A DNA stretch of 64,000 bases from contig JAUQWO010000083.1 of assembly GCA_030835135.1 (NCBI GenBank), forward strand, positions 1 through 64,000, in the 5' to 3' direction. Under the pieces are notes generated by a model. It made no database searches and had not been told where the DNA came from. It saw only the letters and a list, made by a program, of their open reading frames with translations. A program made the translations under genes and the position numbers. This DNA comes from Bacteroidota bacterium. GTDB taxonomy: Bacteria > Bacteroidota > Ignavibacteria > UBA10030 > UBA6906. Positions 1 through 64,000 of this stretch are shown piece by piece. Position 1 is the stretch's first letter. Each line of letters starts with the position of its first letter.

Positions 1-29
1 TGAGGCCACCCGCGCTTCGCACGCCGGCG

Positions 30-953
30 TTACTTGAGTTTCTGTTCGGTCGCCAGAGCCCGGACGACCTTCAACGCGATCTCCGCGCCGACACGCTCCT
101 GTGCTTCTTTTGTGGAGCCGCCGATGTGCGGCGACACGCTCACGCGGGGATGATTGATGAGTGCCTGCTCCTCCTCGGTGGGGGGTTCGTGCTCGAACAC
201 ATCGAGTGCCGCGCCCGCCACCTTGCCGCTATTCAAGGCTTCCAGCAATGCCTTCTGGTCGATGATCCCGCCGCGTGCGCAGTTCACGATCACCACGCCG
301 GGCTTCATCATGGCGAATTCCTTCTGCCCGATCATCGGCCCCTTCTTCTTGTCGAAGGGGAGGTGGAGCGTGATGAAGTCGGCGCGCGTCAGCAGCTTCT
401 CGAGGGTCGTGATCTCGACGATGAAGTCCATGGGGGAGAACGGGGGATCGTACGCCAGGACGTGCATGCCGAATCCGAGGGCGCGCCGGGCGACCTCCTT
501 GCCGATGTTGCCGAGGCCGAGGATCCCGAGCGTCTTGTTGTAGAGCTCGATCCCCGCGCCGAACTCCTTCTTCGGCCATTTGCCGGCCCGCATCTCCATT
601 GTGCTGAGATGGAGGAAGCGGCTCACCGCCAGCATGTGGGCGAGTGCCATCTCGGCCACCGAGATCGCCGATGCCCCGGGGGTATTGATGACCGTGATAT
701 TGGCCGCGGCAGCGGCTACCGCATCGATGTTGTCCAGGCCGACCCCGCCGCGGGCAATGACCTTGAGGTTCTTGCCTGCCGCGATGACCTCTTTGGTGAC
801 CTTGGTGGCCGAGCGGACGAGGATCGCATCGTAGTCGCCGATCCGTGCGATGAGTTCTTCCGGCGTGAGTTTGACGTTGTCGACATGCAACCCCGCGTCC
901 GTCAGGATCTTGGCTCCGTCAGGGGAGATGCCGTCTGAAATGAGGACCTTCAT
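30..953 (-). CDS. serA: D-3-phosphoglycerate dehydrogenase, short form
   Basis: NAD-dependent 2-hydroxyacid dehydrogenase of 307 residues, most likely oxidising 3-phosphoglycerate in the first step of serine synthesis in the cytosol. Seen: ARGGVG near residue 68, the Rossmann motif GLGNIG at 146-151, NCARGG near 224, and the catalytic His in SPHIGG at 274-279. The protein stops right after the catalytic core, so the ACT or ASB regulatory domains of long SerA proteins are missing and serine feedback through them is not expected. The ATG is preceded by GGAG at seven bases. It is transcribed away from the lyase gene at 1165 from its own promoter. Related enzymes reduce glyoxylate or hydroxypyruvate, so the substrate is inferred from family. 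Confidence 0.85.
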   Translation of the reverse strand: MKVLISDGISPDGAKILTDAGLHVDNVKLTPEELIARIGDYDAILVRSATKVTKEVIAAGKNLKVIARGGVGLDNIDAVAAAAANITVINTPGASAISVAEMALAHMLAVSRFLHLSTMEMRAGKWPKKEFGAGIELYNKTLGILGLGNIGKEVARRALGFGMHVLAYDPPFSPMDFIVEITTLEKLLTRADFITLHLPFDKKKGPMIGQKEFAMMKPGVVIVNCARGGIIDQKALLEALNSGKVAGAALDVFEHEPPTEEEQALINHPRVSVSPHIGGSTKEAQERVGAEIALKVVRALATEQKLK

Positions 954-1001
954 GGGAGACTCCGGTGGCGTTATGGATATGGACCGCAGATGGAATACTC
1001 A

Positions 1002-1030
1002 AAGATACCCAAACGGCCGTCAAGCCGCAA
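1002..1030 (-). promoter_or_regulatory. Promoter of serA
   Basis: Minus-strand TTGCGG (1030-1025), 17-base spacer, TATCTT (1007-1002) followed by TG, giving TAnnTTTG. It lies about 50 bases upstream of the serA ATG and fits the shared TTG-N20-TAnnTT pattern of this window. Confidence 0.6.
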
Positions 1031-1091
1031 CTCCGGTGCGGGGGAAGGGACGATCCTGATGCACCGTCGGCATGTCACGCCGCCGCGCATA

Positions 1092-1120
1092 TTGATTCTC
1101 TTGATGCGTTTGGGTAGGTT
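1092..1120 (+). promoter_or_regulatory. Promoter of the heparinase-like gene
   Basis: TTGATT (1092-1097), 17-base spacer, TAGGTT (1115-1120) followed by G. It sits 45 bases before the ATG at 1165 and is divergent from the serA promoter, with no overlap. Confidence 0.6.
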
Positions 1121-1164
1121 GAACCTCAACACAGCTTCACCCTCCGTCCAGACAAGGAGCCATC

Positions 1165-3183
1165 ATGCAACGCTTCCTCCTCCGTACTGTCTCTGCGCTG
1201 ATCCTCGGTTTCATGCTCACCCGGGTGGCCGCTGCCGCGGACACGACCCCGGTGTTCTTCCGCGAGGCTGACCGTGCGCGGTTCCACGATCTCTACATGC
1301 ACCATCCCGCCTTCGCCGGACTCCGTCACCAGATGGATACGGTGGACCGGGCGCGTGAACGCGCATTCCTCCGCGGCGGCGTCCGGTTCAACGATCACCT
1401 GTACGACATCGAGCGCATCGGCACCCTTGCGCAGCGGATGGCGCTGGTCTATCTGTACACCGGCGACCCGGATGCGGCCGATCTGGCCACCGAATGCGTC
1501 GCGACACTGATGAAGTTCCCGAAGTGGGACTACTTCCTGGAGGGAGGCACGGAGGTCATCGGGCTCCAGCGTGCGCCGAACTCCGCGCTCGCGGTCGCCA
1601 TGGTGGTGGAAGCGCTGGGCAACCGGGTGCCGGCCGCGACGCGCACCGCATGGCTCACGACCATGGCCGCCCGTGGCATCGAGCCCGCCTTCCGCGCTGT
1701 CTACGGCATGCGTTATCCCGACCGCGTGAAGGGGTGGACAATGGACACGACGAGTACGTACTTCGAGCACCGCCCGCTGGAGCGGAGCATCTCGCTCGCG
1801 CGGTGGCCGATCATCCTGAATACGATCAACCTCAAGGCGATCCCGGCCTCCGTGCTCGCGCTCAGCGCGCTCGTGTATCAGAAGTACCTGGGGTCTGATG
1901 CCAACACCGCGCGGTGGCTGGAACAGGCGGTCTATAGCGTCGGCACGTTCCGGGACATCTACGCGCGGGACGGGTCCTATAATGAAGGCGTATCGTATGC
2001 ACACTACACAACCCTGCACCTGATCCAGGCGGTTGAGGCACTCAAGCTGTCGGGCGTCGCCGATCTGACCGATCTCCTGAACTGGCAGGGGTATCAGGAC
2101 TATCTTCTCGGCATGGCGCTCCCCGCCGCGGACGATCCGAAGGCGTCGGTGAATTTCGGCGACGCGAGCACCGGAGGCCATGCCTCGGTGTCGTACTGGA
2201 TCGCACGGCAGACCCGTGACGGCGTTGCCCAATGGTTCGGGAATACGATGGCCGTTTCGCACGACGCGTGGTCGGTGCTCTATTATGACTCCACCGTGCA
2301 TGCAACCCCGCCGGTGGACGGGACCCGGCTCTGGAAGTCGGACCTGGATTGGATCGTCGGGCGGACAGGATACGCGCCGGATGATCTGGTCGTGGCGATG
2401 CGCAGCGGACCGCCGTTCAATCATGAACACGCGGACAGGAACGGGATCATCGTCAAGGCCTTCGGGGAGCGGCTGGTCACGGACCCCATGCGCCCGCCGT
2501 ACGCGAGGCTGGATCCCTCGTGGAAGATGCGTCTCACCCCCGGACATAGTGCCGCGCTCGTGGATGGCCAGGGGCATCAGTACGTCAGTGGCATCGACGG
2601 GACGAATGCATCCGAAGCACGGGCGACGCTCATCCGTCACGGAGAGCGCGACGGCTATTTCTTCTGGACGAGCGATGCGACCCCGGCCTATCAGCTGGTC
2701 CTGCCGGACGTGGCATCGATCACGCGGACGGTGATCTCCCTGACGCGTGTCCCGGCGGTGATCGTGATCGACAGGCTCGTGAAGAAGACCACTCCCTCGA
2801 CCCTGCAGGCACGATTCTACGCCTACAACAACGATGGAAAGGGAAGTGTCGCGACATCTGAAGAGGGCTTCTCCATCGTGCGCCCACGGGCATTCCTCCG
2901 GGGGCTCGCGATCGCAGGCACCGGTGTGAGCGTCCGTAGCGCTCAGCCGGATATCCCTGCGGAGAAAGCGGTGATGTGGCCCTTCATCGAAGCATCGACC
3001 GCGCGCAGTGCGAAGCAGTCGTTCCTCGTGTCGGTGCTGGAACCCGTGCGCTCCGGCGGGCGCGCCACGGCAACCGTCGCGCATGTACAGGACGAGTACG
3101 TGGTCGTCGTCCAGGGTGCCAGCGGACCGGTGACGGTACGCATCCGGGATGCGGGCCCCGTGCCTGTCTTCGAAGTGCGGTGA
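1165..3183 (+). CDS. Secreted heparinase II/III-type polysaccharide lyase
   Basis: Exported protein of 672 residues that probably cleaves uronic-acid polysaccharides by beta-elimination. Seen: an N-terminal signal peptide ending about residue 24 (VAAA/AD); an all-alpha toroid region to about residue 390, including YNEGVSYAHY near 271, the usual place of the catalytic Tyr in this family; and the heparinase II/III C-terminal signature HEHADRNG near 417 followed by a beta-sandwich-like region. ATG start with AAGGAG five bases upstream. Known for the family: heparin, heparan or alginate lyase activity; which glycan is cut here cannot be read from sequence. The neighbouring UroD-like gene has its own promoter, so a functional link is not shown. 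Confidence 0.8.
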   Translation: MQRFLLRTVSALILGFMLTRVAAAADTTPVFFREADRARFHDLYMHHPAFAGLRHQMDTVDRARERAFLRGGVRFNDHLYDIERIGTLAQRMALVYLYTGDPDAADLATECVATLMKFPKWDYFLEGGTEVIGLQRAPNSALAVAMVVEALGNRVPAATRTAWLTTMAARGIEPAFRAVYGMRYPDRVKGWTMDTTSTYFEHRPLERSISLARWPIILNTINLKAIPASVLALSALVYQKYLGSDANTARWLEQAVYSVGTFRDIYARDGSYNEGVSYAHYTTLHLIQAVEALKLSGVADLTDLLNWQGYQDYLLGMALPAADDPKASVNFGDASTGGHASVSYWIARQTRDGVAQWFGNTMAVSHDAWSVLYYDSTVHATPPVDGTRLWKSDLDWIVGRTGYAPDDLVVAMRSGPPFNHEHADRNGIIVKAFGERLVTDPMRPPYARLDPSWKMRLTPGHSAALVDGQGHQYVSGIDGTNASEARATLIRHGERDGYFFWTSDATPAYQLVLPDVASITRTVISLTRVPAVIVIDRLVKKTTPSTLQARFYAYNNDGKGSVATSEEGFSIVRPRAFLRGLAIAGTGVSVRSAQPDIPAEKAVMWPFIEASTARSAKQSFLVSVLEPVRSGGRATATVAHVQDEYVVVVQGASGPVTVRIRDAGPVPVFEVR

Positions 3184-3208
3184 CGCACGCACGCCCGGGA
3201 GCAGAGGG

Positions 3209-3251
3209 CGCAACGCGGGGAGGGCAATGGGTTGGTCGATCCCGCGTTGCG
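3209..3251 (+). terminator. Terminator-like inverted repeat after the lyase gene
   Basis: Perfect 11-base arms CGCAACGCGGG (3209-3219) and CCCGCGTTGCG (3241-3251) with a 21-base loop, followed by a T/C-rich stretch. The loop is long, so termination is likely but not certain. Confidence 0.55.
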
Positions 3252-3260
3252 TTCTCGTCT

Positions 3261-3289
3261 TTGCCTCTTTGCGGCCTTTTCCATAACTT
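3261..3289 (+). promoter_or_regulatory. Promoter of the UroD-like gene
   Basis: TTGCCT (3261-3266), 17-base spacer, TAACTT (3284-3289), 37 bases before the ATG at 3326 and directly after the inverted repeat that ends the lyase transcript. Confidence 0.55.
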
Positions 3290-3325
3290 CAAAAGAAACA
3301 CACCCCACACCGTTCCTCCGTCCCC

Positions 3326-4390
3326 ATGACCTCCAAAGAACGTGTCAGACGTGCCTTCGCTCACGAGATCCCGGACCGTGTCCCGATCGATTACCTCGCG
3401 AACCCCGGTATCGACGCGCGGTTGAAGACCCACTACGGTCTGGCCGCGAATGACGATGAAGGCCTGCGCCGGGCGCTCGGGGTGGATTTCTTTGAGATCA
3501 TCCCTGCGTATACCGGTCCGGTATTGCACCCTCCGATGGAGGGACGCAGGATCGACCTCTGGGGTATCCATACGCGCTGGGTGGAGCATGAAAGCGGAGG
3601 ATACTGGGACTACTGCGACTTCCCGCTGAAGGATGCCGATGTCGATGCCGTGAACGCATGGCCGATGCCATCACCCGATGATTTCGACTATGCTTCCATT
3701 CCTGCGATGTGCAAGGCGATGGATGGGTATTGCCTCATGATCGGCAACCCGGGGGCGGGGGACATGATCAACACCGCGGGCATGATCCGCGGTGTGGAAC
3801 AGGTGCTCGTGGACCTGATGACCGATGATGAGGCCTGCCTGCGCTTCATGACACGGAAGAACGAGGTGCAACTCGCCATGCTTGAGCGGGCGCTCGAGGC
3901 AGCACAGGGGGCGATCGATATCCTCTGGCTCGGAGAAGACCTCGGAACGCAACGCGGGCCCATGATCGGGCTCGACCTGTTCCGGAAGCACATCCGGCCG
4001 CAGCATCAGCGCTTTGCCGATCTTGCGCGTCATTTCGGCATTCCGGTGATGATGCATTCCTGTGGTTCGAGCAGCTGGGCGTTCGATGACTTCGTGGAGA
4101 TGGGGATCACGATCGCGGACACGCTGCAGCCCGAAGCGAAGGACATGGCACCGGCGTATCTCAAAAAGCGTTACGGTGACCGGATGTCATTCCATGGGTG
4201 CATCTCAACGGCGGGCGTGGTCGCGCGGGGGACGGTGGAGGAGACGGTGTCGATGGTGAAGGAGACGCTTGGCATCATGATGCCCGGCGGAGGGTATGCG
4301 TTGTCGCCCACGCATATGTTGCAGGACAACTCCCCGACGGAGAATGTGGTTGCGATGTACGACACGGCGAAGAGGTACGGCACGTATTAG
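3326..4390 (+). CDS. Uroporphyrinogen decarboxylase-like methyltransferase family protein
   Basis: 354-residue TIM-barrel protein of the UroD/MtaA/CmuA superfamily. Seen: the family-type N-terminus (SKERVRRAFAHEIPDRVPID), LWLGEDLGTQRGP near residue 197, and MHSCGSS near 241. In MtaA and CmuA a His-x-Cys in this position binds the zinc that activates thiols. True HemE has a different N-terminal arginine cluster, and no other haem gene lies nearby, so haem synthesis is unlikely. The best inference is a corrinoid-dependent or other methyl transfer, yet no corrinoid protein is in the window. ATG start; only a weak ribosome site is visible. A separate promoter lies at 3261-3289. Confidence 0.7.
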   Translation: MTSKERVRRAFAHEIPDRVPIDYLANPGIDARLKTHYGLAANDDEGLRRALGVDFFEIIPAYTGPVLHPPMEGRRIDLWGIHTRWVEHESGGYWDYCDFPLKDADVDAVNAWPMPSPDDFDYASIPAMCKAMDGYCLMIGNPGAGDMINTAGMIRGVEQVLVDLMTDDEACLRFMTRKNEVQLAMLERALEAAQGAIDILWLGEDLGTQRGPMIGLDLFRKHIRPQHQRFADLARHFGIPVMMHSCGSSSWAFDDFVEMGITIADTLQPEAKDMAPAYLKKRYGDRMSFHGCISTAGVVARGTVEETVSMVKETLGIMMPGGGYALSPTHMLQDNSPTENVVAMYDTAKRYGTY

Positions 4391-4391
4391 C

Positions 4392-4448
4392 TTGTCATCA
4401 TCTGTTCAATTCAGATATCTGAATTCAGATATCTGATATCTGAATTCA
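4392..4448 (+). repeat. AT-rich palindrome array overlapping the putative ald promoter
   Basis: Two direct copies of AATTCAGATATCTGA (4408-4422 and 4422-4436), each itself palindromic, followed by an inverted copy (GATATCTGAATTCA, 4435-4448). The second and third units form 14-base arms around a single central base. A possible -35 TTGTCA (4392-4397) is followed 18 bases later by TATCTG (4416-4421), which lies inside the first repeat. The block is far more AT-rich than its surroundings. It is likely an operator for a dimeric regulator; this is inference. Confidence 0.55.
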
Positions 4449-4461
4449 TTGGGAGACGACC

Positions 4462-5571
4462 ATGCACATAGGAGTGCCTCGAGAGATCCGGGCTGATGAA
4501 TACCGCGTCGGCCTGACCCCCGCCGGGGTGGAATTGCTCACCCATGGCGGACATACCTGTTATGTGGAACGTGAGGCGGGACTCGGCGCGGGATTCTCGG
4601 ATGTGGATTACCAGCGCGCGGGTGCGCGGATCGTGTACTCCGCATCGGAACTGTATGGCCGCTCCGGCATGGTGATCAAGGTCGGCCGCCCGACCGCGGA
4701 GGAACTGGAGATGATCCAGGATGGCGCGATCCTCATGGGCTTCCTGCATCTCCCCGTCGCCCGTGCGGAGAAGATCGACAGGATCCTGGCGAAGAAGATC
4801 ACTGCGTTCTCGTATGAATTGATCCAGGAAGAGGATGGCACGTTGCCCGTGCAGGTGCCTCTCAGCATCGCCGCCGGCCGCATGTCGCCGCAGATCGCCG
4901 CCATCCTGATGCAGAATAATCACGGCGGCAAGGGCATCCTCCTCGGCGGTGTGCCGGGGGTTCCCCCCGCGGAAGTCGTCCTCATCGGGGCCGGACGCTA
5001 CGGAAGCTCCGCGGCGCAGGCGTTCCTGCGTCAGGGTGCGAGCGTCTACGTGCTCGACCAGGACCTGAAACGGCTCGAGGCGCTGGATGAACAGGCCGGT
5101 GGCGGAGGCCGCCTGGTGACGATGGTCTCGCACCAGTTCAATATCCGGAAGGTCATCAAGTTCGCGGATGTGGTCGTGGGATCGGTGTTCGTTCCGGGGG
5201 CACGCTCGCCGATCCTCATCACCCGCGACATGGTGAAGCTGATGAAACCCCGGTCGATCATCATGGATGTGAGCATCGACCAGGGCGGGTGCGTCGAAAC
5301 GAGCCGCCCGACATCGCACCGCGACCCGGTGTTCATCGAGGAGAATATCATCCATTACTGCGTGCCGAACATGACCTCGGCCGTCGCGCGCACGGCGACC
5401 CATGCGTTCAACAATGCCGCGTGGCCGTACATCCAGCAGGTGGCGAAACACGGATTGGACGATGCCATGGCGCGTTCCCATCCGTTGACGCTGGGCGTTG
5501 CCATCCATAACGGGCGCATCCTCAACCCGTCGCTCGCCGCCTCGCTGGGCGGGAAGGAGAGCGGACGATGA
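4462..5571 (+). CDS. ald: Alanine dehydrogenase
   Basis: 369-residue NAD-dependent L-alanine dehydrogenase, which interconverts alanine and pyruvate plus ammonium. Seen: RVGLTPAGV near residue 14, the substrate-site region MVIKVGRP near 71 and FLHLP near 93, the Rossmann turn IGAGRYG near 175, and DQGGCVETSRPT near 273, all at the spacing usual for the family. ATG start with GGGAG about eight bases upstream. Its stop overlaps the ATG of the next gene in an ATGA, so it is probably translated with the CoA-transferase. A palindrome array just upstream may control it. The usual family length is about 370, so the gene is intact. Confidence 0.9.
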   Translation: MHIGVPREIRADEYRVGLTPAGVELLTHGGHTCYVEREAGLGAGFSDVDYQRAGARIVYSASELYGRSGMVIKVGRPTAEELEMIQDGAILMGFLHLPVARAEKIDRILAKKITAFSYELIQEEDGTLPVQVPLSIAAGRMSPQIAAILMQNNHGGKGILLGGVPGVPPAEVVLIGAGRYGSSAAQAFLRQGASVYVLDQDLKRLEALDEQAGGGGRLVTMVSHQFNIRKVIKFADVVVGSVFVPGARSPILITRDMVKLMKPRSIIMDVSIDQGGCVETSRPTSHRDPVFIEENIIHYCVPNMTSAVARTATHAFNNAAWPYIQQVAKHGLDDAMARSHPLTLGVAIHNGRILNPSLAASLGGKESGR

Positions 5572-6869
5572 GCTGGATGGATATCTACCGCGAACGGACG
5601 GTGACGCCCGCCCAGGCCGTCACAGCCATTCAGTCCGGGTTCCGTGTGTTCCTCACGGGCAACTGCTCCGTGCCCCAGAAGGTGCTGGGTGCCTTCGTTG
5701 CGCGTGCGCCGGAATTGCAGGATGTGGAGGTCGTTCAGGTCCTCACTGTCGGCAGCGCGGACTACGTGGCACCGGCAATGGCCGGACACATCCGGGTGAA
5801 CACGCTGTTCATCAGCGCGAACGTCCGGCAGGCCGTGAATGAAGGCCGGGCCGATTTCACGCCGTGTTTCCTGTCGGAGATCCCCGGACTGTTCAAGAAC
5901 GGTCACCTGCCGCTCGACGTGGCGCTGATCCATGTCAGTCCGCCGGACGAACACGGTTTCTGCTCGCTCGGCGTTGAGGTGGGGGTCACCAAGACCGCCG
6001 CACAGTCGGCACGGATCGTGATCGCCGAAGTGAACCCGAACATGCCCCGGACCCTCGGGGATTCCTTCATCCACGTTTCGAAACTCACGCACATCGTGCC
6101 GGTCGACTACCGGCTGCCCGAGACGCCGATCGGAGCGGTGTCGGAATTGTCGGACCGCATCGCGAAGCATATCGCCGCGATGATCCCGGACGGCGCCACG
6201 CTGCAGATGGGGATCGGCGGGATCCCGGATGCCGTCCTGAATCAGCTGAAGAACCACAAGCATCTGGGTGTGCACAGCGAGATGTTCTCGGATGGCGTCA
6301 TCGATCTCGTGGAGCGCGGGGTGATCGATGGCGAGATGAAGACCCTGCATCCCGGCAAGATCGTCGCCGGTTTCATGCTCGGGACCAAGCGGCTGTACGA
6401 TTTCGTGCACGACAATCCCATCATCGAACTCCACCCGACGGAATATGTGAACGACCCGTTCATCATCGCGCAGAATGCGAAGATGATCGCGATCAACAGC
6501 GCGATCGAAGTGGACCTGACGGGTCAGGTATGCGCGGACAGCATCGGACCGCGGTTCTACAGTGGCGTGGGCGGGCAGGTGGACTTCATCTATGGCGCGT
6601 CGCGGAGCAAAGGCGGCATGCCCTTCATCGCATTGACATCCACGGCGAATGTCAAGGGTGTTACGGCCAGCAGGATCGTTCCGTCAATCCGTTCGGGCGG
6701 CGGGGTGGTGACCACCCGGAATCATGTCCGGTATGTCGTTACCGAACATGGTGTGGCGGATCTGTATGCAAAGAAGGTTCGTGAGCGGGCACAGGCGCTC
6801 ATTGCGATCGCCGCTCCCGAGTTCCGCGAGGAACTCGAGCGGACAGCGCGTGACATGCGCTACATGTAA
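5568..6869 (+). CDS. Acetyl-CoA hydrolase/transferase family (4-hydroxybutyrate CoA-transferase-like)
   Basis: 433-residue family I-type CoA-transferase of the AbfT/Cat2 group, moving CoA between an acyl-CoA and a carboxylate such as acetate. Seen: HVSPPDEHGFCSLG near residue 124, GIGGIPDAVL near 216, and HSEMFSDG near 236, where the Glu is the expected acyl-acceptor; GGQVDFIYGAS near 340 and the C-terminal VVTEHGVADL match the second domain. It starts by ATGA overlap with ald. The pairing suggests fermentation of alanine or a related amino acid through acyl-CoA intermediates, but the acyl substrate cannot be told from sequence. Confidence 0.85.
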   Translation: MSWMDIYRERTVTPAQAVTAIQSGFRVFLTGNCSVPQKVLGAFVARAPELQDVEVVQVLTVGSADYVAPAMAGHIRVNTLFISANVRQAVNEGRADFTPCFLSEIPGLFKNGHLPLDVALIHVSPPDEHGFCSLGVEVGVTKTAAQSARIVIAEVNPNMPRTLGDSFIHVSKLTHIVPVDYRLPETPIGAVSELSDRIAKHIAAMIPDGATLQMGIGGIPDAVLNQLKNHKHLGVHSEMFSDGVIDLVERGVIDGEMKTLHPGKIVAGFMLGTKRLYDFVHDNPIIELHPTEYVNDPFIIAQNAKMIAINSAIEVDLTGQVCADSIGPRFYSGVGGQVDFIYGASRSKGGMPFIALTSTANVKGVTASRIVPSIRSGGGVVTTRNHVRYVVTEHGVADLYAKKVRERAQALIAIAAPEFREELERTARDMRYM

Positions 6870-6905
6870 GGACACAAATGCGAACGGCGGGACGGCGGAA
6901 CAACG

Positions 6906-8645
6906 ATGGATAAGAAGGCGATCGTCCACATACTGGAGGAGATGGGCACCCTGCTGGAATTGCAGGGTGCCAATCCGTTCAAGTCGCGCGCCTTCCACAA
7001 CGCTGCCCGCGCTCTGGAAGGGGTGACCGACGACATCGCGCAGGCGGTGGAGACCGGTGCCATCCGGAAGGTGAAGGGGATCGGGGAAGGTATCGCCCGG
7101 GTGATCACGGAGCTCGTGCAGACCGGGCGATCGAAGGATCACGAGGAGGTGCGCGGCAAGATCCCCGACGGCGTTCTCGCAATGTTGCGCATCCAGGGAC
7201 TGGGTCCGAAGAAGGTCAAGGTCCTCTACGAGAAGCTGAAGATCGATTCGGTCGATGCGCTCGAACGCGCTGCGGCCGGAGGCAGGCTCGCCGGCATCGA
7301 GGGGTTCGGTGCGAAGACCGAAGCGAACATCCTTGCAGGGATCCAGGCCGTCAGGAGCAGAGGGGACAAGGTCCTGTACCCGGTGGCGGCGGGGCTCGCC
7401 GGCAAGGTCCTGGAGGAAGTGCAGCACCTCCCCGGCGTTGTCCGCTCCTCGCTGTGTGGGAGTCTGCGCCGCCGCAAGGAAGTGATCGGCGATATCGATA
7501 TTCTGGTGAGTGCCGGTGAACGCGACCGGCCCGCGATCATGGAGCGGTTCGTTGCGCTCCCCGCGGTGTCGCGCGTGATCGCCCGCGGCGATACGAAATC
7601 GACGGTGGAACTGGACGGGACCATCACGTGTGACCTGCGCGTGGTCGATGATGCGGCCTTCCCGTTCGCGCAGAACTACTTCACGGGGAGCAAGGAACAC
7701 AACGTCGAGATGCGTTCACGGGCCCGCAAGATCGGGCTGAGTCTGAATGAATACGCCTTCACGCCGGTAGAGGGCGGGAAGAAGAAGCGTTTGCCGTTGG
7801 TGGCGTCGGAACAGGACCTGTACGGCGTGCTGGGACTGGCCTACATTCCCCCCGAGCTGCGGGAGAATACGAAGGAGTTCGAGGCCGCGGAGAAGGATGC
7901 GATCCCGGCGCTGATCGAAGAGCACGACCTCCGCGGCACCTTCCATTGCCACACGACCTACAGTGACGGCGTGAACACGCTCGAGCAGATGGTTTCGGGC
8001 GCGCGGGCACTGGGTTGGGAGTACCTTGGCATCGCGGATCATAGCCAGGCCGCGGCATACGCGGGTGGCCTCTCGCACGCGGACATTCTGCGGCAGGTGA
8101 AGGAGATCGATGCGCTGAATGGCGCGCTCAAGGGGTTCACGGTGTTCAAGGGAACAGAGTGCGACATTCTGCCGGATGGCTCCCTGGATTGGCCGGAGAA
8201 GACGCTCGGCCTGTTCGACTATGTCGTCGTTTCGATCCACAGTAATTTCAAGATGACCGAAGCGCAGATGACGAAGAGGATCATCACGGCGTTGAAGCAT
8301 CCGCGGGTGACGGTGCTGGGACATCCGACGGGGAGGCTGCTGTTGTCGCGGGAGCCCTACCCGGTGGACATGGTGCAGGTGATCCAGGCCGCAGCCGACT
8401 TCGGCAAGGCGATCGAGATCAATGCGCATCCGATGCGGCTCGACCTCGACTGGCGCCTCGTGGCCCATGCCCGCGACCTCGGCGTCCCGATCTTCATCAA
8501 CCCCGATGCGCACAGCGTGGATGGTCTGCGGGATACGTTCTATGGGGTCGGTATCGCACGCAAGGGGTGGCTGCGGGCGGCCGATGTGGTGAATACCCGG
8601 ACGGCAGCCAGAATGCGCTCTTTCCTTGCCCAGAAGAAGACATGA
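6906..8645 (+). CDS. polX: DNA polymerase X family with PHP domain
   Basis: 579-residue bacterial PolX, a gap-filling repair polymerase fused to a phosphoesterase domain. Seen in order: helix-hairpin-helix DNA-binding repeats in the first 150 residues (GANPFKSRAFHNAAR, VKGIGEGIA, IQGLGPKK), a Pol-beta nucleotidyltransferase motif GSLRRRKEVIGDIDIL near residue 185 with the two metal-binding Asp residues and a third Asp in CDLRVV near 238, then a PHP domain from about 345 (FHCHTTYSDG, ADHS, GHPTGR, NPDAHS). In family members PHP gives 3'-5' exonuclease and AP endonuclease activity. ATG start; the following LiaF-like gene begins eight bases after the stop. Confidence 0.9.
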   Translation: MDKKAIVHILEEMGTLLELQGANPFKSRAFHNAARALEGVTDDIAQAVETGAIRKVKGIGEGIARVITELVQTGRSKDHEEVRGKIPDGVLAMLRIQGLGPKKVKVLYEKLKIDSVDALERAAAGGRLAGIEGFGAKTEANILAGIQAVRSRGDKVLYPVAAGLAGKVLEEVQHLPGVVRSSLCGSLRRRKEVIGDIDILVSAGERDRPAIMERFVALPAVSRVIARGDTKSTVELDGTITCDLRVVDDAAFPFAQNYFTGSKEHNVEMRSRARKIGLSLNEYAFTPVEGGKKKRLPLVASEQDLYGVLGLAYIPPELRENTKEFEAAEKDAIPALIEEHDLRGTFHCHTTYSDGVNTLEQMVSGARALGWEYLGIADHSQAAAYAGGLSHADILRQVKEIDALNGALKGFTVFKGTECDILPDGSLDWPEKTLGLFDYVVVSIHSNFKMTEAQMTKRIITALKHPRVTVLGHPTGRLLLSREPYPVDMVQVIQAAADFGKAIEINAHPMRLDLDWRLVAHARDLGVPIFINPDAHSVDGLRDTFYGVGIARKGWLRAADVVNTRTAARMRSFLAQKKT

Positions 8646-8652
8646 GGGGACG

Positions 8653-9279
8653 ATGCGATTGACCGGACGCGTATGGTGGGGAGTGCTGTTGATCGTGCTG
8701 GGCATCCTGTTCATCATGGATGGGGATTCGCGATTTCACATCAGCGAGTTCCTCCTCTCACTCTGGCCTCTCCTGCTCGTGGGTGTGGGTGTGTATCTCC
8801 TTCTGCATGCCCGGCGCCCGGTGGACGAGTCGGCACTGATCACCGCGCCACTGGCAGACATCGGGATCGGCAGGCGCGTGGTCGAGTCGGCATCCTCCAG
8901 TCTCCGCGTGGGGAATATCTTCGGCGACGTCAGGTCGCGTGTTGAGGCACGGAATTTCACCGGTGGTTCACTGTCCACCGTCATGGGGGTCGTGACGGCG
9001 GATCTCACGAAGGCTGCGCTGGCCCCCGGCGAGCACGTGCTCAAGGTGGACAGCATCATGGGGTCGGTGATCGTCCGGCTTCCACGCGGGATGGCCTATG
9101 CCGTGACTGCCGATGGCGTCATGGGAACCGTGCGTGCCGGGAATGCGGTCCGGAACGGCTTCTTCCCCTCGGTGCACTACACGTCCGGGGGGTACCGGGA
9201 GGCCCCGGGCAGGATCCATCTCGACCTCTCGACGGTGTTCGGAGAGGTCCGGGTTGAAATGGAAGAGGAGCACGCATAG
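8653..9279 (+). CDS. LiaF-like membrane protein (LiaI/LiaF transmembrane region plus LiaF C-terminal domain)
   Basis: 208-residue membrane protein. Seen: two adjoining hydrophobic segments at the N-terminus (VWWGVLLIVLGILFIM and LLSLWPLLLVGVGVYLLL) followed by a soluble beta-helix-like domain rich in short Val/Gly repeats (IFGDVRSRVEA, TVMGVVTADL, TVFGEVRVEM). This is the arrangement of LiaF-type cell-envelope stress modulators, whose partners LiaRS are not in the window. The chosen ATG has GGGG just upstream; an in-frame upstream extension would run into polX. The next gene follows its stop directly, so co-transcription with the two ferredoxins is likely. Confidence 0.75.
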   Translation: MRLTGRVWWGVLLIVLGILFIMDGDSRFHISEFLLSLWPLLLVGVGVYLLLHARRPVDESALITAPLADIGIGRRVVESASSSLRVGNIFGDVRSRVEARNFTGGSLSTVMGVVTADLTKAALAPGEHVLKVDSIMGSVIVRLPRGMAYAVTADGVMGTVRAGNAVRNGFFPSVHYTSGGYREAPGRIHLDLSTVFGEVRVEMEEEHA

Positions 9280-9582
9280 ATGCCGGTCGTACGGTTCATG
9301 CCTTCCGGTAAAGAGCGGACGATCCGCGCCGGGGCAACGATCCTGGCCGCTGCCAATCAGGCCGAAATGCCGATAGGGCAGTCGTGCAGTGGCGACGGGA
9401 TCTGCGGCTGGTGCCGCGTGACCCTCCTGGAAGGAGCGGGGAACATGCTGCCACCGGGCCCGCTGGAGAAGAAGCTGATGCGGGAGAAGGAGTTCACGCC
9501 GAAGGAACGGGCGGCGTGCCTCGCAAAAGTGAACGGCGACGTCACGATCACGACAACATACTGGGGTCATGAACATGTATAA
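9280..9582 (+). CDS. [2Fe-2S] ferredoxin, plant/adrenodoxin type
   Basis: 100-residue soluble electron carrier. Seen: a beta-grasp N-terminus (VRFMPSGKERTIRAGATIL) and cluster ligands CSGDGICGWC near residue 36, with a fourth Cys in AACLA near 78, giving Cys-x5-Cys-x2-Cys...Cys. Ligand spacing fits ferredoxins that serve oxygenases, hydrogenases or NAD(P)H reductases. It begins right at the stop of the LiaF-like gene and overlaps the next, different type of ferredoxin by 14 bases. The partner enzyme is unknown; the hydrogenase operon lies 1.3 kb downstream. Confidence 0.85.
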   Translation: MPVVRFMPSGKERTIRAGATILAAANQAEMPIGQSCSGDGICGWCRVTLLEGAGNMLPPGPLEKKLMREKEFTPKERAACLAKVNGDVTITTTYWGHEHV

Positions 9583-9928
9583 ACGTCACGTGTTCGTCTG
9601 TACCAATGAGCGGGCAAAGGACCATCCGCGCGGATGCTGCCACGCCAAAGGATCGATCGAGGTCCGGGATGCGCTGAAGGTGGCCATCGGGGCCCGCGGC
9701 CTGAACAAGGTGGTCCGCGGGAATGCCGCAGGATGCCTCGATGCATGTGAGCATGGCGTTACGATGGTGGTCTATCCCGAAGGCATCTGGTACGGACATG
9801 TGACGGTCGCGGATATCCCGGAGATCGTCGAGCGAACGATCGTCAACGGAGAGGTCATCGAGCGCCTCCTCATCAAGGACGACCGGTACCGGCCGACGTC
9901 GCTCTCATTCCCGAAACTCACGATCTGA
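9569..9928 (+). CDS. Thioredoxin-like [2Fe-2S] ferredoxin
   Basis: 119-residue protein of the thioredoxin-fold ferredoxin family, related to NuoE and hydrogenase-associated ferredoxins. Seen: FVCTNERAKDHPRGCC near residue 9 and GCLDACEHG near 53, which supply the four Cys ligands (the second pair as Cys-x3-Cys). An alternative ATG two codons in (9575) would work equally well. It overlaps the upstream ferredoxin by 14 bases, so translation is probably coupled. Two unlike [2Fe-2S] carriers encoded back to back suggest sequential or alternative electron transfer, which is inference. Confidence 0.85.
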   Translation: MNMYKRHVFVCTNERAKDHPRGCCHAKGSIEVRDALKVAIGARGLNKVVRGNAAGCLDACEHGVTMVVYPEGIWYGHVTVADIPEIVERTIVNGEVIERLLIKDDRYRPTSLSFPKLTI

Positions 9929-9947
9929 TCCTGGCCGCGGAGCACGC

Positions 9948-10640
9948 ATGGCAGCCACACCATCATCGAAGAAGCCCGCGCGCACAGCGACACGCACGGA
10001 ACCCCTGGAGAAGAAGCGGGAGCGCGCCCTGGCGATCGTGAAAGCGCTGCGCAAGGATTTTCCGGAGGCGCGTACCGCACTCACCCATGGCTCGCCGTTT
10101 CAATTGCTGGTGGCAACGATCCTCTCCGCGCAGTGCACGGATGAACGCGTGAACATGGTGACTCCGGTCCTGTTCGCACGCTATGATGGAGTGGCGGCGC
10201 TGGCAGGTGCAGACCAGGCGGAGCTCGAGGAGATCATCCGTTCGACGGGCTTCTTCCGCATGAAGGCAAAGAGTATCATCGGGTGCTCGAAGGGCCTCAT
10301 GGAGCGGTTCGGTGGAGAGGTCCCGTCGTCGATCGCAGAGCTCATCACCTTGCCCGGGGTGGGAAGGAAGACCGCGAACGTGGTACTCGGCCAGGCGTTC
10401 GGGATCGCCTCGGGTGTGGTCGTTGATACGCACGTGTACCGGCTCGCGCGCCGGATGGGTTTTTCGAAGGAGAAGACGCCGGAAAGGATCGAACAGGACC
10501 TGATGGAGGTCTTCCCGAAGCGCACATGGATCGAGATCTCGAACCTGTTGATCCTGCATGGCCGCAGGACCTGTCCTGCCCGCAAGCCGAAATGCGATGT
10601 CTGCCGGATCAGGGAAGCGTGCCCGAAGATCATGTCGTGA
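9948..10640 (+). CDS. nth: Endonuclease III
   Basis: 230-residue DNA glycosylase/AP lyase that removes oxidised pyrimidines. Seen: the helix-hairpin-helix LPGVGRKTANVVLG near residue 134, with the catalytic Lys in GRKTANV, the catalytic Asp in VVVDTHVYRLARRMG near 155, and the C-terminal [4Fe-4S] loop CPARKPKCDVCRIREAC near 205 with Cys-x6-Cys-x2-Cys-x5-Cys spacing. It is about 20 residues longer than E. coli Nth because of a basic N-terminal tail. ATG with GGAG nine bases upstream. It is the last gene of the run that began at polX, so two repair enzymes bracket the membrane protein and ferredoxins. Confidence 0.93.
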   Translation: MAATPSSKKPARTATRTEPLEKKRERALAIVKALRKDFPEARTALTHGSPFQLLVATILSAQCTDERVNMVTPVLFARYDGVAALAGADQAELEEIIRSTGFFRMKAKSIIGCSKGLMERFGGEVPSSIAELITLPGVGRKTANVVLGQAFGIASGVVVDTHVYRLARRMGFSKEKTPERIEQDLMEVFPKRTWIEISNLLILHGRRTCPARKPKCDVCRIREACPKIMS

Positions 10641-10878
10641 GTTGCGCAGCCGGTGCGGCATTCCCCCTGTCGCACTGTTGCAGAAATCATCGGTTCCTCG
10701 CGTTTTGCATCCATAAGAACTTTCCTTGTCGTTTCTTGTCATCGGTGCGAATGTTCCGTTCGCAATCCGCCGCATCCCTCTGATTTTCGGTCTTTTGGCC
10801 TCTTGCTCCTGGCACACCTTCTGATTGACAGCTGACATCCCATCGCACCACCCTATTCTCATCGTCTGAGGCACGCGC
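10641..10878 (+). promoter_or_regulatory. Upstream region of the hydrogenase operon
   Basis: The 238-base gap holds an inverted repeat TGCGAA-N7-TTCGCA (10746-10764) and a TGGCAC (10810-10815) that matches a sigma-54 -24 element, though its -12 half is poor (GA instead of GC). A weak CTGACA (10832-10837), 16 bases, TATTCT (10854-10859) could be a sigma-70-type promoter, with GAGG near 10868 as ribosome site. Unlike many genes here, no TTG-N20-TAnnTT promoter is present. The operon may use another sigma factor or an activator. Confidence 0.4.
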
Positions 10879-12000
10879 ATGTATGTCGTCGAGCTCAACG
10901 ATCTTCAGGGTCTCTTCACCGCACTCTCACAGCAGGGCTATACGATCATCGGGCCACAGGTCCGGAACGGCGCCCTCACGTTCGACCGGATGACGTCGGT
11001 CGACGAACTCCCACGCGGATGGACCGATCACCAGGATGGCGGGATGTACAGTATAGCGCGGTCGGGCGATGATGCGCTCTTCTCGTACACCGTTGGCCCG
11101 CATTCCTGGAAAAGGTTTCTCTTTCCGGCCCGTCTCCGGCTCTTCGCGGCGCGGCGGGAAGGGAAAGGCTTCGCGGTCGACCCGCCGGCGGCCACGCCCG
11201 CGCCACCCTATGCCTTCATCGGGGTCCGTGCCTGCGAGCTCGCAGCCCTGGACCTTCAGGACAGGATATTCATGTCCGGACAGTATGCCGATGCGCACTA
11301 TACCGCGATACGTTCCTCCGCGTTCATCGTTGCCGTCAATTGCGGTCGCGGGGGGGGAACGTGCTTCTGCTCGTCCATGGGTACGGGACCGAAGGCGCGG
11401 GATGGTTTCGATCTGGCGCTGACCGAGATCATGGACGGAGAACGCCACGCCTTTCTGATCGAGACGGGGAGCAGCCGGGGCAAGGACGCGCGTGCCGCGA
11501 TGCAGGCACGCGAGGCAGATCCGTCAGAGATCGCCCGTGCCGCCGCGGTGTCGCGGGCAGCCGAATCAACGATGGGCAGGGCGCTCGACACCAGCGGATT
11601 GGCGGGGATCCTGGCGGAGAACTTCGAGCATCAGCGCTGGGATGACATCGCCAAACGCTGCCTTGCCTGTGCCAACTGCACGATGGTCTGTCCGACCTGC
11701 TTCTGCTCCACCGTCGAGGACGTGACGGACCTGACGGGCGATCATGCCGAGCGATGGCGCAGGTGGGATTCCTGTTTCACGTCCGACTTCACGCGGGTCG
11801 CCGGCGGCAACATCCGCATGAGCACGCGTACGCGGTACAGACAGTGGATGATGCACAAGTTGTCGCACTGGGTCGAGCAATTCGGGAGCACCGGATGCGT
11901 CGGTTGCGGCCGGTGCATCACCTGGTGTCCCGTCGGTATCGATATCACCGCGGAAGCCGCAGCCATCCGTGGTGCCAACGTTGCCACCACCAACGGATAG
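10879..12000 (+). CDS. hydB: Hydrogenase beta subunit-like 4Fe-4S dicluster protein
   Basis: 373-residue iron-sulfur protein corresponding to the beta subunit of soluble NAD(P)-linked sulfhydrogenases. Seen: an N-terminal domain typical of these subunits ([26 protein letters not shown] near 113), then two [4Fe-4S] motifs, [12 protein letters not shown] near residue 260 and [12 protein letters not shown] near 340. It relays electrons between the gamma flavoprotein and the delta/alpha hydrogenase core. It is the first gene of an operon whose members overlap or nearly touch through 16431. ATG with GAGG upstream. Symbol follows Pyrococcus naming and denotes the subunit type. Confidence 0.85.
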
Positions 12001-12010
12001 GGATCGAGCC

Positions 12011-12490
12011 ATGGAGAAAGAAGATCTGTCAGAGATCATGCGCCAGCATCCGTTCCTGGCCGGACTGTCCTTCGAACACATGCAGACGCTTGTGGGGTGC
12101 GCCACCAATGTGCGATTTGCGGATGACGAGACCATCATCCATGAAGGACAGGTCGCGAACAAATTCTACCTGATACGGACGGGGAGGGTGGCCCTGCAGA
12201 TGGACGTCCCCGGGAAGGAGCCATTGCGTATCCAGACGGTCGGACCCGGCGAGATCCTGGGCTGGTCGTGGCTCATCTCTCCGTTCCGATGGCACTTCAG
12301 CGGGATCGTGGTGCTGGAGACCCGTGCGATCGCCCTGGATGGTGAGTGTCTCCGGGCGAAGTGCGAGAAGGATCCGTCGTTCGGATACGAAATGCTGAAG
12401 CGCTTGTCGCAGGTGATGGAACGCCGGCTCGACGCGACGCGTCTCCAGCTCATCGATCTGTACGACACTGCCGCGAGGGCCGGACGATGA
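12011..12490 (+). CDS. Cyclic nucleotide-binding-domain protein without DNA-binding domain, in the hydrogenase operon
   Basis: 159-residue protein made of a single CRP/CNB fold. Seen: [15 protein letters not shown] near residue 13, the beta-roll [25 protein letters not shown] and a [11 protein letters not shown] hinge, then one C-terminal helix ending at [21 protein letters not shown]. Crp/Fnr proteins are about 210-230 residues and carry a C-terminal winged helix; here it is absent. The Arg-Ser pair that binds the cyclic phosphate in CRP is not clearly present (RWHFSG in that loop), so the ligand is open. The ATG is 10 bases after hydB and its stop overlaps hydG by ATGA. Such a stand-alone domain more likely acts on the hydrogenase protein than on DNA; that is inference. 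Confidence 0.8.
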
Positions 12491-13347
12491 CACGTCGAGC
12501 ACAATCGGCACTGGCCGCGGCCGTCGATCCGATGACGCCGACGCCCGTGATGGTCCGGAAAGCGTTGTGGGAGAACGACGACACGTTCACGCTCACGCTG
12601 GATTGCGCGCCGTTGGGGGAGCGATACCGGTTCCTCCCGGGGCAGTTCAACATGGTCTATGTGTATGGCGTCGGGGAGGCGGCGGTCTCGATCAGTTCGG
12701 ACCCCGCGCGTCCGGGAACCCTTGACCATACGATCCACCGTGTCGGTCTGGTGACGACGGCACTCGCGCAGAAGAAACGTGGCGACCTCATCGGGATCCG
12801 CGGCCCGTTCGGGTCGAGCTGGCCCATTGAAGTTGCCCGGGGCAAGGACGTCTGCATCGCTTCCGGGGGCATCGGACTCGCGCCGCTCCGGCCGGTGATC
12901 TACGCCATGCTGAAGGACCGGGATGCGTATGGGCGCGTGATCGTGTTGTATGGCGGCCGGAGCCCGCTGGACCTTCTGTACCGTGTCGAGCTCGAAAAAT
13001 GGGCCAACGACTTCGGTGTGGAGGTGCTCGTGACCGTGGACCGGGGTGATTCGTCCTGGAAGGGACACATCGGGGTCGTGACGTCGCTCTTCCAGTACAT
13101 CAAACTGGATGCGCGTGAGACCATTGCCTATGTGTGCGGTCCGGAGATCATGATGAAGTATACGATCGATGAACTGGATCGCCGGGGGGTTCCGCCGGCG
13201 CAGATGTATCTCTCGATGGAGCGGAACATGAAGTGCGCCGTCGGGTTCTGCGGGCACTGCCAGTATGGGCCCACCTTCATCTGTAAAGAGGGACCGGTGT
13301 ATCCCGTCACACGCGTGCGGCCACTCCTCGACAGAAAGGAGCTCTGA
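12487..13347 (+). CDS. hydG: Hydrogenase gamma subunit, FAD/NAD(P)-binding oxidoreductase
   Basis: 286-residue flavoprotein that exchanges electrons with NAD(P)H. Seen: a ferredoxin-reductase beta-barrel with [10 protein letters not shown] near residue 49 and [18 protein letters not shown] for FAD binding, a NAD(P)-binding domain starting at [17 protein letters not shown] near 123, and a C-terminal [2Fe-2S] motif CAVGFCGHC followed by a fourth Cys in FICKEG near 260, as in dihydroorotate dehydrogenase electron-transfer subunits. The ATG shares bases with the stop of the CNB gene, which selects this start over an in-frame upstream one. Cofactor preference between NAD and NADP cannot be judged by eye. 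Confidence 0.88.
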
Positions 13348-13348
13348 C

Positions 13349-14125
13349 ATGCCCGCGAAACGGCCGAAGGTAGCGGTGTTCAAATTTGCTTCGTGCGATG
13401 GGTGCCAGCTGTCGCTACTCGATGCGGAAGACCAACTGCTTGCGGTTGCCGGGGCAGTGGAGATCGCCAATTTTCCGGAAGCATCGCGGAGGATCGTGAA
13501 GGGCCCCTATGACATCGGGCTGGTTGAAGGCAGCATCACCACGCCGCACGATGTGGAGCGGATCAGGGAGATCCGCAAGGAGTGCCGCTTCCTCCTCACC
13601 ATCGGGGCGTGCGCGACCGCCGGGGGGATCCAGGCACTGCGCAACTGGAAGGACGTGAAGGAGTACACCCGTCTTGTGTATGCCTCGCCGGAGTACATCT
13701 CGACGCTCGATCGATCGATGCCGGTGGGGTCGTATGTGCATGTGGACTTCGAGTTGCGTGGGTGTCCGATCAACAAAGCGCAGCTTCTCGAGGTGGTCAA
13801 TGCAGCGCTCAACAAGCGGAAACCTACGATCCCGACCCACAGTGTGTGCATGGAGTGCAAGCTGCGCGGGACGGTATGCGTTCTGGTGGCCAAACAGATC
13901 CCGTGTCTCGGTCCGGTGACCCAGGCCGGCTGCGGCGCACTCTGTCCGTCGTACGACCGCGGCTGCTACGGATGCTTCGGCCCGATGGAGAATCCGAATC
14001 CACCGGCCCTCAGCAAGCGGCTCGTTGCGTTGGGGTGCGACCGGCGGGACGTGGTCCTGATGTACCGCGGGTTCAACGCCTATGCGGAGGCGTTCCGGAA
14101 GGAGAGCGACGCTCATGAAAAATAG
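13349..14125 (+). CDS. hydD: NiFe hydrogenase small (delta) subunit
   Basis: 258-residue small subunit of the NADH-quinone oxidoreductase 20-kDa/hydrogenase small-subunit family. Seen: proximal [4Fe-4S] ligands in [10 protein letters not shown] near residue 12, IGACATAGG near 84 and [11 protein letters not shown] near 135, then a Cys-rich C-terminal half ([36 protein letters not shown]) that can hold additional clusters. There is no twin-arginine signal, so the enzyme is cytoplasmic. ATG preceded by AAGGAG at seven bases. The gene overlaps the alpha subunit by 11 bases. Confidence 0.88.
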
Positions 14126-15398
14126 GGTCATCAAGGTTGATACCCTCTGCCGGGTAGAGGGAGAAGGCGGCATCTTCATCAAGATCGCCGACGGCCGGAT
14201 CACGGATACGAAGGTGCGCATCTATGAACCACCCCGGTTCTTCGAGGCATTCCTCCGGGGCCGTAGCTTCGCGGAAGCGCCGGATATCACCGCGCGGATC
14301 TGCGGCATCTGTCCGGTTGCGTACCAGATGAGTGCCGTGCACGCGATGGAAGATGCCTTCGGCGTGACCGTGGATGGCCAGCTGCGGGAACTCCGCCGGC
14401 TCCTGTACTGCGGCGAATGGATCGAGAGCCATGTCCTGCATGTCTTCATGCTGCATGCGCCGGATTTCCTGGGGTACGACGATGCGTTGCAGCTGGCGAA
14501 GGACAAACCCGACCTCGTGCGGGATGCGCTCCGCATGAAGAAGATCGGCAACGATATCGTGACCATCGTGGGCGGGCGGGAGATCCATCCGATCAACGTC
14601 CGTGTCGGCGGGTTCTACCGGGTCCCGGAGCGCCGGGAATTCGAGCGGCTTGCGGAGGACCTGGCATGGGGGAGGGAGAAGGCGCTGGAAGCGGTGCGGC
14701 TCGTTGCCGGGTTGGAGTTTCCGCAGTTCGAGATGGAGTATGAGTATGTCTCTCTGGACCATCCCACGGAATACCCGATGCTGGGGAACCAGATCAGCAC
14801 GCGTCACGGTGTGACGATGGCCGTGAGGGAGTATGAGTTCCACTTCGAAGAGAGGCATGTGCCCCACTCGAACGCCCTGCATTCCGTCCTGAAGGGGCAG
14901 GGGAACTATCACGTTGGTCCGCTGGCACGGTTCAATCTGAACTTCGACCGTCTGCTGCCGGTTGCGCGCAAGGCGGCGGAGGATGCCGGCCTCGTCCCCC
15001 CGGTGATGAACCCGTTCAAGAGCATCATCGTCCGGGCCGTGGAAGCGGTCCATGCGTACGACCTGGCCCTGCGGATCATCGCCGACTATCAGCCACCCGC
15101 GGAGCCGTCCGTGCCGGTCCGCCCGGTACCGGGTATCGGGTTCGGTGCGAGCGAAGCGCCGCGTGGGATCCTGTATCACCGCTACCGGCTGGATGACGAT
15201 GGGGCGATACTGGATGCGAAGATCGTTCCACCGACGGCACAGAACCTGGGCACCATGGAGGCAGACCTGAAACGGTTCGTCACCGCCAACATCGATATGG
15301 AGAGGGAAGAGTTGACGCTGAGGGCGGAACAGGTCGTCCGGAACTACGATCCATGCATCTCATGTGCGACACACGCGGTGACGATCGTCAGGGAATGA
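14115..15398 (+). CDS. hydA: NiFe hydrogenase large (alpha) subunit, group 3b-type
   Basis: 427-residue catalytic subunit that interconverts H2 with protons and electrons. Seen: the N-terminal NiFe motif [16 protein letters not shown] near residue 63 (Arg-x-Cys-Gly-x-Cys-x3-His type... Cys-x2-Cys pair) and the C-terminal motif DPCISCATH near 412, which together supply the four Ni-binding Cys residues. A seven-residue tail follows the last His, the peptide normally removed by the maturation protease encoded next. The subunit set beta-gamma-delta-alpha indicates a soluble NAD(P)-linked group 3 enzyme; group 3b is my best assignment. Start chosen by AAGGAG nine bases upstream; it overlaps hydD. 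Confidence 0.9.
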
Positions 15399-15886
15399 AC
15401 ACCGAAGTCCTCGTGATAGGGCTCGGGAACGAATTCCGATCGGACGATGGCCTCGGGCTCTGTGCTGCCAGGGAGGTACAGCGGCGCGGGCCCCCCGGGG
15501 TGAGGGTCATGGAGTGTTCGGGTGAGGGGACAGCGCTCCTGGAGGCCTGGAAGGGAGCGGAGTGTGTGCTCCTGATCGACGCGATATGTCCGGGCCATTC
15601 TGCCGGGAGCCTGCACCGGATCGATTGCCGTCGCGATTCCACGCCACACTCGCTTTTTCGGTCCTCAAGTCATACCTTTGGAGTGTCGGAAGCGATCGCA
15701 CTCGCGACAAGCCTCGGGTCGCTCCCCCGTGTCCTGCTCCTGTATGGCATCGAGGGGTGCAACTTCACGCCGGGCCAGGGCCTGAGTGACGCTGTGGTGC
15801 GCAGTATCCCGGACCTCATCGCATGGATCGGGGCGGACATCGCTGACCTGACCCATACGAATGAACCAGCCAGAGGGACTCCGTGA
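15395..15886 (+). CDS. Hydrogenase maturation protease
   Basis: 163-residue endopeptidase of the HyaD/HycI family, which trims the C-terminal tail of the large subunit after nickel insertion. Seen: the opening strand [17 protein letters not shown] with the first metal-binding acidic residue, a second acid in LLIDAICPG near residue 58, and [14 protein letters not shown] near 90 with the His that recognises nickel. The start overlaps hydA's stop as ATGA, and its stop overlaps the next gene as GTGA. Other maturation genes (hypA-F) are not in the window and must lie elsewhere. Confidence 0.88.
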
Positions 15887-16431
15887 CACGACACCAGGCG
15901 CTCGACCTGCTCCATGAGTACACGCTCACCGAACCTCTCCGCAAACATGCGCTGGCCGTCGAAGCCGCGATGAGCGCGTATGCCCGCAAGTTCGGGGAGG
16001 ATGAAGGACTCTGGAGCGTCGTGGGTCTGTTGCACGATTTCGATTATGAACGGTTCCCCTCGTATCCTGACCATCCGACGAAGGGGTCGGAGATCCTGAA
16101 GGACCGTGGGGTCGGTGAGGACGTGCGGCGCGCGATCATGTCGCATGTACCGGACACGGGGATCCCCCGCGATACGCTCATGGCGAAAGCGCTCTTCGCC
16201 TGCGACGAACTTTGCGGCTTCATCATGGCCGCGGCGGTGATCCGTCCGAACAAGATCGCGGACCTCGAGGTCTCCTCGGTGAAGAAGAAGTTGAAGGACA
16301 AGGCGTTCGCGCGGGCCGTGAGCCGGGAGGATATCACCGCCGGCGCTGCGGACCTGGGCGTCCCATTGGACGAGCACATCAGTTACATCATTGCGGCGAT
16401 GAGGAACCGCTCCGCGGAGCTCGGCCTCTAG
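15883..16431 (+). CDS. HD-domain phosphohydrolase
   Basis: 182-residue HD-superfamily protein. Seen: RKHALAVEAAM near residue 20, the HD pair in GLLHDFDYERFP near 48, and a later His in HVPDTG near 88, the usual metal-binding set for a compact HDIG-type phosphohydrolase. It starts with GTG overlapping the protease stop, with GAGGG upstream, so it is the last co-translated gene of the hydrogenase operon. The substrate is unknown. The presence of a CNB-domain protein in the same operon raises the idea of nucleotide turnover, but nothing in the sequence shows cyclic nucleotides as its substrate. Confidence 0.75.
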   Translation: MTRHQALDLLHEYTLTEPLRKHALAVEAAMSAYARKFGEDEGLWSVVGLLHDFDYERFPSYPDHPTKGSEILKDRGVGEDVRRAIMSHVPDTGIPRDTLMAKALFACDELCGFIMAAAVIRPNKIADLEVSSVKKKLKDKAFARAVSREDITAGAADLGVPLDEHISYIIAAMRNRSAELGL

Positions 16432-16551
16432 CACCAACATCTCCCGCGAAGGCCGCGCAGTGCACCTCCTCCGTGCATCCGCTGATCGGCGTCTACCGCT
16501 CCATCCCCACGCCTGCGCGCCTTCACGGGAACCTGCCACCACTCCCCCGGG

Positions 16552-18051
16552 TCAGTCCGTGACCCAGCGTCTGACCATCGCGAGTTCCAGGGATCCATCG
16601 TTCAGTGCGAGTATCTTTCTCTCCACCGCCCGCGCCTCCGCGACATTCCCCATTGCCTCATGCACTTCCTTCAGACGGAAGAGTGTCCGTGCGTTCGTCA
16701 GATCGGCCTTGTGCAGATCGTCGAGCGCCTCGGTGTATCGCTTCTCAGCGATGGCGATCATCGCCCTGATGGTGGCCGCATCCTGAAGAGCGCGCGGATC
16801 GCCGGACTGTGAAGCCAGGACCCGGTGGTCATCCGACTTCCGGCGGGCCGCGGTCAGGTCGCCCTCCTGGACGGCCGATTCGACCTCGGTGCGGAGGAGT
16901 GCGAGGCGCGTGCCGTTCTTTGCGGCATCAGGGACCGCGGCGCCGTCGAGTGTCCGGTAGGCATCGGCCAGCGTCGCGCGCACCTGGTTGGTCTTTCTGG
17001 CATCTACCGTCCGGGTCTTCAGGTACACGCCGGTCCTGGGATCGGCGGATTCCGAGGCGAGCAGGAGGGTGCCGATCAGGTTCAGGTCGGCGGCGGCCGA
17101 CACGGCATTCTTCTCCCTGATCGAGATATCCCTGCGCCGTTTTGCCTCGGCGATGGCCCGGTCGAATTTCCCTTCGGACACGAAGGCACGGATCAGGCCG
17201 CTGAGCGCGGTACGCTTCCACTCGGTCGTGCCGGCGTTCTCATAGAGTGTCTGGAAGCGGAGCCGCGCTGCAGCGGGATGACCCTGAAGGATCAAAGCAT
17301 TGGCGATGCCGACGGTCGCACTGTGGAAGTTCTTGTCCAGTGCAAGCGCCTTTTCGTACGAGCGTATGGATTCGTCGAACCGTCCGAGCTTCATCAGGAA
17401 CTCGGCATAGGAGTCGTGGGGATTGGGCTCATCAGGAACGGCCTCGATGTACCGCCGGAAGGCGGTCTCGGCGGCTTCGTTCCGCCCCATGGCCATGTTG
17501 GCATACCCGAGGAGGTTCAGCGCCGGAGGGCAGCCCGGCTGTATGCTCAGCGTGTTCTCGAACTCCGTGATGGCTTCTTCATTCCTGTGCGTGGTGTAGA
17601 GCAAGGTGCCGAGCGTCAGACGCGCCCAGACATCCCCGGGGTGCATCACGACCACATTCCTCGTGAGTTCCTCGCTCTTCGTCACGTTGCCGGTGATCAG
17701 TGCGTGCTGTGCCTCGATCAGGAGCCGCTCGCCGTCTGTGATCTTCCCGGTCAATGTCATCGCTGTGGCGATGTGGGTGATCGCCGCTTCCTCCGAGGGA
17801 GCGAGGACCGCCTGCAGGTAGTGCGCCATCGCGAATCCGGGGTCGATGGTCGTGGCGCGGGTGAGTGTCGTCCGCGCATCGTCGAACCGGACATTGAAGA
17901 TCAGGGTGAGTGCTTTGGTGTACTCTGTGCGTGCCTCCGGTGATGCGGTGGTGATACGTACTTCATCGCTGACCGGCAGGGCAGTTGCATGCCAGGGCAT
18001 GCCGGCAAGAAGCACTGCACCGATGACGAACAACAGAACGCGTGCCTTCAT
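16552..18051 (-). CDS. Exported TPR-repeat protein
   Basis: 499-residue protein. Seen: a signal peptide (MKARVLLFVIGAVLLAGMPWHATA), then many tetratricopeptide repeats from about residue 40 to the end (for example RFDESIRSYEKALALDKNFHSATVGIANALI and AKFDRAIAEAKRRRDI-like helices). TPRs mediate protein contacts; no catalytic domain is visible. The ATG at 18051 has GGAGG seven bases upstream; the open frame extends 74 codons further back but that part lacks protein character and lies in a structured leader. The gene has its own promoter at 18311-18339. Function unknown. Confidence 0.8.
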   Translation of the reverse strand: MKARVLLFVIGAVLLAGMPWHATALPVSDEVRITTASPEARTEYTKALTLIFNVRFDDARTTLTRATTIDPGFAMAHYLQAVLAPSEEAAITHIATAMTLTGKITDGERLLIEAQHALITGNVTKSEELTRNVVVMHPGDVWARLTLGTLLYTTHRNEEAITEFENTLSIQPGCPPALNLLGYANMAMGRNEAAETAFRRYIEAVPDEPNPHDSYAEFLMKLGRFDESIRSYEKALALDKNFHSATVGIANALILQGHPAAARLRFQTLYENAGTTEWKRTALSGLIRAFVSEGKFDRAIAEAKRRRDISIREKNAVSAAADLNLIGTLLLASESADPRTGVYLKTRTVDARKTNQVRATLADAYRTLDGAAVPDAAKNGTRLALLRTEVESAVQEGDLTAARRKSDDHRVLASQSGDPRALQDAATIRAMIAIAEKRYTEALDDLHKADLTNARTLFRLKEVHEAMGNVAEARAVERKILALNDGSLELAMVRRWVTD

Positions 18052-18310
18052 GATGGGGCCTCCATGCTGATGTGCACAGGGATGTGTCGCACTGTCTGCT
18101 CCGTAGAGCCACGACGGATGTGTGCCGTGAGGGCGTAGCGCGCCCGCCGTTGTGGCGGATCCGCTGCAGCGTGTTCCGGATATGGTCCTGCGCAGGAGAG
18201 AAGGGGATGTGCAGATGTGTGGCTGTCCTCGCGTCATGATCGTTGTCTCCGATCCGGAACACGCACGAAGCAAGGAAGGTGTGGTGGTGGTGTGAACTCA
18301 CCCGCGGGGT
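18052..18310 (-). promoter_or_regulatory. Long, strongly structured 5' leader of the TPR gene
   Basis: Transcription from the promoter at 18311-18339 would give a leader of about 250 bases. It contains perfect 13-base complementary arms (18252-18264 with 18169-18181) separated by 70 bases, plus shorter hairpins: the palindrome TCCTGCGCAGGA inside the arms, GCGGATCCGC, GGGCG-CGCTA-CGCCC, and CACG/CGTG arms further on. Such order suggests a folded regulatory RNA (riboswitch-like, thermosensor or protein-binding leader). I do not recognise a known class. Confidence 0.4.
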
Positions 18311-18339
18311 AACGTAGCGAGCGCACCGGTCAAAGTCAA
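18311..18339 (-). promoter_or_regulatory. Promoter of the TPR gene
   Basis: Minus-strand TTGACT (18339-18334), 17-base spacer, TACGTT (18316-18311). It begins five bases after the stop codon of the upstream peptidase-like gene and fits the shared TTG-N20-TAnnTT pattern. Confidence 0.6.
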
Positions 18340-18343
18340 GTGC

Positions 18344-18859
18344 TCAGTGCTTCTGCTCCGAGAGAAAGCGGATGTAGCTGCGGCTGGCGAGGAGATAGCC
18401 CTCTGTCTCGCCGATGCGGCGGTGGACCGCGTCCTGCGGGACGCCCCGGAACACGAGTCCCTGCGTGTGGAGAAAGTGGAGATACTCGTGCATGAACGTG
18501 TCATCGGATTCGTCGTCACCGACGAGCAGGATGAGTGCGGGCGGTATGAATGCTCCGGAGAAATCCTTGCCGTGGAAGCGTCCCGGATTGGCAGCGATGA
18601 TCCGGTCACTGGTCTTCTGATCCACGAAGACGACATGCAGCCGGGCGACGCTCGCGGCGATACCCATTTCAGAATCGACCACAGCACAGAGGGCCGTATA
18701 GTAGGCCTCGCTGCGATGGGCGAGCCCATCGTACGCAATGACATGGAGTCCGGGGGCTTCGTTGAAGCTTGCCGGCAGGCGATCCTGCGAGTGCACTGTG
18801 GGCGTTGCCACTAGCAGAAATCCAGCGACCAAACCTGCGAACCGCGCCATGCTTGTCAT
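18344..18859 (-). CDS. Small secreted HExxH protein, putative metallopeptidase
   Basis: 171-residue exported protein I cannot assign to a named family. Seen: a signal peptide (MTSMARFAGLVAGFLLVATPTVHSQ), a short alpha/beta region, and HEYLHFLH near residue 130, which is a zinc-binding HExxH motif; GETEGYLLASRSYIRFLSEQ follows about 20 residues later and its Glu residues could supply a third ligand, as in gluzincins. It is small for a zinc peptidase, so it may be a minimal catalytic unit. A second ATG three codons in is an alternative start. It is preceded on the same strand by the DUF1207-like gene with a 160-base gap. Confidence 0.65.
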   Translation of the reverse strand: MTSMARFAGLVAGFLLVATPTVHSQDRLPASFNEAPGLHVIAYDGLAHRSEAYYTALCAVVDSEMGIAASVARLHVVFVDQKTSDRIIAANPGRFHGKDFSGAFIPPALILLVGDDESDDTFMHEYLHFLHTQGLVFRGVPQDAVHRRIGETEGYLLASRSYIRFLSEQKH

Positions 18860-19019
18860 TCCTTTCTGACCTACCCAGGGAACTGCAGGAAATGTGCCAG
18901 TCTGGAATGGGCGAAATCAGATGGGAACGGCAGGAGGAGATTGTCCGTTCGTAGGGCAAGTGTAGAAGTGTGTATGAGGTGTGGTAGACACGGTGCGCGA
19001 GTGTGGGGGAGACAGAAAA

Positions 19020-19904
19020 CTAGAGATCCAGCGAGAACCCGACCCCGAGGTCATTCCGCTTCACGTCGAAATACTGATGATACATTTCGATGCCGGTGTG
19101 ATAGCTGATGAACAGGCGGATGCCGTTGTGCTCCCAGCCCCCGAACTTGATCCCGCCCTCGAGAACGTTCGAGCCCGCGAGCGTGCCGACCCCGGTGAGG
19201 AGGAAATGGTCCGCGAGATACACCGTGGTGGGTTGTCCGAACACCGGGCCGGTCCACCCCGAGGTGCGGGCGACCACACCCTGAAATGCGTTGAACCGGA
19301 GCATGGCAGCCGGACGGCAGAACCATGCCTGATTGCACCCCGCATAGAGGAGGATGTCCCACGACGCGCCATGGGGTTCGTAGCCGGCGGTGATCTCCAC
19401 ATAGTCGCGCGAATACGGGCGGGGGAGCTGGCCGTCGATCCAGGTGAGCGTCTCGAGCCGGAAATGTCCATCGATGAAGTGCGAGCTCAGGTGGAGGATG
19501 CGCATGCGAAGGAAGAGCGTTGACGAAGCGTACCGCTCCCGGAACGTGACGTGTCCGCCGAAGTATCCATCCACCGCGTCGACCTGAAGATGGAGTCCCT
19601 GATAGGACGTCGTCAGGGCGAAGACGAACAGCTCCGCACCGACACGGAGTGATGCGTCCGGGTCAGACGCCGGTTCATAGCCGATCAGGTCCAGTGCGCC
19701 GCCGATGTCGAGCCGCATCCGTGTTGAGCCGAGTTCGCGCCGGACGCCGACCCGGACCTCTTCGGGATTGGCCGCCAGGGGGGTGAAGATGGTGGATGGG
19801 GGGAGAAAAGAGACGCCGGTGGAGCGTTCCGGTTCCCCGCCGGAGAATGCCGGGGCGGAGGCGCAGAAGAAAAGGAAAACGAAAAGAACTGCGTGTGGTC
19901 GCAC
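19020..19904 (-). CDS. DUF1207-like exported beta-rich protein
   Basis: 294-residue exported protein with the features of the DUF1207 family. Seen: a signal peptide VRPHAVLFVFLFFCASAPAFS read from a GTG start; FLPPSTIFTPLAANPEEVRVGV near residue 32; alternating polar/aromatic strands through GYFGGHVTFRERYASSTLFLRMRILHLSSHFIDG; and a C-terminal FISYHTGIEMYHQYFD then GVGFSLDL, typical of an outer-membrane strand. The open frame continues 21 codons upstream to a TTG, but that TTG is the -35 box and the frame crosses the -10 box, so the GTG at 19904 is the better start. No role is known for the family. Confidence 0.7.
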   Translation of the reverse strand: MRPHAVLFVFLFFCASAPAFSGGEPERSTGVSFLPPSTIFTPLAANPEEVRVGVRRELGSTRMRLDIGGALDLIGYEPASDPDASLRVGAELFVFALTTSYQGLHLQVDAVDGYFGGHVTFRERYASSTLFLRMRILHLSSHFIDGHFRLETLTWIDGQLPRPYSRDYVEITAGYEPHGASWDILLYAGCNQAWFCRPAAMLRFNAFQGVVARTSGWTGPVFGQPTTVYLADHFLLTGVGTLAGSNVLEGGIKFGGWEHNGIRLFISYHTGIEMYHQYFDVKRNDLGVGFSLDL

Positions 19905-19938
19905 GAAAGCCCGCTGGGAATGGCACAAAGATGCATGC

Positions 19939-19967
19939 AATATAGAGAACGACGCCTGGAGTGTCAA
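19939..19967 (-). promoter_or_regulatory. Promoter of the DUF1207-like gene
   Basis: Minus-strand TTGACA (19967-19962), 17-base spacer, TATATT (19944-19939) followed by G. Start of transcription would be near 19932, about 28 bases before the GTG start; this decides the start codon. Confidence 0.7.
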
Positions 19968-19975
19968 TGTGTCGT

Positions 19976-20004
19976 TTGAATGTCACCTCCCGGTTTCGTA
20001 CATT
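19976..20004 (+). promoter_or_regulatory. Promoter of the outer-membrane protein gene at 20050
   Basis: TTGAAT (19976-19981), 17-base spacer, TACATT (19999-20004). It is divergent from the DUF1207 promoter; the two -35 elements are only eight bases apart, so one regulator bound between them could affect both. Confidence 0.65.
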
Positions 20005-20049
20005 CCATAATTCATATCACCACAGTCAGAGTCCACCCGGAGCATACCG

Positions 20050-20805
20050 ATGAAACGCTTGCTGATCCTGCTTGTTCTTGCTTCATTCATGGCGCCGCTG
20101 GCGACAGCCCAGGAGGAGCCGATCCCGCCCAAGCGTTCGCGCATGGCGAAGATGGGACTCTTCGGCGGGTTCACCCCCGGCTACCTGTTCATGGACGTGA
20201 AACCGATCAATTCGTTCCTTGCGGCAGGGAAAGGCGCTGCCCTGAGTGAGGGCGGCATCTTCATGACCGGTGGTGCGGGAGCGGCGTACATCATGGTCCT
20301 GCAGAATGTGCGGCTCGGCGGCATGGGCCTCTCCGGTGGTCTGAAGAGTTCCTCGCTGGAGCTGTCCGGCCTCCGTCGCGATGCGGAACTGAGCGTCGGC
20401 ATGGGTGCCCTGACGGTGGAGTATGTGATTCCGCTTGCCCCGCGGCTGGACCTGGCGTTCGGTGCCACGATCGGGTGGGGATTCATGGACCTGACGTTGC
20501 GCCAGAGCACCGGCGGATCGAATACCTGGCTCGGTGAGCAGCAGATCCTGGGCGGCACGTCGGGAACCATGGTGCCGCCGAATGCGACACGGATCCTGAA
20601 CGGATCGTTCCTGCTGTGGGCTCCCACGGTGAACGTGGAATATGCCATGCTGAGCTGGCTCGCCGTGCGCGTCGGGGCGACCTACAGCATGATGTCGTTC
20701 CCTTCGTGGCGCGTGGATGGGAAGTACGATCTGCTCGGCGTTCCCACGGATGTCACGGGGAAGGGGTTCATGGTGCAGGGCGGGTTGCTGCTGGGGACCT
20801 TCTAG
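20050..20805 (+). CDS. Exported outer-membrane beta-barrel-like protein
   Basis: 251-residue protein of unknown function. Seen: a signal peptide (MKRLLILLVLASFMAPLATAQ), then Gly-rich amphipathic strands of about ten residues throughout (GLFGGFTPGYLFMDV, GAGAAYIMVLQNVRLGG, LAVRVGATYSMMSF, KGFMVQGGLLLGTF) ending in a Phe, which is typical of small outer-membrane barrels. ATG with CGGAG upstream. It is monocistronic: it has its own promoter and a convergent hairpin follows. It diverges from the DUF1207-like gene, which is also envelope-directed. Confidence 0.7.
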   Translation: MKRLLILLVLASFMAPLATAQEEPIPPKRSRMAKMGLFGGFTPGYLFMDVKPINSFLAAGKGAALSEGGIFMTGGAGAAYIMVLQNVRLGGMGLSGGLKSSSLELSGLRRDAELSVGMGALTVEYVIPLAPRLDLAFGATIGWGFMDLTLRQSTGGSNTWLGEQQILGGTSGTMVPPNATRILNGSFLLWAPTVNVEYAMLSWLAVRVGATYSMMSFPSWRVDGKYDLLGVPTDVTGKGFMVQGGLLLGTF

Positions 20806-20832
20806 GGGGCAGGATCGATTGACCATGGTCAC

Positions 20833-20871
20833 GTGCCGGTCGGGAAGTGCCTGTGCATTCCCGATCGGCAC
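20833..20871. terminator. Bidirectional hairpin between convergent genes
   Basis: 14-base arms GTGCCGGTCGGGAA (20833-20846) and TTCCCGATCGGCAC (20858-20871) pair fully except for one G-U, with an 11-base loop. It separates two convergent genes; there is no T-run, so termination on either strand is inferred from position. Confidence 0.55.
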
Positions 20872-20888
20872 CTGGCGATCCTCCATCC

Positions 20889-22298
20889 TCACGTGCGCGT
20901 CCTGCCTTCGACAAAAAAGAACTTCCGTCCTTCTCCGTCGTACCTCCAGCTGCCGATGTCACCGGTCATGAACCAACCGTTCCGGAATGCTGCACGCGTG
21001 GCCTCGGGGTCAGCATCGTAGCACCGCATCACGTTGTGCCCGCGCAACCCGATCTCTCCGCTCACCCCCTCGCCCGTCTCGTTGCCGTCGTCGTCCAGCA
21101 CCACCATCTCGTTCACCGGCAGGGGAATCCCCACCGATGCATGTGCGTGACGGGTAAGCCACTGCTTGTGTTCTCCCGGAGCAAGGTCGACCGGCACGCA
21201 GGATGAGCACGCCGTGGCCTCGGAGAGTCCATAGGCATGGATGACCGGACGCTTGAAGAGTCTCTCGAAGCGCTGAACGAACTCCACGGTGAGGGGACCC
21301 GCCCCACAGATCAGATGACGCAGATGGGCGAGTCTGTAGGCATCCACGGAAAGCTTGGCATGCAACAGGGCTTCCAGCAATCCGGGATCGGTGCTGACCA
21401 CCGTCACGCGGTCGGCCGCGATGCGTTCAAAGAACTTCTCTGCCTGGAAAGAAGGAGACAACACCAGCCCGCCGCCGGCTGCAAGCGGTGTGATGAGCGA
21501 CAGGACAATGCCCTTGACATGGTGCACGGGCAGGATGCACATCAGCCGCTGGTCGTCGGAGAGACGGTGCCACTCGCCGATCGCAAGCGCTTCCGAAAGG
21601 AGGTTCACATGATCGAGGACGACGCCCTTCGGTTTGCCGGAGGCGGGACAGCTGTACATGACCAGCGCTTCATCCGTGGCGGCGATGATGCGTGCCGGCG
21701 CGAAGCGGGTGCTGAGCCGGGCTGCGTCCGCGTGCAGGTGCGGAAGGTCCTGGCGGAGACGCCTGCCCATCTGGACGATCGTGCGGCAGGCCGGTGCCTC
21801 TCCGCGCAGCGCGCTGACACGGTCGAGGTAGATGTCCCGAACGCAGGCATGTGAGACCCGTGAGGCGTGCAGGATGCAGGCGATGTCGCGGTCATCGAAA
21901 TTGGGATCGATCGGCACCACCGTGGCGCCAAGCATGAACGCAGCGAAGTAGATGACGACGAGATCGGGGTGGTTGTCATCGAGCGTTGCGACCCGGTCGC
22001 CCGGACGGAGGCCCAGGCCGGCAAACAGGTTCGCCGTCCGACAGGCCTCTTCATAGACCTCGCGGTAGGTGTATTCCCGGCGCTGGCCGTCCGCACCGTA
22101 GAAGATCAGGAAGATCTTCTGTTCGTGCGCGTCGGCCTGCTCCTCCAACAGGTGTCCGAGGGTCCGGTATGCCAACCCGGCTTCTTCAATCGGCACGTCA
22201 TGGAGGCTCCGCGCCCGCGCGATCGCCTCGCTCGTTGCCTGGTCGATGTCAACCATTGACACGGCAGCTTGCTCCCTGAAGTGGACTGGATCGGACAT
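20889..22298 (-). CDS. AMP-binding (acyl-CoA synthetase-like) protein lacking the C-terminal subdomain
   Basis: 469-residue member of the adenylate-forming superfamily. Seen: YTYREVYEEACRTANLFAGLGLRPGDRVA near residue 77, the phosphate-loop region MYSCPASGKPKGVVLDH near 222, HAYGLSEAT near 362, GEIGLRGHNVM near 427, and FMTGDIGSWRYDGEGRKFFFVEGR at the very end. Complete enzymes continue about 100-120 residues past this hinge with the catalytic Lys; here a stop follows GRTRT. The phosphate loop is also atypical (usually TSGTTGxPKG). No lost C-terminal coding sequence is visible downstream and a hairpin follows at once, so this is a stable short form, not a recent frameshift. Thioester-forming activity is doubtful. 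Confidence 0.8.
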   Translation of the reverse strand: MSDPVHFREQAAVSMVDIDQATSEAIARARSLHDVPIEEAGLAYRTLGHLLEEQADAHEQKIFLIFYGADGQRREYTYREVYEEACRTANLFAGLGLRPGDRVATLDDNHPDLVVIYFAAFMLGATVVPIDPNFDDRDIACILHASRVSHACVRDIYLDRVSALRGEAPACRTIVQMGRRLRQDLPHLHADAARLSTRFAPARIIAATDEALVMYSCPASGKPKGVVLDHVNLLSEALAIGEWHRLSDDQRLMCILPVHHVKGIVLSLITPLAAGGGLVLSPSFQAEKFFERIAADRVTVVSTDPGLLEALLHAKLSVDAYRLAHLRHLICGAGPLTVEFVQRFERLFKRPVIHAYGLSEATACSSCVPVDLAPGEHKQWLTRHAHASVGIPLPVNEMVVLDDDGNETGEGVSGEIGLRGHNVMRCYDADPEATRAAFRNGWFMTGDIGSWRYDGEGRKFFFVEGRTRT

Positions 22299-22313
22299 CC
22301 CCGCGCATGTCCG

Positions 22314-22949
22314 CTACTTCCCCCGGAACTCCTTATCGATGATGTCGATCTCGCCCGGATAGGTGAGCGGCCCGAAGTCCGTACGGATCGTGGGCTTTGC
22401 CCTGAGCGTCACCCGTGACGTCGAACCGCTGGTGCCCCCGAGTGCGAGTGCGAGGTCGAGGATCTTTTCGTAGCCTTTGTCCTTGAAGAATGTGTAGAGG
22501 TCGAGATTCATCCGGAGCGGTATCATGGCTTCCTGGCCCGTGCCGGGGATGCTGATCGGTTCGGCGATGTCCCCTGCGATGGTCGGTGTGTCATCGAGCC
22601 GGAGATTCCACGAGAAGGAGGTCAGCGTCGCCGCGGTCTTCGTGGATCCGCCCGATCCGTCATTGGGGTTCTTCGCGGCAACGAACAGGGTGAATTGGGT
22701 CGGGAGTTCACCCCTTGCGAAGGCCGCGACCGCGCGGGCGCCGTCGGCGAATCCGAGCTTTGATTTTCCGGAGAGGGAGATCCCGGCGACCTGGAGATCG
22801 CCGATGTGATCGAGTTTGAAGGAGCAGCGCGACAGATTCATTGCGGCGCCACTGACCTGCTGCAGAACGGCGCACGAGGTGAACGTGAGCCCAAGGGCCG
22901 CCAGCAGTACGATCGTGGCGATGACGGGTATGAGAGTTCGTGACTGCAC
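22314..22949 (-). CDS. LEA type 2 / WHy-domain lipoprotein
   Basis: 211-residue predicted lipoprotein. Seen from a GTG start: MQSRTLIPVIATIVLLAALGLTFTSC, where FTSC is a plausible lipobox, then an Ig-like beta-sandwich resembling the water-stress/LEA-2 fold (FKLDHIGDLQVAGISLSGKSKLGF, FTLFVAAKNPND, IPLRMNLDLYTFF). The GTG is preceded by AAGGA about eight bases upstream; an in-frame ATG 27 codons earlier would hide the signal peptide and is not favoured. Family members are structural envelope proteins of unclear job. It lies between hisC and the AMP-binding gene on the same strand, 15 bases before the latter. Confidence 0.7.
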   Translation of the reverse strand: MQSRTLIPVIATIVLLAALGLTFTSCAVLQQVSGAAMNLSRCSFKLDHIGDLQVAGISLSGKSKLGFADGARAVAAFARGELPTQFTLFVAAKNPNDGSGGSTKTAATLTSFSWNLRLDDTPTIAGDIAEPISIPGTGQEAMIPLRMNLDLYTFFKDKGYEKILDLALALGGTSGSTSRVTLRAKPTIRTDFGPLTYPGEIDIIDKEFRGK

Positions 22950-23037
22950 AGGGGGTTCCTTGTCTATGAAAGAACATGCGAAAGTGATCAGGTGTTCCGC
23001 ACTCATCCAGCTCCGGTGGCGGAACGGCACCGGCCGT

Positions 23038-24171
23038 TCACGGGAAGGTGCCGGCCGCGTTCAGAGACTCCAGTGCCTTCATCAGCACCGCGTTCTGTTC
23101 GGCCGTCCCGATCGTGATGCGCAGACAATGGGGCAGTCCGAAGGCCTTCAGGGGACGTACGATCACGCCATGCTGGAGCAGGCCGTTGAAGATCCGGTTG
23201 ACGGTGCCTTCATCCTGCAGCGGGATGCAGAAGAAATTGGCTTCCGTGGGTACGACCGAGAATCCGATCGCCGTAAGGGCTGCGCCCAGCGATTTCTTGC
23301 CTGCGGCATTCACCGCGAGCGAACGGTGGAGGAATTCGGCATCCGCCAGTGCGCCGATGCCGGCGGCGGCGGCGAGCGTGCTGGGTTCGAACGGGAGCTT
23401 CACCTTCAGCAGATTCCGGATGAGCGCGTCGTGGGCGAAGCCGTAGCCGATGCGGATCCCCGCAAGGCCGTACACCTTCGAAAAGGTCCGCAGCGTGATC
23501 ACGTTGTCGTACCGGTAATGCATGGAATCCGGGTAGGACGGATTGTCGCGGGCATACTCGAAGTAGGCCTCATCCAGGATGATGAGCACATGTGCGGGGA
23601 CGCGGCCCATGAAATCGTCGAACTCCCGCCGCGTGAAGATCGTTCCGGTGGGATTGTTGGGGTTGACGAGATAGATGATCTTCGTGTGTGCGGTGATGCG
23701 GTCGGCGATCGCCGGGAGGTCGAAGCGGTACTCGCGCAAGGGGACCGTGATCAGGCGCGTGCCGCGCGAGCGTGCAAGGACGTAGAAACCGATGAAGGTG
23801 CCTTCGGAGGTCAGGACCTCATCATCGTCGCAGAGGAACGCGCGGATGATGTTGGACATGATGCCTTCGGACCCGCTGCCGGCAATGACGTTCTCGACCC
23901 TGAGGTTGTACTGCCGTGCGAGCATGTCCCGCAGGTCCAGCCCCCCGTTCGGATACAGTTGAAGCTCATCCATGGCGGCACGCATGGCCGCGAGTCCCAG
24001 GGGAGAGGCCCCGAGAGGGTTCTCGTTGGACGCCAGTTTCACGACGCGCGTGATGCCGAGTTCGCGTTGAAGCTCGGCAATGGGTTTGCCTGCCTTGTAC
24101 GGCTCGAGGGACTCGATGTATGGAGGAACCAGAGGCACGGTCGGTGTGCGATGTTCGTTCAAAAGATACAC
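23038..24171 (-). CDS. hisC: Histidinol-phosphate aminotransferase
   Basis: 377-residue PLP enzyme of fold type I converting imidazole-acetol phosphate to histidinol phosphate. Seen: YKAGKPIAELQRELG near residue 25, KLASNENPLGASP near 44, VNPNNPTGTIFTRRE near 166, DEAYFEYA near 199, and the PLP-Lys in TLRTFSKVYGLAGIRIGYG near 228. The start is a GTG at 24171 with no clear ribosome site; a TTG four codons later is possible. No other histidine genes are in the window. Close relatives act on phenylalanine or tyrosine, so histidine synthesis is the best but not the only reading. Confidence 0.85.
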   Translation of the reverse strand: MYLLNEHRTPTVPLVPPYIESLEPYKAGKPIAELQRELGITRVVKLASNENPLGASPLGLAAMRAAMDELQLYPNGGLDLRDMLARQYNLRVENVIAGSGSEGIMSNIIRAFLCDDDEVLTSEGTFIGFYVLARSRGTRLITVPLREYRFDLPAIADRITAHTKIIYLVNPNNPTGTIFTRREFDDFMGRVPAHVLIILDEAYFEYARDNPSYPDSMHYRYDNVITLRTFSKVYGLAGIRIGYGFAHDALIRNLLKVKLPFEPSTLAAAAGIGALADAEFLHRSLAVNAAGKKSLGAALTAIGFSVVPTEANFFCIPLQDEGTVNRIFNGLLQHGVIVRPLKAFGLPHCLRITIGTAEQNAVLMKALESLNAAGTFP

Positions 24172-24185
24172 GGAATACGCCAGAA

Positions 24186-24224
24186 ACGCAAAGAGAAAAG
24201 CACGTCACACCCTGAGCACGTGCT
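24186..24224 (-). terminator. Terminator of the glycosidase gene
   Basis: On the minus strand, AGCACGT (24224-24218, overlapping the stop codon) pairs with ACGTGCT (24205-24199), then TTTTCTCTTT follows. A seven-base stem with a U-rich tail. Confidence 0.55.
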
Positions 24225-26508
24225 ACTCCACCTCCGTGATGTCGAGATGCTGGATCTTCCCCCTGGCGATCAGCCCGGTGATCGCCGCGTTGCCGGGGAC
24301 ATGCAGACGGAAGGCGACGTCCCAATTCGATGGCCATGCAGGCAGGAGGACCGCCTGCCCGTCCTTCTCCTGCACCACCATATTCTGCAACGCGATCATC
24401 GCCGCAGAGCCGTGATCCTGGTCCGGGGTCCAATCATAGTTGGGCCCCCAGAATGCAGGGAAGCGGCAGAGCGTGTCAGGGCGTGAGAAGTTGTCGACCA
24501 CCAGCGCGGAGGCCGTGTTCGTCAGTCCGAGTACCGCTGCCTGAATACTGTGCTGCTGCCATCCGCCATTCTCCGTTGTCACGCGCTTTTCGAAACTCCG
24601 GCGCGCCATCGCGAGTCCCGGTTTCTCCATGCCGAAGATCCGGTACGGGAAGATCGCATAGAGTTCGGGGTTCTCGATATTGCCCCGCCCGCCATACCGG
24701 GCCGCGGGAGCAAGCAGCGTGTCCTTCCCTTCAACCCGCGTCGGCAAGGGAGGAAGCGCACGCAGCAGGTCGCGCCATTCATCCCGGAGAGCCGGGGTGG
24801 TCAGCGACTCGGGCAGCGCAAGCATCCGCGATGCAACGACCTGGATCCCGGCGATATCCGGCATCGGGTCCACGACGTCCGACTGGTACGTTTCGAGTGC
24901 CTGCGACGGAGAGAAACGGATGACGCCGTTGACGCCACGCGGCCAGTGCTTCCCGAAGAAGCGCAGAACGTCCGATGCCAGGGGAAGGAGGGTCGTCCGG
25001 ACGAACCGCGGATCAGGCCGGTATGCGTAATGGTCCAGCATCATCATCGATAGTTCGAGTCCGCTGTTCCAATGATAACGGATGTAGGTGTTCGCCGTCA
25101 GACCGGGAGAGAGACCGGTGCGATCGATGCCGTAATTCGTATTGGTGTATGTTCCCCAGAAGTTCATCGTCTCGGGGAAGTACGCGCCATCATGACCATA
25201 ATACTTCTTCGTCGCGGCACGACGGAGGGGGAGCGCGGCAGTATACATAGCAAAGAACGGCTTCATGAGATCGAGGTCGCCTGCGGCAAGCATGGGCCAG
25301 TAGGCAAGCCGTGTGTTCTGAAACCAGTACGGTCCGCCCCAGCGGCGGAAATCCGCATCGAGCCCTCCCGCCGGACCCGGCCGGTGGTAGGTGTCCACGG
25401 TGAAGAGCGAGCCATTGAACTTGATCGGATAGGCACCGCGACCGGCAGAGGCAAGCATGTAGCGCTGGAGGGCGTAGCCGCGTGTCACCGTTGCCGTCGC
25501 CGCCCGCTGGGTGGTATCTTCGGATGACACGATGATATAGCTCCGCTCCCAGAATGACGCCCACCATTGCTCGTGGGCCGCACGCATCCGGTCTTCTTTC
25601 ACTTTCGCGATCGCTGCGGCCCGCGCTTCCGCCTGGGCGAGCCACCGGCCTCTGGTGTCGCGCTCGGCGGTATGGAGCGTAATGACCAGGCGCAGCGTGC
25701 GCGACGGCTGCCGGCTGACGAGGACAGTGTCTCCCCGCGCAACGAGTCCGGTGCCTTCCATGATCCCGCCCGTGGTCGTCCCGAGCAACGGGTCAGGACC
25801 CGCCGCCGTCGGGTCCAGCTCCTGGAGGCGCAGATTGTCTGCCCACACCGAGCGCGTGTTCCTATGGAACCAGCGGATGCGGTTTCCCTTCGTTCGCAGG
25901 ACGGAATCGGGGTCGACGATCACAGGGGCTCCGTTGCCGTCGCTCAGACCGTATGCCGAGTGGACCTCCTCGCCGGTCCGCAGTGCGCGGGGCGCGGTAC
26001 GCCAGAGTTCCAGCGAGACCCGGGCTGAGAGGGGGACCGGAGAGGTCACGGTCGCGATCACGGCAGGGTGATGCGCATCGACGCGGAGGTCCAGGCGCGG
26101 TGCATCAGGACCGCTGCCGGCAGCGACGCTGAACAGGCCGCGCACAATGTTCAGGGCTTCACCGTACGACGTGGTCGAGCCGAAGGGTGAGGGCGAGAAT
26201 GCGATGCGGATGCGCCCGAGTTTCTGCAGGCGCCCGTTCTCCGACCACGCATCTGACTTCGCGAGGTACAGCAGGAGATCCCCGCGCTCGTCGACCCAGG
26301 CATTCACGGCACAGTCGCCATTCCCGAGCGGGACGGAATTCAGGGAGATGAGCCCGGGGGAGTCCCATGTGAGACCGTAGAGGCGCTCCATCGACGCAGC
26401 GGTCAGTCGCTGCGCAGGAGAAGCCCCACCGGGTTGTGCGATGGTCTGCAGTGGCATGAAGGGAGACAGGAGGAGTGCAGCGGTCAGGAAATGCGCGGAG
26501 AGTTTCAA
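24223..26508 (-). CDS. Exported DUF5703/GH95-like glycoside hydrolase
   Basis: 761-residue exported protein. Seen: from a TTG start, the signal peptide KLSAHFLTAALLLSPFMPLQTIAQ; an N-terminal beta-sandwich with WDSPGLISLNSVPLGNGDCAVNAWVDERGDLLLYLAKSDAWSENG-type sequence around residue 45, characteristic of DUF5703 and related GH95 N-terminal domains; and an alpha-helical six-hairpin-like region from about 320 (WWASFWERSYI, RRWGGPYWFQNTRLAYWPMLAAGD, YFPETMNFWGTY, WNSGLELSMMMLDHY). GH95 enzymes are alpha-fucosidases or galactosidases; the substrate here is unknown. No ATG occurs in frame after the upstream gene ends at 26523, so TTG is chosen. It follows the M14 peptidase gene by 14 bases. Confidence 0.75.
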   Translation of the reverse strand: MKLSAHFLTAALLLSPFMPLQTIAQPGGASPAQRLTAASMERLYGLTWDSPGLISLNSVPLGNGDCAVNAWVDERGDLLLYLAKSDAWSENGRLQKLGRIRIAFSPSPFGSTTSYGEALNIVRGLFSVAAGSGPDAPRLDLRVDAHHPAVIATVTSPVPLSARVSLELWRTAPRALRTGEEVHSAYGLSDGNGAPVIVDPDSVLRTKGNRIRWFHRNTRSVWADNLRLQELDPTAAGPDPLLGTTTGGIMEGTGLVARGDTVLVSRQPSRTLRLVITLHTAERDTRGRWLAQAEARAAAIAKVKEDRMRAAHEQWWASFWERSYIIVSSEDTTQRAATATVTRGYALQRYMLASAGRGAYPIKFNGSLFTVDTYHRPGPAGGLDADFRRWGGPYWFQNTRLAYWPMLAAGDLDLMKPFFAMYTAALPLRRAATKKYYGHDGAYFPETMNFWGTYTNTNYGIDRTGLSPGLTANTYIRYHWNSGLELSMMMLDHYAYRPDPRFVRTTLLPLASDVLRFFGKHWPRGVNGVIRFSPSQALETYQSDVVDPMPDIAGIQVVASRMLALPESLTTPALRDEWRDLLRALPPLPTRVEGKDTLLAPAARYGGRGNIENPELYAIFPYRIFGMEKPGLAMARRSFEKRVTTENGGWQQHSIQAAVLGLTNTASALVVDNFSRPDTLCRFPAFWGPNYDWTPDQDHGSAAMIALQNMVVQEKDGQAVLLPAWPSNWDVAFRLHVPGNAAITGLIARGKIQHLDITEVE

Positions 26509-26522
26509 CCGGATGCCCTTGC

Positions 26523-28013
26523 TTAGTGTCGTGTGCGTGTGAGTGTGACCTCGATCCGTTTCCAGCCACTGTCGGGTGGGGTGATCCCCGTCAGGACCCG
26601 CGTGTCGTATCCCGGACGGGAGATGATCACCTGATGAGGTCCGGGCGTGAGGAAACGGTACAGCGTCCCGGTGGCAGGGTGAGTCGTTCGCCGGCGAACC
26701 TCTTCGGTCTCGATCTTGGGGATCCACACGGTTGCTTCGATGGCCCTTCCCGATGCAGCGTCGGTGACGTGCACGGCAATGCCCGGGCCTGTGGCGCGGC
26801 GGAGCATCGTCCGGATGCCATGCATATTGGCGTCGATGATCCCCTGCACCTCGTGCGGAGGAAAGAATGCTGCCCCCAGGCCCGTCTCCACGATGAGATC
26901 GAATGTGCCGAGCGTGCCATAGAGCCAGGGATACGACTGTCCGACCAGCCCCGCGCCGGGCTCGGCCCGATAGCTGGTATCGCCTTTCATCGTGCGGATC
27001 GATCCTGCGAGCGCGCGTGCCAGCGGGGCGATGACCGCATCGTCGGGCGCGGGCCGTCCTCCCCAGTTCCACGGGTAGTAGATCACCTCGCCCTGGCTGT
27101 GGTAGGAGATCGAGAGGAGAAAGCGTTCTGCCCGGGCCAGGTCGGCAATGGCGCGGGGTTCATTCTCGGAGAACGGGAAGGGGCCGCGATACCGCCCGCT
27201 CGTGGGTTCTCCCGTGCCACCGCCGGCCCAGTTGAAATCATAGTTGCGGTTGATGTCGATGCCGTCGGGGTGGTTCAGGATCGCATTCCCATCGGTGTCG
27301 CGCGTGTTCTTCCGCCACCGGGGATCCAGCCCGGAGGTCACGACATCATGACCGTCCACGTTCACCACCGGCACGATAACGATGCGCAGACCGTCCACCC
27401 AGCTTGTGACGTCCGGATCACTGCCGTACCGTGTGACCAGCATCTCCGCGGCCGCAAGGGAGATCTCGGCGCCCATGAGCTCGTTGCTGTGTTGACAGCC
27501 GTCGATCATGACGGTGGGCACGTCACGCCGAGTGCGGACATCACGCGAGAGGACGAAGGCGAAGATCGGCTGACCTTTCTGTGAGGTTCTGCCGATCTCG
27601 ATCACTTCCACGAGGGAAGGGAAGCGGGCCTCGAGTTCTTTCCCACGGCGGACGATCTGCGGATAGGCGTGATAGGGTTCCTGGAGTTTCATCCCCGGTC
27701 CGTACATCGCCCGGCGCACGAGCGTGACGAAACTCGTATCCTCCATCACCAGGGTCGAAGCGAGTCCGCGTTCCGCCAGCAGCGCCCGTTCGGCCGGCGT
27801 GACCACAAGCAGGGCGGTGTCGCGGACCAGCGTGGTGAATTTCCGGTAGTCGTAGTCGTCGAAGGCGAAGATGCCGGTCTTCTGGAGGGCATCGCGTGTC
27901 ACGTTGTCGATCCGGATGAGCAATGATCGTTGCACGGACGACGGGGATGGCGCCTCCGCATGCGCCGTGATGGAGCACAGCACGAGGGCGATGGTGAGGG
28001 ATCGCAGAAGCAT
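26523..28013 (-). CDS. Secreted M14 zinc carboxypeptidase
   Basis: 496-residue exported metallopeptidase. Seen: signal peptide MLLRSLTIALVLCSITAHA, a short propeptide-like region, and the M14 active site: zinc ligands in GCQHSNELMGAE near residue 180 (HxxE), substrate-binding NRNYDFNW near 262, the third zinc His in SYHSQGEVIYYPW near 312, and the catalytic Glu in LIVETGLG near 398. A C-terminal carboxypeptidase-regulatory-like beta-domain (AVHVTDAASGRAIEATVWI) completes it. ATG start. It has its own promoter and likely carries the downstream glycosidase in the same transcript. Confidence 0.85.
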   Translation of the reverse strand: MLLRSLTIALVLCSITAHAEAPSPSSVQRSLLIRIDNVTRDALQKTGIFAFDDYDYRKFTTLVRDTALLVVTPAERALLAERGLASTLVMEDTSFVTLVRRAMYGPGMKLQEPYHAYPQIVRRGKELEARFPSLVEVIEIGRTSQKGQPIFAFVLSRDVRTRRDVPTVMIDGCQHSNELMGAEISLAAAEMLVTRYGSDPDVTSWVDGLRIVIVPVVNVDGHDVVTSGLDPRWRKNTRDTDGNAILNHPDGIDINRNYDFNWAGGGTGEPTSGRYRGPFPFSENEPRAIADLARAERFLLSISYHSQGEVIYYPWNWGGRPAPDDAVIAPLARALAGSIRTMKGDTSYRAEPGAGLVGQSYPWLYGTLGTFDLIVETGLGAAFFPPHEVQGIIDANMHGIRTMLRRATGPGIAVHVTDAASGRAIEATVWIPKIETEEVRRRTTHPATGTLYRFLTPGPHQVIISRPGYDTRVLTGITPPDSGWKRIEVTLTRTRH

Positions 28014-28053
28014 AGTCGGCCTGAATGGGGGACGAGATTGGGGTACCGACCGC

Positions 28054-28082
28054 AAGATAGAGACACCGCACAACAGAAGCAA
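28054..28082 (-). promoter_or_regulatory. Promoter of the M14 peptidase gene
   Basis: Minus-strand TTGCTT (28082-28077), 17-base spacer, TATCTT (28059-28054) followed by G, about 40 bases before the ATG at 28013. Confidence 0.65.
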
Positions 28083-28101
28083 CGAGCGACCCCGGACGTC
28101 C

Positions 28102-29988
28102 TCAGGGCTGGAGCAGGCTCTTCTTCTCCTCCAGCTCGTGCCATCGTGCATACAGCCGCTCCACGGTCGCGCGCGCGCCGTCGAGTTCGGCGGTGAGTTG
28201 AGCGGCCCGTTCGCCATGCCGTGCATAGAAATCAGGGGACATGAACAGCGCCTCGATCCTGTGCACATCATCTTCAGCGCGCTGGATGTCGGTCTCGATC
28301 GTGGAGAGTTCCTTCGATTCCTTCCAGGTGAGCTTTGCGGTCCTGGGCTTCCCGGGTGCGGTCACCTTCGGCGTGCCGGGAGGGGGGGGGAGGGCCGCGC
28401 GGCGTGCGGCCCGCTTCTCCACATAGTAGTCATAGTCTCCCTCGCTGAAATGGACCACGCCGTCGCCCTCGAAGGCGAGGATGCCGTTGCACACACGGTT
28501 GAGAAAATACCGGTCGTGGCTCACCGCGATCACGCACCCCTGGAAATCGACGAGCGCTTCCTCCAGAATGCGCAGCGTCGCGAGATCAAGGTCGTTGGTG
28601 GGTTCGTCAAGGATCAGAAAATTGCCCCCCTTCTTGAGGACCTTCGCAAGGAGCAGCCGGCTGCGCTCGCCACCGGAGAGGTTGCCAACCCGGGTATGCA
28701 TGCGGTCGTCGCCGAACAGGAACCGGCGCAGGTAGCGCCACACCGTCACCTGTTCATTGCCGATCTGCCGATAGTCGATCCCTTCGCCGATCTCTTCGAG
28801 AACGGTCTTCTCATCGTCGAGAGTCGCCCGGGCCTGATCGATATAGTTGAAGCGCGTGCGTTCTCCGACCACCACCGTGCCCGCGGAAGGTGCGAGTTCC
28901 TGGAGGATGAGCTTTAGCAGGGTCGTCTTCCCGAGGCCATTGCGGCCGATGATCCCGAGCTTGCGCGTGTCGTTGAATTGAAAAGTGAGTCCGGCGAAGA
29001 GTTGCCGCGCATTACGCTCGGCGGCAAGATCATTGAATTCCAGGATCGTCGAGCCGTGCTGGTCCGCCGGGGGGATGATGAGGTCGATGTCACGCTGCCG
29101 CTCGCGTTCCGGTTCCGCGGCCATGTCGAAATACCGTTGGAGGCGGTCCTTGGATTTGGTGCGGCGTGCCCGGGGTCCTTTGCGCACCCACGCCAGCTCG
29201 CGCGTGAGGAAGCTGCGCCGTTTTGCCTCCTCGACATCGAGCTGCGCCTCGCGCTCCGTTTTGTCGATGAGAAAGTCGGTGTAGTTCCCGGCATGTGTGG
29301 TGCATGTGCCGGCGTCGAGTTCGACGATCCGGTTCGCGATGGAATCGAGGAAGTAGCGGTCGTGCGTGATGAACAGGCACGCGGCCGGCCAGGTGTTCAG
29401 GAACGACTCGATCCACTCGATCGATTCGGTGTCCAGGTGATTGGTCGGTTCGTCCAGGAGAAGGAGGTCGGGGCGTGCAATGATCGCCCGGCAGAGCGCG
29501 ACGCGCCTGCGCTCGCCACCGGAGAGCGTCCGTACGTCCCGGTCCTTGTCCGGGACGTTCAGGGAATGCATCGCTGTCTCGATCCGGTTCTCGAGGTTCC
29601 ACCCGTCGCGGTGATCGATCAGGTGTTCGAGGTCCTGACGCCGGTCAGCCATGGGGGAGAGGGCCTCGTACTCCCGGAGGAGGTCGAGGACGTCGTGGGC
29701 CCCGTCCCGGATGTTCTCATATACGGTCAACGCAGGGTCCAGGGCGGAATCCTGGGAGAGGTACCCCACGACCGTATCGCGACGGAGCGAGACCGTGCCG
29801 CTATCGGGCTGCATCAACCCGGCGATGACCTTGAGCAGGGTGGACTTGCCGGACCCATTGTTGCCAATGAGCCCCACTTTGTCATTTTCGTGGATACTGA
29901 GGGAGGCGCCCTTCAGGACCTGACGTTCGGCGTACGCAACTTCGATGGAATGGGCGGTCAGAAGGACTGCGCCCTGCTGTTCTGGCAT
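28102..29988 (-). CDS. uup: ABC-F family ATPase, Uup-type
   Basis: 628-residue soluble protein with two ABC ATPase domains and no membrane segments. Seen: Walker A GNNGSGKST near residue 43, signature LSGGERRRVAL near 155 and Walker B LLLLDEPTNHLD; then GRNGLGKTT near 355, LSGGERSRLLL and FLILDEPTNDLD in the second half; a linker rich in Arg/Lys between them; and a C-terminal coiled coil (KESKELSTIETDIQRAEDD... WHELEEKKSLL) as in Uup, where it binds nucleic acid. Family roles include ribosome rescue and suppressing transposon excision. ATG start. It diverges from the DEAD-box helicase gene. Confidence 0.88.
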   Translation of the reverse strand: MPEQQGAVLLTAHSIEVAYAERQVLKGASLSIHENDKVGLIGNNGSGKSTLLKVIAGLMQPDSGTVSLRRDTVVGYLSQDSALDPALTVYENIRDGAHDVLDLLREYEALSPMADRRQDLEHLIDHRDGWNLENRIETAMHSLNVPDKDRDVRTLSGGERRRVALCRAIIARPDLLLLDEPTNHLDTESIEWIESFLNTWPAACLFITHDRYFLDSIANRIVELDAGTCTTHAGNYTDFLIDKTEREAQLDVEEAKRRSFLTRELAWVRKGPRARRTKSKDRLQRYFDMAAEPERERQRDIDLIIPPADQHGSTILEFNDLAAERNARQLFAGLTFQFNDTRKLGIIGRNGLGKTTLLKLILQELAPSAGTVVVGERTRFNYIDQARATLDDEKTVLEEIGEGIDYRQIGNEQVTVWRYLRRFLFGDDRMHTRVGNLSGGERSRLLLAKVLKKGGNFLILDEPTNDLDLATLRILEEALVDFQGCVIAVSHDRYFLNRVCNGILAFEGDGVVHFSEGDYDYYVEKRAARRAALPPPPGTPKVTAPGKPRTAKLTWKESKELSTIETDIQRAEDDVHRIEALFMSPDFYARHGERAAQLTAELDGARATVERLYARWHELEEKKSLLQP

Positions 29989-30019
29989 GCTCTGGATCCG
30001 GCTGATACGTGTGTCTTAT

Positions 30020-30048
30020 AGAGTACGAAGATTCAGGCTGTGGGGCAA
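30020..30048 (-). promoter_or_regulatory. Possible promoter of the uup gene
   Basis: Minus-strand TTGCCC (30048-30043), 17-base spacer, TACTCT (30025-30020). The -10 matches only TAnnnT, so support is weaker than for the other promoters here. Confidence 0.4.
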
Positions 30049-30064
30049 TATGGGCACAGGGTAG

Positions 30065-30093
30065 TTGCACATCAAAGAAAAATGAGGTAGTTT
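30065..30093 (+). promoter_or_regulatory. Promoter of the DEAD-box helicase gene
   Basis: TTGCAC (30065-30070), 17-base spacer, TAGTTT (30088-30093), 36 bases before the TTG start; divergent from uup. Confidence 0.55.
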
Positions 30094-30128
30094 ACAGAAT
30101 CGTTCATTATAGAGAGAGTAGGTAACCA

Positions 30129-31847
30129 TTGGCTTTTTCGTTCATAAAGAAGATCGGGGACATCGTCCGCGGGCTGACAGGCAAGCCCCGTGGCACCCCG
30201 ACGATCCCTCCTCAGGTGACACATGTCCGTCCCGCTCCGGGTCCGGACCGCTCCGGGCGTCCCCGGCGTGCGACCGGTGGTCCGCGCCAACCCCGTGAGC
30301 AGCAGGAGGGGCGTCGCGATCAGCGCGACAACCGCGAGCGGCGCGACCAGAAGGAGCCACGCGAGTCGCGCGGCCCCCGGGAACCCCGCGAACCACGAGA
30401 GCAACGTGAATCCCGCGAACCTCGTGAAGGCAAACCCCAGGGCTCACGTCCGCCGCATGACAGGAAACCGCGTCCGCCGCGTCCGCCGCGTGCGCCGCGA
30501 CCGAAGACCGAGCTGCCGGAAACGGCACCGGTCCCGGCAACCCCCTGGGATCCATCCGTCTTTGTCGTTCCACCTGCCGATGACCGCGTGCGGTTTCACG
30601 ATCTCGACCTCCCCGAAGAGATCATGCGCGCAGTGTACGACCTGGGCTTCCAGTATTGCACGCCCATCCAGGCCGGCATTCTCCAGCATACGCTGGGAGG
30701 TGCCGATGCGACGGGGCGTGCGCAAACGGGGACCGGGAAGACCGCCGCATTCCTTATCACGATCCTCACGCATCTGATGCGCAAGCCGGTCCAGGGCGAA
30801 CGCAAACCCGGTGTGCCGCGCGCGCTCATCCTTGCGCCGACCAGGGAACTGGTGCTGCAGATCGACAAGGACGCTGCCTCGCTGGCACGCTACACGCCCC
30901 ACGCCACGCTTGCGGTGTTCGGTGGCATGGATTACAAGAAGCAGCAGTCGAAGCTGTCGGCCGCGCCGATCGACATCATCGCGGCGACGCCCGGACGTCT
31001 GCTCGACTTCAAACGTCAGCACGCGATCGATCTGAGCAAGGTCGAGATCCTGGTGATCGATGAAGCGGACCGCATGCTGGACATGGGGTTCATCCCCGAC
31101 GTCCGGCGGATCATCGAGAGCACCCCGATGAAGGGGAACCGGCAAACGATGTTCTTCAGCGCGACGCTCACGCCCGAGGTGAACAGGCTTGCGGCATCGT
31201 GGACGCGGAATGCGGTGGAGGTGGATGTCACGCCGCCGAGTTCACTCACGCTTGCCAGCATCGATCAGCGGGTGTACATCACCACGGATGACGAGAAGTT
31301 CACGCTGCTCTACAACATGATCACGAAACTCGGCCTCGACCGCGTGATGGTATTCGCGAACCGGCGTGACGAGACCCAGTTCCTGAAGGACCGGCTCGCT
31401 GCCCGCGAGATCTCCTGCGGATTGTTGTCCGGCGATGTCTCGCAGGAACAGCGTGTGCGTACGCTGGAAGCGTTCCGGAAGGGCACCATCAAGGTCCTCG
31501 TTGCCACCGATGTGGCTGCGCGTGGATTGCACATCGACAACGTCAGTCATGTCATCAACTACTCGTTGCCCAAGGACCCGCAGGACTACGTGCACAGGAT
31601 CGGCCGGACAGGCCGCGCGGGTGCGAGCGGCATTTCGGTGAGTTTCGCGACCGAGACGGAAGCGTACGAGATCCCCGCGATCGAGGAGTTCATCGGACGG
31701 CCGCTGGGTGCGGTGCATCCTGAAGAGGATATGCTGACTCCGCTGCCGGACCTTGCGGAGGGTGTGAAGGAGCCCGGCAAGAGGCCGCGCAAGCGGACCG
31801 GCTCGGGGAACAGAGGGGGGAGAAGGCGTCCGGGAGGCCGCCGATAG
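30129..31847 (+). CDS. DEAD-box RNA helicase with Arg/Pro/Glu-rich N-terminal tail
   Basis: 572-residue ATP-dependent RNA helicase. Seen: FIKKIGDIVRGL at the N-terminus; a low-complexity segment at about residues 40-130 built from REPREPREQ-like units; then motif Q (CTPIQAGIL), AQTGTGKT near 197, PTRELVLQI, TPGRLLDF, the DEAD motif VIDEADRMLDMGF near 315, FFSATLTPE, DVAARGLHIDN and HRIGRTGRAG near 497, ending in a basic tail (GKRPRKRTGSGNRGGRRRPGGRR). The TTG start is preceded by a purine-rich GAGAGAGTAGG. The disordered ends suggest RNA binding or condensate formation, as in RhlB/RhlE-like helicases; that is inference. Confidence 0.88.
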   Translation: MAFSFIKKIGDIVRGLTGKPRGTPTIPPQVTHVRPAPGPDRSGRPRRATGGPRQPREQQEGRRDQRDNRERRDQKEPRESRGPREPREPREQRESREPREGKPQGSRPPHDRKPRPPRPPRAPRPKTELPETAPVPATPWDPSVFVVPPADDRVRFHDLDLPEEIMRAVYDLGFQYCTPIQAGILQHTLGGADATGRAQTGTGKTAAFLITILTHLMRKPVQGERKPGVPRALILAPTRELVLQIDKDAASLARYTPHATLAVFGGMDYKKQQSKLSAAPIDIIAATPGRLLDFKRQHAIDLSKVEILVIDEADRMLDMGFIPDVRRIIESTPMKGNRQTMFFSATLTPEVNRLAASWTRNAVEVDVTPPSSLTLASIDQRVYITTDDEKFTLLYNMITKLGLDRVMVFANRRDETQFLKDRLAAREISCGLLSGDVSQEQRVRTLEAFRKGTIKVLVATDVAARGLHIDNVSHVINYSLPKDPQDYVHRIGRTGRAGASGISVSFATETEAYEIPAIEEFIGRPLGAVHPEEDMLTPLPDLAEGVKEPGKRPRKRTGSGNRGGRRRPGGRR

Positions 31848-31852
31848 AGTTT

Positions 31853-31895
31853 GTGACGGCCGTCACTTGTGGATATCGTGAAAAAGCAATACCTT
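31853..31895 (+). promoter_or_regulatory. Promoter with adjoining 14-base palindrome, upstream of the 31943 gene
   Basis: GTGACGGCCGTCAC (31853-31866) is a perfect palindrome that abuts TTGTGG (31867-31872), which is followed after 17 bases by TACCTT (31890-31895). The placement directly before the -35 element suggests an operator or activator site; it has no T-run and so is not a good terminator for the helicase gene. Confidence 0.5.
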
Positions 31896-31942
31896 ACGTG
31901 TCAGCGTTCCCCCCAACCATCAACATTTGTAAGGAGACACAG

Positions 31943-32500
31943 ATGAAGAAGTTGCTCACCCTGTGCGCCGTCGTGCTGCTGGTGTCATCTCTGGCAATCA
32001 CGGGTGCATCCGCTCAGGCCAAGAACGGCGAAAACGTCATCACTGCCGGCCTCGGTCTCGGCTACCCCGGTCTGTATGGTACCTCCGGCATGCCGCCGAT
32101 CTTCCTTGCCCTGGATCACGGCATCGTCTCGAATTTCTCGGTTGGTGGCATCGTGTCGTACTCGACGTCGTCCTATGACTACGGTACGGACTACAAGTGG
32201 TCGTACTCCTATATCTTCGTCGGTGCCCGCGGTGCGTATCACTTTGGCCCGATGATGAAGGAACTCCCGAAGAACATCGACCTGTACGCCGGTCTGACGC
32301 TCGGCTACCACATCGTGAGCGCGAAGTATGACGGCCGCGGTGAGGAACGCCTCGCATCCTTCTACTCGGCAGGTGCCTCGTACTTCGGATTCGGCTTCTT
32401 CGGTGGTGCGCGCTACTACTTCACGCCGAAGTTCGCCGCAACGGCTGAAGTTGGCTACGATATCGGCTATCTGAAGATCGGTATCTCGTACAACCTCTGA
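31943..32500 (+). CDS. Exported outer-membrane beta-barrel protein
   Basis: 185-residue protein. Seen: signal peptide MKKLLTLCAVVLLVSSLAITGASAQ, then eight or so amphipathic strands rich in Tyr, Gly and Ser (VITAGLGLGYPGLYG, FSVGGIVSYSTSSYDYG, YSYIFVGARGAYHFG, IDLYAGLTLGYHIVS, FGFGFFGGARYYFTP, FAATAEVGYDIGYLKIGISYNL), fitting a small OmpW/OmpA-like barrel. ATG with AAGGAG seven bases upstream. Flanked by its own promoter and a strong terminator, so it is expressed alone and probably at high level. Function unknown. Confidence 0.8.
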   Translation: MKKLLTLCAVVLLVSSLAITGASAQAKNGENVITAGLGLGYPGLYGTSGMPPIFLALDHGIVSNFSVGGIVSYSTSSYDYGTDYKWSYSYIFVGARGAYHFGPMMKELPKNIDLYAGLTLGYHIVSAKYDGRGEERLASFYSAGASYFGFGFFGGARYYFTPKFAATAEVGYDIGYLKIGISYNL

Positions 32501-32528
32501 TCCCATGATCGGCGGTCTGTGAGTCCCG

Positions 32529-32565
32529 GAGCCCGTCCCGCATTGCGGGATGGGCTCTGTCATTT
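32529..32565 (+). terminator. Terminator of the outer-membrane protein gene
   Basis: Arms GAGCCCGTCCCGC (32529-32541) and GCGGGATGGGCTC (32545-32557) pair over 13 bases with one G-U and a three-base loop, followed by TGTCATTT. Confidence 0.75.
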
Positions 32566-32658
32566 CGCCCCGGACCATCGCGGATCCCCGCGGATGCCTC
32601 CCGGGCTGATCGTTGCAGTCCCCGCGATCGCTTGAGTCATTCTCCGGAGTCCGGCACG

Positions 32659-34095
32659 ATGATCCGATTTCCACGACAGTTCACCTGGGGCACTGCCACC
32701 TCGAGTTACCAGATCGAGGGCGCGTGGCAGGAAGGAGGGAAGGGACTTTCCATCTGGGATGCGTTCACGCATACCCCCGGCAAGATCATCGACGGCTCCA
32801 CCGGCGACGTGTCATGTGATCACTACCACCGGTGGGAGGAAGATTGCGATGCGATGGCTGCGATGGGCCTCACCGCCTACCGCTTCTCCCTCGCATGGTC
32901 CAGGATCCTCCCAACAGGTCGCGGCGCGGTGAACCCGGAAGGGATCCGGTTCTACTCGGCCCTGATCGATCGCCTGTTGGACCGCGGCATCGAACCCTGG
33001 GTGACGCTCTATCACTGGGACCTGCCGCTGACCCTCCAGCTGGAAATGGATGGCTGGCTGAGCCCCGGTCTTGCCAGCGTGTTCCGCGATTACGCCGCCG
33101 TCTGCTTCGAGCAATTCGGCGACCGCGTGAAGCACTGGATCACGTTCAATGAGCCGTGGGTCGTTGCCATCCTCGGTCATGGCCAGGGGATCTTCGCGCC
33201 GGGACGCGTGTCCACCGACGAACCGTATCGTGCTGCACACACGATCCTCCGCGCCCACGGCCAGGCCGTCCGTACCTACCGCGACCGGTTTCAACCGCGC
33301 CAGCAGGGGATGATCGGGATGACCAATAATTGTGATTGGCGCGAGCCCCTTACGCGCGACCGGGACGATGCTGCTGCGGCGGAACGGGCCGTGGAGTTCT
33401 TCCTGGGCTGGTTTGCCGATCCCCTGTACCGGGGCGAGTATCCCGACTGCATGCGCGAGCGCGTTGGCGGGCGGCTGCCCGTGTTCACGCCGGACGACCG
33501 CACGATGATCACCGGGTCGCAGGACTTCTTCGGGCTCAATCATTATACCACGATGTTCGCTGCCAAGACCCGCCCCGGAGCCGCAGTAGAGACGACTCCC
33601 TTCGGGAATGGCGGCATCGCTGAAGATCAGGACGTGCAACTCTCGGCGCATCCCGCGTGGCAGAAGACCGAGATGGGATGGTCCATCGTGCCATGGGGGG
33701 TGCGTAAACTCCTCCACTGGATCGATGCTCGGTACGGGCACCCGCCGGTGGTGATCACGGAGAATGGCTGTGCCTTTCCCGATGTACCATCCGGGGGCAC
33801 CGTGGACGATCAACGCCGGATCGCGTTCCTCGATGCATATCTTGCCGAGATCCACCGCGCCATCGATGAAGGCGTTGACCTTCGCGGATACTTTCTCTGG
33901 TCGCTTATGGACAATTTCGAGTGGTCCTCCGGTTTCACGCGCAGGTTCGGTCTGTGGCATGTGGACTATACAACGGGGGTGCGCACCCCGAAGACATCCG
34001 CCGCATGGTTCTCAGGCGTGATCGCAGAGAATGGATTCGTGCCGATGGAAGGGAATCCATATGGTGCCGTTCCGGGGGAGCCCCGCCATGACTGA
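32659..34095 (+). CDS. GH1 beta-glucosidase
   Basis: 478-residue cytoplasmic glycosidase releasing glucose, galactose or similar sugars from beta-glycosides. Seen: FTWGTATSSYQIEGAWQEGGKG near residue 9, YRFSLAWSRILPTG near 80, the acid/base Glu in ITFNEPWV near 164, the nucleophile Glu in VVITENGCAFPD near 365, and DLRGYFLWSLMDNFEWSSGF with the aglycone-site Trp residues near 410. There is no signal peptide. ATG with GGAG nine bases upstream. Its stop overlaps the transporter start by eight bases, so uptake and hydrolysis of the same glycoside are expected. Confidence 0.93.
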   Translation: MIRFPRQFTWGTATSSYQIEGAWQEGGKGLSIWDAFTHTPGKIIDGSTGDVSCDHYHRWEEDCDAMAAMGLTAYRFSLAWSRILPTGRGAVNPEGIRFYSALIDRLLDRGIEPWVTLYHWDLPLTLQLEMDGWLSPGLASVFRDYAAVCFEQFGDRVKHWITFNEPWVVAILGHGQGIFAPGRVSTDEPYRAAHTILRAHGQAVRTYRDRFQPRQQGMIGMTNNCDWREPLTRDRDDAAAAERAVEFFLGWFADPLYRGEYPDCMRERVGGRLPVFTPDDRTMITGSQDFFGLNHYTTMFAAKTRPGAAVETTPFGNGGIAEDQDVQLSAHPAWQKTEMGWSIVPWGVRKLLHWIDARYGHPPVVITENGCAFPDVPSGGTVDDQRRIAFLDAYLAEIHRAIDEGVDLRGYFLWSLMDNFEWSSGFTRRFGLWHVDYTTGVRTPKTSAAWFSGVIAENGFVPMEGNPYGAVPGEPRHD

Positions 34096-35443
34096 ACAGG
34101 GGCGGATCGGCACGTGGGAGAAGGTCGCGTATGGGCTGGGCGACACGGCGACGAATCTCGTCTGGCGGACACTGATGGTATTCCTGCCCGTCTTCTACAC
34201 GGATGTCTTCGGGATCTCCGCGGCCGCGGTCGGCACACTGTTGCTCGTCTGCCGCTACTTCGATGGCATCACGGACCTGGTCATGGGACTCGTCGCGGAC
34301 CGGACCTCCACGCGATGGGGACGCTTCCGTCCCTGGATCCTCTGGTCCAGTATCCCCTTCGGGATCGCGACGGTCCTGACATTCACCGCCATCGACGCGA
34401 CGCCCGGCGGGAAGCTGCTCTATGCGTACGTGACGTACAGCGCACTGATCCTCGCGTTCACGGCGAACAACGTGCCGTACTCGGCGTTGACCGGCGTGCT
34501 GTCTCGCGATCCCACGGAGCGGACAAGCATCTCGTCCTACAGGTTCTTCTTCGCATTCCTCGGAGGGCTGCTGACGCAGGGTTTGAATGTGCCCCTGGTC
34601 GGGTTCTTCGGCAATGGCAACGAGGTGGTCGGGTACAGCTGGACCATGTCCCTGTTCGCCGTGATCGCTGTGGTGCTGCTCTTCGTGACGTTCGCTTCCA
34701 CCCGTGAACGGGTGGTCACGCCGGTGCCTTCATCCGTATCGTTGCGGTCCGACCTTCGGATGCTGCTGCGCAACCGTCCGTGGCTCATTGTGTTCTCCAC
34801 GGGACTTCTCTTCGTGACGATGACCACGCTGAAGCAGGGCGTGACGATGTACTACTTCAAGTACTACGTCGGCGACACCGGTCTGGCGACACTGTTCATG
34901 GTGACCGGTCTGCTTGCGGCCATGGCGGGATCGGCAGTGACCAGCCCTCTGACCCGGTGGATGGGAAAGAAGGTGCTCATGCAGGCGGCGTTCGGCATCG
35001 CCCTTGTGTCCAGTGCCGCTTTGTATGTGGCGGGCCCGGACGATGTTGGGCTCATGGTCGTTCTCAGTGCGATCACGGAATTCTCCACCGGTCCGATCGT
35101 CGTGCTGTTCTTCGCGATGCTCGGCGATGTCGCGGATTATGGAGAATGGACACGCCATCGCCGCATGACCGGTCTCGTGTTCTCTGCCGGTACGCTCTCG
35201 ATGAAATTCGGAACCGGCGTTGCGGGCGCCCTGACCGGGTGGCTTCTCACCGCGTTCGGCTATGTCCCGAATGCCGCCCAGACCTCCGAAGCTCTGGCGG
35301 GGATCAGGGGGCTGATCAGCATCGCCCCTGCCATCACGGCGGCCATCGCCATGGTCGTGATGGTCACGTACCCGCTCACGGAGCGTACACTTGCTGAGAT
35401 GGAAAAAGCTCTGACGCTGTCCCGGAAGGAGGCAAGCGTATGA
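34088..35443 (+). CDS. GPH-family sugar:cation symporter (MFS)
   Basis: 451-residue inner-membrane carrier with about twelve hydrophobic helices. Seen: KVAYGLGDTATNLVWRTLMVFLPVFYTDVFG at the N-terminus, RYFDGITDLVMGLVADRTSTRWGRFRPWIL near residue 55 (the GPH/melibiose-carrier signature), and FFAMLGDVADYGEWTRHRR near 340. GPH carriers import glycosides or pentosides with sodium or protons. It lies between a GH1 glycosidase and a sialidase-fold protein, overlapping both, so it is probably the importer for the product of the latter. Confidence 0.88.
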   Translation: MTEQGRIGTWEKVAYGLGDTATNLVWRTLMVFLPVFYTDVFGISAAAVGTLLLVCRYFDGITDLVMGLVADRTSTRWGRFRPWILWSSIPFGIATVLTFTAIDATPGGKLLYAYVTYSALILAFTANNVPYSALTGVLSRDPTERTSISSYRFFFAFLGGLLTQGLNVPLVGFFGNGNEVVGYSWTMSLFAVIAVVLLFVTFASTRERVVTPVPSSVSLRSDLRMLLRNRPWLIVFSTGLLFVTMTTLKQGVTMYYFKYYVGDTGLATLFMVTGLLAAMAGSAVTSPLTRWMGKKVLMQAAFGIALVSSAALYVAGPDDVGLMVVLSAITEFSTGPIVVLFFAMLGDVADYGEWTRHRRMTGLVFSAGTLSMKFGTGVAGALTGWLLTAFGYVPNAAQTSEALAGIRGLISIAPAITAAIAMVVMVTYPLTERTLAEMEKALTLSRKEASV

Positions 35444-36639
35444 GCGCTGTCCGAATGCGCGTGCGGCGGTGGATGGCCGCCGGTCTGGCTGCGACGTGCG
35501 CCGTCGGCGTGTCCTGGTCGCAACCCGGCACGGTCGTCAGGACCGCTGCGATCTATCAGCCACCGGGTGTGTATTGCGCGTGGCCATCCATCGCGCGTGC
35601 GGCGAATGGTGATCTGCTCGTGGCATTCACTGCCACCGAGGAACATCTTGCCCCCGATGGGAGGATACTCCTTCTCCGCTCAACCGATGAGGGACGGACG
35701 TGGGGAGGGCCCGACACGCTGCTGGACACGCCGATCGACGAACGCGAATCTGGATTCACGAGAGATGACGATGGCCGGCTGGTCGTTCATTGCTGGGCTA
35801 CGCGCCATACTCCGGCGTTCTATCGCGGGTTGCCTCGAGATGCGTACCGGAGCGATGCGCTCGGGCGATGGGCCGCCGCCGTCGATGCCCCCGCGTACCG
35901 CGCATGCAGCGATCTGCACGGCGCGTGGCAGCGCACTACCACGGACAACGGCCGCACTTGGTCCGCACCGGTGCGCAGCCGTGATGCCGTGCACGGCGGC
36001 CTCCGGCGTCCGGATGGTGCACTCCTCATCGCAAGTTACCGTGAGGATCACCCGCTCATCGGGGTCTACCTGGCGGGGAAGGACGATACCGGCTATGTGC
36101 GGATCGCGACCATCGCCTCGCCGCAACCCGACAGCTTCGCGTTCGGTGAACCCCACATTGCGCTGCTGCCCTCCGGACGGATCATCATGATGATCCGTGC
36201 TACCGCGATGCCCTACAACGACCGGGACCCGCGCTGCGTGCTGTGGGAGACGTACTCCGATGATGGCGGTGCGACGTGGGTGAAGCCCTTCGCCACGACG
36301 TTGTGGGGCTTCCCCCCGCACCTGCTCGTCTTCTCCGATGGCCGTGTCCTCTGTTCGTATGGCTACCGCCGCGTGCCGTTCGGTGAACGTGCATGCATCA
36401 GCACGGATGGCATCACCTGGGATCCATCGAACGAGACTGTGCTCTCCGACGGTGCCCCGAATGGAGATCTCGGCTATCCGGCCTCGGTCGAACTGCGGGA
36501 TGGCAGCATCCTCACGGTCTATTATCAACCGCCCGTTCCGGCGGGGACCATCCAGGAGATGGTCCCACCGGATCCCGCACGCACCAAACCCGCGATCATG
36601 GGAACCGTGTGGCGTCCGGCACTTGCGGCTGGACGGTGA
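35440..36639 (+). CDS. Exported sialidase-fold (BNR/Asp-box) protein
   Basis: 399-residue secreted six-bladed propeller. Seen: a signal-like N-terminus (MRVRRWMAAGLAATCAVGVSWSQ), YCAWPSIARAANGDLLVAFTA at the first blade, and Asp-boxes STDEGRTWG near residue 86, TTDNGRTWS near 168 and YSDDGGATWV near 272. Catalytic sialidases also carry an Arg triad and Tyr/Glu pair; I cannot place these with certainty, so the sugar released is unknown and a sialidase name would go too far. ATGA overlap with the transporter. It may free the glycoside that the GPH carrier and GH1 enzyme then use. Confidence 0.7.
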   Translation: MSAVRMRVRRWMAAGLAATCAVGVSWSQPGTVVRTAAIYQPPGVYCAWPSIARAANGDLLVAFTATEEHLAPDGRILLLRSTDEGRTWGGPDTLLDTPIDERESGFTRDDDGRLVVHCWATRHTPAFYRGLPRDAYRSDALGRWAAAVDAPAYRACSDLHGAWQRTTTDNGRTWSAPVRSRDAVHGGLRRPDGALLIASYREDHPLIGVYLAGKDDTGYVRIATIASPQPDSFAFGEPHIALLPSGRIIMMIRATAMPYNDRDPRCVLWETYSDDGGATWVKPFATTLWGFPPHLLVFSDGRVLCSYGYRRVPFGERACISTDGITWDPSNETVLSDGAPNGDLGYPASVELRDGSILTVYYQPPVPAGTIQEMVPPDPARTKPAIMGTVWRPALAAGR

Positions 36640-36644
36640 GGCAA

Positions 36645-36658
36645 CCCGCGGCCGCGGG
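36645..36658. repeat. 14-base GC palindrome
   Basis: CCCGCGGCCGCGGG, a perfect palindrome six bases after the stop of the sialidase-fold gene. Could end the transcript or be chance in GC-rich DNA; no T-run. Confidence 0.35.
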
Positions 36659-36708
36659 CAGTGCGGGGAAATGGATCACGGCACCACCATCAACCAGGAG
36701 GGAATAGC

Positions 36709-37173
36709 ATGGCTACGACCACGGAGACGCACGCGTTTCGTCCCATCCGCGCCCTTGTGAATGGGCTCATCGTGACTGTACTGGGATTCATCATCACCTC
36801 ACTTCCGGGCATCGCCATCGCCGTGTCCGTCGGATTCGAGCTCGGTCCGCAGGGTGCAGACCAGGAGGAGATCAGCAGAACGATCAATTCCAACATCGCT
36901 GCGTTCTACAACGGCAACGTGCTGGTACAAGTCGCCGCTACCCTCGTCGTCGCGCTGCTGGTCTTCTGGCGGGCACGCGTGTGTGCGCGGGGCACCGGGA
37001 CGAATGCGGTCCGCACTGGCCTTCTCATCGCGGTCCTTCCCCTCATCGCGGATGTCGTCTCGACGGCGATGATGGGTGGTGGTGTCCCCGGACTTCTCCT
37101 GCCTGCGGTGTACATCGCCGCCGGGTACTTCGGAGGAGCCGCCGTCCGGTCCGCCGGGGCAACGGAGAGCTGA
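36709..37173 (+). CDS. Small membrane protein of unknown function
   Basis: 154-residue inner-membrane protein with four probable transmembrane segments: ALVNGLIVTVLGFIITSLPGIAIAV near residue 14, VLVQVAATLVVALLVFWRARV near 68, GLLIAVLPLIADVVSTAMM near 103 and VPGLLLPAVYIAAGYFGGAAV near 125. The loop between the first two is acidic and polar. I do not recognise a family. ATG with AGGAGGGAA about six bases upstream. It is 70 bases past the glycan cluster, possibly in the same transcript, and directly precedes the proS promoter. Confidence 0.65.
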   Translation: MATTTETHAFRPIRALVNGLIVTVLGFIITSLPGIAIAVSVGFELGPQGADQEEISRTINSNIAAFYNGNVLVQVAATLVVALLVFWRARVCARGTGTNAVRTGLLIAVLPLIADVVSTAMMGGGVPGLLLPAVYIAAGYFGGAAVRSAGATES

Positions 37174-37174
37174 G

Positions 37175-37203
37175 TTGCATCCCCCCCCGCATTTTTTTAT
37201 CTT
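37175..37203 (+). promoter_or_regulatory. Promoter of proS
   Basis: TTGCAT (37175-37180), 17-base spacer of eight Cs then T-rich bases, TATCTT (37198-37203). Starts two bases after the preceding stop codon. Confidence 0.6.
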
Positions 37204-37220
37204 AAGGATCATCCCACATT

Positions 37221-38951
37221 GTGAAGACCTTCATGCGCCTGAGTTCCGGATTCATTCCCACTGTCAAAGAAACACCCGCGGAAGCGGTCATCCCCAGCCA
37301 TCAGCTCATGATCCGGGCGGGCATGGTACGCCCGCTGGCGGCAGGCATCTACTCGTTCCTCCCCCTTGGCTACCGGGTGATGAAGAAGGCCATGGAGGTC
37401 GTCCGTGAAGAGATGGACGCCATCGGCGCGCAGGAACTGCACCTGCCCGCGTTGAGCCCCGTGGAACTCTGGGAATCCACCGGCCGCGTGAAGGCGTTCG
37501 GTGACATCCTCTTTCATCTGAAGAACCGGCCGCTCGTTCTCGCCCCCACCCATGAAGAGGTGATCTGCTGGCTCGCGAAGAACAACGTGTCGTCGTACAA
37601 GGAAATGCCGCAGATCTGGTATCAGATCCAGACGAAATTCCGGAATGAACCGCGCCCGCGCTCGGGCGTCCTGCGCGGCCGTCAGTTCCTGATGAAGGAC
37701 AGCTACAGCCTGGATGCGACGTGGGAAGGGCTGGACAAGAGCTACGATCTCCACGCGGAGGCATACAAGAAGATCTTCACCCGGTGCGGACTGAAGTTCT
37801 TCATCGTCGGCGCATCGAGCGGTGCGATGGGCGGGACCGGCTCGCAGGAATTCATGATGGAGTCCGCCGCGGGCGAAGATGTGATCGCCGTGTCGGAGGA
37901 CCTGAGCTACGCGGCGAACATGGAAGTGGCGACGTCGATGGTGCCGGCGGCGCAGCGTGACGCCACCAGCCTGCCGATGGAGGATATCCATACTCCCGGC
38001 GTGAAGACCATCGACGAACTCGTGGCCTTCCTGAAGGTGGATGCCTCGCGCTTCGCCAAGTCCGTTGTGTACTGGTCCGATGAGACACCCGTACTCGTGC
38101 TCATGCTGGGCAACGATGAGCTGAACGAAGCCAAGCTCGGCGGCGTGCTCGGGACGGACGTGCGTCCGATCGAAGCCGAGAAGCTGCCGGAGTTGACCGG
38201 AGCGGATGGCGGGTCGATCGGTCCGGTGGGATTACGCGAGCGCACCCCTGCATCGAAGAAGTTCCGTATCATCGCAGACAAGAGGTTGCAGGGCGCGAAC
38301 GGCCTGATCAGCGGCGCGAACAGGAACGACTACCATATCAAGAACATCGACCTGCAGCGCGACTGCACGATCGATGGCTACTACGATCTCCGCACCGTGC
38401 AGGCGGGAGAGCCGAGCCCGAATGGTTCGGGCGCGCTCCGCGTCGTGCCGGGCGTCGAACTCGGACACATCTTCAAGCTCGGGACGAAGTACGCTGATGC
38501 GATGCATGCGACCTTCCTCGATGAGCAGGGGAAGGAGAAGCCGATCATCATGGGCAGCTACGGGATCGGCATCGAACGCATCGTTGCGTGCCATATCGAA
38601 CAGAACCATGATGCCGACGGCATCACCTGGGACCCGGTGCTTGCACCGTTCCTCTTCCATCTCATCGCCGTCGGGACGAAGAGTGCCGCGGTGGTGCAGA
38701 CCGCCGAGGGACTCTATGCCGAGATGCATACCGCCCGGCTGGAAGTGCTCTTCGATGACCGCAAAGAGGTGAGTCCGGGCTTCAAGTTCAAGGACGCCGA
38801 TCTGCTGGGTATGCCGTATCAGGTGATCGTCGGCGACAAGAACCTGACCGCAGGGAACATCGAGATCAAGGAACGCCGGACCGGCAAGCGCTGGCTCCAC
38901 CCGCGTGCAACGATCATGGCGCATCTTCAGGAACTTGCAGGAAAGAAGTGA
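37221..38951 (+). CDS. proS: Prolyl-tRNA synthetase, bacterial type with editing domain
   Basis: 576-residue class II synthetase charging tRNA-Pro. Seen: LSSGFIPTVKETPAEA and RAGMVRPLAAGIYSFLPLGYRV (motif 1) near the N-terminus, FRNEPRPRSGVLRGRQFLMKDSYS (motif 2) near 140, a YbaK-like editing insertion at about 230-390 (KTIDELVAFLKV, VVYWSDETPVLVLMLGNDELNEAKL), motif 3 GSYGIGIERIVA near 448, and an anticodon-binding C-terminus. A GTG at 37221 is taken as start, but family proteins usually begin MRLS, which here is the ATG at 37233. The promoter would leave a leader of only 10-20 bases without a clear ribosome site, so the ATG is equally likely. Confidence 0.92.
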   Translation: MKTFMRLSSGFIPTVKETPAEAVIPSHQLMIRAGMVRPLAAGIYSFLPLGYRVMKKAMEVVREEMDAIGAQELHLPALSPVELWESTGRVKAFGDILFHLKNRPLVLAPTHEEVICWLAKNNVSSYKEMPQIWYQIQTKFRNEPRPRSGVLRGRQFLMKDSYSLDATWEGLDKSYDLHAEAYKKIFTRCGLKFFIVGASSGAMGGTGSQEFMMESAAGEDVIAVSEDLSYAANMEVATSMVPAAQRDATSLPMEDIHTPGVKTIDELVAFLKVDASRFAKSVVYWSDETPVLVLMLGNDELNEAKLGGVLGTDVRPIEAEKLPELTGADGGSIGPVGLRERTPASKKFRIIADKRLQGANGLISGANRNDYHIKNIDLQRDCTIDGYYDLRTVQAGEPSPNGSGALRVVPGVELGHIFKLGTKYADAMHATFLDEQGKEKPIIMGSYGIGIERIVACHIEQNHDADGITWDPVLAPFLFHLIAVGTKSAAVVQTAEGLYAEMHTARLEVLFDDRKEVSPGFKFKDADLLGMPYQVIVGDKNLTAGNIEIKERRTGKRWLHPRATIMAHLQELAGKK

Positions 38952-38954
38952 CCG

Positions 38955-40376
38955 ATGGGTGTTCAGCCGATCCTGGTGAGCGGCGCCTGGCGCATCACGA
39001 CCCATGTGCGCCCGGTGCTCAACCCCTTCGATGGATCGGTCGCAGGGGAGGTCTGTCAGGCAGGAACGCGTGATATCGAGGACGCCCTCACGGGCGCAGT
39101 CTCCGCATTCCGGATGTCACGCCGGCTTTCCACCCACCAGCGAGTGGATGCCCTCTACGCCATCGCCCGGGAAATCGGAGAGCGGAAAGAAGCGCTTGCT
39201 GCAATGATCACGCGCGAGACGGGGAAGCCGATCTCGCTCTCCAGGATGGAAGTCGACAGGAGCGAATTCACGTTCAGGACGGCGGCGGAGGAAGCCGGGA
39301 GGACGCACGGCGAGATGCTCCCGCTCGACATGAACGTTGCTTCCGCAGGCCGATTCGCCCTCGTCAAGCGATTCCCGATCGGTCCGATCGCGGCCATTAC
39401 CCCATTCAATTTCCCCTTGAATCTCGTCGCGCATAAGGTCGCCCCGGCGTTAGCAACAGGCAACCCGGTGGTCCTGAAACCATCGTCCAATGCCCCTGGG
39501 ACTGCCATGCTGCTGGCCGGGATCATCCTCGAGAGCGGTCTACCGACAGAGATGCTTTCGGTGCTACCTTGCAGTGGAGGTGAATCGGCTCAACTCATTG
39601 AAGATGAGCGGGTTGCCCTGGTTACCTTCACGGGAAGTCCCGCTGTTGGCTGGCCACTCAAATCGCGGGCCGGAAAGAAACGGGTAACACTCGAACTGGG
39701 TGGAAATGCCGGCGTCATCATCGATCATGGTGCGGACCTCGGGCTTGCCGCCGCGAAAGTCGTCTCAGGCGGGTTCGCGAACGCCGGACAGTCGTGCATC
39801 TCCGTGCAACGGGTGTACGTGCATCGGGAGCACGTCGCGGAGTTCCTGGAGATGCTCGTCCCGCAGGTGAGGGCGTTGCCAACGGGGAACCCCTGGGCTG
39901 AAGAGACCGTGGTTGGCCCGATGATCACCACCGCGGCCGCCGAACAGGCGGAGGCCTGGATCCGGGAGGCGGTTGACGCAGGGGCCCGCGTGCTGTGTGG
40001 TGGCCACCGGACCGGAGCAGTGCTGGAGCCAACGATCCTGATGGATGTGGCTCCTGCGATGAAGGTCTGCTCTCAGGAGGTCTTTGCCCCCATCGTGACC
40101 GTCGAAACCTTCACGGCATTCGAGGAAGCCGTGGCCCGGGTGAATGATTCGGTGTACGGACTGCAGGCCGGTGTGTTCACGACCGATCTCCGGCACATGT
40201 TCCAGGCGTTCGAAGAGTTGGAAGTGGGCGGGGTGATCGTGAATGATGTTCCAACATACCGGATGGATCACATGCCGTACGGCGGGGTGAAGAGTTCGGG
40301 GTTCGGGCGGGAGGGGATACGGTACGCGATGGAGGAGATGACGGAGCGCAAGCTCCTCGCCATCAACCCCCGCTGA
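38955..40376 (+). CDS. NAD(P)-dependent aldehyde dehydrogenase
   Basis: 473-residue ALDH-superfamily enzyme oxidising an aldehyde to the acid. Seen: PFNFPLNLVAHKVAPALATGNPVVLKPSS near residue 150, TFTGSPAVGW near 223, the general-base Glu in VTLELGGNAG near 246, the catalytic Cys in FANAGQSCISVQRV near 280, and EVFAPIVTVETF near 376. It most resembles the lactaldehyde / succinate-semialdehyde / non-phosphorylating glyceraldehyde-3-phosphate group; the substrate is not decided. ATG four bases after the proS stop, so it may ride on the proS transcript. Confidence 0.85.
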   Translation: MGVQPILVSGAWRITTHVRPVLNPFDGSVAGEVCQAGTRDIEDALTGAVSAFRMSRRLSTHQRVDALYAIAREIGERKEALAAMITRETGKPISLSRMEVDRSEFTFRTAAEEAGRTHGEMLPLDMNVASAGRFALVKRFPIGPIAAITPFNFPLNLVAHKVAPALATGNPVVLKPSSNAPGTAMLLAGIILESGLPTEMLSVLPCSGGESAQLIEDERVALVTFTGSPAVGWPLKSRAGKKRVTLELGGNAGVIIDHGADLGLAAAKVVSGGFANAGQSCISVQRVYVHREHVAEFLEMLVPQVRALPTGNPWAEETVVGPMITTAAAEQAEAWIREAVDAGARVLCGGHRTGAVLEPTILMDVAPAMKVCSQEVFAPIVTVETFTAFEEAVARVNDSVYGLQAGVFTTDLRHMFQAFEELEVGGVIVNDVPTYRMDHMPYGGVKSSGFGREGIRYAMEEMTERKLLAINPR

Positions 40377-40404
40377 TCCATGAAGTTACATGGAGGCACT
40401 TCAT

Positions 40405-40425
40405 GCCGGCTCTGCCGGCTTTCGT
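40405..40425 (+). terminator. Hairpin after the aldehyde dehydrogenase gene
   Basis: GCCGGC (40405-40410), loop TCT, GCCGGC (40414-40419), then TTTCGT. Short GC stem with three Ts; probable terminator ahead of the dnaE promoter. Confidence 0.5.
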
Positions 40426-40445
40426 GTGTTGAAGACCACCTGCAA

Positions 40446-40461
40446 AAGTTGTTCACAACTT
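40446..40461. promoter_or_regulatory. 16-base palindrome upstream of dnaE, DnaA-box-like
   Basis: AAGTTGTTCACAACTT has seven-base perfect arms around TC. It contains TTGTTCACA, one mismatch from the DnaA-box consensus TTATNCACA. It lies 14 bases before the dnaE -35 element and may be a regulator site. Confidence 0.4.
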
Positions 40462-40475
40462 CCCGTCGGGGCTCC

Positions 40476-40504
40476 TTGACTTTCCCTCACGGCGTTGATA
40501 CCAT
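40476..40504 (+). promoter_or_regulatory. Promoter of dnaE
   Basis: TTGACT (40476-40481), 17-base spacer, TACCAT (40499-40504), 30 bases before the dnaE ATG. Confidence 0.6.
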
Positions 40505-40534
40505 GAGCACAGTCCGATCACAATTTCGTATGCC

Positions 40535-43500
40535 ATGAGCACGTTCGTCCACCTCCATAACCATTCGCACTATAGTCTTCTTGATGCCGCGACGCGGATC
40601 GATGACCTGATCCATGCCGCCGTGGCCGATGGGATGCCGGCGATCGCGTTGACCGATCACGGCGTGATGTTCGGCGCCCTCGAATTCTACAAGAAAGCGA
40701 AGAAGGCCGGGATCAAGCCGATCATCGGGATGGAGGCGTACATCGTCACCAAGGGGAGCCGTCTCGAGAAGAGTCTGCAGCAGACGGAAGGAGGGGGGCG
40801 GCGCGGTGCCTACCACCATATCGTCCTCCTTGCCAAGAACGCGACGGGCTACCAGAACCTCATCAAGCTCTGCTCCATCGGGCATCTCGAAGGGTTCTAC
40901 TACAAGCCGCGGATCGATACCGAAGTGCTCCGGCGGCACCACGAAGGGATCATCGCTCTTTCCGCGTGTGCGGGGGGGGTCGTCTCTGCCCATCTCGCCA
41001 ACGGCAACGACCAGGAAGCCCTCGAGGCCGCGGAGATCTACAAGGATATCTTCGGCGACGACTTCTACATCGAGATCCAGGACCACGGCATCGACCGTGA
41101 GGCCACCATCCGTCAGAAGGCCCCCGTGCTGGCACGGAAGCTCGGGCTCAAGCTCGTGGCAACGAACGACATCCACTACATGAAGCAGGCGGATGCCATC
41201 GCCCACAATGTCCTGCTCCTCATCCCCGACTCGACCGGTGGGGGAACCACCGATTATACTCAACTGCGGTATCAGACGGACCAGGCGTACTTCAAGACCA
41301 GCAAGGAGATGGCGGAGCTGTTCAAAGAATGGCCTGATGCCATCAGCAACACGCTGGAGATCGCGGAGAAGTGCAACCTCGAGCTGAAGCTTGGCGAGAA
41401 CCACATGCCGCGCTTCCCGATCCCGGAAGAGGTGGGGGTCAAGACGCTGCCCGAGTACTTCGAGCTGCTTGCACGTCAGGGGTTTGCCAACCGGTATCCG
41501 GATGCAACGCAGCCGATGAAGGAACGTCTGGACCACGAGATCGCCGTCATTACGAAGATGGGATACTCGGGGTACTTCCTCATCGTGGCGGATTTCATCC
41601 GGGCGGCGAGGGAGATGGGCGTTGCGGTGGGCCCGGGGCGCGGGAGCGCGGCCGGGAGCATCGTGTCGTATGCCCTCGGGATCACGAACGTCGATCCGTT
41701 GAAGTACGACCTGCTCTTCGAGCGCTTCCTCAATCCCGAACGCGTGAGCATGCCCGATATCGACGTCGACTTTGCGGACGAGAAGCGCGAGCAGGTGATC
41801 CAGTACGTCCGGGACAAATACGGCGCCGAGTCGGTCTCCCAGATCATCACCTTCGGTACGCTGTCCGCCCGGGCCGTTCTGAAGGACGTCGGGCGGGTAC
41901 TCGGCATCCCCCTGAGCACTGTCGAGTCCGTGACCAAGCTGATCCCGGTGGAGCAGGGAAAGGTGCGGCCGCTCAAGGAAGCCATCGAGACGATCCCTGA
42001 GCTGAAATGGGTCAGGGACAGTGATGATCCGAAGATACGGACGCTGGTTGAAGTATCGCTGACCCTGGAAGGATTGAACCGGGGCGCGGGCATGCATGCG
42101 GCGGGGGTCGTGATCGCACCAGGAGTGATCAGCGACTATGTGCCGTTGTACCGGACCCCGCAGACCGAGGTGATGACGCAGTACAACATGAAGGACCTCG
42201 AGGCGGCCGGGCTCCTCAAGATGGACTTCCTCGGGCTCCGCACGCTGTCGGTGATGGAGAACGCGCTCCGGATGATCCGTGAGAACCACGGGGTGGCCAT
42301 CGATCTCGACACCCTGCGGGAAGATGATACCGAGACGTTCGCGTTGTTCACCCGGGGCGATACGGTCGCGGTGTTCCAATTCGAAAGTTCCGGCATGCGC
42401 GACTGGATGCGGAAGCTGAAGCCCACGTGCATCAGCGACCTTGTCGCCATGAATGCCCTGTACCGGCCGGGACCGATGGAGATGATCGGCGACTTCATCG
42501 CACGCAAGCACGGGCAGCAGAAGATCTCGTATCCGCATCCCAAGCTCGAACCGATCCTGAAGGAGACCTACGGGGTCATCGTGTATCAGGAGCAGGTGAT
42601 GAAGATCGCGAGCGAGATCGCCGGGTTGTCGCTCGCCAAAGCGGACCTGATGCGGCGCGCGATGGGGAAGAAGGACGCCAAGCTGATGGCGGACATGAAG
42701 AAGGAGTTCGTCGACGGCGCGGTGCGCCTGGAGGTCCCGAAGAAGGCCGCCGAGGACATCTTCGACCTCATCGAGAAGTTCGCGAAATACGGCTTCAACA
42801 AATCGCATAGCGTCGCGTACTCCGTGATCGCGTATCAGACCGCGTATCTGAAAGCCCACTATCCCGCGGAGTACATGGCGGCGACGCTCACATCGGAGAT
42901 CGGGGACACGGACAAGATCGTCCCCCTCATCGACGATTGCCGCCGTGCCGGCATCCGTGTGCTCCCGCCGGACATCAACGAGAGCGGGAAGGACTTCACC
43001 GTTGTCGGTGGTGTGATCCGGTTCGGCCTGGTCGCGATCAAGGGTGTCGGCGGCAGCGCGATCGAGAGTGTCGTCACCGCGCGCACGAAGGACGGGCCGT
43101 TCACGAACGTCTATGATTTCTGCCGGCGGGCCGATCTCCGTCTCGTGAACAAGAAGTGCCTGGAGAGTCTGGTTCAGGCGGGAGCGTTCGACGCCACCGG
43201 CGGCGGACGTGCGCAGATCTTCGAGAGCATCGAACGCGCGATGCAGTACGGGCAGGGCATGCAGGCCCAGGCCGAGCGCGGACAGGAGTCGCTCTTTGAC
43301 ACGCCCGGGACGTCGGCGAAGCCGGAGGTGAGCACGCCGCCGCTTGCCGATGTGCCCTCCTGGCCGGAGATGGAGAAGCTCGCGCGCGAGAAAAGCGTGA
43401 TCGGACTGTACGTGTCCGGCCACCCGCTCCTGAAATTCGAACGCGAGGTGGAGGAGTTCGCGACCGTCCGTCTCGGCGACCCTTCGGGGTTCACGAACCT

Positions 43501-44065
43501 TGCCGGTGTCCGGGCCTGCGGGATCATCACCGCGATCCGCCGCAAGGTGGACAAGCGGAACAACACGATGGCGTTCGTGACCATCGAGGATTTCAGCGGT
43601 AAGGCGGACTGCATCGTGTTCTCCGATCCCTTCACGAAATACCAGTCGATCATCCAGCCCGATGCGATGGTGCTGGTGGTGGGGAAGGGTGAACTCAACG
43701 GTGACGCCCTCCGCATCATCGTCACCGATGTGTATCCGATCGAGAAGGTGCGCGAGCGGTTCGCGCGCAGCGTCATCCTGTCGCTCCACGTGGATGCGGT
43801 ACGGGACCAGACGATCAAGGAATTGCGAGCGCTGCTCGAACAACACCGCGGGAACTGCCCCTGCTACCTGAATGTTCAGGGATTGCCCGCGCCACAGATG
43901 TTCGCCGCCCCCAGGTATGGCGTGGATCCGTCCGCGCGCTTCCAGGAGGCGGTCACACGGGTGCTCGGAACGGACGCCGTGCGCTTCGTCGGAGAAGTCC
44001 AAACGTCACACGAACATGCAGGGAAGAGCAATGAAGCCTATCGTCGTCACCGACAGCACGTTTGA
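40535..44065 (+). CDS. dnaE: DNA polymerase III alpha subunit
   Basis: 1176-residue replicative polymerase. Seen: an N-terminal PHP domain ([30 protein letters not shown]), the C-family polymerase catalytic acids in [13 protein letters not shown] near residue 405, [10 protein letters not shown] near 368, [17 protein letters not shown] near 615, [10 protein letters not shown] near 685, a helix-hairpin-helix region near 840, and an OB-fold ([14 protein letters not shown]) near 1020. Length is usual for DnaE1. ATG start with promoter 30 bases upstream. Its last 35 bases overlap trxA in another frame, giving a basic tail ([10 protein letters not shown]) unlike the rest of the protein. Confidence 0.95.
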
Positions 44066-44354
44066 AGCAGAGGTGTTGAAGTCCCCCGTTCCGGTCCTCG
44101 TCGATTTCTGGGCCGTCTGGTGTGGTCCCTGCAAGATGATCGCACCGGTGGTGGAGGAACTCGCCGCTGAATACGACGGCAAACTCAAGGTCGTGAAACT
44201 CGATGTGGACGGCAATCCCGATACATCCATGAAGTATGCGATCCGCAGCATCCCGACCCTCATGCTGTTCAAGGGAGGCTCCGTGGCGGAACAGATCATC
44301 GGTGCCGTGCCGAAACGGAGTCTGGTCGACAAGCTGGCACCCCATGTCGCCTGA
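44031..44354 (+). CDS. trxA: Thioredoxin
   Basis: 107-residue cytosolic disulfide reductase. Seen: [24 protein letters not shown] with the active-site WCGPC at about residues 30-34, then [28 protein letters not shown] with the cis-Pro near 75. ATG at 44031 with GGGAAG upstream, located inside the 3' end of dnaE in a different frame, so its translation is probably coupled to dnaE. It overlaps the next thioredoxin-fold gene by 11 bases. Complete, standard length. Confidence 0.93.
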
Positions 44355-44964
44355 TGCCGGGTGTGCCGAGGCCGGGGTCGCGGCACGCTTCCGTGCGGCA
44401 CAGACATATGCGGCGTATGAAGAAGGGTTAAGGGTGTATGATGCGACGCCCCTGCCGGACGGCGCATCGGCAGACGACCGGGGGCACAAGTCATACGCAG
44501 CGATCAATCTCCAGCGCGCCTCCCGTATCGCCCGTAGCTACACGCCCGGCGGGGAGATCACCGCGGCAGTACAGGCACTGCCCGGACCCCAGTTGTGGGG
44601 TGTGCTGTCGGAAGTGTGGTGCGGAGATTCCGCGCAGGTCATTCCGTACCTTGCGCGCATCGCAGCCATCCGTGGGGACATCACATTCCGCGTGATCGTG
44701 CGGGACGAGAATCCGGATATCATGAACCGCTATCTCACGAACGGCACGCGCAGCATCCCGAAGCTCATCGTGTGGAATGCATGCGCGGAGGAACTCTTCA
44801 CGTGGGGTCCCCGCCCGGCGGGTGCCCAGGCGGTGGTCGATGAAGCATTGGCGGCCTGTGTACCGAAGCCTGAACGACTCGAGCGGCTTCACCTGTGGTA
44901 TGGCCGCGATCGGGGGAAAAGCATCGAAGCGGAGATCGCCGCGCTCCTGCGCAGCGTCCGCTGA
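44344..44964 (+). CDS. Thioredoxin-fold protein (Thioredoxin_9-like)
   Basis: 206-residue protein of a less known thioredoxin-fold family. Seen: an N-terminal helical part ([25 protein letters not shown]), then [24 protein letters not shown] near residue 98, where the active-site CxxC is replaced by a single-Cys WCGDS, and [12 protein letters not shown] with the cis-Pro near 138. One catalytic Cys means it cannot act as a classic dithiol reductase; monothiol exchange or a non-redox role is possible. ATG inside trxA's end, 11-base overlap, hence co-translated. The stop is followed by a strong hairpin. Confidence 0.75.
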
Positions 44965-44980
44965 GGTCCGCAGGGTACAA

Positions 44981-45016
44981 CGAGGCCCGTTCCGTGTGTT
45001 CGCGGAACGGGCCTCG
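44981..45016. terminator. Bidirectional hairpin between trx cluster and plsC
   Basis: Perfect 14-base arms CGAGGCCCGTTCCG (44981-44994) and CGGAACGGGCCTCG (45003-45016) with an eight-base loop, between convergent genes. No T-run on either strand. Confidence 0.7.
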
Positions 45017-45067
45017 ATGCGTTGCGCCATCATGCGTGTGGAACGGTGAAGCGTCGCGGTCTGCGGT

Positions 45068-45850
45068 CTACGTGACCCCGACGGCGCGTGTCATGGCAAG
45101 TGCATCGACCTGATCATCGGCGACACCGCGGCGCCGTGCGATCTCATGGATGATCGCTCCCCGCACCCGGTCGCGCAGTTCCGGGAGCTGTGCCTGCGTC
45201 AGGCCTTCGGTCGGCACGGGATCGAGCACGTGCACGTGGATGTCGCTCGGAGTACCGAAGCGCCAGCTGTGTTTCGGCAACGCATTCGATGAACCCTCGA
45301 CCGCGATGGGCAGGATCGGCGTCTGTGTCCGGATCGCGAGATGGAATGCGCCGTCGGAGAACCGGCCGACGCGCCCGTCCGGAGAACGGGTCCCTTCGGG
45401 AAAGAACATCACGGGGCACCGCTGCTCGAGATATTGCGCAGCACGGATGATCGTCCGCGCTCCGCTCCGCGCGTCCCGGCGGTCGACACTGATGTCGCCG
45501 GCGAGTGTCATCATCCATCCCACGACCGGTATCGTGAACAGTTCCTTCTTGCCGATCCATTTCATCTCCCAGGGGATGTGCGAGATGAGGGGGATGTCGG
45601 CGAGCGACTGGTGGTTGCTGACGACCACGAACGGTGTGTGTTCCCGGGGGACGGTGAATCCGGTCACGTGCAACTGCCAGAGGGGGTTGACCTTTGTCAT
45701 GGCGACGCCGAGGTTCCTGAACCAGCGTCCGGTGATGAAGCGCACCGGGTTGCGGTCGAAGAGACGAATGAGCCCGAGCAGCGGGAGCCACAGGATGATC
45801 AGGAGGGACACGGCGAACCAGACCCACGCAGAACGAAGCACAGTAAGCAT
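45068..45850 (-). CDS. plsC: 1-acyl-sn-glycerol-3-phosphate acyltransferase
   Basis: 260-residue inner-membrane acyltransferase making phosphatidic acid. Seen: a hydrophobic N-terminal helix (WVWFAVSLLIILWLPLLGLI), the HX4D catalytic motif in SNHQSLADIPL near residue 79, KWIGKKELF near 98, the glycerolphosphate-binding FPEGTRSPDGR near 150, and LPIAVEGSSNALP near 180. ATG start with a promoter of the shared type about 45 bases upstream. No other lipid gene is adjacent. Confidence 0.9.
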   Translation of the reverse strand: MLTVLRSAWVWFAVSLLIILWLPLLGLIRLFDRNPVRFITGRWFRNLGVAMTKVNPLWQLHVTGFTVPREHTPFVVVSNHQSLADIPLISHIPWEMKWIGKKELFTIPVVGWMMTLAGDISVDRRDARSGARTIIRAAQYLEQRCPVMFFPEGTRSPDGRVGRFSDGAFHLAIRTQTPILPIAVEGSSNALPKHSWRFGTPSDIHVHVLDPVPTEGLTQAQLPELRDRVRGAIIHEIARRRGVADDQVDALAMTRAVGVT

Positions 45851-45895
45851 CAGAGGTTCCTCTCACAACAGCACGATGGTCAGTGAATGGGTCAA

Positions 45896-45924
45896 TGTAC
45901 CACGGACGATCGCGGGAATCAAGG
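45896..45924 (-). promoter_or_regulatory. Promoter of plsC
   Basis: Minus-strand TTGATT (45924-45919), 17-base spacer, TACATT (45901-45896) followed by G; about 46 bases before the plsC ATG. Confidence 0.65.
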
Positions 45925-46087
45925 CAACGAATCTGCTTCGAATAGAAACGTATGTGAGGCAACGGGGGCACGGGTCCGCCCTGCGTGGCGGACATCCGCG
46001 CTGTTCACCGGCGCGTCACGGACATCCTGATGCAGGAGGAGGCGACCGATCCCGTGCAGCCGCTTGTCTCCGTGCATCCGTAACCCC

Positions 46088-46116
46088 TTGCCAAGATTGA
46101 TACTTCGTCGTATCTT
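46088..46116 (+). promoter_or_regulatory. Promoter of htpX
   Basis: TTGCCA (46088-46093), 17-base spacer, TATCTT (46111-46116) followed by G. It leaves a leader of about 110 bases before the htpX ATG. The spacer and -10 also form an imperfect hairpin (CCAAG...CTTGG). Confidence 0.6.
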
Positions 46117-46231
46117 GGTCCGTTGAACTTCCCTCGTTCCATGGTTGTTGAAAGGGGAGCCCCGATGCATCCCTTCATCGAAAATAGCCGGGTCTGCGTG
46201 TAGAACGTACAGGACGTATCAGGAGAAGACT

Positions 46232-47089
46232 ATGAATACCACGAAAACTGTGTTTCTGATGGCGGTCATGACCGTGCTGCTGGTCTTTGCCGGTAGTCTG
46301 CTCGGCGGCAAGAGCGGGATGATGATCGCGTTCGTCATGGCGCTCGTCATGAACGTTGGTTCGTACTGGTTCAGCGACAAGATCGTCCTGCGCATGTACG
46401 GGGGGCAGGAACTCACGCGGTCGGATGCGCCCGAACTTTTTCAGATCACGGAGGAACTCGCTGCGCGTGGCGGTTTACCGATGCCGAAAGTGTACCTCAT
46501 CCGCGGGGACCAGCCGAACGCATTCGCGACCGGGCGCGATCCGGCTCATGCCGCCGTGGCGGTGACCGAAGGCATCATGCGCATGCTGTCGCGCGATGAA
46601 CTCCGTGGCGTGATCGCGCACGAACTCGCGCACGTCAAGCACCGCGATATCCTTATTGGCACCATCGCGGCAACGATGGCCGGGGCGATCAGTATGCTGG
46701 CGAATATGGCGCAGTGGGCAATGATCTTCGGCGGCGGCCGCAGCTCCGATGACCGCGAAGGCGGCAGCCCGATCGCAGGCCTGGTCATGATGATCGTTGC
46801 GCCGTTCGCTGCCATGCTGATCCAGATGGCGATCTCGCGGTCACGGGAATTCATGGCGGATGCAGGCGGGGCGGAAATGGCGGGCGATCCGATGGGTCTC
46901 GCGGGTGCCTTGCGCAAGCTCGAAGCCCGCGCGCATCAGATCCCGATGCATGCGTCCCCGAGTACCGCACACATGTTCATCGTGAACCCCCTGAGCGGGG
47001 GCGGGATCATGAAACTCTTCAGCACGCATCCTCCGATGGAAGAGCGCATCGCACGCCTCGAGGCCATGGCCTACGGGCGCGCACAATGA
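46232..47089 (+). CDS. htpX: Membrane zinc protease HtpX
   Basis: 285-residue M48B inner-membrane protease that degrades misfolded membrane proteins. Seen: two N-terminal hydrophobic helices ([38 protein letters not shown]), [17 protein letters not shown] near residue 88, zinc-binding [10 protein letters not shown] near 130, further hydrophobic segments at 148-165 and 180-200, and [17 protein letters not shown] near 206 with the third zinc ligand. Length is the family norm. ATG with AGGAGA six bases upstream. Stop overlaps the ATPase start by ATGA. Confidence 0.92.
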
Positions 47090-49851
47090 CGGCAGCGCCG
47101 GGCGTCGCGCAGATCGGCACCAGAGAGGGCACACAACGGACCGGCCCCGTGTGGCATACCGTCACTGCTGACGACGCCCTCATGCGCGTGGGGTCCGGCG
47201 CCGATGGGCTCCACCCCGACGAGGCCGCCCGCCGCCTGGCCACGGACGGTCCGAATGAACTCCCCCGGTCGAAACAGGAATCCGTCGTCGTCCTCTTTCT
47301 CCGGCAGTTCGCGAGCATCCTCATCCTCACGCTGTTCGCCGCGGCCGGGATCTCTGCGTTCATGGGCGAATGGATAGAAGCGATCGCGATCCTCGTCATC
47401 GTTGTCCTGGCCGGGATCGTTGGTTTCATCCAGGAATATCAGGCGGAGCGGGCGCTCGAGGCTCTCCAGCGCCTCGCGGCCCCGAATGCCACCGTTCGGC
47501 GTGACGGCACGGACCGGATCGTGCCGGCCCGCGAGATCGTCCCCGGCGATGTCATCGTTCTGAAGACCGGGGACGCGATCCCGGCCGATGCCCGGATCAT
47601 CGACGCACCACACCTGGAAGTGGACGAGTCCACGCTCACCGGGGAATCGCTTGCTACCCGCAAGACAACGATGCCGATCGAGGGCGACCACCTGCCACTC
47701 GGTGACCGGACCAATATGGTCTATAGCGGGACGTCGGTCGTGCAAGGGCGCGGGATCGCCGTGGTGGTCGGGACGGGAGGGGCGACGGAGTTCGGGAGGA
47801 TCGCGGCGTTGTTGCAGGGGACTGCCGAGACCAGGACGCCCTTGCAGGTCGTGCTCGACAAACTCGGACGAACGCTGGGGATCGTGTCTTTCGTCCTCGC
47901 TGCTGCCATGAGCGGACTCGGTCTCCTGCAGGGATATCCGTTGCTGCAGATGTTCATCTGGGGTGTGGCGATCGCGGTCGCCGTGATCCCCGAAGCGTTG
48001 CCCGCCGTGGTCACGATCACGCTCGCCCTGGGCGTCCGGCGCATGGCGACCCGACACGCACTCATCCGGAAACTTCCGGCGGTGGAAACGCTGGGAGCAA
48101 CGTCCATCATCTGTTCCGACAAGACCGGGACGCTCACCCAGAACGAGATGACCGTCCGCCGCATGGCCTCTGACGGGGTGCAGTACGAGATCACCGGGGC
48201 CGGCTTTGCACCAACGGGGTCATTCCTCACCGGGGGCAAAGCCATCACACCGCTGACCGAACCGGTGGTCAGACACGCGCTCGTGACGGGGATGTTGTGC
48301 AACGATGCGCTCCTCCGCGAGTCGGCGCCCGGCGGGTGGGTGATCATCGGAGACCCCACGGAGGGCGCGCTGGTGGTCGCGGCCGCAAAGGCCGGACTGG
48401 ATCATGCCGTGCTGTTGCAGGAGTATCCGCGTATCGATGAGATCCCGTTCACGTCAGAACGGAAATGCATGACCACCGTGCATACCGATGGTCAGGGTGT
48501 CCTCGTCTGCACCAAAGGAGCGCCGGAAGTGGTCCTCGCCATGTGCAGCAGGGAACACACGCACGCCGGCGATGTGGCTCTGGCCGGGGCGCGGGTGGAC
48601 CAGATCCTTCAGCAGGCGCGGGACATGGCGCAGGATGCACTCCGGGTGCTGGCACTCGCATACAAGCGAAGCGCCCCGCCGGGTTCCCGTGCGGAGGTGG
48701 AGGAGGCACTGGTCTTTGCCGGGCTCGTGGGCATCCAGGATCCGCCCCGCCGCGAGGTCTTCGATGCCATCCGTACCTGTACACAGGCGGGCATCCGCCC
48801 GGTGATGATCACCGGCGACCATCTTGTGACGGCGCTGGCGGTCGGGCGCGAACTCGGGATCCTGCGGGAAGGGGCCGGGGCCCTGGCCGGCGTGGACCTT
48901 GACACCATGTCGGATGAGCAACTTGCCGCCGCGGTGACGACGACCGATATCTTCGCACGGATCTCCCCGGAGCACAAACTCCGGATCGTGAACGCATTCC
49001 TGGGCCATGGGGAAGTGGTGGCGATGACGGGTGACGGCGTGAACGACGCGCCCTCGCTGAAGCGGGCGGACATCGGGGTGGCGATGGGGATCACCGGCAC
49101 GGATGTCAGCAAGGAAGCATCCGACATGATCCTGACCGACGACAATTTTGCGACGATCGTGGAGGCTGTCCGTGAAGGCCGCAGCATCTTCCAGAACATC
49201 AGGAAGTATCTGGTGTTCCTCCTGAGCGGCAACCTCGGCACGGTGCTGGCGCTGGTGATCGCGCTGCTTGCGGGCATGCCGTTGCCGCTCGCTGCCGTGC
49301 AGGTGCTCTTCATCAACTTCATCATGGACGGGCTCATCGCGATCGCGCTGGGCGTGGAACCCCCGGAGAGCGGGATCATGCGTCACCGCCCGCGTCACCG
49401 CACGGAGGGGATGCTGGACGCGAAGGCATTCTCGATGATCGGTGTGATCGGCGTGGTGATCGGGCTCGTGCCGCTGGGGGTGTACAAGGTCGCGCTGGAC
49501 CAGCAGATGCCCGTGCTGTATGCGATGACGCTCTTCTACTGGGCCCTCATCGCGTCGCGCCTGGTGAACGGTGTGAATTGCCGGTCGTTGACGGATTCCG
49601 TCGTACGCGGCCGGGCCTCACGGCATCCCAATCCCGTTCTGTACATCAGCATGGCGATCACCGTGGTGTTGACGGGGCTGACGATCTACGTGCCGGGGTT
49701 GAATGCGGTGTTCATGACAACGCCTCTGGCACCCGCGCATGCTGCCATCGTGCTGGGCGTGGCATTTCTGGTGCTGATCGCGGGGGAGGCGTTAAAGATG
49801 GTGCGGAAGCACGCGGCGGGAGGGGGCGTCCCCGTTCCCGCCGGCGGGTGA
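47086..49851 (+). CDS. P-type IIA cation-transporting ATPase (Ca2+ pump-like)
   Basis: 921-residue inner-membrane ion pump. Seen: an N-terminal cation-ATPase domain ([16 protein letters not shown]-like), ESTLTGES near residue 183, the TM4 ion-site sequence [14 protein letters not shown] near 300, phosphorylation motif [12 protein letters not shown] with Asp near 344, [11 protein letters not shown] near 485, [22 protein letters not shown] near 646, and TM5-6 with [17 protein letters not shown] near 745. The PEALP and NxxxD signatures fit calcium-type (SERCA/PMR-like) pumps, though Mn or Na transport is possible. It is co-translated with htpX by ATGA overlap, an unusual partnership that may reflect envelope stress. 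Confidence 0.88.
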
Positions 49852-49867
49852 TCATGGTGCGGTTCGG

Positions 49868-50788
49868 CTAGGCCTTACGGTTGCGCAGCCAGTCGATGGT
49901 CGCCGCAAAACCATCCTCGAGGGTGGTGGCAGGCGTGAACCCCAGCAGCGTGCGTGCGCGTGTCGTGTCGGCAAGGGAGTGCTTCACATCGCCTGCCCGC
50001 TCCCCGGCATGGACGATACGGCTCGAGGAACCGGTGATGCGTTTGAGCGTCTCGGCGAGCGCACGAACGCTCATGCTCTTGCCGCACGCGATGTTGTAGA
50101 TCCCGGTGGCGTTCCCCTCCGCTGCAGCGGCATTCGCGGCCACGATATCCTTGACGAAAATGAAGTCCCTGGTCTGCTCGCCGTCGCCATAGATCACCAG
50201 ATCTTCGTTGCGCAGGCACCGGTCGATGAAGATGGGGACGGCGGCGGCATACTGCGACTTCGGGTTCTGCCGCGGCCCGAAGACGTTGAAATAGCGGAGA
50301 CAGGTCACGGGCTGGTTGCCGTCCTCGGTGAACATGCGGGCATAGTACTCGTCGTCCAGCTTCGTGATGGCGTACGGGCTCCGGGGTTCCGGCAGCATGC
50401 TTTCGAGCTTGGGTACCACGGGGTTATTGCCATAGATGGCAGCGGAGGAGGAGATCACGACCTTGCGCACGCCGTTGGCGCGCGCGGCTTCGAGGACGTG
50501 CAGGGTGCCGAGGACGTTGATATCGACCGTCTCGCGGGGCTTCTCCATGGATTCAGGGACGCTGACCATCGCAGCGAGGTGGAACACATAGTCCACTCCC
50601 TTCATGAGCCGATGCACGAGCGCAGCGTCCGTCACGCTGCCTTCCACGATGCGGACGTTGAACCCGTCCAGGTTATGGCGGAACCCGGAACGAAAGCTGT
50701 CGAGGACCGTGACGTTCGCGGTGCGGTGGTAGTGTTCGACGATATGGCTTCCGATGAAGCCGGAACCGCCGGTCACGAGGATGTTCAT
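49868..50788 (-). CDS. NAD-dependent sugar-nucleotide epimerase/dehydratase
   Basis: 306-residue extended short-chain dehydrogenase, probably a UDP-glucose/UDP-N-acetylglucosamine 4-epimerase type enzyme for surface-glycan precursors. Seen: VTGGSGFIGSHIV near residue 5 (NAD binding), HLAAMVSVPES near 74, ISSSAAIYG near 117, the catalytic Tyr-x3-Lys in PYAITKLDDEYY near 142, and RYFNVFGPRQNPKSQYAAAVPIF near 168. ATG with GGAGA seven bases upstream; the open frame extends 37 codons further but overlaps the divergent marR gene. Substrate is a family-level inference. Confidence 0.85.
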   Translation of the reverse strand: MNILVTGGSGFIGSHIVEHYHRTANVTVLDSFRSGFRHNLDGFNVRIVEGSVTDAALVHRLMKGVDYVFHLAAMVSVPESMEKPRETVDINVLGTLHVLEAARANGVRKVVISSSAAIYGNNPVVPKLESMLPEPRSPYAITKLDDEYYARMFTEDGNQPVTCLRYFNVFGPRQNPKSQYAAAVPIFIDRCLRNEDLVIYGDGEQTRDFIFVKDIVAANAAAAEGNATGIYNIACGKSMSVRALAETLKRITGSSSRIVHAGERAGDVKHSLADTTRARTLLGFTPATTLEDGFAATIDWLRNRKA

Positions 50789-50897
50789 AGTATTCTCCGA
50801 TGTGCTCAGGAAGTTCGGGAAAATCCCCTGGAGATGCAACGGTACCCCGGTTCCCCGGGAGTTGCCGTGAGGGCACGGCGGACCAGAAGGAGAGATC

Positions 50898-51374
50898 ATG
50901 AGGTCGACCAGTCAGTACGGGCGTGCCGCGGAGCGGGCGCTGGGGATGTGGGTGAAGCTTGCGCGGGCGTTCGCGACGATGAGCCGTCTGACGGGGGAGG
51001 ATATCCGGCGCTATGGCCTGACGCAGGCGCAGTTCGGTGTGCTGGAGGCGCTCGGGCACAAGGGGCGGATGACGCTGGGTGATCTGGCGCACAAGAGCCT
51101 GTCGACGGGGGGGAACATGACCGTGGTCGTGAACAACCTGATGCGCTGCGGGCTGGTCAAGCGGACGGTCAGCACCCTGGACCGTCGCGTGGTGTATGTG
51201 GCATTGACGCCACGGGGGACGCGGTTGTTCCGGCGGATCTTCCCGCATCATGCGGCGGCCGTCGCGCGGATCGCCGCGGTGTTGTCTCCCGCGGACCAGG
51301 AGCGTCTGGGGGAGTTGCTCCGTGCCCTCGGCCGGGGGGCAGAGCAGGTGGGAAATACTTTAAATTTAAAATAA
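50898..51374 (+). CDS. MarR-family transcriptional regulator
   Basis: 158-residue dimeric winged-helix regulator. Seen: YGLTQAQFGVLEALGHKGRMTLGDLAHKSLSTGGNMTVVVNNLMRCGLVKRTVSTLDRRVVYVALTPRG-type MarR core from about residue 38 to 107, flanked by the dimerisation helices. ATG with AAGGAGAG six bases upstream. It diverges from the epimerase gene and is followed by yceI 90 bases on; the marR-yceI order is common, where the regulator controls the isoprenoid-binding protein. The last codons form the palindrome TTTAAATTTAAA. Confidence 0.9.
   Translation: MRSTSQYGRAAERALGMWVKLARAFATMSRLTGEDIRRYGLTQAQFGVLEALGHKGRMTLGDLAHKSLSTGGNMTVVVNNLMRCGLVKRTVSTLDRRVVYVALTPRGTRLFRRIFPHHAAAVARIAAVLSPADQERLGELLRALGRGAEQVGNTLNLK
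51359..51370. promoter_or_regulatory. AT palindrome TTTAAATTTAAA at the end of marR
   Basis: 12-base perfect palindrome spanning the last marR codons, 95 bases before the yceI start. MarR proteins bind AT-rich palindromes, so this may be an operator for yceI; alternatively it reflects codons for Leu-Asn-Leu-Lys. No clear -35 is nearby. Confidence 0.35.
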
Positions 51375-51464
51375 TCGGTCGGGAGCGGAACTCGCCCCCG
51401 CGCCCCGGCGTTCCATAGGCAGATCGGTACCATGACCATTCAGCCATCGTTCAGGAGTCTGCCC

Positions 51465-52055
51465 ATGCAGCGCGTCGCCCTTGCGGTCGTCACCCTCATG
51501 CTCGCCATCACCGGTGCCACCGCCCAGATCACCTGGAAACTCGACAATGCGCATAGCGCCGTCAGGTTCTCCGTCACCCATATGGTCATCGCCGAGGTCC
51601 CCGGTCACTTCCGTGAGTTCGACGTGACCTTCACGCAGAAGGACCCCGCGGATTTTGCCGGGAGCTCGCTCTCCGCGACCATCAAGACGGCCAGCATCAC
51701 GACGGACAACGAGGGACGCGACAAGCACCTCCGCGGTGACGACTTCTTCAATGCCGACATGTATCCGACGATCACCTTCACGAGCACCTCGTTCGAGAAG
51801 ACCGGCACGGATACCTATACCGTCAAGGGCACCCTCACCATCCGCGATGTCACGAAGCCGGTGGTCCTGCATGCCCGCTACACCGGCACCGTGAAGGATC
51901 CGTGGGGCAATACGAAGATCGGCTTCAAGGCGACCACCGCGATCAACCGTTTCGACTTCGGCGTGAAGTGGAACAAGGCGATCGAAGCCGGCGGACTGGT
52001 GGTCGGCGAGACGGTCGATATCACTCTCCTCATGGAATTCGCGCAGGCGAAGTAG
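51465..52055 (+). CDS. YceI-family periplasmic protein
   Basis: 196-residue exported lipocalin-like protein that binds isoprenoid or fatty-acyl chains. Seen: signal peptide MQRVALAVVTLMLAITGATAQ, WKLDNAHSAVRFSVTHMVIAEVPGHF near residue 24, DNEGRDKHLRGDDFFNADMYPTITFTSTS near 86 and GFKATTAINRFDFGVKWNKAIEAGGLVVG near 153, all hallmarks of YceI. ATG with AGGAG eight bases upstream. Likely controlled by the MarR protein encoded just before it. A terminator follows. Confidence 0.92.
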   Translation: MQRVALAVVTLMLAITGATAQITWKLDNAHSAVRFSVTHMVIAEVPGHFREFDVTFTQKDPADFAGSSLSATIKTASITTDNEGRDKHLRGDDFFNADMYPTITFTSTSFEKTGTDTYTVKGTLTIRDVTKPVVLHARYTGTVKDPWGNTKIGFKATTAINRFDFGVKWNKAIEAGGLVVGETVDITLLMEFAQAK

Positions 52056-52084
52056 TCCTCACACGGATCGCACGCCGTTCCGAC

Positions 52085-52116
52085 AGGGCGGAGGCACGTA
52101 GCATGGCCTCCGCCCT
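52085..52116 (+). terminator. Terminator of yceI
   Basis: Arms AGGGCGGAGGC (52085-52095) and GCCTCCGCCCT (52106-52116), ten-base loop, followed by CGCCGTTTCC. Confidence 0.65.
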
Positions 52117-52163
52117 CGCCGTTTCCTGCCGGCACCGTGCCATTTCTTTTCACCATGTTCCCT

Positions 52164-52192
52164 TTTCCTTTTCATCTTTCGTTTGATATATT
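52164..52192 (+). promoter_or_regulatory. Promoter of the HerA-like ATPase gene
   Basis: TATATT (52187-52192) followed by G, with TG one base upstream (extended -10). The -35 place has TTTCCT (52164-52169) at 17 bases, a weak match. The surrounding stretch is pyrimidine-rich. Confidence 0.5.
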
Positions 52193-52225
52193 GCGTTCTC
52201 TCACATTCACCCCAGAGGACCACGC

Positions 52226-53701
52226 ATGAGCGCCGCACCCGAACCCCTGCTCGTCGCCAAAGGCGACAAGGAAGTCTTTCTTCTCCCCTCCATGGCCAAC
52301 CGCCACGGGCTGATCGCTGGCGCGACCGGCACGGGCAAGACGGTCAGCCTTCAGGTGCTCGCGGAACACTTCAGCCGCATCGGGGTGCCGGTGTTCATGG
52401 CCGACGTCAAGGGCGACCTGTCGGGGATCTCGCGCGCAGGCGGCAGTAAACCGAAGATCGAGGAGCGCATCAAGCAGCTCGGTCTGACGGACTTCGCCTA
52501 CACCGCCTCGCCGGTCGTCTTCTGGGATGTGTTCGGTGACCAGGGCCACCCGGTCCGGGCAACGATCTCCGAAATGGGCCCGATGCTCCTGTCGCGCCTC
52601 CTGTCATTGAACGACACACAGTCCGGTGTGCTGACGATGGTCTTCAAGATCGCGGATGACAACGGCCTGTTGCTGCTCGATCTCAAGGACCTGCGCGCGA
52701 TGCTGGAACACGTGGGAGACAATGCGTCGGACTACAAGACGAGCTATGGGAATGTGTCGGCCGCCAGCATCGGTGCGATCCAGCGGGGTCTGCTCGGACT
52801 CGAGGAACAGGGAGCGGACAAGTTCTTCGCGGAGCCTGCCCTCGATCTGGAGGACCTGATCCAGACCGACGGTTCGGGGCGCGGGATCGTCAACATCCTC
52901 GCCGCGGACAAGCTCCTGTTGTCGCCCCAGCTCTATGCAACGTTCCTTCTCTGGATGCTCGCTGAGCTGTTCGAACGTCTGCCGGAGGTGGGGGATGCGG
53001 AGAAGCCGAAGCTCGTCTTCTTCTTCGACGAAGCCCATCTGCTGTTCAACGACGCGCCGAAGCCCCTGCTCACGAAGATCGAGCAGGTCGTCCGGCTTGT
53101 CCGTTCCAAAGGTGTCGGCGTCTACTTCATCAGTCAGAACCCGCTGGACATTCCCGACGTGGTGCTCGGCCAGCTCGGCAACCGCGTGCAGCACGCGCTC
53201 CGGGCGTTCACGCCGCGTGACCAGAAGGCCGTGAAGGCGGCGGCGGAGACGTTCCGCGCGAACCCCGGACTCGACGTCGAGAAGGCGATCATGGAACTCG
53301 GTGTCGGCGAGGCACTCGTGTCGTTCCTCGATGCGAAGGGGACCCCGGGAATGGTCGAACGCGCCCTCGTCTGTCCGCCCCACGGCCAGATCGGGCCCGT
53401 GACGCCGGAACAGCGCGCAGCGATCATCAAGGGTTCCGTGCTGTACGGACACTACGAACAACTGGTGGACCGGGAGTCGGCGTATGAGAAGCTGAAGTCC
53501 CGCGTGGCAGAATCGGCCCCGGCGCCGATGCAGACGCGTGGCGACGAACCGATCCCGGTGCCAAAGAAGCGCGCCGGCCGTGAACCCGAATCGATCATGG
53601 CATCGATGGCGAAGAGTGCCCTCCGCGCCGCCGGCACGCAGATCGGCAGGGAAGTGATCCGGGGCGTTCTGGGGTCGATCCTGGGTGGAAGAAGGCGGTA
53701 G
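52226..53701 (+). CDS. HerA-like ATPase (DUF853 / helicase HerA-like C-terminal family)
   Basis: 491-residue soluble ATPase of the HerA/FtsK superfamily. Seen: Walker [15 protein letters not shown] near residue 31, [12 protein letters not shown] near 55, Walker [16 protein letters not shown] near 262, and an Arg-finger-type region [18 protein letters not shown] near 295; the tail is basic and disordered ([14 protein letters not shown]). Unlike archaeal HerA, no NurA nuclease gene is adjacent. The DUF853 family occurs singly in many bacteria with unknown role; DNA translocation is likely, but not shown. ATG with GAGG upstream; monocistronic. Confidence 0.8.
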
Positions 53702-53743
53702 GAGCAATGAAACGGGATGAGACCAGAACGAAGAACGAGTGAC

Positions 53744-53761
53744 GAAGAGGAAGAGGAAGAG
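53744..53761. repeat. (GAAGAG)3 tandem repeat
   Basis: Three perfect six-base units in the purine-rich gap after the HerA-like gene, 53702-53866. No coding function is apparent. Confidence 0.5.
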
Positions 53762-53800
53762 GAAAGGGATCACGGGGGCGAGAGAAGCTCCCTGGAACAG

Positions 53801-53826
53801 AGAAGCCCGCTTGCGCGGGCTCTTCT
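53801..53826. terminator. Terminator between convergent HerA-like and pckA genes
   Basis: AGAAGCCCGC (53801-53810), loop TTGC, GCGGGCTCTTCT (53815-53826): six GC pairs plus four outer pairs with a two-base bulge, then T/G-rich sequence. Could serve both strands. Confidence 0.6.
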
Positions 53827-53866
53827 GTGAGAGAGGTGGAGTCCTCTCTGCATTGTTCTCTCTTCT

Positions 53867-55503
<1,637 letters not shown>

Positions 55504-55507
<4 letters not shown>

Positions 55508-56721
55508 AGCCAGTCCCGTGTCAATTTGCGTTCGCCGATATAGATCTCGTTCGGAGCGGAGGGATCCAGCGCCCACTTGATGCGCTCGATGCCCTGCTTG
55601 ATGTCCTTCACCGTTGTGGCGTAGCTCAGCCGGAGGTGGCCCTCCATGCCGAACTCCTTGCCCGGAACGGTCACGACGAGTGCCTTCTTCAGGAGGAACT
55701 GCGAGAGTTCGACGGAACTCTTGTTGTACGCACGGAAATCCGGCAGGGCATAGTATGTCCCCTCCGGTGGGATGATCCGGACCCCATCGAACGCCCGCAA
55801 CTCCTGCACCATCACGTTCCGGTTGTTCTCGAGGGTCATGCGCAGGGTCTCGACGACACTCTGGAGTCCGATGAGGGCGCCCTCGGCGGCTGCCTGGAGG
55901 ATCACCGATGTGCAGGAGGTGGTCTGCGCCTGGACGTTCGTCATGACCTCCACGATCTTCCGGGGGGCAACGACCCAGCCGATGCGGAACCCGGTCATGC
56001 CATACAGTTTGGAGATGCCGTTGATCGAGATCACCTTCGTGGAGTCCAGGTCCTTCGTCGTGAAGCTGTACGCCGATGCAGGGCGCTTCCCATCGAACAC
56101 CAGGCGGTGATAGATGTCGTCCATGATGAGATAGATGCCCTTGCGCTCACACAGCTCGACGAGCTGTCCGATCAGCTCCGGCGGGTAGATGGCACCCGAC
56201 GGGTTGTTCGGGCTGTTCACGATGATCGCCTTGGTGTACGAACTGATCGCGCGCTCGATGTCCGCCAGGCGGGGAACGAACGTGCCGTCCTCCGGCGTCA
56301 CGATCACCGGCACGCCGTACACCATCTTGATCATTTCGGGATAGCTGACCCAGTACGGGGCGAGGACGATGACCTCTTCCTGCGGGTTGACGAGCGTGAA
56401 GAGGAGGTTGAACAGGGCCTGCTTCGCACCCGCGGAGACGAGGACGTTCTCCGGGGCGGCGATCCGGTCGTAGTTCTCCTCCGTATACCGAATGATCGCT
56501 TTGCGCAGCGACGGGATGCCCTCGGTGGGCGTGTACTTGATGTCGCCGGTGTTCAGCTTTGCCGCGGAACTCAGGATCGCGTTGATCGGAGCGCGGTTCT
56601 TCGGTTCTCCGGCGCCGAGGTGGATGACCGCTTCGCCACGCTCCCGGAGCAGGCGAGCCTGTTCATTGAGCGCGAGGGTTGGACTTTCGGCGATGGATCG
56701 TGCCAATTGACTGATGCTCAT
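55504..56721 (-). CDS. Aspartate aminotransferase (class I PLP aminotransferase)
   Basis: 405-residue fold-type-I aminotransferase. Seen: SPTLALNEQARLLRERGEAVIHLGAGEP near residue 13, KYTPTEGIPSLRKAI near 61, VNSPNNPSGAIYPPE near 167, DDIYHRLVF near 200, the PLP-Lys in INGISKLYGMTGFRIGW near 234, and the substrate-binding Arg in GHLRLSYATT near 370. Sequence fits the AspC/prephenate-aminotransferase subgroup Ib. ATG with AGGAGG eleven bases upstream and a promoter at 56806-56834. Being joined to pckA, its likely role is aspartate-oxaloacetate exchange. Confidence 0.88.
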
Positions 56722-57073
56722 GCGTACATTCGCCTCCTGATGACGTTGGATTTGGAACTAGGAGAGCAACGTGTGAAGGGTAGAAGAACGGGGTGCCAGT
56801 GATGAAAGTTACCGAAATCACTTCTGGGAAGCAACCATGCGGGAGGGAACTGTCAGGGGGCTTCTGCTGAAAGATTCAACGGCCGCGAGAATGGCCAAAT
56901 GTGGCCGCCTGCATGAAGTTATTCCCACCTCGTCGTGCGCTCCGGTTCGAAGATGTCAAATCTGCAAAGTATTTGTGCTGTGACGCTTGGCATTCTGCTT
57001 GCAGGCAACAGAGCGATAGGTGTACCGGGGGATCCGACATCACCTTGCTCACTCAATTGCGGAGGTAGTACCC
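56722..57073. other. Divergent intergenic region between the aminotransferase and the vWA lipoprotein
   Basis: 352 bases. It holds the aminotransferase promoter (56806-56834) and the ribosome site GGAGG at 57061. For the plus-strand gene only a weak TTCGAA (56946-56951), 18 bases, TATTTG (56970-56975) is seen. A TGGCC...GGCCA-type repeat lies near 56893. No tRNA or small gene is apparent. Confidence 0.45.
56806..56834 (-). promoter_or_regulatory. Promoter of the aspartate aminotransferase-pckA operon
   Basis: Minus-strand TTGCTT (56834-56829), 17-base spacer, TAACTT (56811-56806). About 85 bases before the ATG at 56721. Confidence 0.6.
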
Positions 57074-58114
57074 ATGAAGAACATTTGGTCCATGCTGTTG
57101 CTCGTGATCACGATGATCAGCCTGCTTGTCACGGTCGGCGGATGCAGCAAAGACGACGATGGTCCCTCGGGGCCGGGCGTCTCGTCGATCTCCGCCAATG
57201 GCACGCTCGCGCCAACGTCACGGACCCAGGCGCAGGGCACCATGTTCGTGACCGACCAGGATGGGAACGCGATCACCGGTCTGACTGCGGCGAACATCAC
57301 CGCTCGCATGCGCTGGGGGACGGCGAAGGTGACGGTCGCCGACTCTCTCACCGGCGCCATCATTCTGCAAACGTTGTCCCAGTCCGGAAAGAGCATCGCC
57401 GCGGCGATGACCATGGACTACAGCGGGAGCATGTACTGGGGCCCGTACGACTCCACGGCCCAGCGGTATCTGACGATCAAGAATATGGAGACCGCGGTGA
57501 AGACCTTCGTGACGGCGATGGGGACATCGGACCGCGCGGAGATCATCAAGTTCGGCGATCTTGCCAGGATCAACGTCATCCAGCCGTTCACATCGGACAA
57601 GGCGCTGCTGACCCGCGCCGCGGACACGTTGTCCTTCGATCGGGGCATGACCGCACTGTACAGCTCGATCGTCCGCGGTGTCATGGATGCGTCCGGACAG
57701 TCTTCCTCGAGTTATGCCCGGGCCGTGATCGCCTTCACGGATGGTGGCGAGAACGACTCGAACGTGCCGCGGGACTCCATCTTCCGCGCATCGCGCCGGC
57801 ATGCGATCCCGGTGTACACGGTCGGGCTCTTCGACAGCAGCTACCACTCCACGCCTCCCGGTGCGTACAGCTCGGAGAGGGACCTGGTCGAGATCGCCGA
57901 CAGCACCGGCGGGTTCTATTTCTATGCGCCGAATGCAGCGCAACTGGTCCAGATCTACCAGCGTATCAGCGGACAGCTGAGCAACGCGTATGCGATCACG
58001 ATCAACTGGCCTGGCACGAACCTGCCGCCGGCCGGGACCGTCGTGAGCGTCACGATCACCATCTCGTACAGCGGATTCACCTCAACCTTCACGCGCACCT
58101 ACACCATGCCGTAG
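57074..58114 (+). CDS. von Willebrand factor A-domain lipoprotein
   Basis: 346-residue predicted lipoprotein. Seen: signal MKNIWSMLLLVITMISLLVTVGGC with lipobox VGGC, an acidic linker (SKDDDGPSGPG) that may favour surface exposure in Bacteroidota-type export, an Ig-like segment, and a vWA domain with MIDAS residues DYSGS in MTMDYSGSM near residue 114, Thr in GMTALYSS near 193 and Asp in AFTDGGENDS near 220. vWA domains bind ligands through a metal ion; partner unknown. ATG with GGAGG eight bases upstream. A strong terminator follows. Confidence 0.8.
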   Translation: MKNIWSMLLLVITMISLLVTVGGCSKDDDGPSGPGVSSISANGTLAPTSRTQAQGTMFVTDQDGNAITGLTAANITARMRWGTAKVTVADSLTGAIILQTLSQSGKSIAAAMTMDYSGSMYWGPYDSTAQRYLTIKNMETAVKTFVTAMGTSDRAEIIKFGDLARINVIQPFTSDKALLTRAADTLSFDRGMTALYSSIVRGVMDASGQSSSSYARAVIAFTDGGENDSNVPRDSIFRASRRHAIPVYTVGLFDSSYHSTPPGAYSSERDLVEIADSTGGFYFYAPNAAQLVQIYQRISGQLSNAYAITINWPGTNLPPAGTVVSVTITISYSGFTSTFTRTYTMP

Positions 58115-58140
58115 GTGCGGCACGCGGCATCCGCTCCGGA

Positions 58141-58174
58141 AACCGGCCCCCGTCTTGGCGGGGGCCGGTTTTTT
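58141..58174 (+). terminator. Strong terminator of the vWA lipoprotein gene
   Basis: Perfect 12-base arms AACCGGCCCCCG (58141-58152) and CGGGGGCCGGTT (58159-58170), loop TCTTGG, followed directly by TTTT. Confidence 0.92.
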
Positions 58175-58183
58175 GCGTATATT
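58155..58183 (+). promoter_or_regulatory. Promoter of glnA, overlapping the preceding terminator
   Basis: TTGGCG (58155-58160) lies in the loop and right arm of the terminator hairpin; after exactly 17 bases comes TATATT (58178-58183) followed by G. The glnA ATG is 50 bases downstream. Confidence 0.6.
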
Positions 58184-58232
58184 GTTCCACCGGTAACGCC
58201 TGTTCTGCTGCAACCCCCCAGTGGAGATCCCC

Positions 58233-59615
58233 ATGTCACAACGCCTTGTGCAGGAGTGCAACGCGCTCATCAAGCGCCACAAGATCGAGATGATCGATCT
58301 GAAGTGCATCGACCTCGCCGGTGCACTGCATCATATCTCACTTCCGGTCCACCCCGGACTCCTTCAGCGGCTGCTGGATGAAGGCGTCGGGTTCGATGGG
58401 TCGAGCTACGGATTCCGGAAGGTCGAGAACAGCGACATGATCATGATCCCGGACCTGAAGACCGCGGTGCTGGACCCGTTCCGCACCATGCCCACGCTGA
58501 GCTTTTACGCGAACATCTTCCTCACCGATGAAGCCCGGACGCCGTTCTCGCAGGATGGCCGCGCGATCGCCGTGCGGGCGGAGCACTTGCTGCGCGAGGC
58601 CGTCGGCGTCGATACCTCGCTCTGGGGTCCGGAGTTCGAATTCTACATCTTCTCGCGCGTCCGGTTCGATACGCGCACATCCTCCTCCTTCTACGAAGTG
58701 GAACATGCCGAGGAGTTCTTCAAGAACGCGTATCACGCGGCGAATCCGTTCGATGTCTACGACGATTTCCGCGACGACGCCTGCGCGCTCCTCAAGCGGT
58801 TCGGCATCAAAGTGAAGTATCATCATCATGAGACGGGAGAGCGCGGGCAGCAGGAGATCGAGACGCACTTTGCCGATCTGCTTACGACCGCGGACAATAT
58901 CATCACCGCGAAGTATGCGCTCTTCAACTTCGCGCGGCAGCGCGACCTGTTCATCACGTTCATGCCGAAGCCGATGTACCAGCAGGCGGGGAACGGGATG
59001 CACCTGCACCTGTTCCTGACGAAGGATGGCAAGAATGCCTTCTACCAGAAGGGAGAATACGGGAATGTGAATGCGCTGGGGCGCTACTTCATCGGCGGCC
59101 TCCTCAAGCACGCGCCGGCCCTCTCGGCGTTCACCAACCCGTCCACGAACTCGTACAAGCGCCTCGTGCCGGGCTTCGAAGCCCCCGTCGCGCTCACGTA
59201 TGGCATGGGGAATCGGGCCTCCGCGATCCGCATCCCGAAGTACGTCTCCAATCCCGCCGAGACCCGGTTTGAGTACCGTCCGCCCGATGCCACTGCGAAC
59301 CCGTATCTGTGTCTCTCCGCGATGCTCCTTGCAGGGATCGACGGCATCCGGAAGAAGATCGATCCGGTGAAAGAAGGCTACGGGCCCTTCGACAAGAACA
59401 TCCACGACGACTCGGCGCGAGAACACATCCAGTTCCTCCCGCGGAACCTGGATGAGGCGCTCGACGCGCTCGCCGCGGACCAGGCGTTCCTCAAGCACGG
59501 TGACGTGTTCAGCCAGGAGCTGATCGACCAGTGGGTGAAGCTGAAGGAACAGGAGATCAAGTCCATCGGGACCATGCCCCATCCGTTCGAATACAAAATG
59601 TACTTCAATCTCTAG
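58233..59615 (+). CDS. glnA: Glutamine synthetase type I
   Basis: 460-residue dodecameric enzyme making glutamine from glutamate, ammonium and ATP. Seen: VGFDGSSYGFRKVENSDM near residue 52, WGPEFEFYIF near 131 with metal-binding Glu residues, GNGMHLHLFL near 253 with the ATP-site His, NPSTNSYKRLVPGFEAPV near 304 with the ammonium/glutamate site, and ETRFEYRPPDATANPYLCLSAML near 347. In the place of the adenylylated Tyr of enteric enzymes (KNLYDLPPEE) the sequence is KNIHDDSAREH, so that control is not possible. ATG with GGAG seven bases upstream. Confidence 0.93.
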   Translation: MSQRLVQECNALIKRHKIEMIDLKCIDLAGALHHISLPVHPGLLQRLLDEGVGFDGSSYGFRKVENSDMIMIPDLKTAVLDPFRTMPTLSFYANIFLTDEARTPFSQDGRAIAVRAEHLLREAVGVDTSLWGPEFEFYIFSRVRFDTRTSSSFYEVEHAEEFFKNAYHAANPFDVYDDFRDDACALLKRFGIKVKYHHHETGERGQQEIETHFADLLTTADNIITAKYALFNFARQRDLFITFMPKPMYQQAGNGMHLHLFLTKDGKNAFYQKGEYGNVNALGRYFIGGLLKHAPALSAFTNPSTNSYKRLVPGFEAPVALTYGMGNRASAIRIPKYVSNPAETRFEYRPPDATANPYLCLSAMLLAGIDGIRKKIDPVKEGYGPFDKNIHDDSAREHIQFLPRNLDEALDALAADQAFLKHGDVFSQELIDQWVKLKEQEIKSIGTMPHPFEYKMYFNL

Positions 59616-59623
59616 GAAGGACC

Positions 59624-60559
59624 ATGCAGATGCGGACAGCGTTGTTCTGGACACTTGCCGTGGTGGTCACCCTTGCTTCAGGTCTCTACCAGCGGCGGAC
59701 GGGACCGACGTACCCGCTCTCGGGCACGGCCGAACTTGCCGGCCAGACGATCGAGTATTCCTTGCCGCGGAGCCACGGGGGTGATGGGGATCAGGAGATC
59801 CGCATACCGACGGGTGAAGTTCCGGTGACGGGCACGATGGAATGGAAGCGCCACAAGACGAAGGACGCCTGGGTGATGGTGGACATGACCGCGGCGGGCG
59901 GTGCGCTCGTGGCGAACCTCCCGCACCAGCCGCCGGCGGGGAAACTGGACTACCGGATCACGCTGCGGTCCGGCGAAGCGACAGTGCATCTGCCCTCCGA
60001 GGGTGGCGTGGTCATCCGATTCCGCGGCGATGTGCCCGCGGCGGTCCTTGTGACGCATGTCGCCGTGATGTTCCTCAGCATGCTGTTCTCGGTGAGGGCG
60101 GGACTGGAATTGTGGGGGACCGGCAAGAACCTGAAGCCGATGATGTATGTCACGCTGGTGCTGATGGGGATCGGTGGACTGATCCTCGGTCCGATCGTGC
60201 AGAAATATGCATTCGACGCGTACTGGACGGGCTGGCCCTTCGGGCATGACATGACGGACAACAAGACGCTCGCGGCGTTCCTTGCGTGGGGTGTTGCCGT
60301 GGTGATGCTCCACCGCGGGAAGCATCCCGCGCGGTGGGCATGCGGTGCAGCCCTGGTGACCCTCATCGTGTTCCTGATCCCGCACAGCGTGCTGGGGTCG
60401 GAATTGAACTACGAAGAGATGGACAAGGCCGGAAAGCCGGCAGGCGCAGTGATCCCCGTGCCGGTGGAGACCCGGCGTCCGGACGTCTGCGTACGCAGGA
60501 TGCAGAGCGTCCCGCTGATCACCGTTCGTGAACCCATTCCTGTGGCTACGACGGCGTGA
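59624..60559 (+). CDS. Membrane protein of unknown function, downstream of glnA
   Basis: 311-residue protein. Seen: an N-terminal hydrophobic helix (ALFWTLAVVVTLASGLYQ), an extracytoplasmic beta-rich domain to about residue 135 (YPLSGTAELAGQTIEYSLPRSHGG, TGTMEWKRHKTKDAWVMVDM, RSGEATVHLP), then four hydrophobic helices (AAVLVTHVAVMFLSMLFSV, MMYVTLVLMGIGGLILGPIV, TLAAFLAWGVAVVMLH, WACGAALVTLIVFLIPHSVLG) with WPFGHDMTDNK between two of them. The family is not known to me. ATG with GGAAGG five bases upstream, nine bases after glnA, so likely co-transcribed. Confidence 0.7.
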   Translation: MQMRTALFWTLAVVVTLASGLYQRRTGPTYPLSGTAELAGQTIEYSLPRSHGGDGDQEIRIPTGEVPVTGTMEWKRHKTKDAWVMVDMTAAGGALVANLPHQPPAGKLDYRITLRSGEATVHLPSEGGVVIRFRGDVPAAVLVTHVAVMFLSMLFSVRAGLELWGTGKNLKPMMYVTLVLMGIGGLILGPIVQKYAFDAYWTGWPFGHDMTDNKTLAAFLAWGVAVVMLHRGKHPARWACGAALVTLIVFLIPHSVLGSELNYEEMDKAGKPAGAVIPVPVETRRPDVCVRRMQSVPLITVREPIPVATTA

Positions 60560-60575
60560 CCTTCGAGCAGCCGTC

Positions 60576-62660
60576 CTAGCGAAGGACCCTTACATCAAAG
60601 ATGCGGTCGTCCCGTTGCAGGGCGCGGACGACCGCCATCCCTTCTGTTACCCTCCCGATGATCGTGTAGCGCCCATCCAGATGCGGCTGTGGCGAATGCG
60701 TGATGAAGAACTGAGACCCTTCGGTGTCTTTTCCCGCGCTCGCGATCCCGATCGTGCCTTCGCCGTACTGCAGTGCCGAGAACTCAGACCGGAGGGTGAA
60801 CCCCGGTCCACCCCAGCCATCGCCACGGGGGCAGCCGCCCTGCGTGACGAAATTCGGGACCACGCGGTGGAAGGTGAGCCCTCTGAAGAATCCTCGTTGC
60901 TCGGAAAGTTTGACGAGCGCCATGACGGTGAATGGGGCCGCATTCGTATAGAACGACGCCTGCATGGTCCCGCGCGCGGTCTCGATCGATACCTGCAGTG
61001 TCTCCGGCAATGCGCGGAGGAAGGTGAAGTCGAAGTCCGTATAGAATGCCTCCTGAGCCGCGGGGAGCCGGGAGAGGTAGTTCGTTCCCGTGATCATGCC
61101 GAGTGCTTTCGCGGCGGCGATCGCGACGGTTCTGTCCGGAGAGCGAAGATGGTCCAGCAACGGGAGCACCGCGCGGTTGTCGCCGATCGTGCCCAGCGCG
61201 CCGATGAGTTCCTGCATCGCTTCGAGTCCGTCCGGTAGGCGTTGTGCGGCCAGTGCATTCAACATCGCGGGCACGATCGTGTCGTCGCGAAGGAGGGAAT
61301 CGGTGAGCGCCCCTGCTGCGGTCCCCGTTATCGCGACATCATCGGACGTCAACGCCTCCAGGAGTGCGGTCCGGACGGCACCGGGTACCTTGTGATCCCA
61401 TGTGCAGCGGCGGGCAAGGGCGCTCAATCCCTCGATGGCTCCGCACGCACGCACCGGATCGGAAGAACGCGACATCTCGGTCAGACGTGGGAGTCCGGAC
61501 GGATCCCCGGTCGCGCCCAGTGCCCGGAGCAGGTCGGCGTGCAGATGCCGGGGTGTGGTTGCTGTCGGCAGTCCCCGGGGGAATGCCGACGGACCGAGGA
61601 GGGCCGCCAGGGTCTGGGCTGCTTCGGATTGCACCGTCCAGACGGCATTCCCCGATTCGTTCGCGGCCAGGCGGCGCAGGTGCTGGTACACTTCGGCGGC
61701 CTCACCCGAAGTATCGGCGGCGACGAGGTCGCTGGTGCGAAGCGCGGCGAGGGCGGTGACCGCGACCATATTGTCCCCATCATAGAAGGCGCGACGAAAG
61801 ACGAGCAGGGTGGCGCGGTCCGTCCTGACCGGGTATGTGGCCAGTGCCCTCAAGGCGTTGACGCGTACGCGCCAGTCGGCATCGAATTCCGCGAGCCTCC
61901 GGAGGGGCTCACGTCCGACCCGCACATCCTTGAGCTTGCCCAGGAGGGCCGCAAGGTTCAGGCGCACGAGCGGGTCAGGATGCTGGCGAAGGAGGACGAG
62001 ACGTTCCACCTCCGCCGCGATCTCCGGCGTCGCACCGGTTCTCTGCAGTGCATACATGGTTTGCCAGGTGGTTGCACCCTGTGCGTACGCATGGCGCAGC
62101 AGGAACCGGGTTGCCTCAGGGCTGCTGACACCGCGGATCGCGAAGCGCACGAGTGCCATCGTGAGTCCGTCCGTGTGCTGCTCGGATGCGCTGTTCCCAT
62201 ACCGGATGAGAAGGTCGGAGAGCGCATCGGCGGTGCCGAACTTCCCGATCTCTTCGATGAGTTCCGCGGGCGTGCCGATGTCGGGAAGACGCTTCCAGAT
62301 CAGGTCCCGCTCCAGTGCTGCCCGCGCGGGCGGGGAAAGGAGCATGGCGGTCTGTCCCACGGCGAGACATGCCGAACGCTGCACCGCGAGGTCGGGGTCC
62401 TGCATGCGGCCCACGATGAGGCCGAGGGCATTCGTGTCCTGGATGCTGGCATACGCGCGCACGGCGCGTTCACGGACGACGGGGTCGGCATCGTCGAGCA
62501 GCGCGCTGAGCGCGCCATCATTCGGCGTTCTCCGGTCCTGGATCCTGAGGATCGTCTCCAGGCGATCGAGGCGCTTGTTCGCCCGATCGAGCGCCGTCTG
62601 GGCATGGAGGGGAGGAAGGAAGAGAACGAGAAGAAGGACGAGTGCGGTCCGGAAGCGCAT
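60576..62660 (-). CDS. Exported HEAT-repeat protein with C-terminal cyclophilin peptidyl-prolyl isomerase domain
   Basis: 694-residue exported protein. Seen: signal peptide MRFRTALVLLLVLFLPPLHAQ, about 500 residues of helical HEAT/PBS-lyase-type repeats (for example DADPVVRERAVRAYASI, DPLVRLNLAALLGKLKD, DRTVAIAAAKALGMI), then a cyclophilin domain from about 535: ETARGTMQASFY, the active-site FHRVVPNFVTQGGCP near 595, GSQFFITHSPQPHLDGRYTIIGRV near 650. The isomerase should assist folding of exported proteins, with the repeats as a client- or partner-binding scaffold (inference). ATG start; a divergent promoter pair lies between it and aspS. Confidence 0.88.
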   Translation of the reverse strand: MRFRTALVLLLVLFLPPLHAQTALDRANKRLDRLETILRIQDRRTPNDGALSALLDDADPVVRERAVRAYASIQDTNALGLIVGRMQDPDLAVQRSACLAVGQTAMLLSPPARAALERDLIWKRLPDIGTPAELIEEIGKFGTADALSDLLIRYGNSASEQHTDGLTMALVRFAIRGVSSPEATRFLLRHAYAQGATTWQTMYALQRTGATPEIAAEVERLVLLRQHPDPLVRLNLAALLGKLKDVRVGREPLRRLAEFDADWRVRVNALRALATYPVRTDRATLLVFRRAFYDGDNMVAVTALAALRTSDLVAADTSGEAAEVYQHLRRLAANESGNAVWTVQSEAAQTLAALLGPSAFPRGLPTATTPRHLHADLLRALGATGDPSGLPRLTEMSRSSDPVRACGAIEGLSALARRCTWDHKVPGAVRTALLEALTSDDVAITGTAAGALTDSLLRDDTIVPAMLNALAAQRLPDGLEAMQELIGALGTIGDNRAVLPLLDHLRSPDRTVAIAAAKALGMITGTNYLSRLPAAQEAFYTDFDFTFLRALPETLQVSIETARGTMQASFYTNAAPFTVMALVKLSEQRGFFRGLTFHRVVPNFVTQGGCPRGDGWGGPGFTLRSEFSALQYGEGTIGIASAGKDTEGSQFFITHSPQPHLDGRYTIIGRVTEGMAVVRALQRDDRIFDVRVLR

Positions 62661-62693
62661 GGGGCTCCTCAGCGATGGTAGCAGAACTTCAGG

Positions 62694-62722
62694 AACATAG
62701 GCAAATCAAGGGCAAAGCTCAA
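62694..62722 (-). promoter_or_regulatory. Promoter of the HEAT-cyclophilin gene
   Basis: Minus-strand TTGAGC (62722-62717), 17-base spacer, TATGTT (62699-62694). About 34 bases before its ATG; its -35 is eight bases from the divergent aspS -35. Confidence 0.6.
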
Positions 62723-62730
62723 GGAACGGT

Positions 62731-62759
62731 TTGATACTCTGCAGTCAAATCTCTATATT
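62731..62759 (+). promoter_or_regulatory. Promoter of aspS
   Basis: TTGATA (62731-62736), 17-base spacer, TATATT (62754-62759), 26 bases before the GTG start of aspS. Confidence 0.7.
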
Positions 62760-62784
62760 AAAGGTTCACTTAGAGGAGTACACG

Positions 62785-64000
62785 GTGGCGACCTTCGCGA
62801 AACGAACACACACCTGTGGCGCATTACGTCTGGAATCGACCGGGACCCGGGTCACCCTGAACGGATGGGTGGACGTCCGCCGGGACCTGGGTGGCGTCAT
62901 TTTCATCGACTGCCGCGACCGGTACGGCAAGACCCAGGTGGTGTTCAATCCGCAGAATAACGCCGACGCCTATCAGCTTGCGAAGGACCTCCGGAGCGAA
63001 TTCGTGATCACCGTCTCCGGCGTGGTCGAGAAGCGCCCTGCCGGCACCGAGAATCCGGAGCTGCCGACCGGGATGATCGACGTGCTTGCGGACGACGTGC
63101 AGATCCTGAGCAAGGCCGACACGCCGCCGTTCCCGATCGATGATAGTGTGGATGCGAGCGAGGACATCCGACTGAAGTACCGGTACCTCGATCTCCGCCG
63201 GCCGGAACTCCAGCGGAACATGATGCTGCGGCACCAGCTGTATCAGCTGGTGCATGCCTACTTCAACGAGCGGCAATTCATCGAGGTCGAGACCCCGATC
63301 CTCATGAAGAGCACGCCCGAAGGCGCGCGCGACTACCTCGTGCCGAGCCGGGTGCACCGGGGGAAATTCTACGCCCTCCCGCAGTCGCCCCAGACATACA
63401 AACAGATCCTGATGGTGGCCGGCTACGATCGCTATATGCAGATCGTGAAGTGCTTCCGCGATGAGGACCTGCGCGCCGACCGCCAGCCCGAGTTCACCCA
63501 GATCGACGTCGAAATGTCCTTCGTCGATGAATCCGACATCCGCGATCTCACGGAAGGCCTGATGCAGCGGGTCTTCAAGGAGTTCAAAGGTGTGGACATC
63601 ACGCTTCCGCTGCCGCGCCTCACGTACAAAGAGGCGATGGAGAAGTATGGCAGCGACAAGCCCGACACACGCTTCGGGCTGGAACTCGGGTGCCTGAACG
63701 AGCTTGTCCGTGAAGCGCCGTTCAAGGTATTCTCCGACAACGTGAAACGCGGCGGGGTGGTAGGTGGCTTCGTGGTCCCGGGTGGCGCCTCGTTCACGCG
63801 GAACCAGATGGACAATCTTGTCGACTTTTCGAAGTCGCTCGGTGCCGGCGGGCTTGTGTACATCAAGTGGACAGAGACCGGTCTGGAAAGCCCGAACGAG
63901 AAGTTCCTGGGCAAGGAGCTTCTGGAACGCATTGCGACGCACCTCGGCGGGAAGAAGGGCGACCTCGTCCTGATGATCTCCGACACCTGGACGCGCGCGT
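62785..64000 (+). CDS. aspS: Aspartyl-tRNA synthetase, 3'-truncated by the window edge
   Basis: First 405 residues of a class II synthetase charging tRNA-Asp (or Asp/Asn). Seen from a GTG start with GAGGAG nine bases upstream: an anticodon-binding OB fold (LNGWVDVRRDLGGVIFIDCRDRYGKTQVVF near residue 33), YRYLDLRRPELQRNM near 132, motif 1 VETPILMKSTPEGARDYLVPSR near 170, motif 2 CFRDEDLRADRQPEFTQID near 223, and the start of the bacterial GAD insertion (KYGSDKPDTRFGLEL near 290). The frame is open to the last base. Discriminating versus non-discriminating type cannot be told here. Confidence 0.95.
   Translation, partial: MATFAKRTHTCGALRLESTGTRVTLNGWVDVRRDLGGVIFIDCRDRYGKTQVVFNPQNNADAYQLAKDLRSEFVITVSGVVEKRPAGTENPELPTGMIDVLADDVQILSKADTPPFPIDDSVDASEDIRLKYRYLDLRRPELQRNMMLRHQLYQLVHAYFNERQFIEVETPILMKSTPEGARDYLVPSRVHRGKFYALPQSPQTYKQILMVAGYDRYMQIVKCFRDEDLRADRQPEFTQIDVEMSFVDESDIRDLTEGLMQRVFKEFKGVDITLPLPRLTYKEAMEKYGSDKPDTRFGLELGCLNELVREAPFKVFSDNVKRGGVVGGFVVPGGASFTRNQMDNLVDFSKSLGAGGLVYIKWTETGLESPNEKFLGKELLERIATHLGGKKGDLVLMISDTWTRA

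Follow-up and report, generated by a model that had tools for sequence, protein, structure and literature searches.

What might a protein with the fold of a cyclic-nucleotide sensor do when its gene sits among the structural genes of a [NiFe] hydrogenase? The question is raised by the gene at 12011-12490 (+) of the window, i.e., the whole 64,000-nucleotide stretch of Bacteroidota DNA under analysis, where an intact open reading frame of 159 codons runs from an ATG at 12011 to a TGA at 12488-12490. In a Pfam search, the 159-aa product matched a single family, namely cNMP_binding (PF00027; residues 34-121, 47.4 bits, E 2e-12, for a curated cut-off of 27.5 bits), and no HTH family was found. The AlphaFold2 model (pLDDT 90.3) consists of a cyclic-nucleotide-binding (CNB) barrel and then a helix of 36 residues, 122-157 (12374-12481, +), which lies where CRP has its dimerisation helix and beyond which there is no domain. 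The best structural match of this model is 3MDP, a stand-alone CNB protein, and the sensor domains of Crp and GlxR are matched as well; the family score and the structural matches together place the protein among CNB domains. With the Crp/Fnr transcription factors it shares the CNB fold and a C-terminal helix, but the helix ends the chain, and both the HTH domain and the canonical cAMP cassette are missing. Family alignment included, the protein is a stand-alone CNB fold without HTH, as originally described.

The gene is embedded in a complete group 3b [NiFe]-hydrogenase set ordered beta-CNB-gamma-delta-alpha-protease and annotated with Pfam and NCBIfam. The 4Fe-4S beta subunit (ShyB/HydB-like; 10879-12000, +) ends 10 bases before the CNB gene starts, and the FAD/NAD(P)-binding gamma subunit (ShyC/HydG-like; 12487-13347, +) opens with an ATG at 12487-12489, the CNB stop and the gamma start sharing the four bases ATGA at 12487-12490; the original placement of the gene, 10 bases after one subunit and overlapping the next, is thus exact. 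Further downstream come the delta, or small, subunit (ShyD-like; 13349-14125, +), the alpha, or [NiFe] large, subunit (ShyA-like; about 14115-15398, +, with an inferred start codon), in which both the L1 (RICGIC) and L2 (DPCISCATH) motifs are present, and a maturation protease of HycI/HupD type (about 15395-15886, +, the start codon again inferred). Shy/Hyd-type subunits are the best NCBIfam matches of the structural genes, with scores that lie below the equivalog cut-offs of these archaeal models yet are the best in class, and the best PDB match of alpha as well as of gamma is P. furiosus sulfhydrogenase I (SHI; 9nez). At the borders of the operon, a gene for an HDIG-domain protein (15883-16431, +) overlaps the 3' end of the protease gene, a pairing kept in the near relatives L009, L010 and L012; being confined to near relatives, it was rejected as a general partner. 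Upstream, two small 2Fe-2S ferredoxin-like genes (9280-9928, +; Fer2 and Clostridium-type 2Fe-2S ferredoxin) lie close to the operon in L010-L012 as well.

Distribution of the CNB gene in group 3b operons

The presence of the CNB gene is not a matter of chance, because in four near relatives (CNB identity 81-85%) it is conserved about as well as gamma and better than beta or alpha, and because the arrangement is seen again in about 90 loci overall. Searching with the CNB protein yielded 80 loci, most of which have beta-CNB-gamma-delta-alpha; since this search used the motif GEILGWSW, the conservation of the motif in the resulting loci is partly built in, and the alpha subunit was therefore used as an independent query. 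The lineages sharing the arrangement include Ignavibacteriae/Bacteroidetes, Acidobacteriota, Zixibacteria, Nitrospirota, Nitrospinaceae, Planctomycetota, Alphaproteobacteria, Desulfosarcina and one Thermoplasmata MAG, among others.

Within the window's phylum, the alpha search matched 80 of 296 genomes, 21 of which, the window's included, carry a close alpha (53% identity or more), and a CNB profile search of the same 296 genomes returned exactly these 21 (hypergeometric P ~1e-32, shared descent being ignored in this figure). CNB lies between beta and gamma in all 19 close-alpha loci fetched besides the window and, judged by coordinates, at the same distance in the remaining close-alpha genome (G003); it was found in none of the seven distant-alpha loci inspected in this phylum. 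In the phylum of Azospirillum, it occurs in 3 of 349 genomes, always in a close-alpha 3b operon, and two of the five genomes with an alpha at 50% identity or more are without it. In the phylum of Mycobacterium, 27 genomes have a close alpha, and CNB is adjacent in 13, unlinked in one and not found above threshold in 13. Similar gene orders in relatives, which the original prediction had thought possible and wished to see counted, are therefore real, and range in frequency from every close-alpha genome of the window's phylum to about half of those in the phylum of Mycobacterium.

Coupling of the CNB gene to its neighbours is tight in most of the 68-69 operons considered, and its evolutionary rate is about that of beta and gamma. 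No fusion of CNB to beta or gamma, which would be evidence of direct contact, was present among the collected loci. Mirror-tree analysis by distance correlation gave CNB weak partial r values, about 0.2 for each of beta, gamma and alpha and near zero for delta; as the test is weak and blind to the known beta-gamma pair, it was not used to place a docking site.

On a FastTree phylogeny of 142 alpha sequences, four changes explain the presence or absence of CNB: three small CNB-less groups branch off before a crown clade that comprises about 100 sequences, nearly all CNB-positive, the sample of this crown having been gathered in part through CNB itself. With moderate supports at the key nodes (58-86), the tree looks compatible with a gene gained once, mainly, in the crown clade and later lost in a mycobacterial subclade. 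The characterised 3b enzymes have the same beta, gamma, delta and alpha subunits as the window but no CNB subunit: the genes of M. smegmatis Hyd3 (MSMEG_3931-3927) are ordered beta-gamma-delta-alpha-protease (PMC2799521), and both this enzyme and P. furiosus SHI are described as four-subunit in a paper on R. equi (PMC13332983). Since these two enzymes work without it, CNB is dispensable for 3b catalysis. The studied 3b enzymes being CNB-less, the gene has thus so far been missed by biochemistry.

Pocket residues and known CNB proteins

In a gapless alignment to PKG, the Gly-Glu of the phosphate-binding cassette (residues 80-96; 12248-12298, +) corresponds to Gly84-Trp85 and the phosphate-binding Arg to Trp94, the spacing of nine being kept. 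Among 29 CNBs gathered mainly through alpha, three of them (L186-L188) from genomes first reached via CNB, 25 have Trp and none has Glu at position 85, and Trp occupies position 87 in 28 and position 94 in 22; in the motif-biased CNB set, all 73 have Trp at position 85. In the family alignment, few residues of the protein are better conserved than those of the pocket region. By comparison, Glu stands at position 85 in 4 of the 6 other CNBs of the window's genome. As the canonical Glu is never present in the family members examined and Trp usually takes the place of the Arg, cAMP or cGMP is an unlikely ligand, in line with the early remark that a clear cAMP Arg-Ser pair is lacking. Judged from these residues, the pocket would bind either another ligand or none.

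That a CNB protein can control an NAD(P)-linked [NiFe] hydrogenase is already known in kind, through HoxI, which PMC3702609 and PMC12319191 describe as a CNB-domain subunit of the NAD-linked hydrogenase of C. necator; the idea that such control would be new did not hold. According to PMC3702609, a HoxI dimer on the diaphorase module of this soluble hydrogenase (SH) is the site of NADPH activation, which is seen only with the six-subunit, HoxI-containing form. The enzyme stays active when hoxI is removed (PMC12281615). HoxI is missing from the enzymes of Hydrogenophaga and Hydrogenophilus; like the window's CNB, it does not occur in all related enzymes (PMC3702609). HoxI (group 3d, HoxFUYHI2) and the window protein are both small HTH-less CNB proteins (167 and 159 aa, respectively) encoded with a soluble NAD(P)-linked [NiFe] hydrogenase. 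HoxI nevertheless differs from the window protein in its canonical-looking cassette (GELGFIDQTPHSLS), which keeps GEL and has His at the Arg position, in a gene lying just downstream of the maturation protease (pHG1 annotation) instead of between beta and gamma, and in its partner, HoxFU instead of group 3b beta/gamma. By sequence, identity with HoxI was rejected and the functional analogy retained: the two proteins are 20% identical (E 1e-4 when compared one to one), HoxI gets 36 bits with the family profile, a score that unrelated CNBs from the same genome as the window also reach and that lies well under the 90-250 or so of members, and on the CNB tree HoxI falls outside the family. Among the PDB matches, no near-identical chain was found that would represent a solved HoxI.

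CNB genes in 3b clusters have also been mentioned in print in passing, for Rhodococcus equi 103S (PMC13332983) and, under the label HoxI, for the methanotroph 'M. acidophilus' 29 (PMC12319191); in the accessible portions of these papers, the genes are named without function test or family analysis, and the HoxI label is given by analogy. The closest solved structure, Gmet_1532 of Geobacter metallireducens (3MDP; Z 19.7, 1.6 A over 132 residues), is likewise a stand-alone CNB whose cassette aligns without gaps and lacks the canonical Glu, but its identity is 24% and it scores 77 bits against the family profile. What is new here is the scale of the CNB-3b association and the non-canonical pocket; a CNB subunit in itself is not a new idea.

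Candidate roles of the CNB protein

Considering its position and the HoxI analogy, the CNB protein is taken, with modest confidence, for an accessory HoxI-like regulatory subunit of bacterial group 3b NAD(P)-linked [NiFe] hydrogenases, belonging to a different CNB subfamily. As its fold suggests, it would homodimerise via the long C-terminal helix; gene order and the HoxI site suggest that the dimer would dock on the diaphorase/electron-entry part of the enzyme, i.e., beta-gamma, and there it may alter activity, reactivation or stability on a small-molecule or redox cue other than cAMP or cGMP. The original proposal of an action on the enzyme itself, not on DNA, is supported by a gene locked into the operon in many phyla, one-to-one co-occurrence in the window's phylum, tight coupling in most operons and a member of this subfamily at the head of a HoxEFU-type NAD(P)-linked [NiFe] operon. 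More tentatively, the subfamily bearing the Trp cassette could sense a different ligand, e.g., a pyridine nucleotide or a redox-linked metabolite, and so control 3b hydrogenases allosterically in many phyla after a recruitment independent of that of HoxI. Counting against a regulatory subunit are the two characterised enzymes that do without CNB, the close-alpha actinobacterial operons, about half of which are without it, the place of HoxI outside this subfamily, and the cassette Trp residues, which could mean that no ligand is bound; since members also occur in genomes without a close 3b alpha, some family CNBs act elsewhere, which weighs against this reading too.

As the pocket is without the canonical cNMP residues, a ligand-free structural role is a serious alternative and the main rival to regulation, although on balance it appears rather unlikely: the CNB fold would be a docking or dimerisation module, its pocket filled by the protein's own Trp, that keeps the complex assembled or links two copies of it and senses nothing. 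A cassette in which Glu never occurs, Arg is mostly replaced by Trp and Trp87 is nearly invariant would fit such a module, as would the long C-terminal helix of the model. KCNH-channel CNB homology domains keep the fold and do not bind nucleotides, and one of them (6syg) is among the structural matches of the model. An empty scaffold, however, has no need of a pocket region among its most conserved residues, and HoxI, the closest analogue in function, mediates activation by NADPH (PMC3702609). The opposite reading of the pocket, a classical second-messenger sensor that binds cAMP or cGMP and ties hydrogenase activity to the cyclic-nucleotide level, could draw on the fold and on the three class III nucleotide cyclase domains of the window's genome, but is highly improbable given the replaced cassette residues, the Glu being kept in HoxI and in most other CNBs of the same genome.

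Two further readings detach the protein from the working enzyme. It might help to load or fold beta and gamma and then leave, which would suit a gene that is in the operon yet absent from the characterised 3b enzymes; this is improbable, as the gene stands among the structural genes, away from the protease, and in the mirror-tree comparison, itself a weak test, its distances do not follow those of the protease (partial correlation of about -0.1) whereas those of alpha, the known partner, do (0.36). Or it might merely ride on the hydrogenase transcript and regulate another partner, for which speak the family CNBs in genomes without a 3b hydrogenase, two mycobacteria in which the gene is unlinked to the 3b operon, and Streptomyces orphans beside CBS-domain and universal-stress or nar genes. 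Against this quite improbable alternative stand the perfect co-occurrence in the window's phylum and the fixed slot between two structural genes across phyla, and the orphans themselves nest with actinobacterial hydrogenase-linked CNBs on the CNB tree.

In uncultured bacteria of soil and sediment, group 3b hydrogenases occur widely, and because both studied enzymes come from lineages without the CNB gene, much of the bacterial 3b group may have a fifth subunit that was overlooked. Should the regulatory-subunit reading hold, CNB would explain how the bidirectional 3b enzymes are switched and, together with HoxI, would mean that NAD(P)-linked [NiFe] hydrogenases recruited CNB domains on more than one occasion, perhaps with a ligand that is not a cyclic nucleotide.

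Family members outside the group 3b operons

Scattered genomic context of the homologues, named beforehand as a possible refutation, was not encountered, the family being operon-linked across phyla, although orphan paralogues do exist. Of 15 genomes with a family CNB that were checked, five are without any alpha match, and in the phylum of Mycobacterium a family CNB occurs in 10 genomes that have no close alpha; since they occur in such genomes, some members act elsewhere. In Omnitrophota (L078:5986-11295, same genome as L188), a family CNB heads an operon of HoxE, NuoF-like, HoxU and [NiFe] small and large subunits, which is not of group 3b; this HoxEFU-type operon is a bridging case. The orphan CNBs of Streptomyces (L201:3980-5177 and L204:3977-5115) are followed by a CBS-domain gene and lie among universal-stress or narGHI genes. 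In two mycobacteria (L067:5992-6453 and L069:1079-1516), a CNB near the window's type is unlinked to the organism's own CNB-less 3b operon; that these are relocated orthologues is doubtful, their identity to the window protein being 49-50% versus about 32-37% for the operon CNBs of Rhodococcus.

The alpha searches also brought up more distant arrangements. Alphas of family f24 (e.g., L140 and L143; 33-38% identity) have their stop, aligned near query positions 432-433, immediately behind the C-terminal CxxCxxH region, and no maturation protease was found near these loci; for such alphas, C-terminal processing may be unnecessary. In a distant 3b lineage (alpha 41% identity), a divergent CNB of about 93 bits (L218:2475-3272, -) lies directly downstream of alpha, an adjacency that suggests a separate association. 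Finally, one relative of the window carries a second copy of the CNB gene (G255:C4:25277-25726) with an internal TGA, possibly a decaying duplicate.
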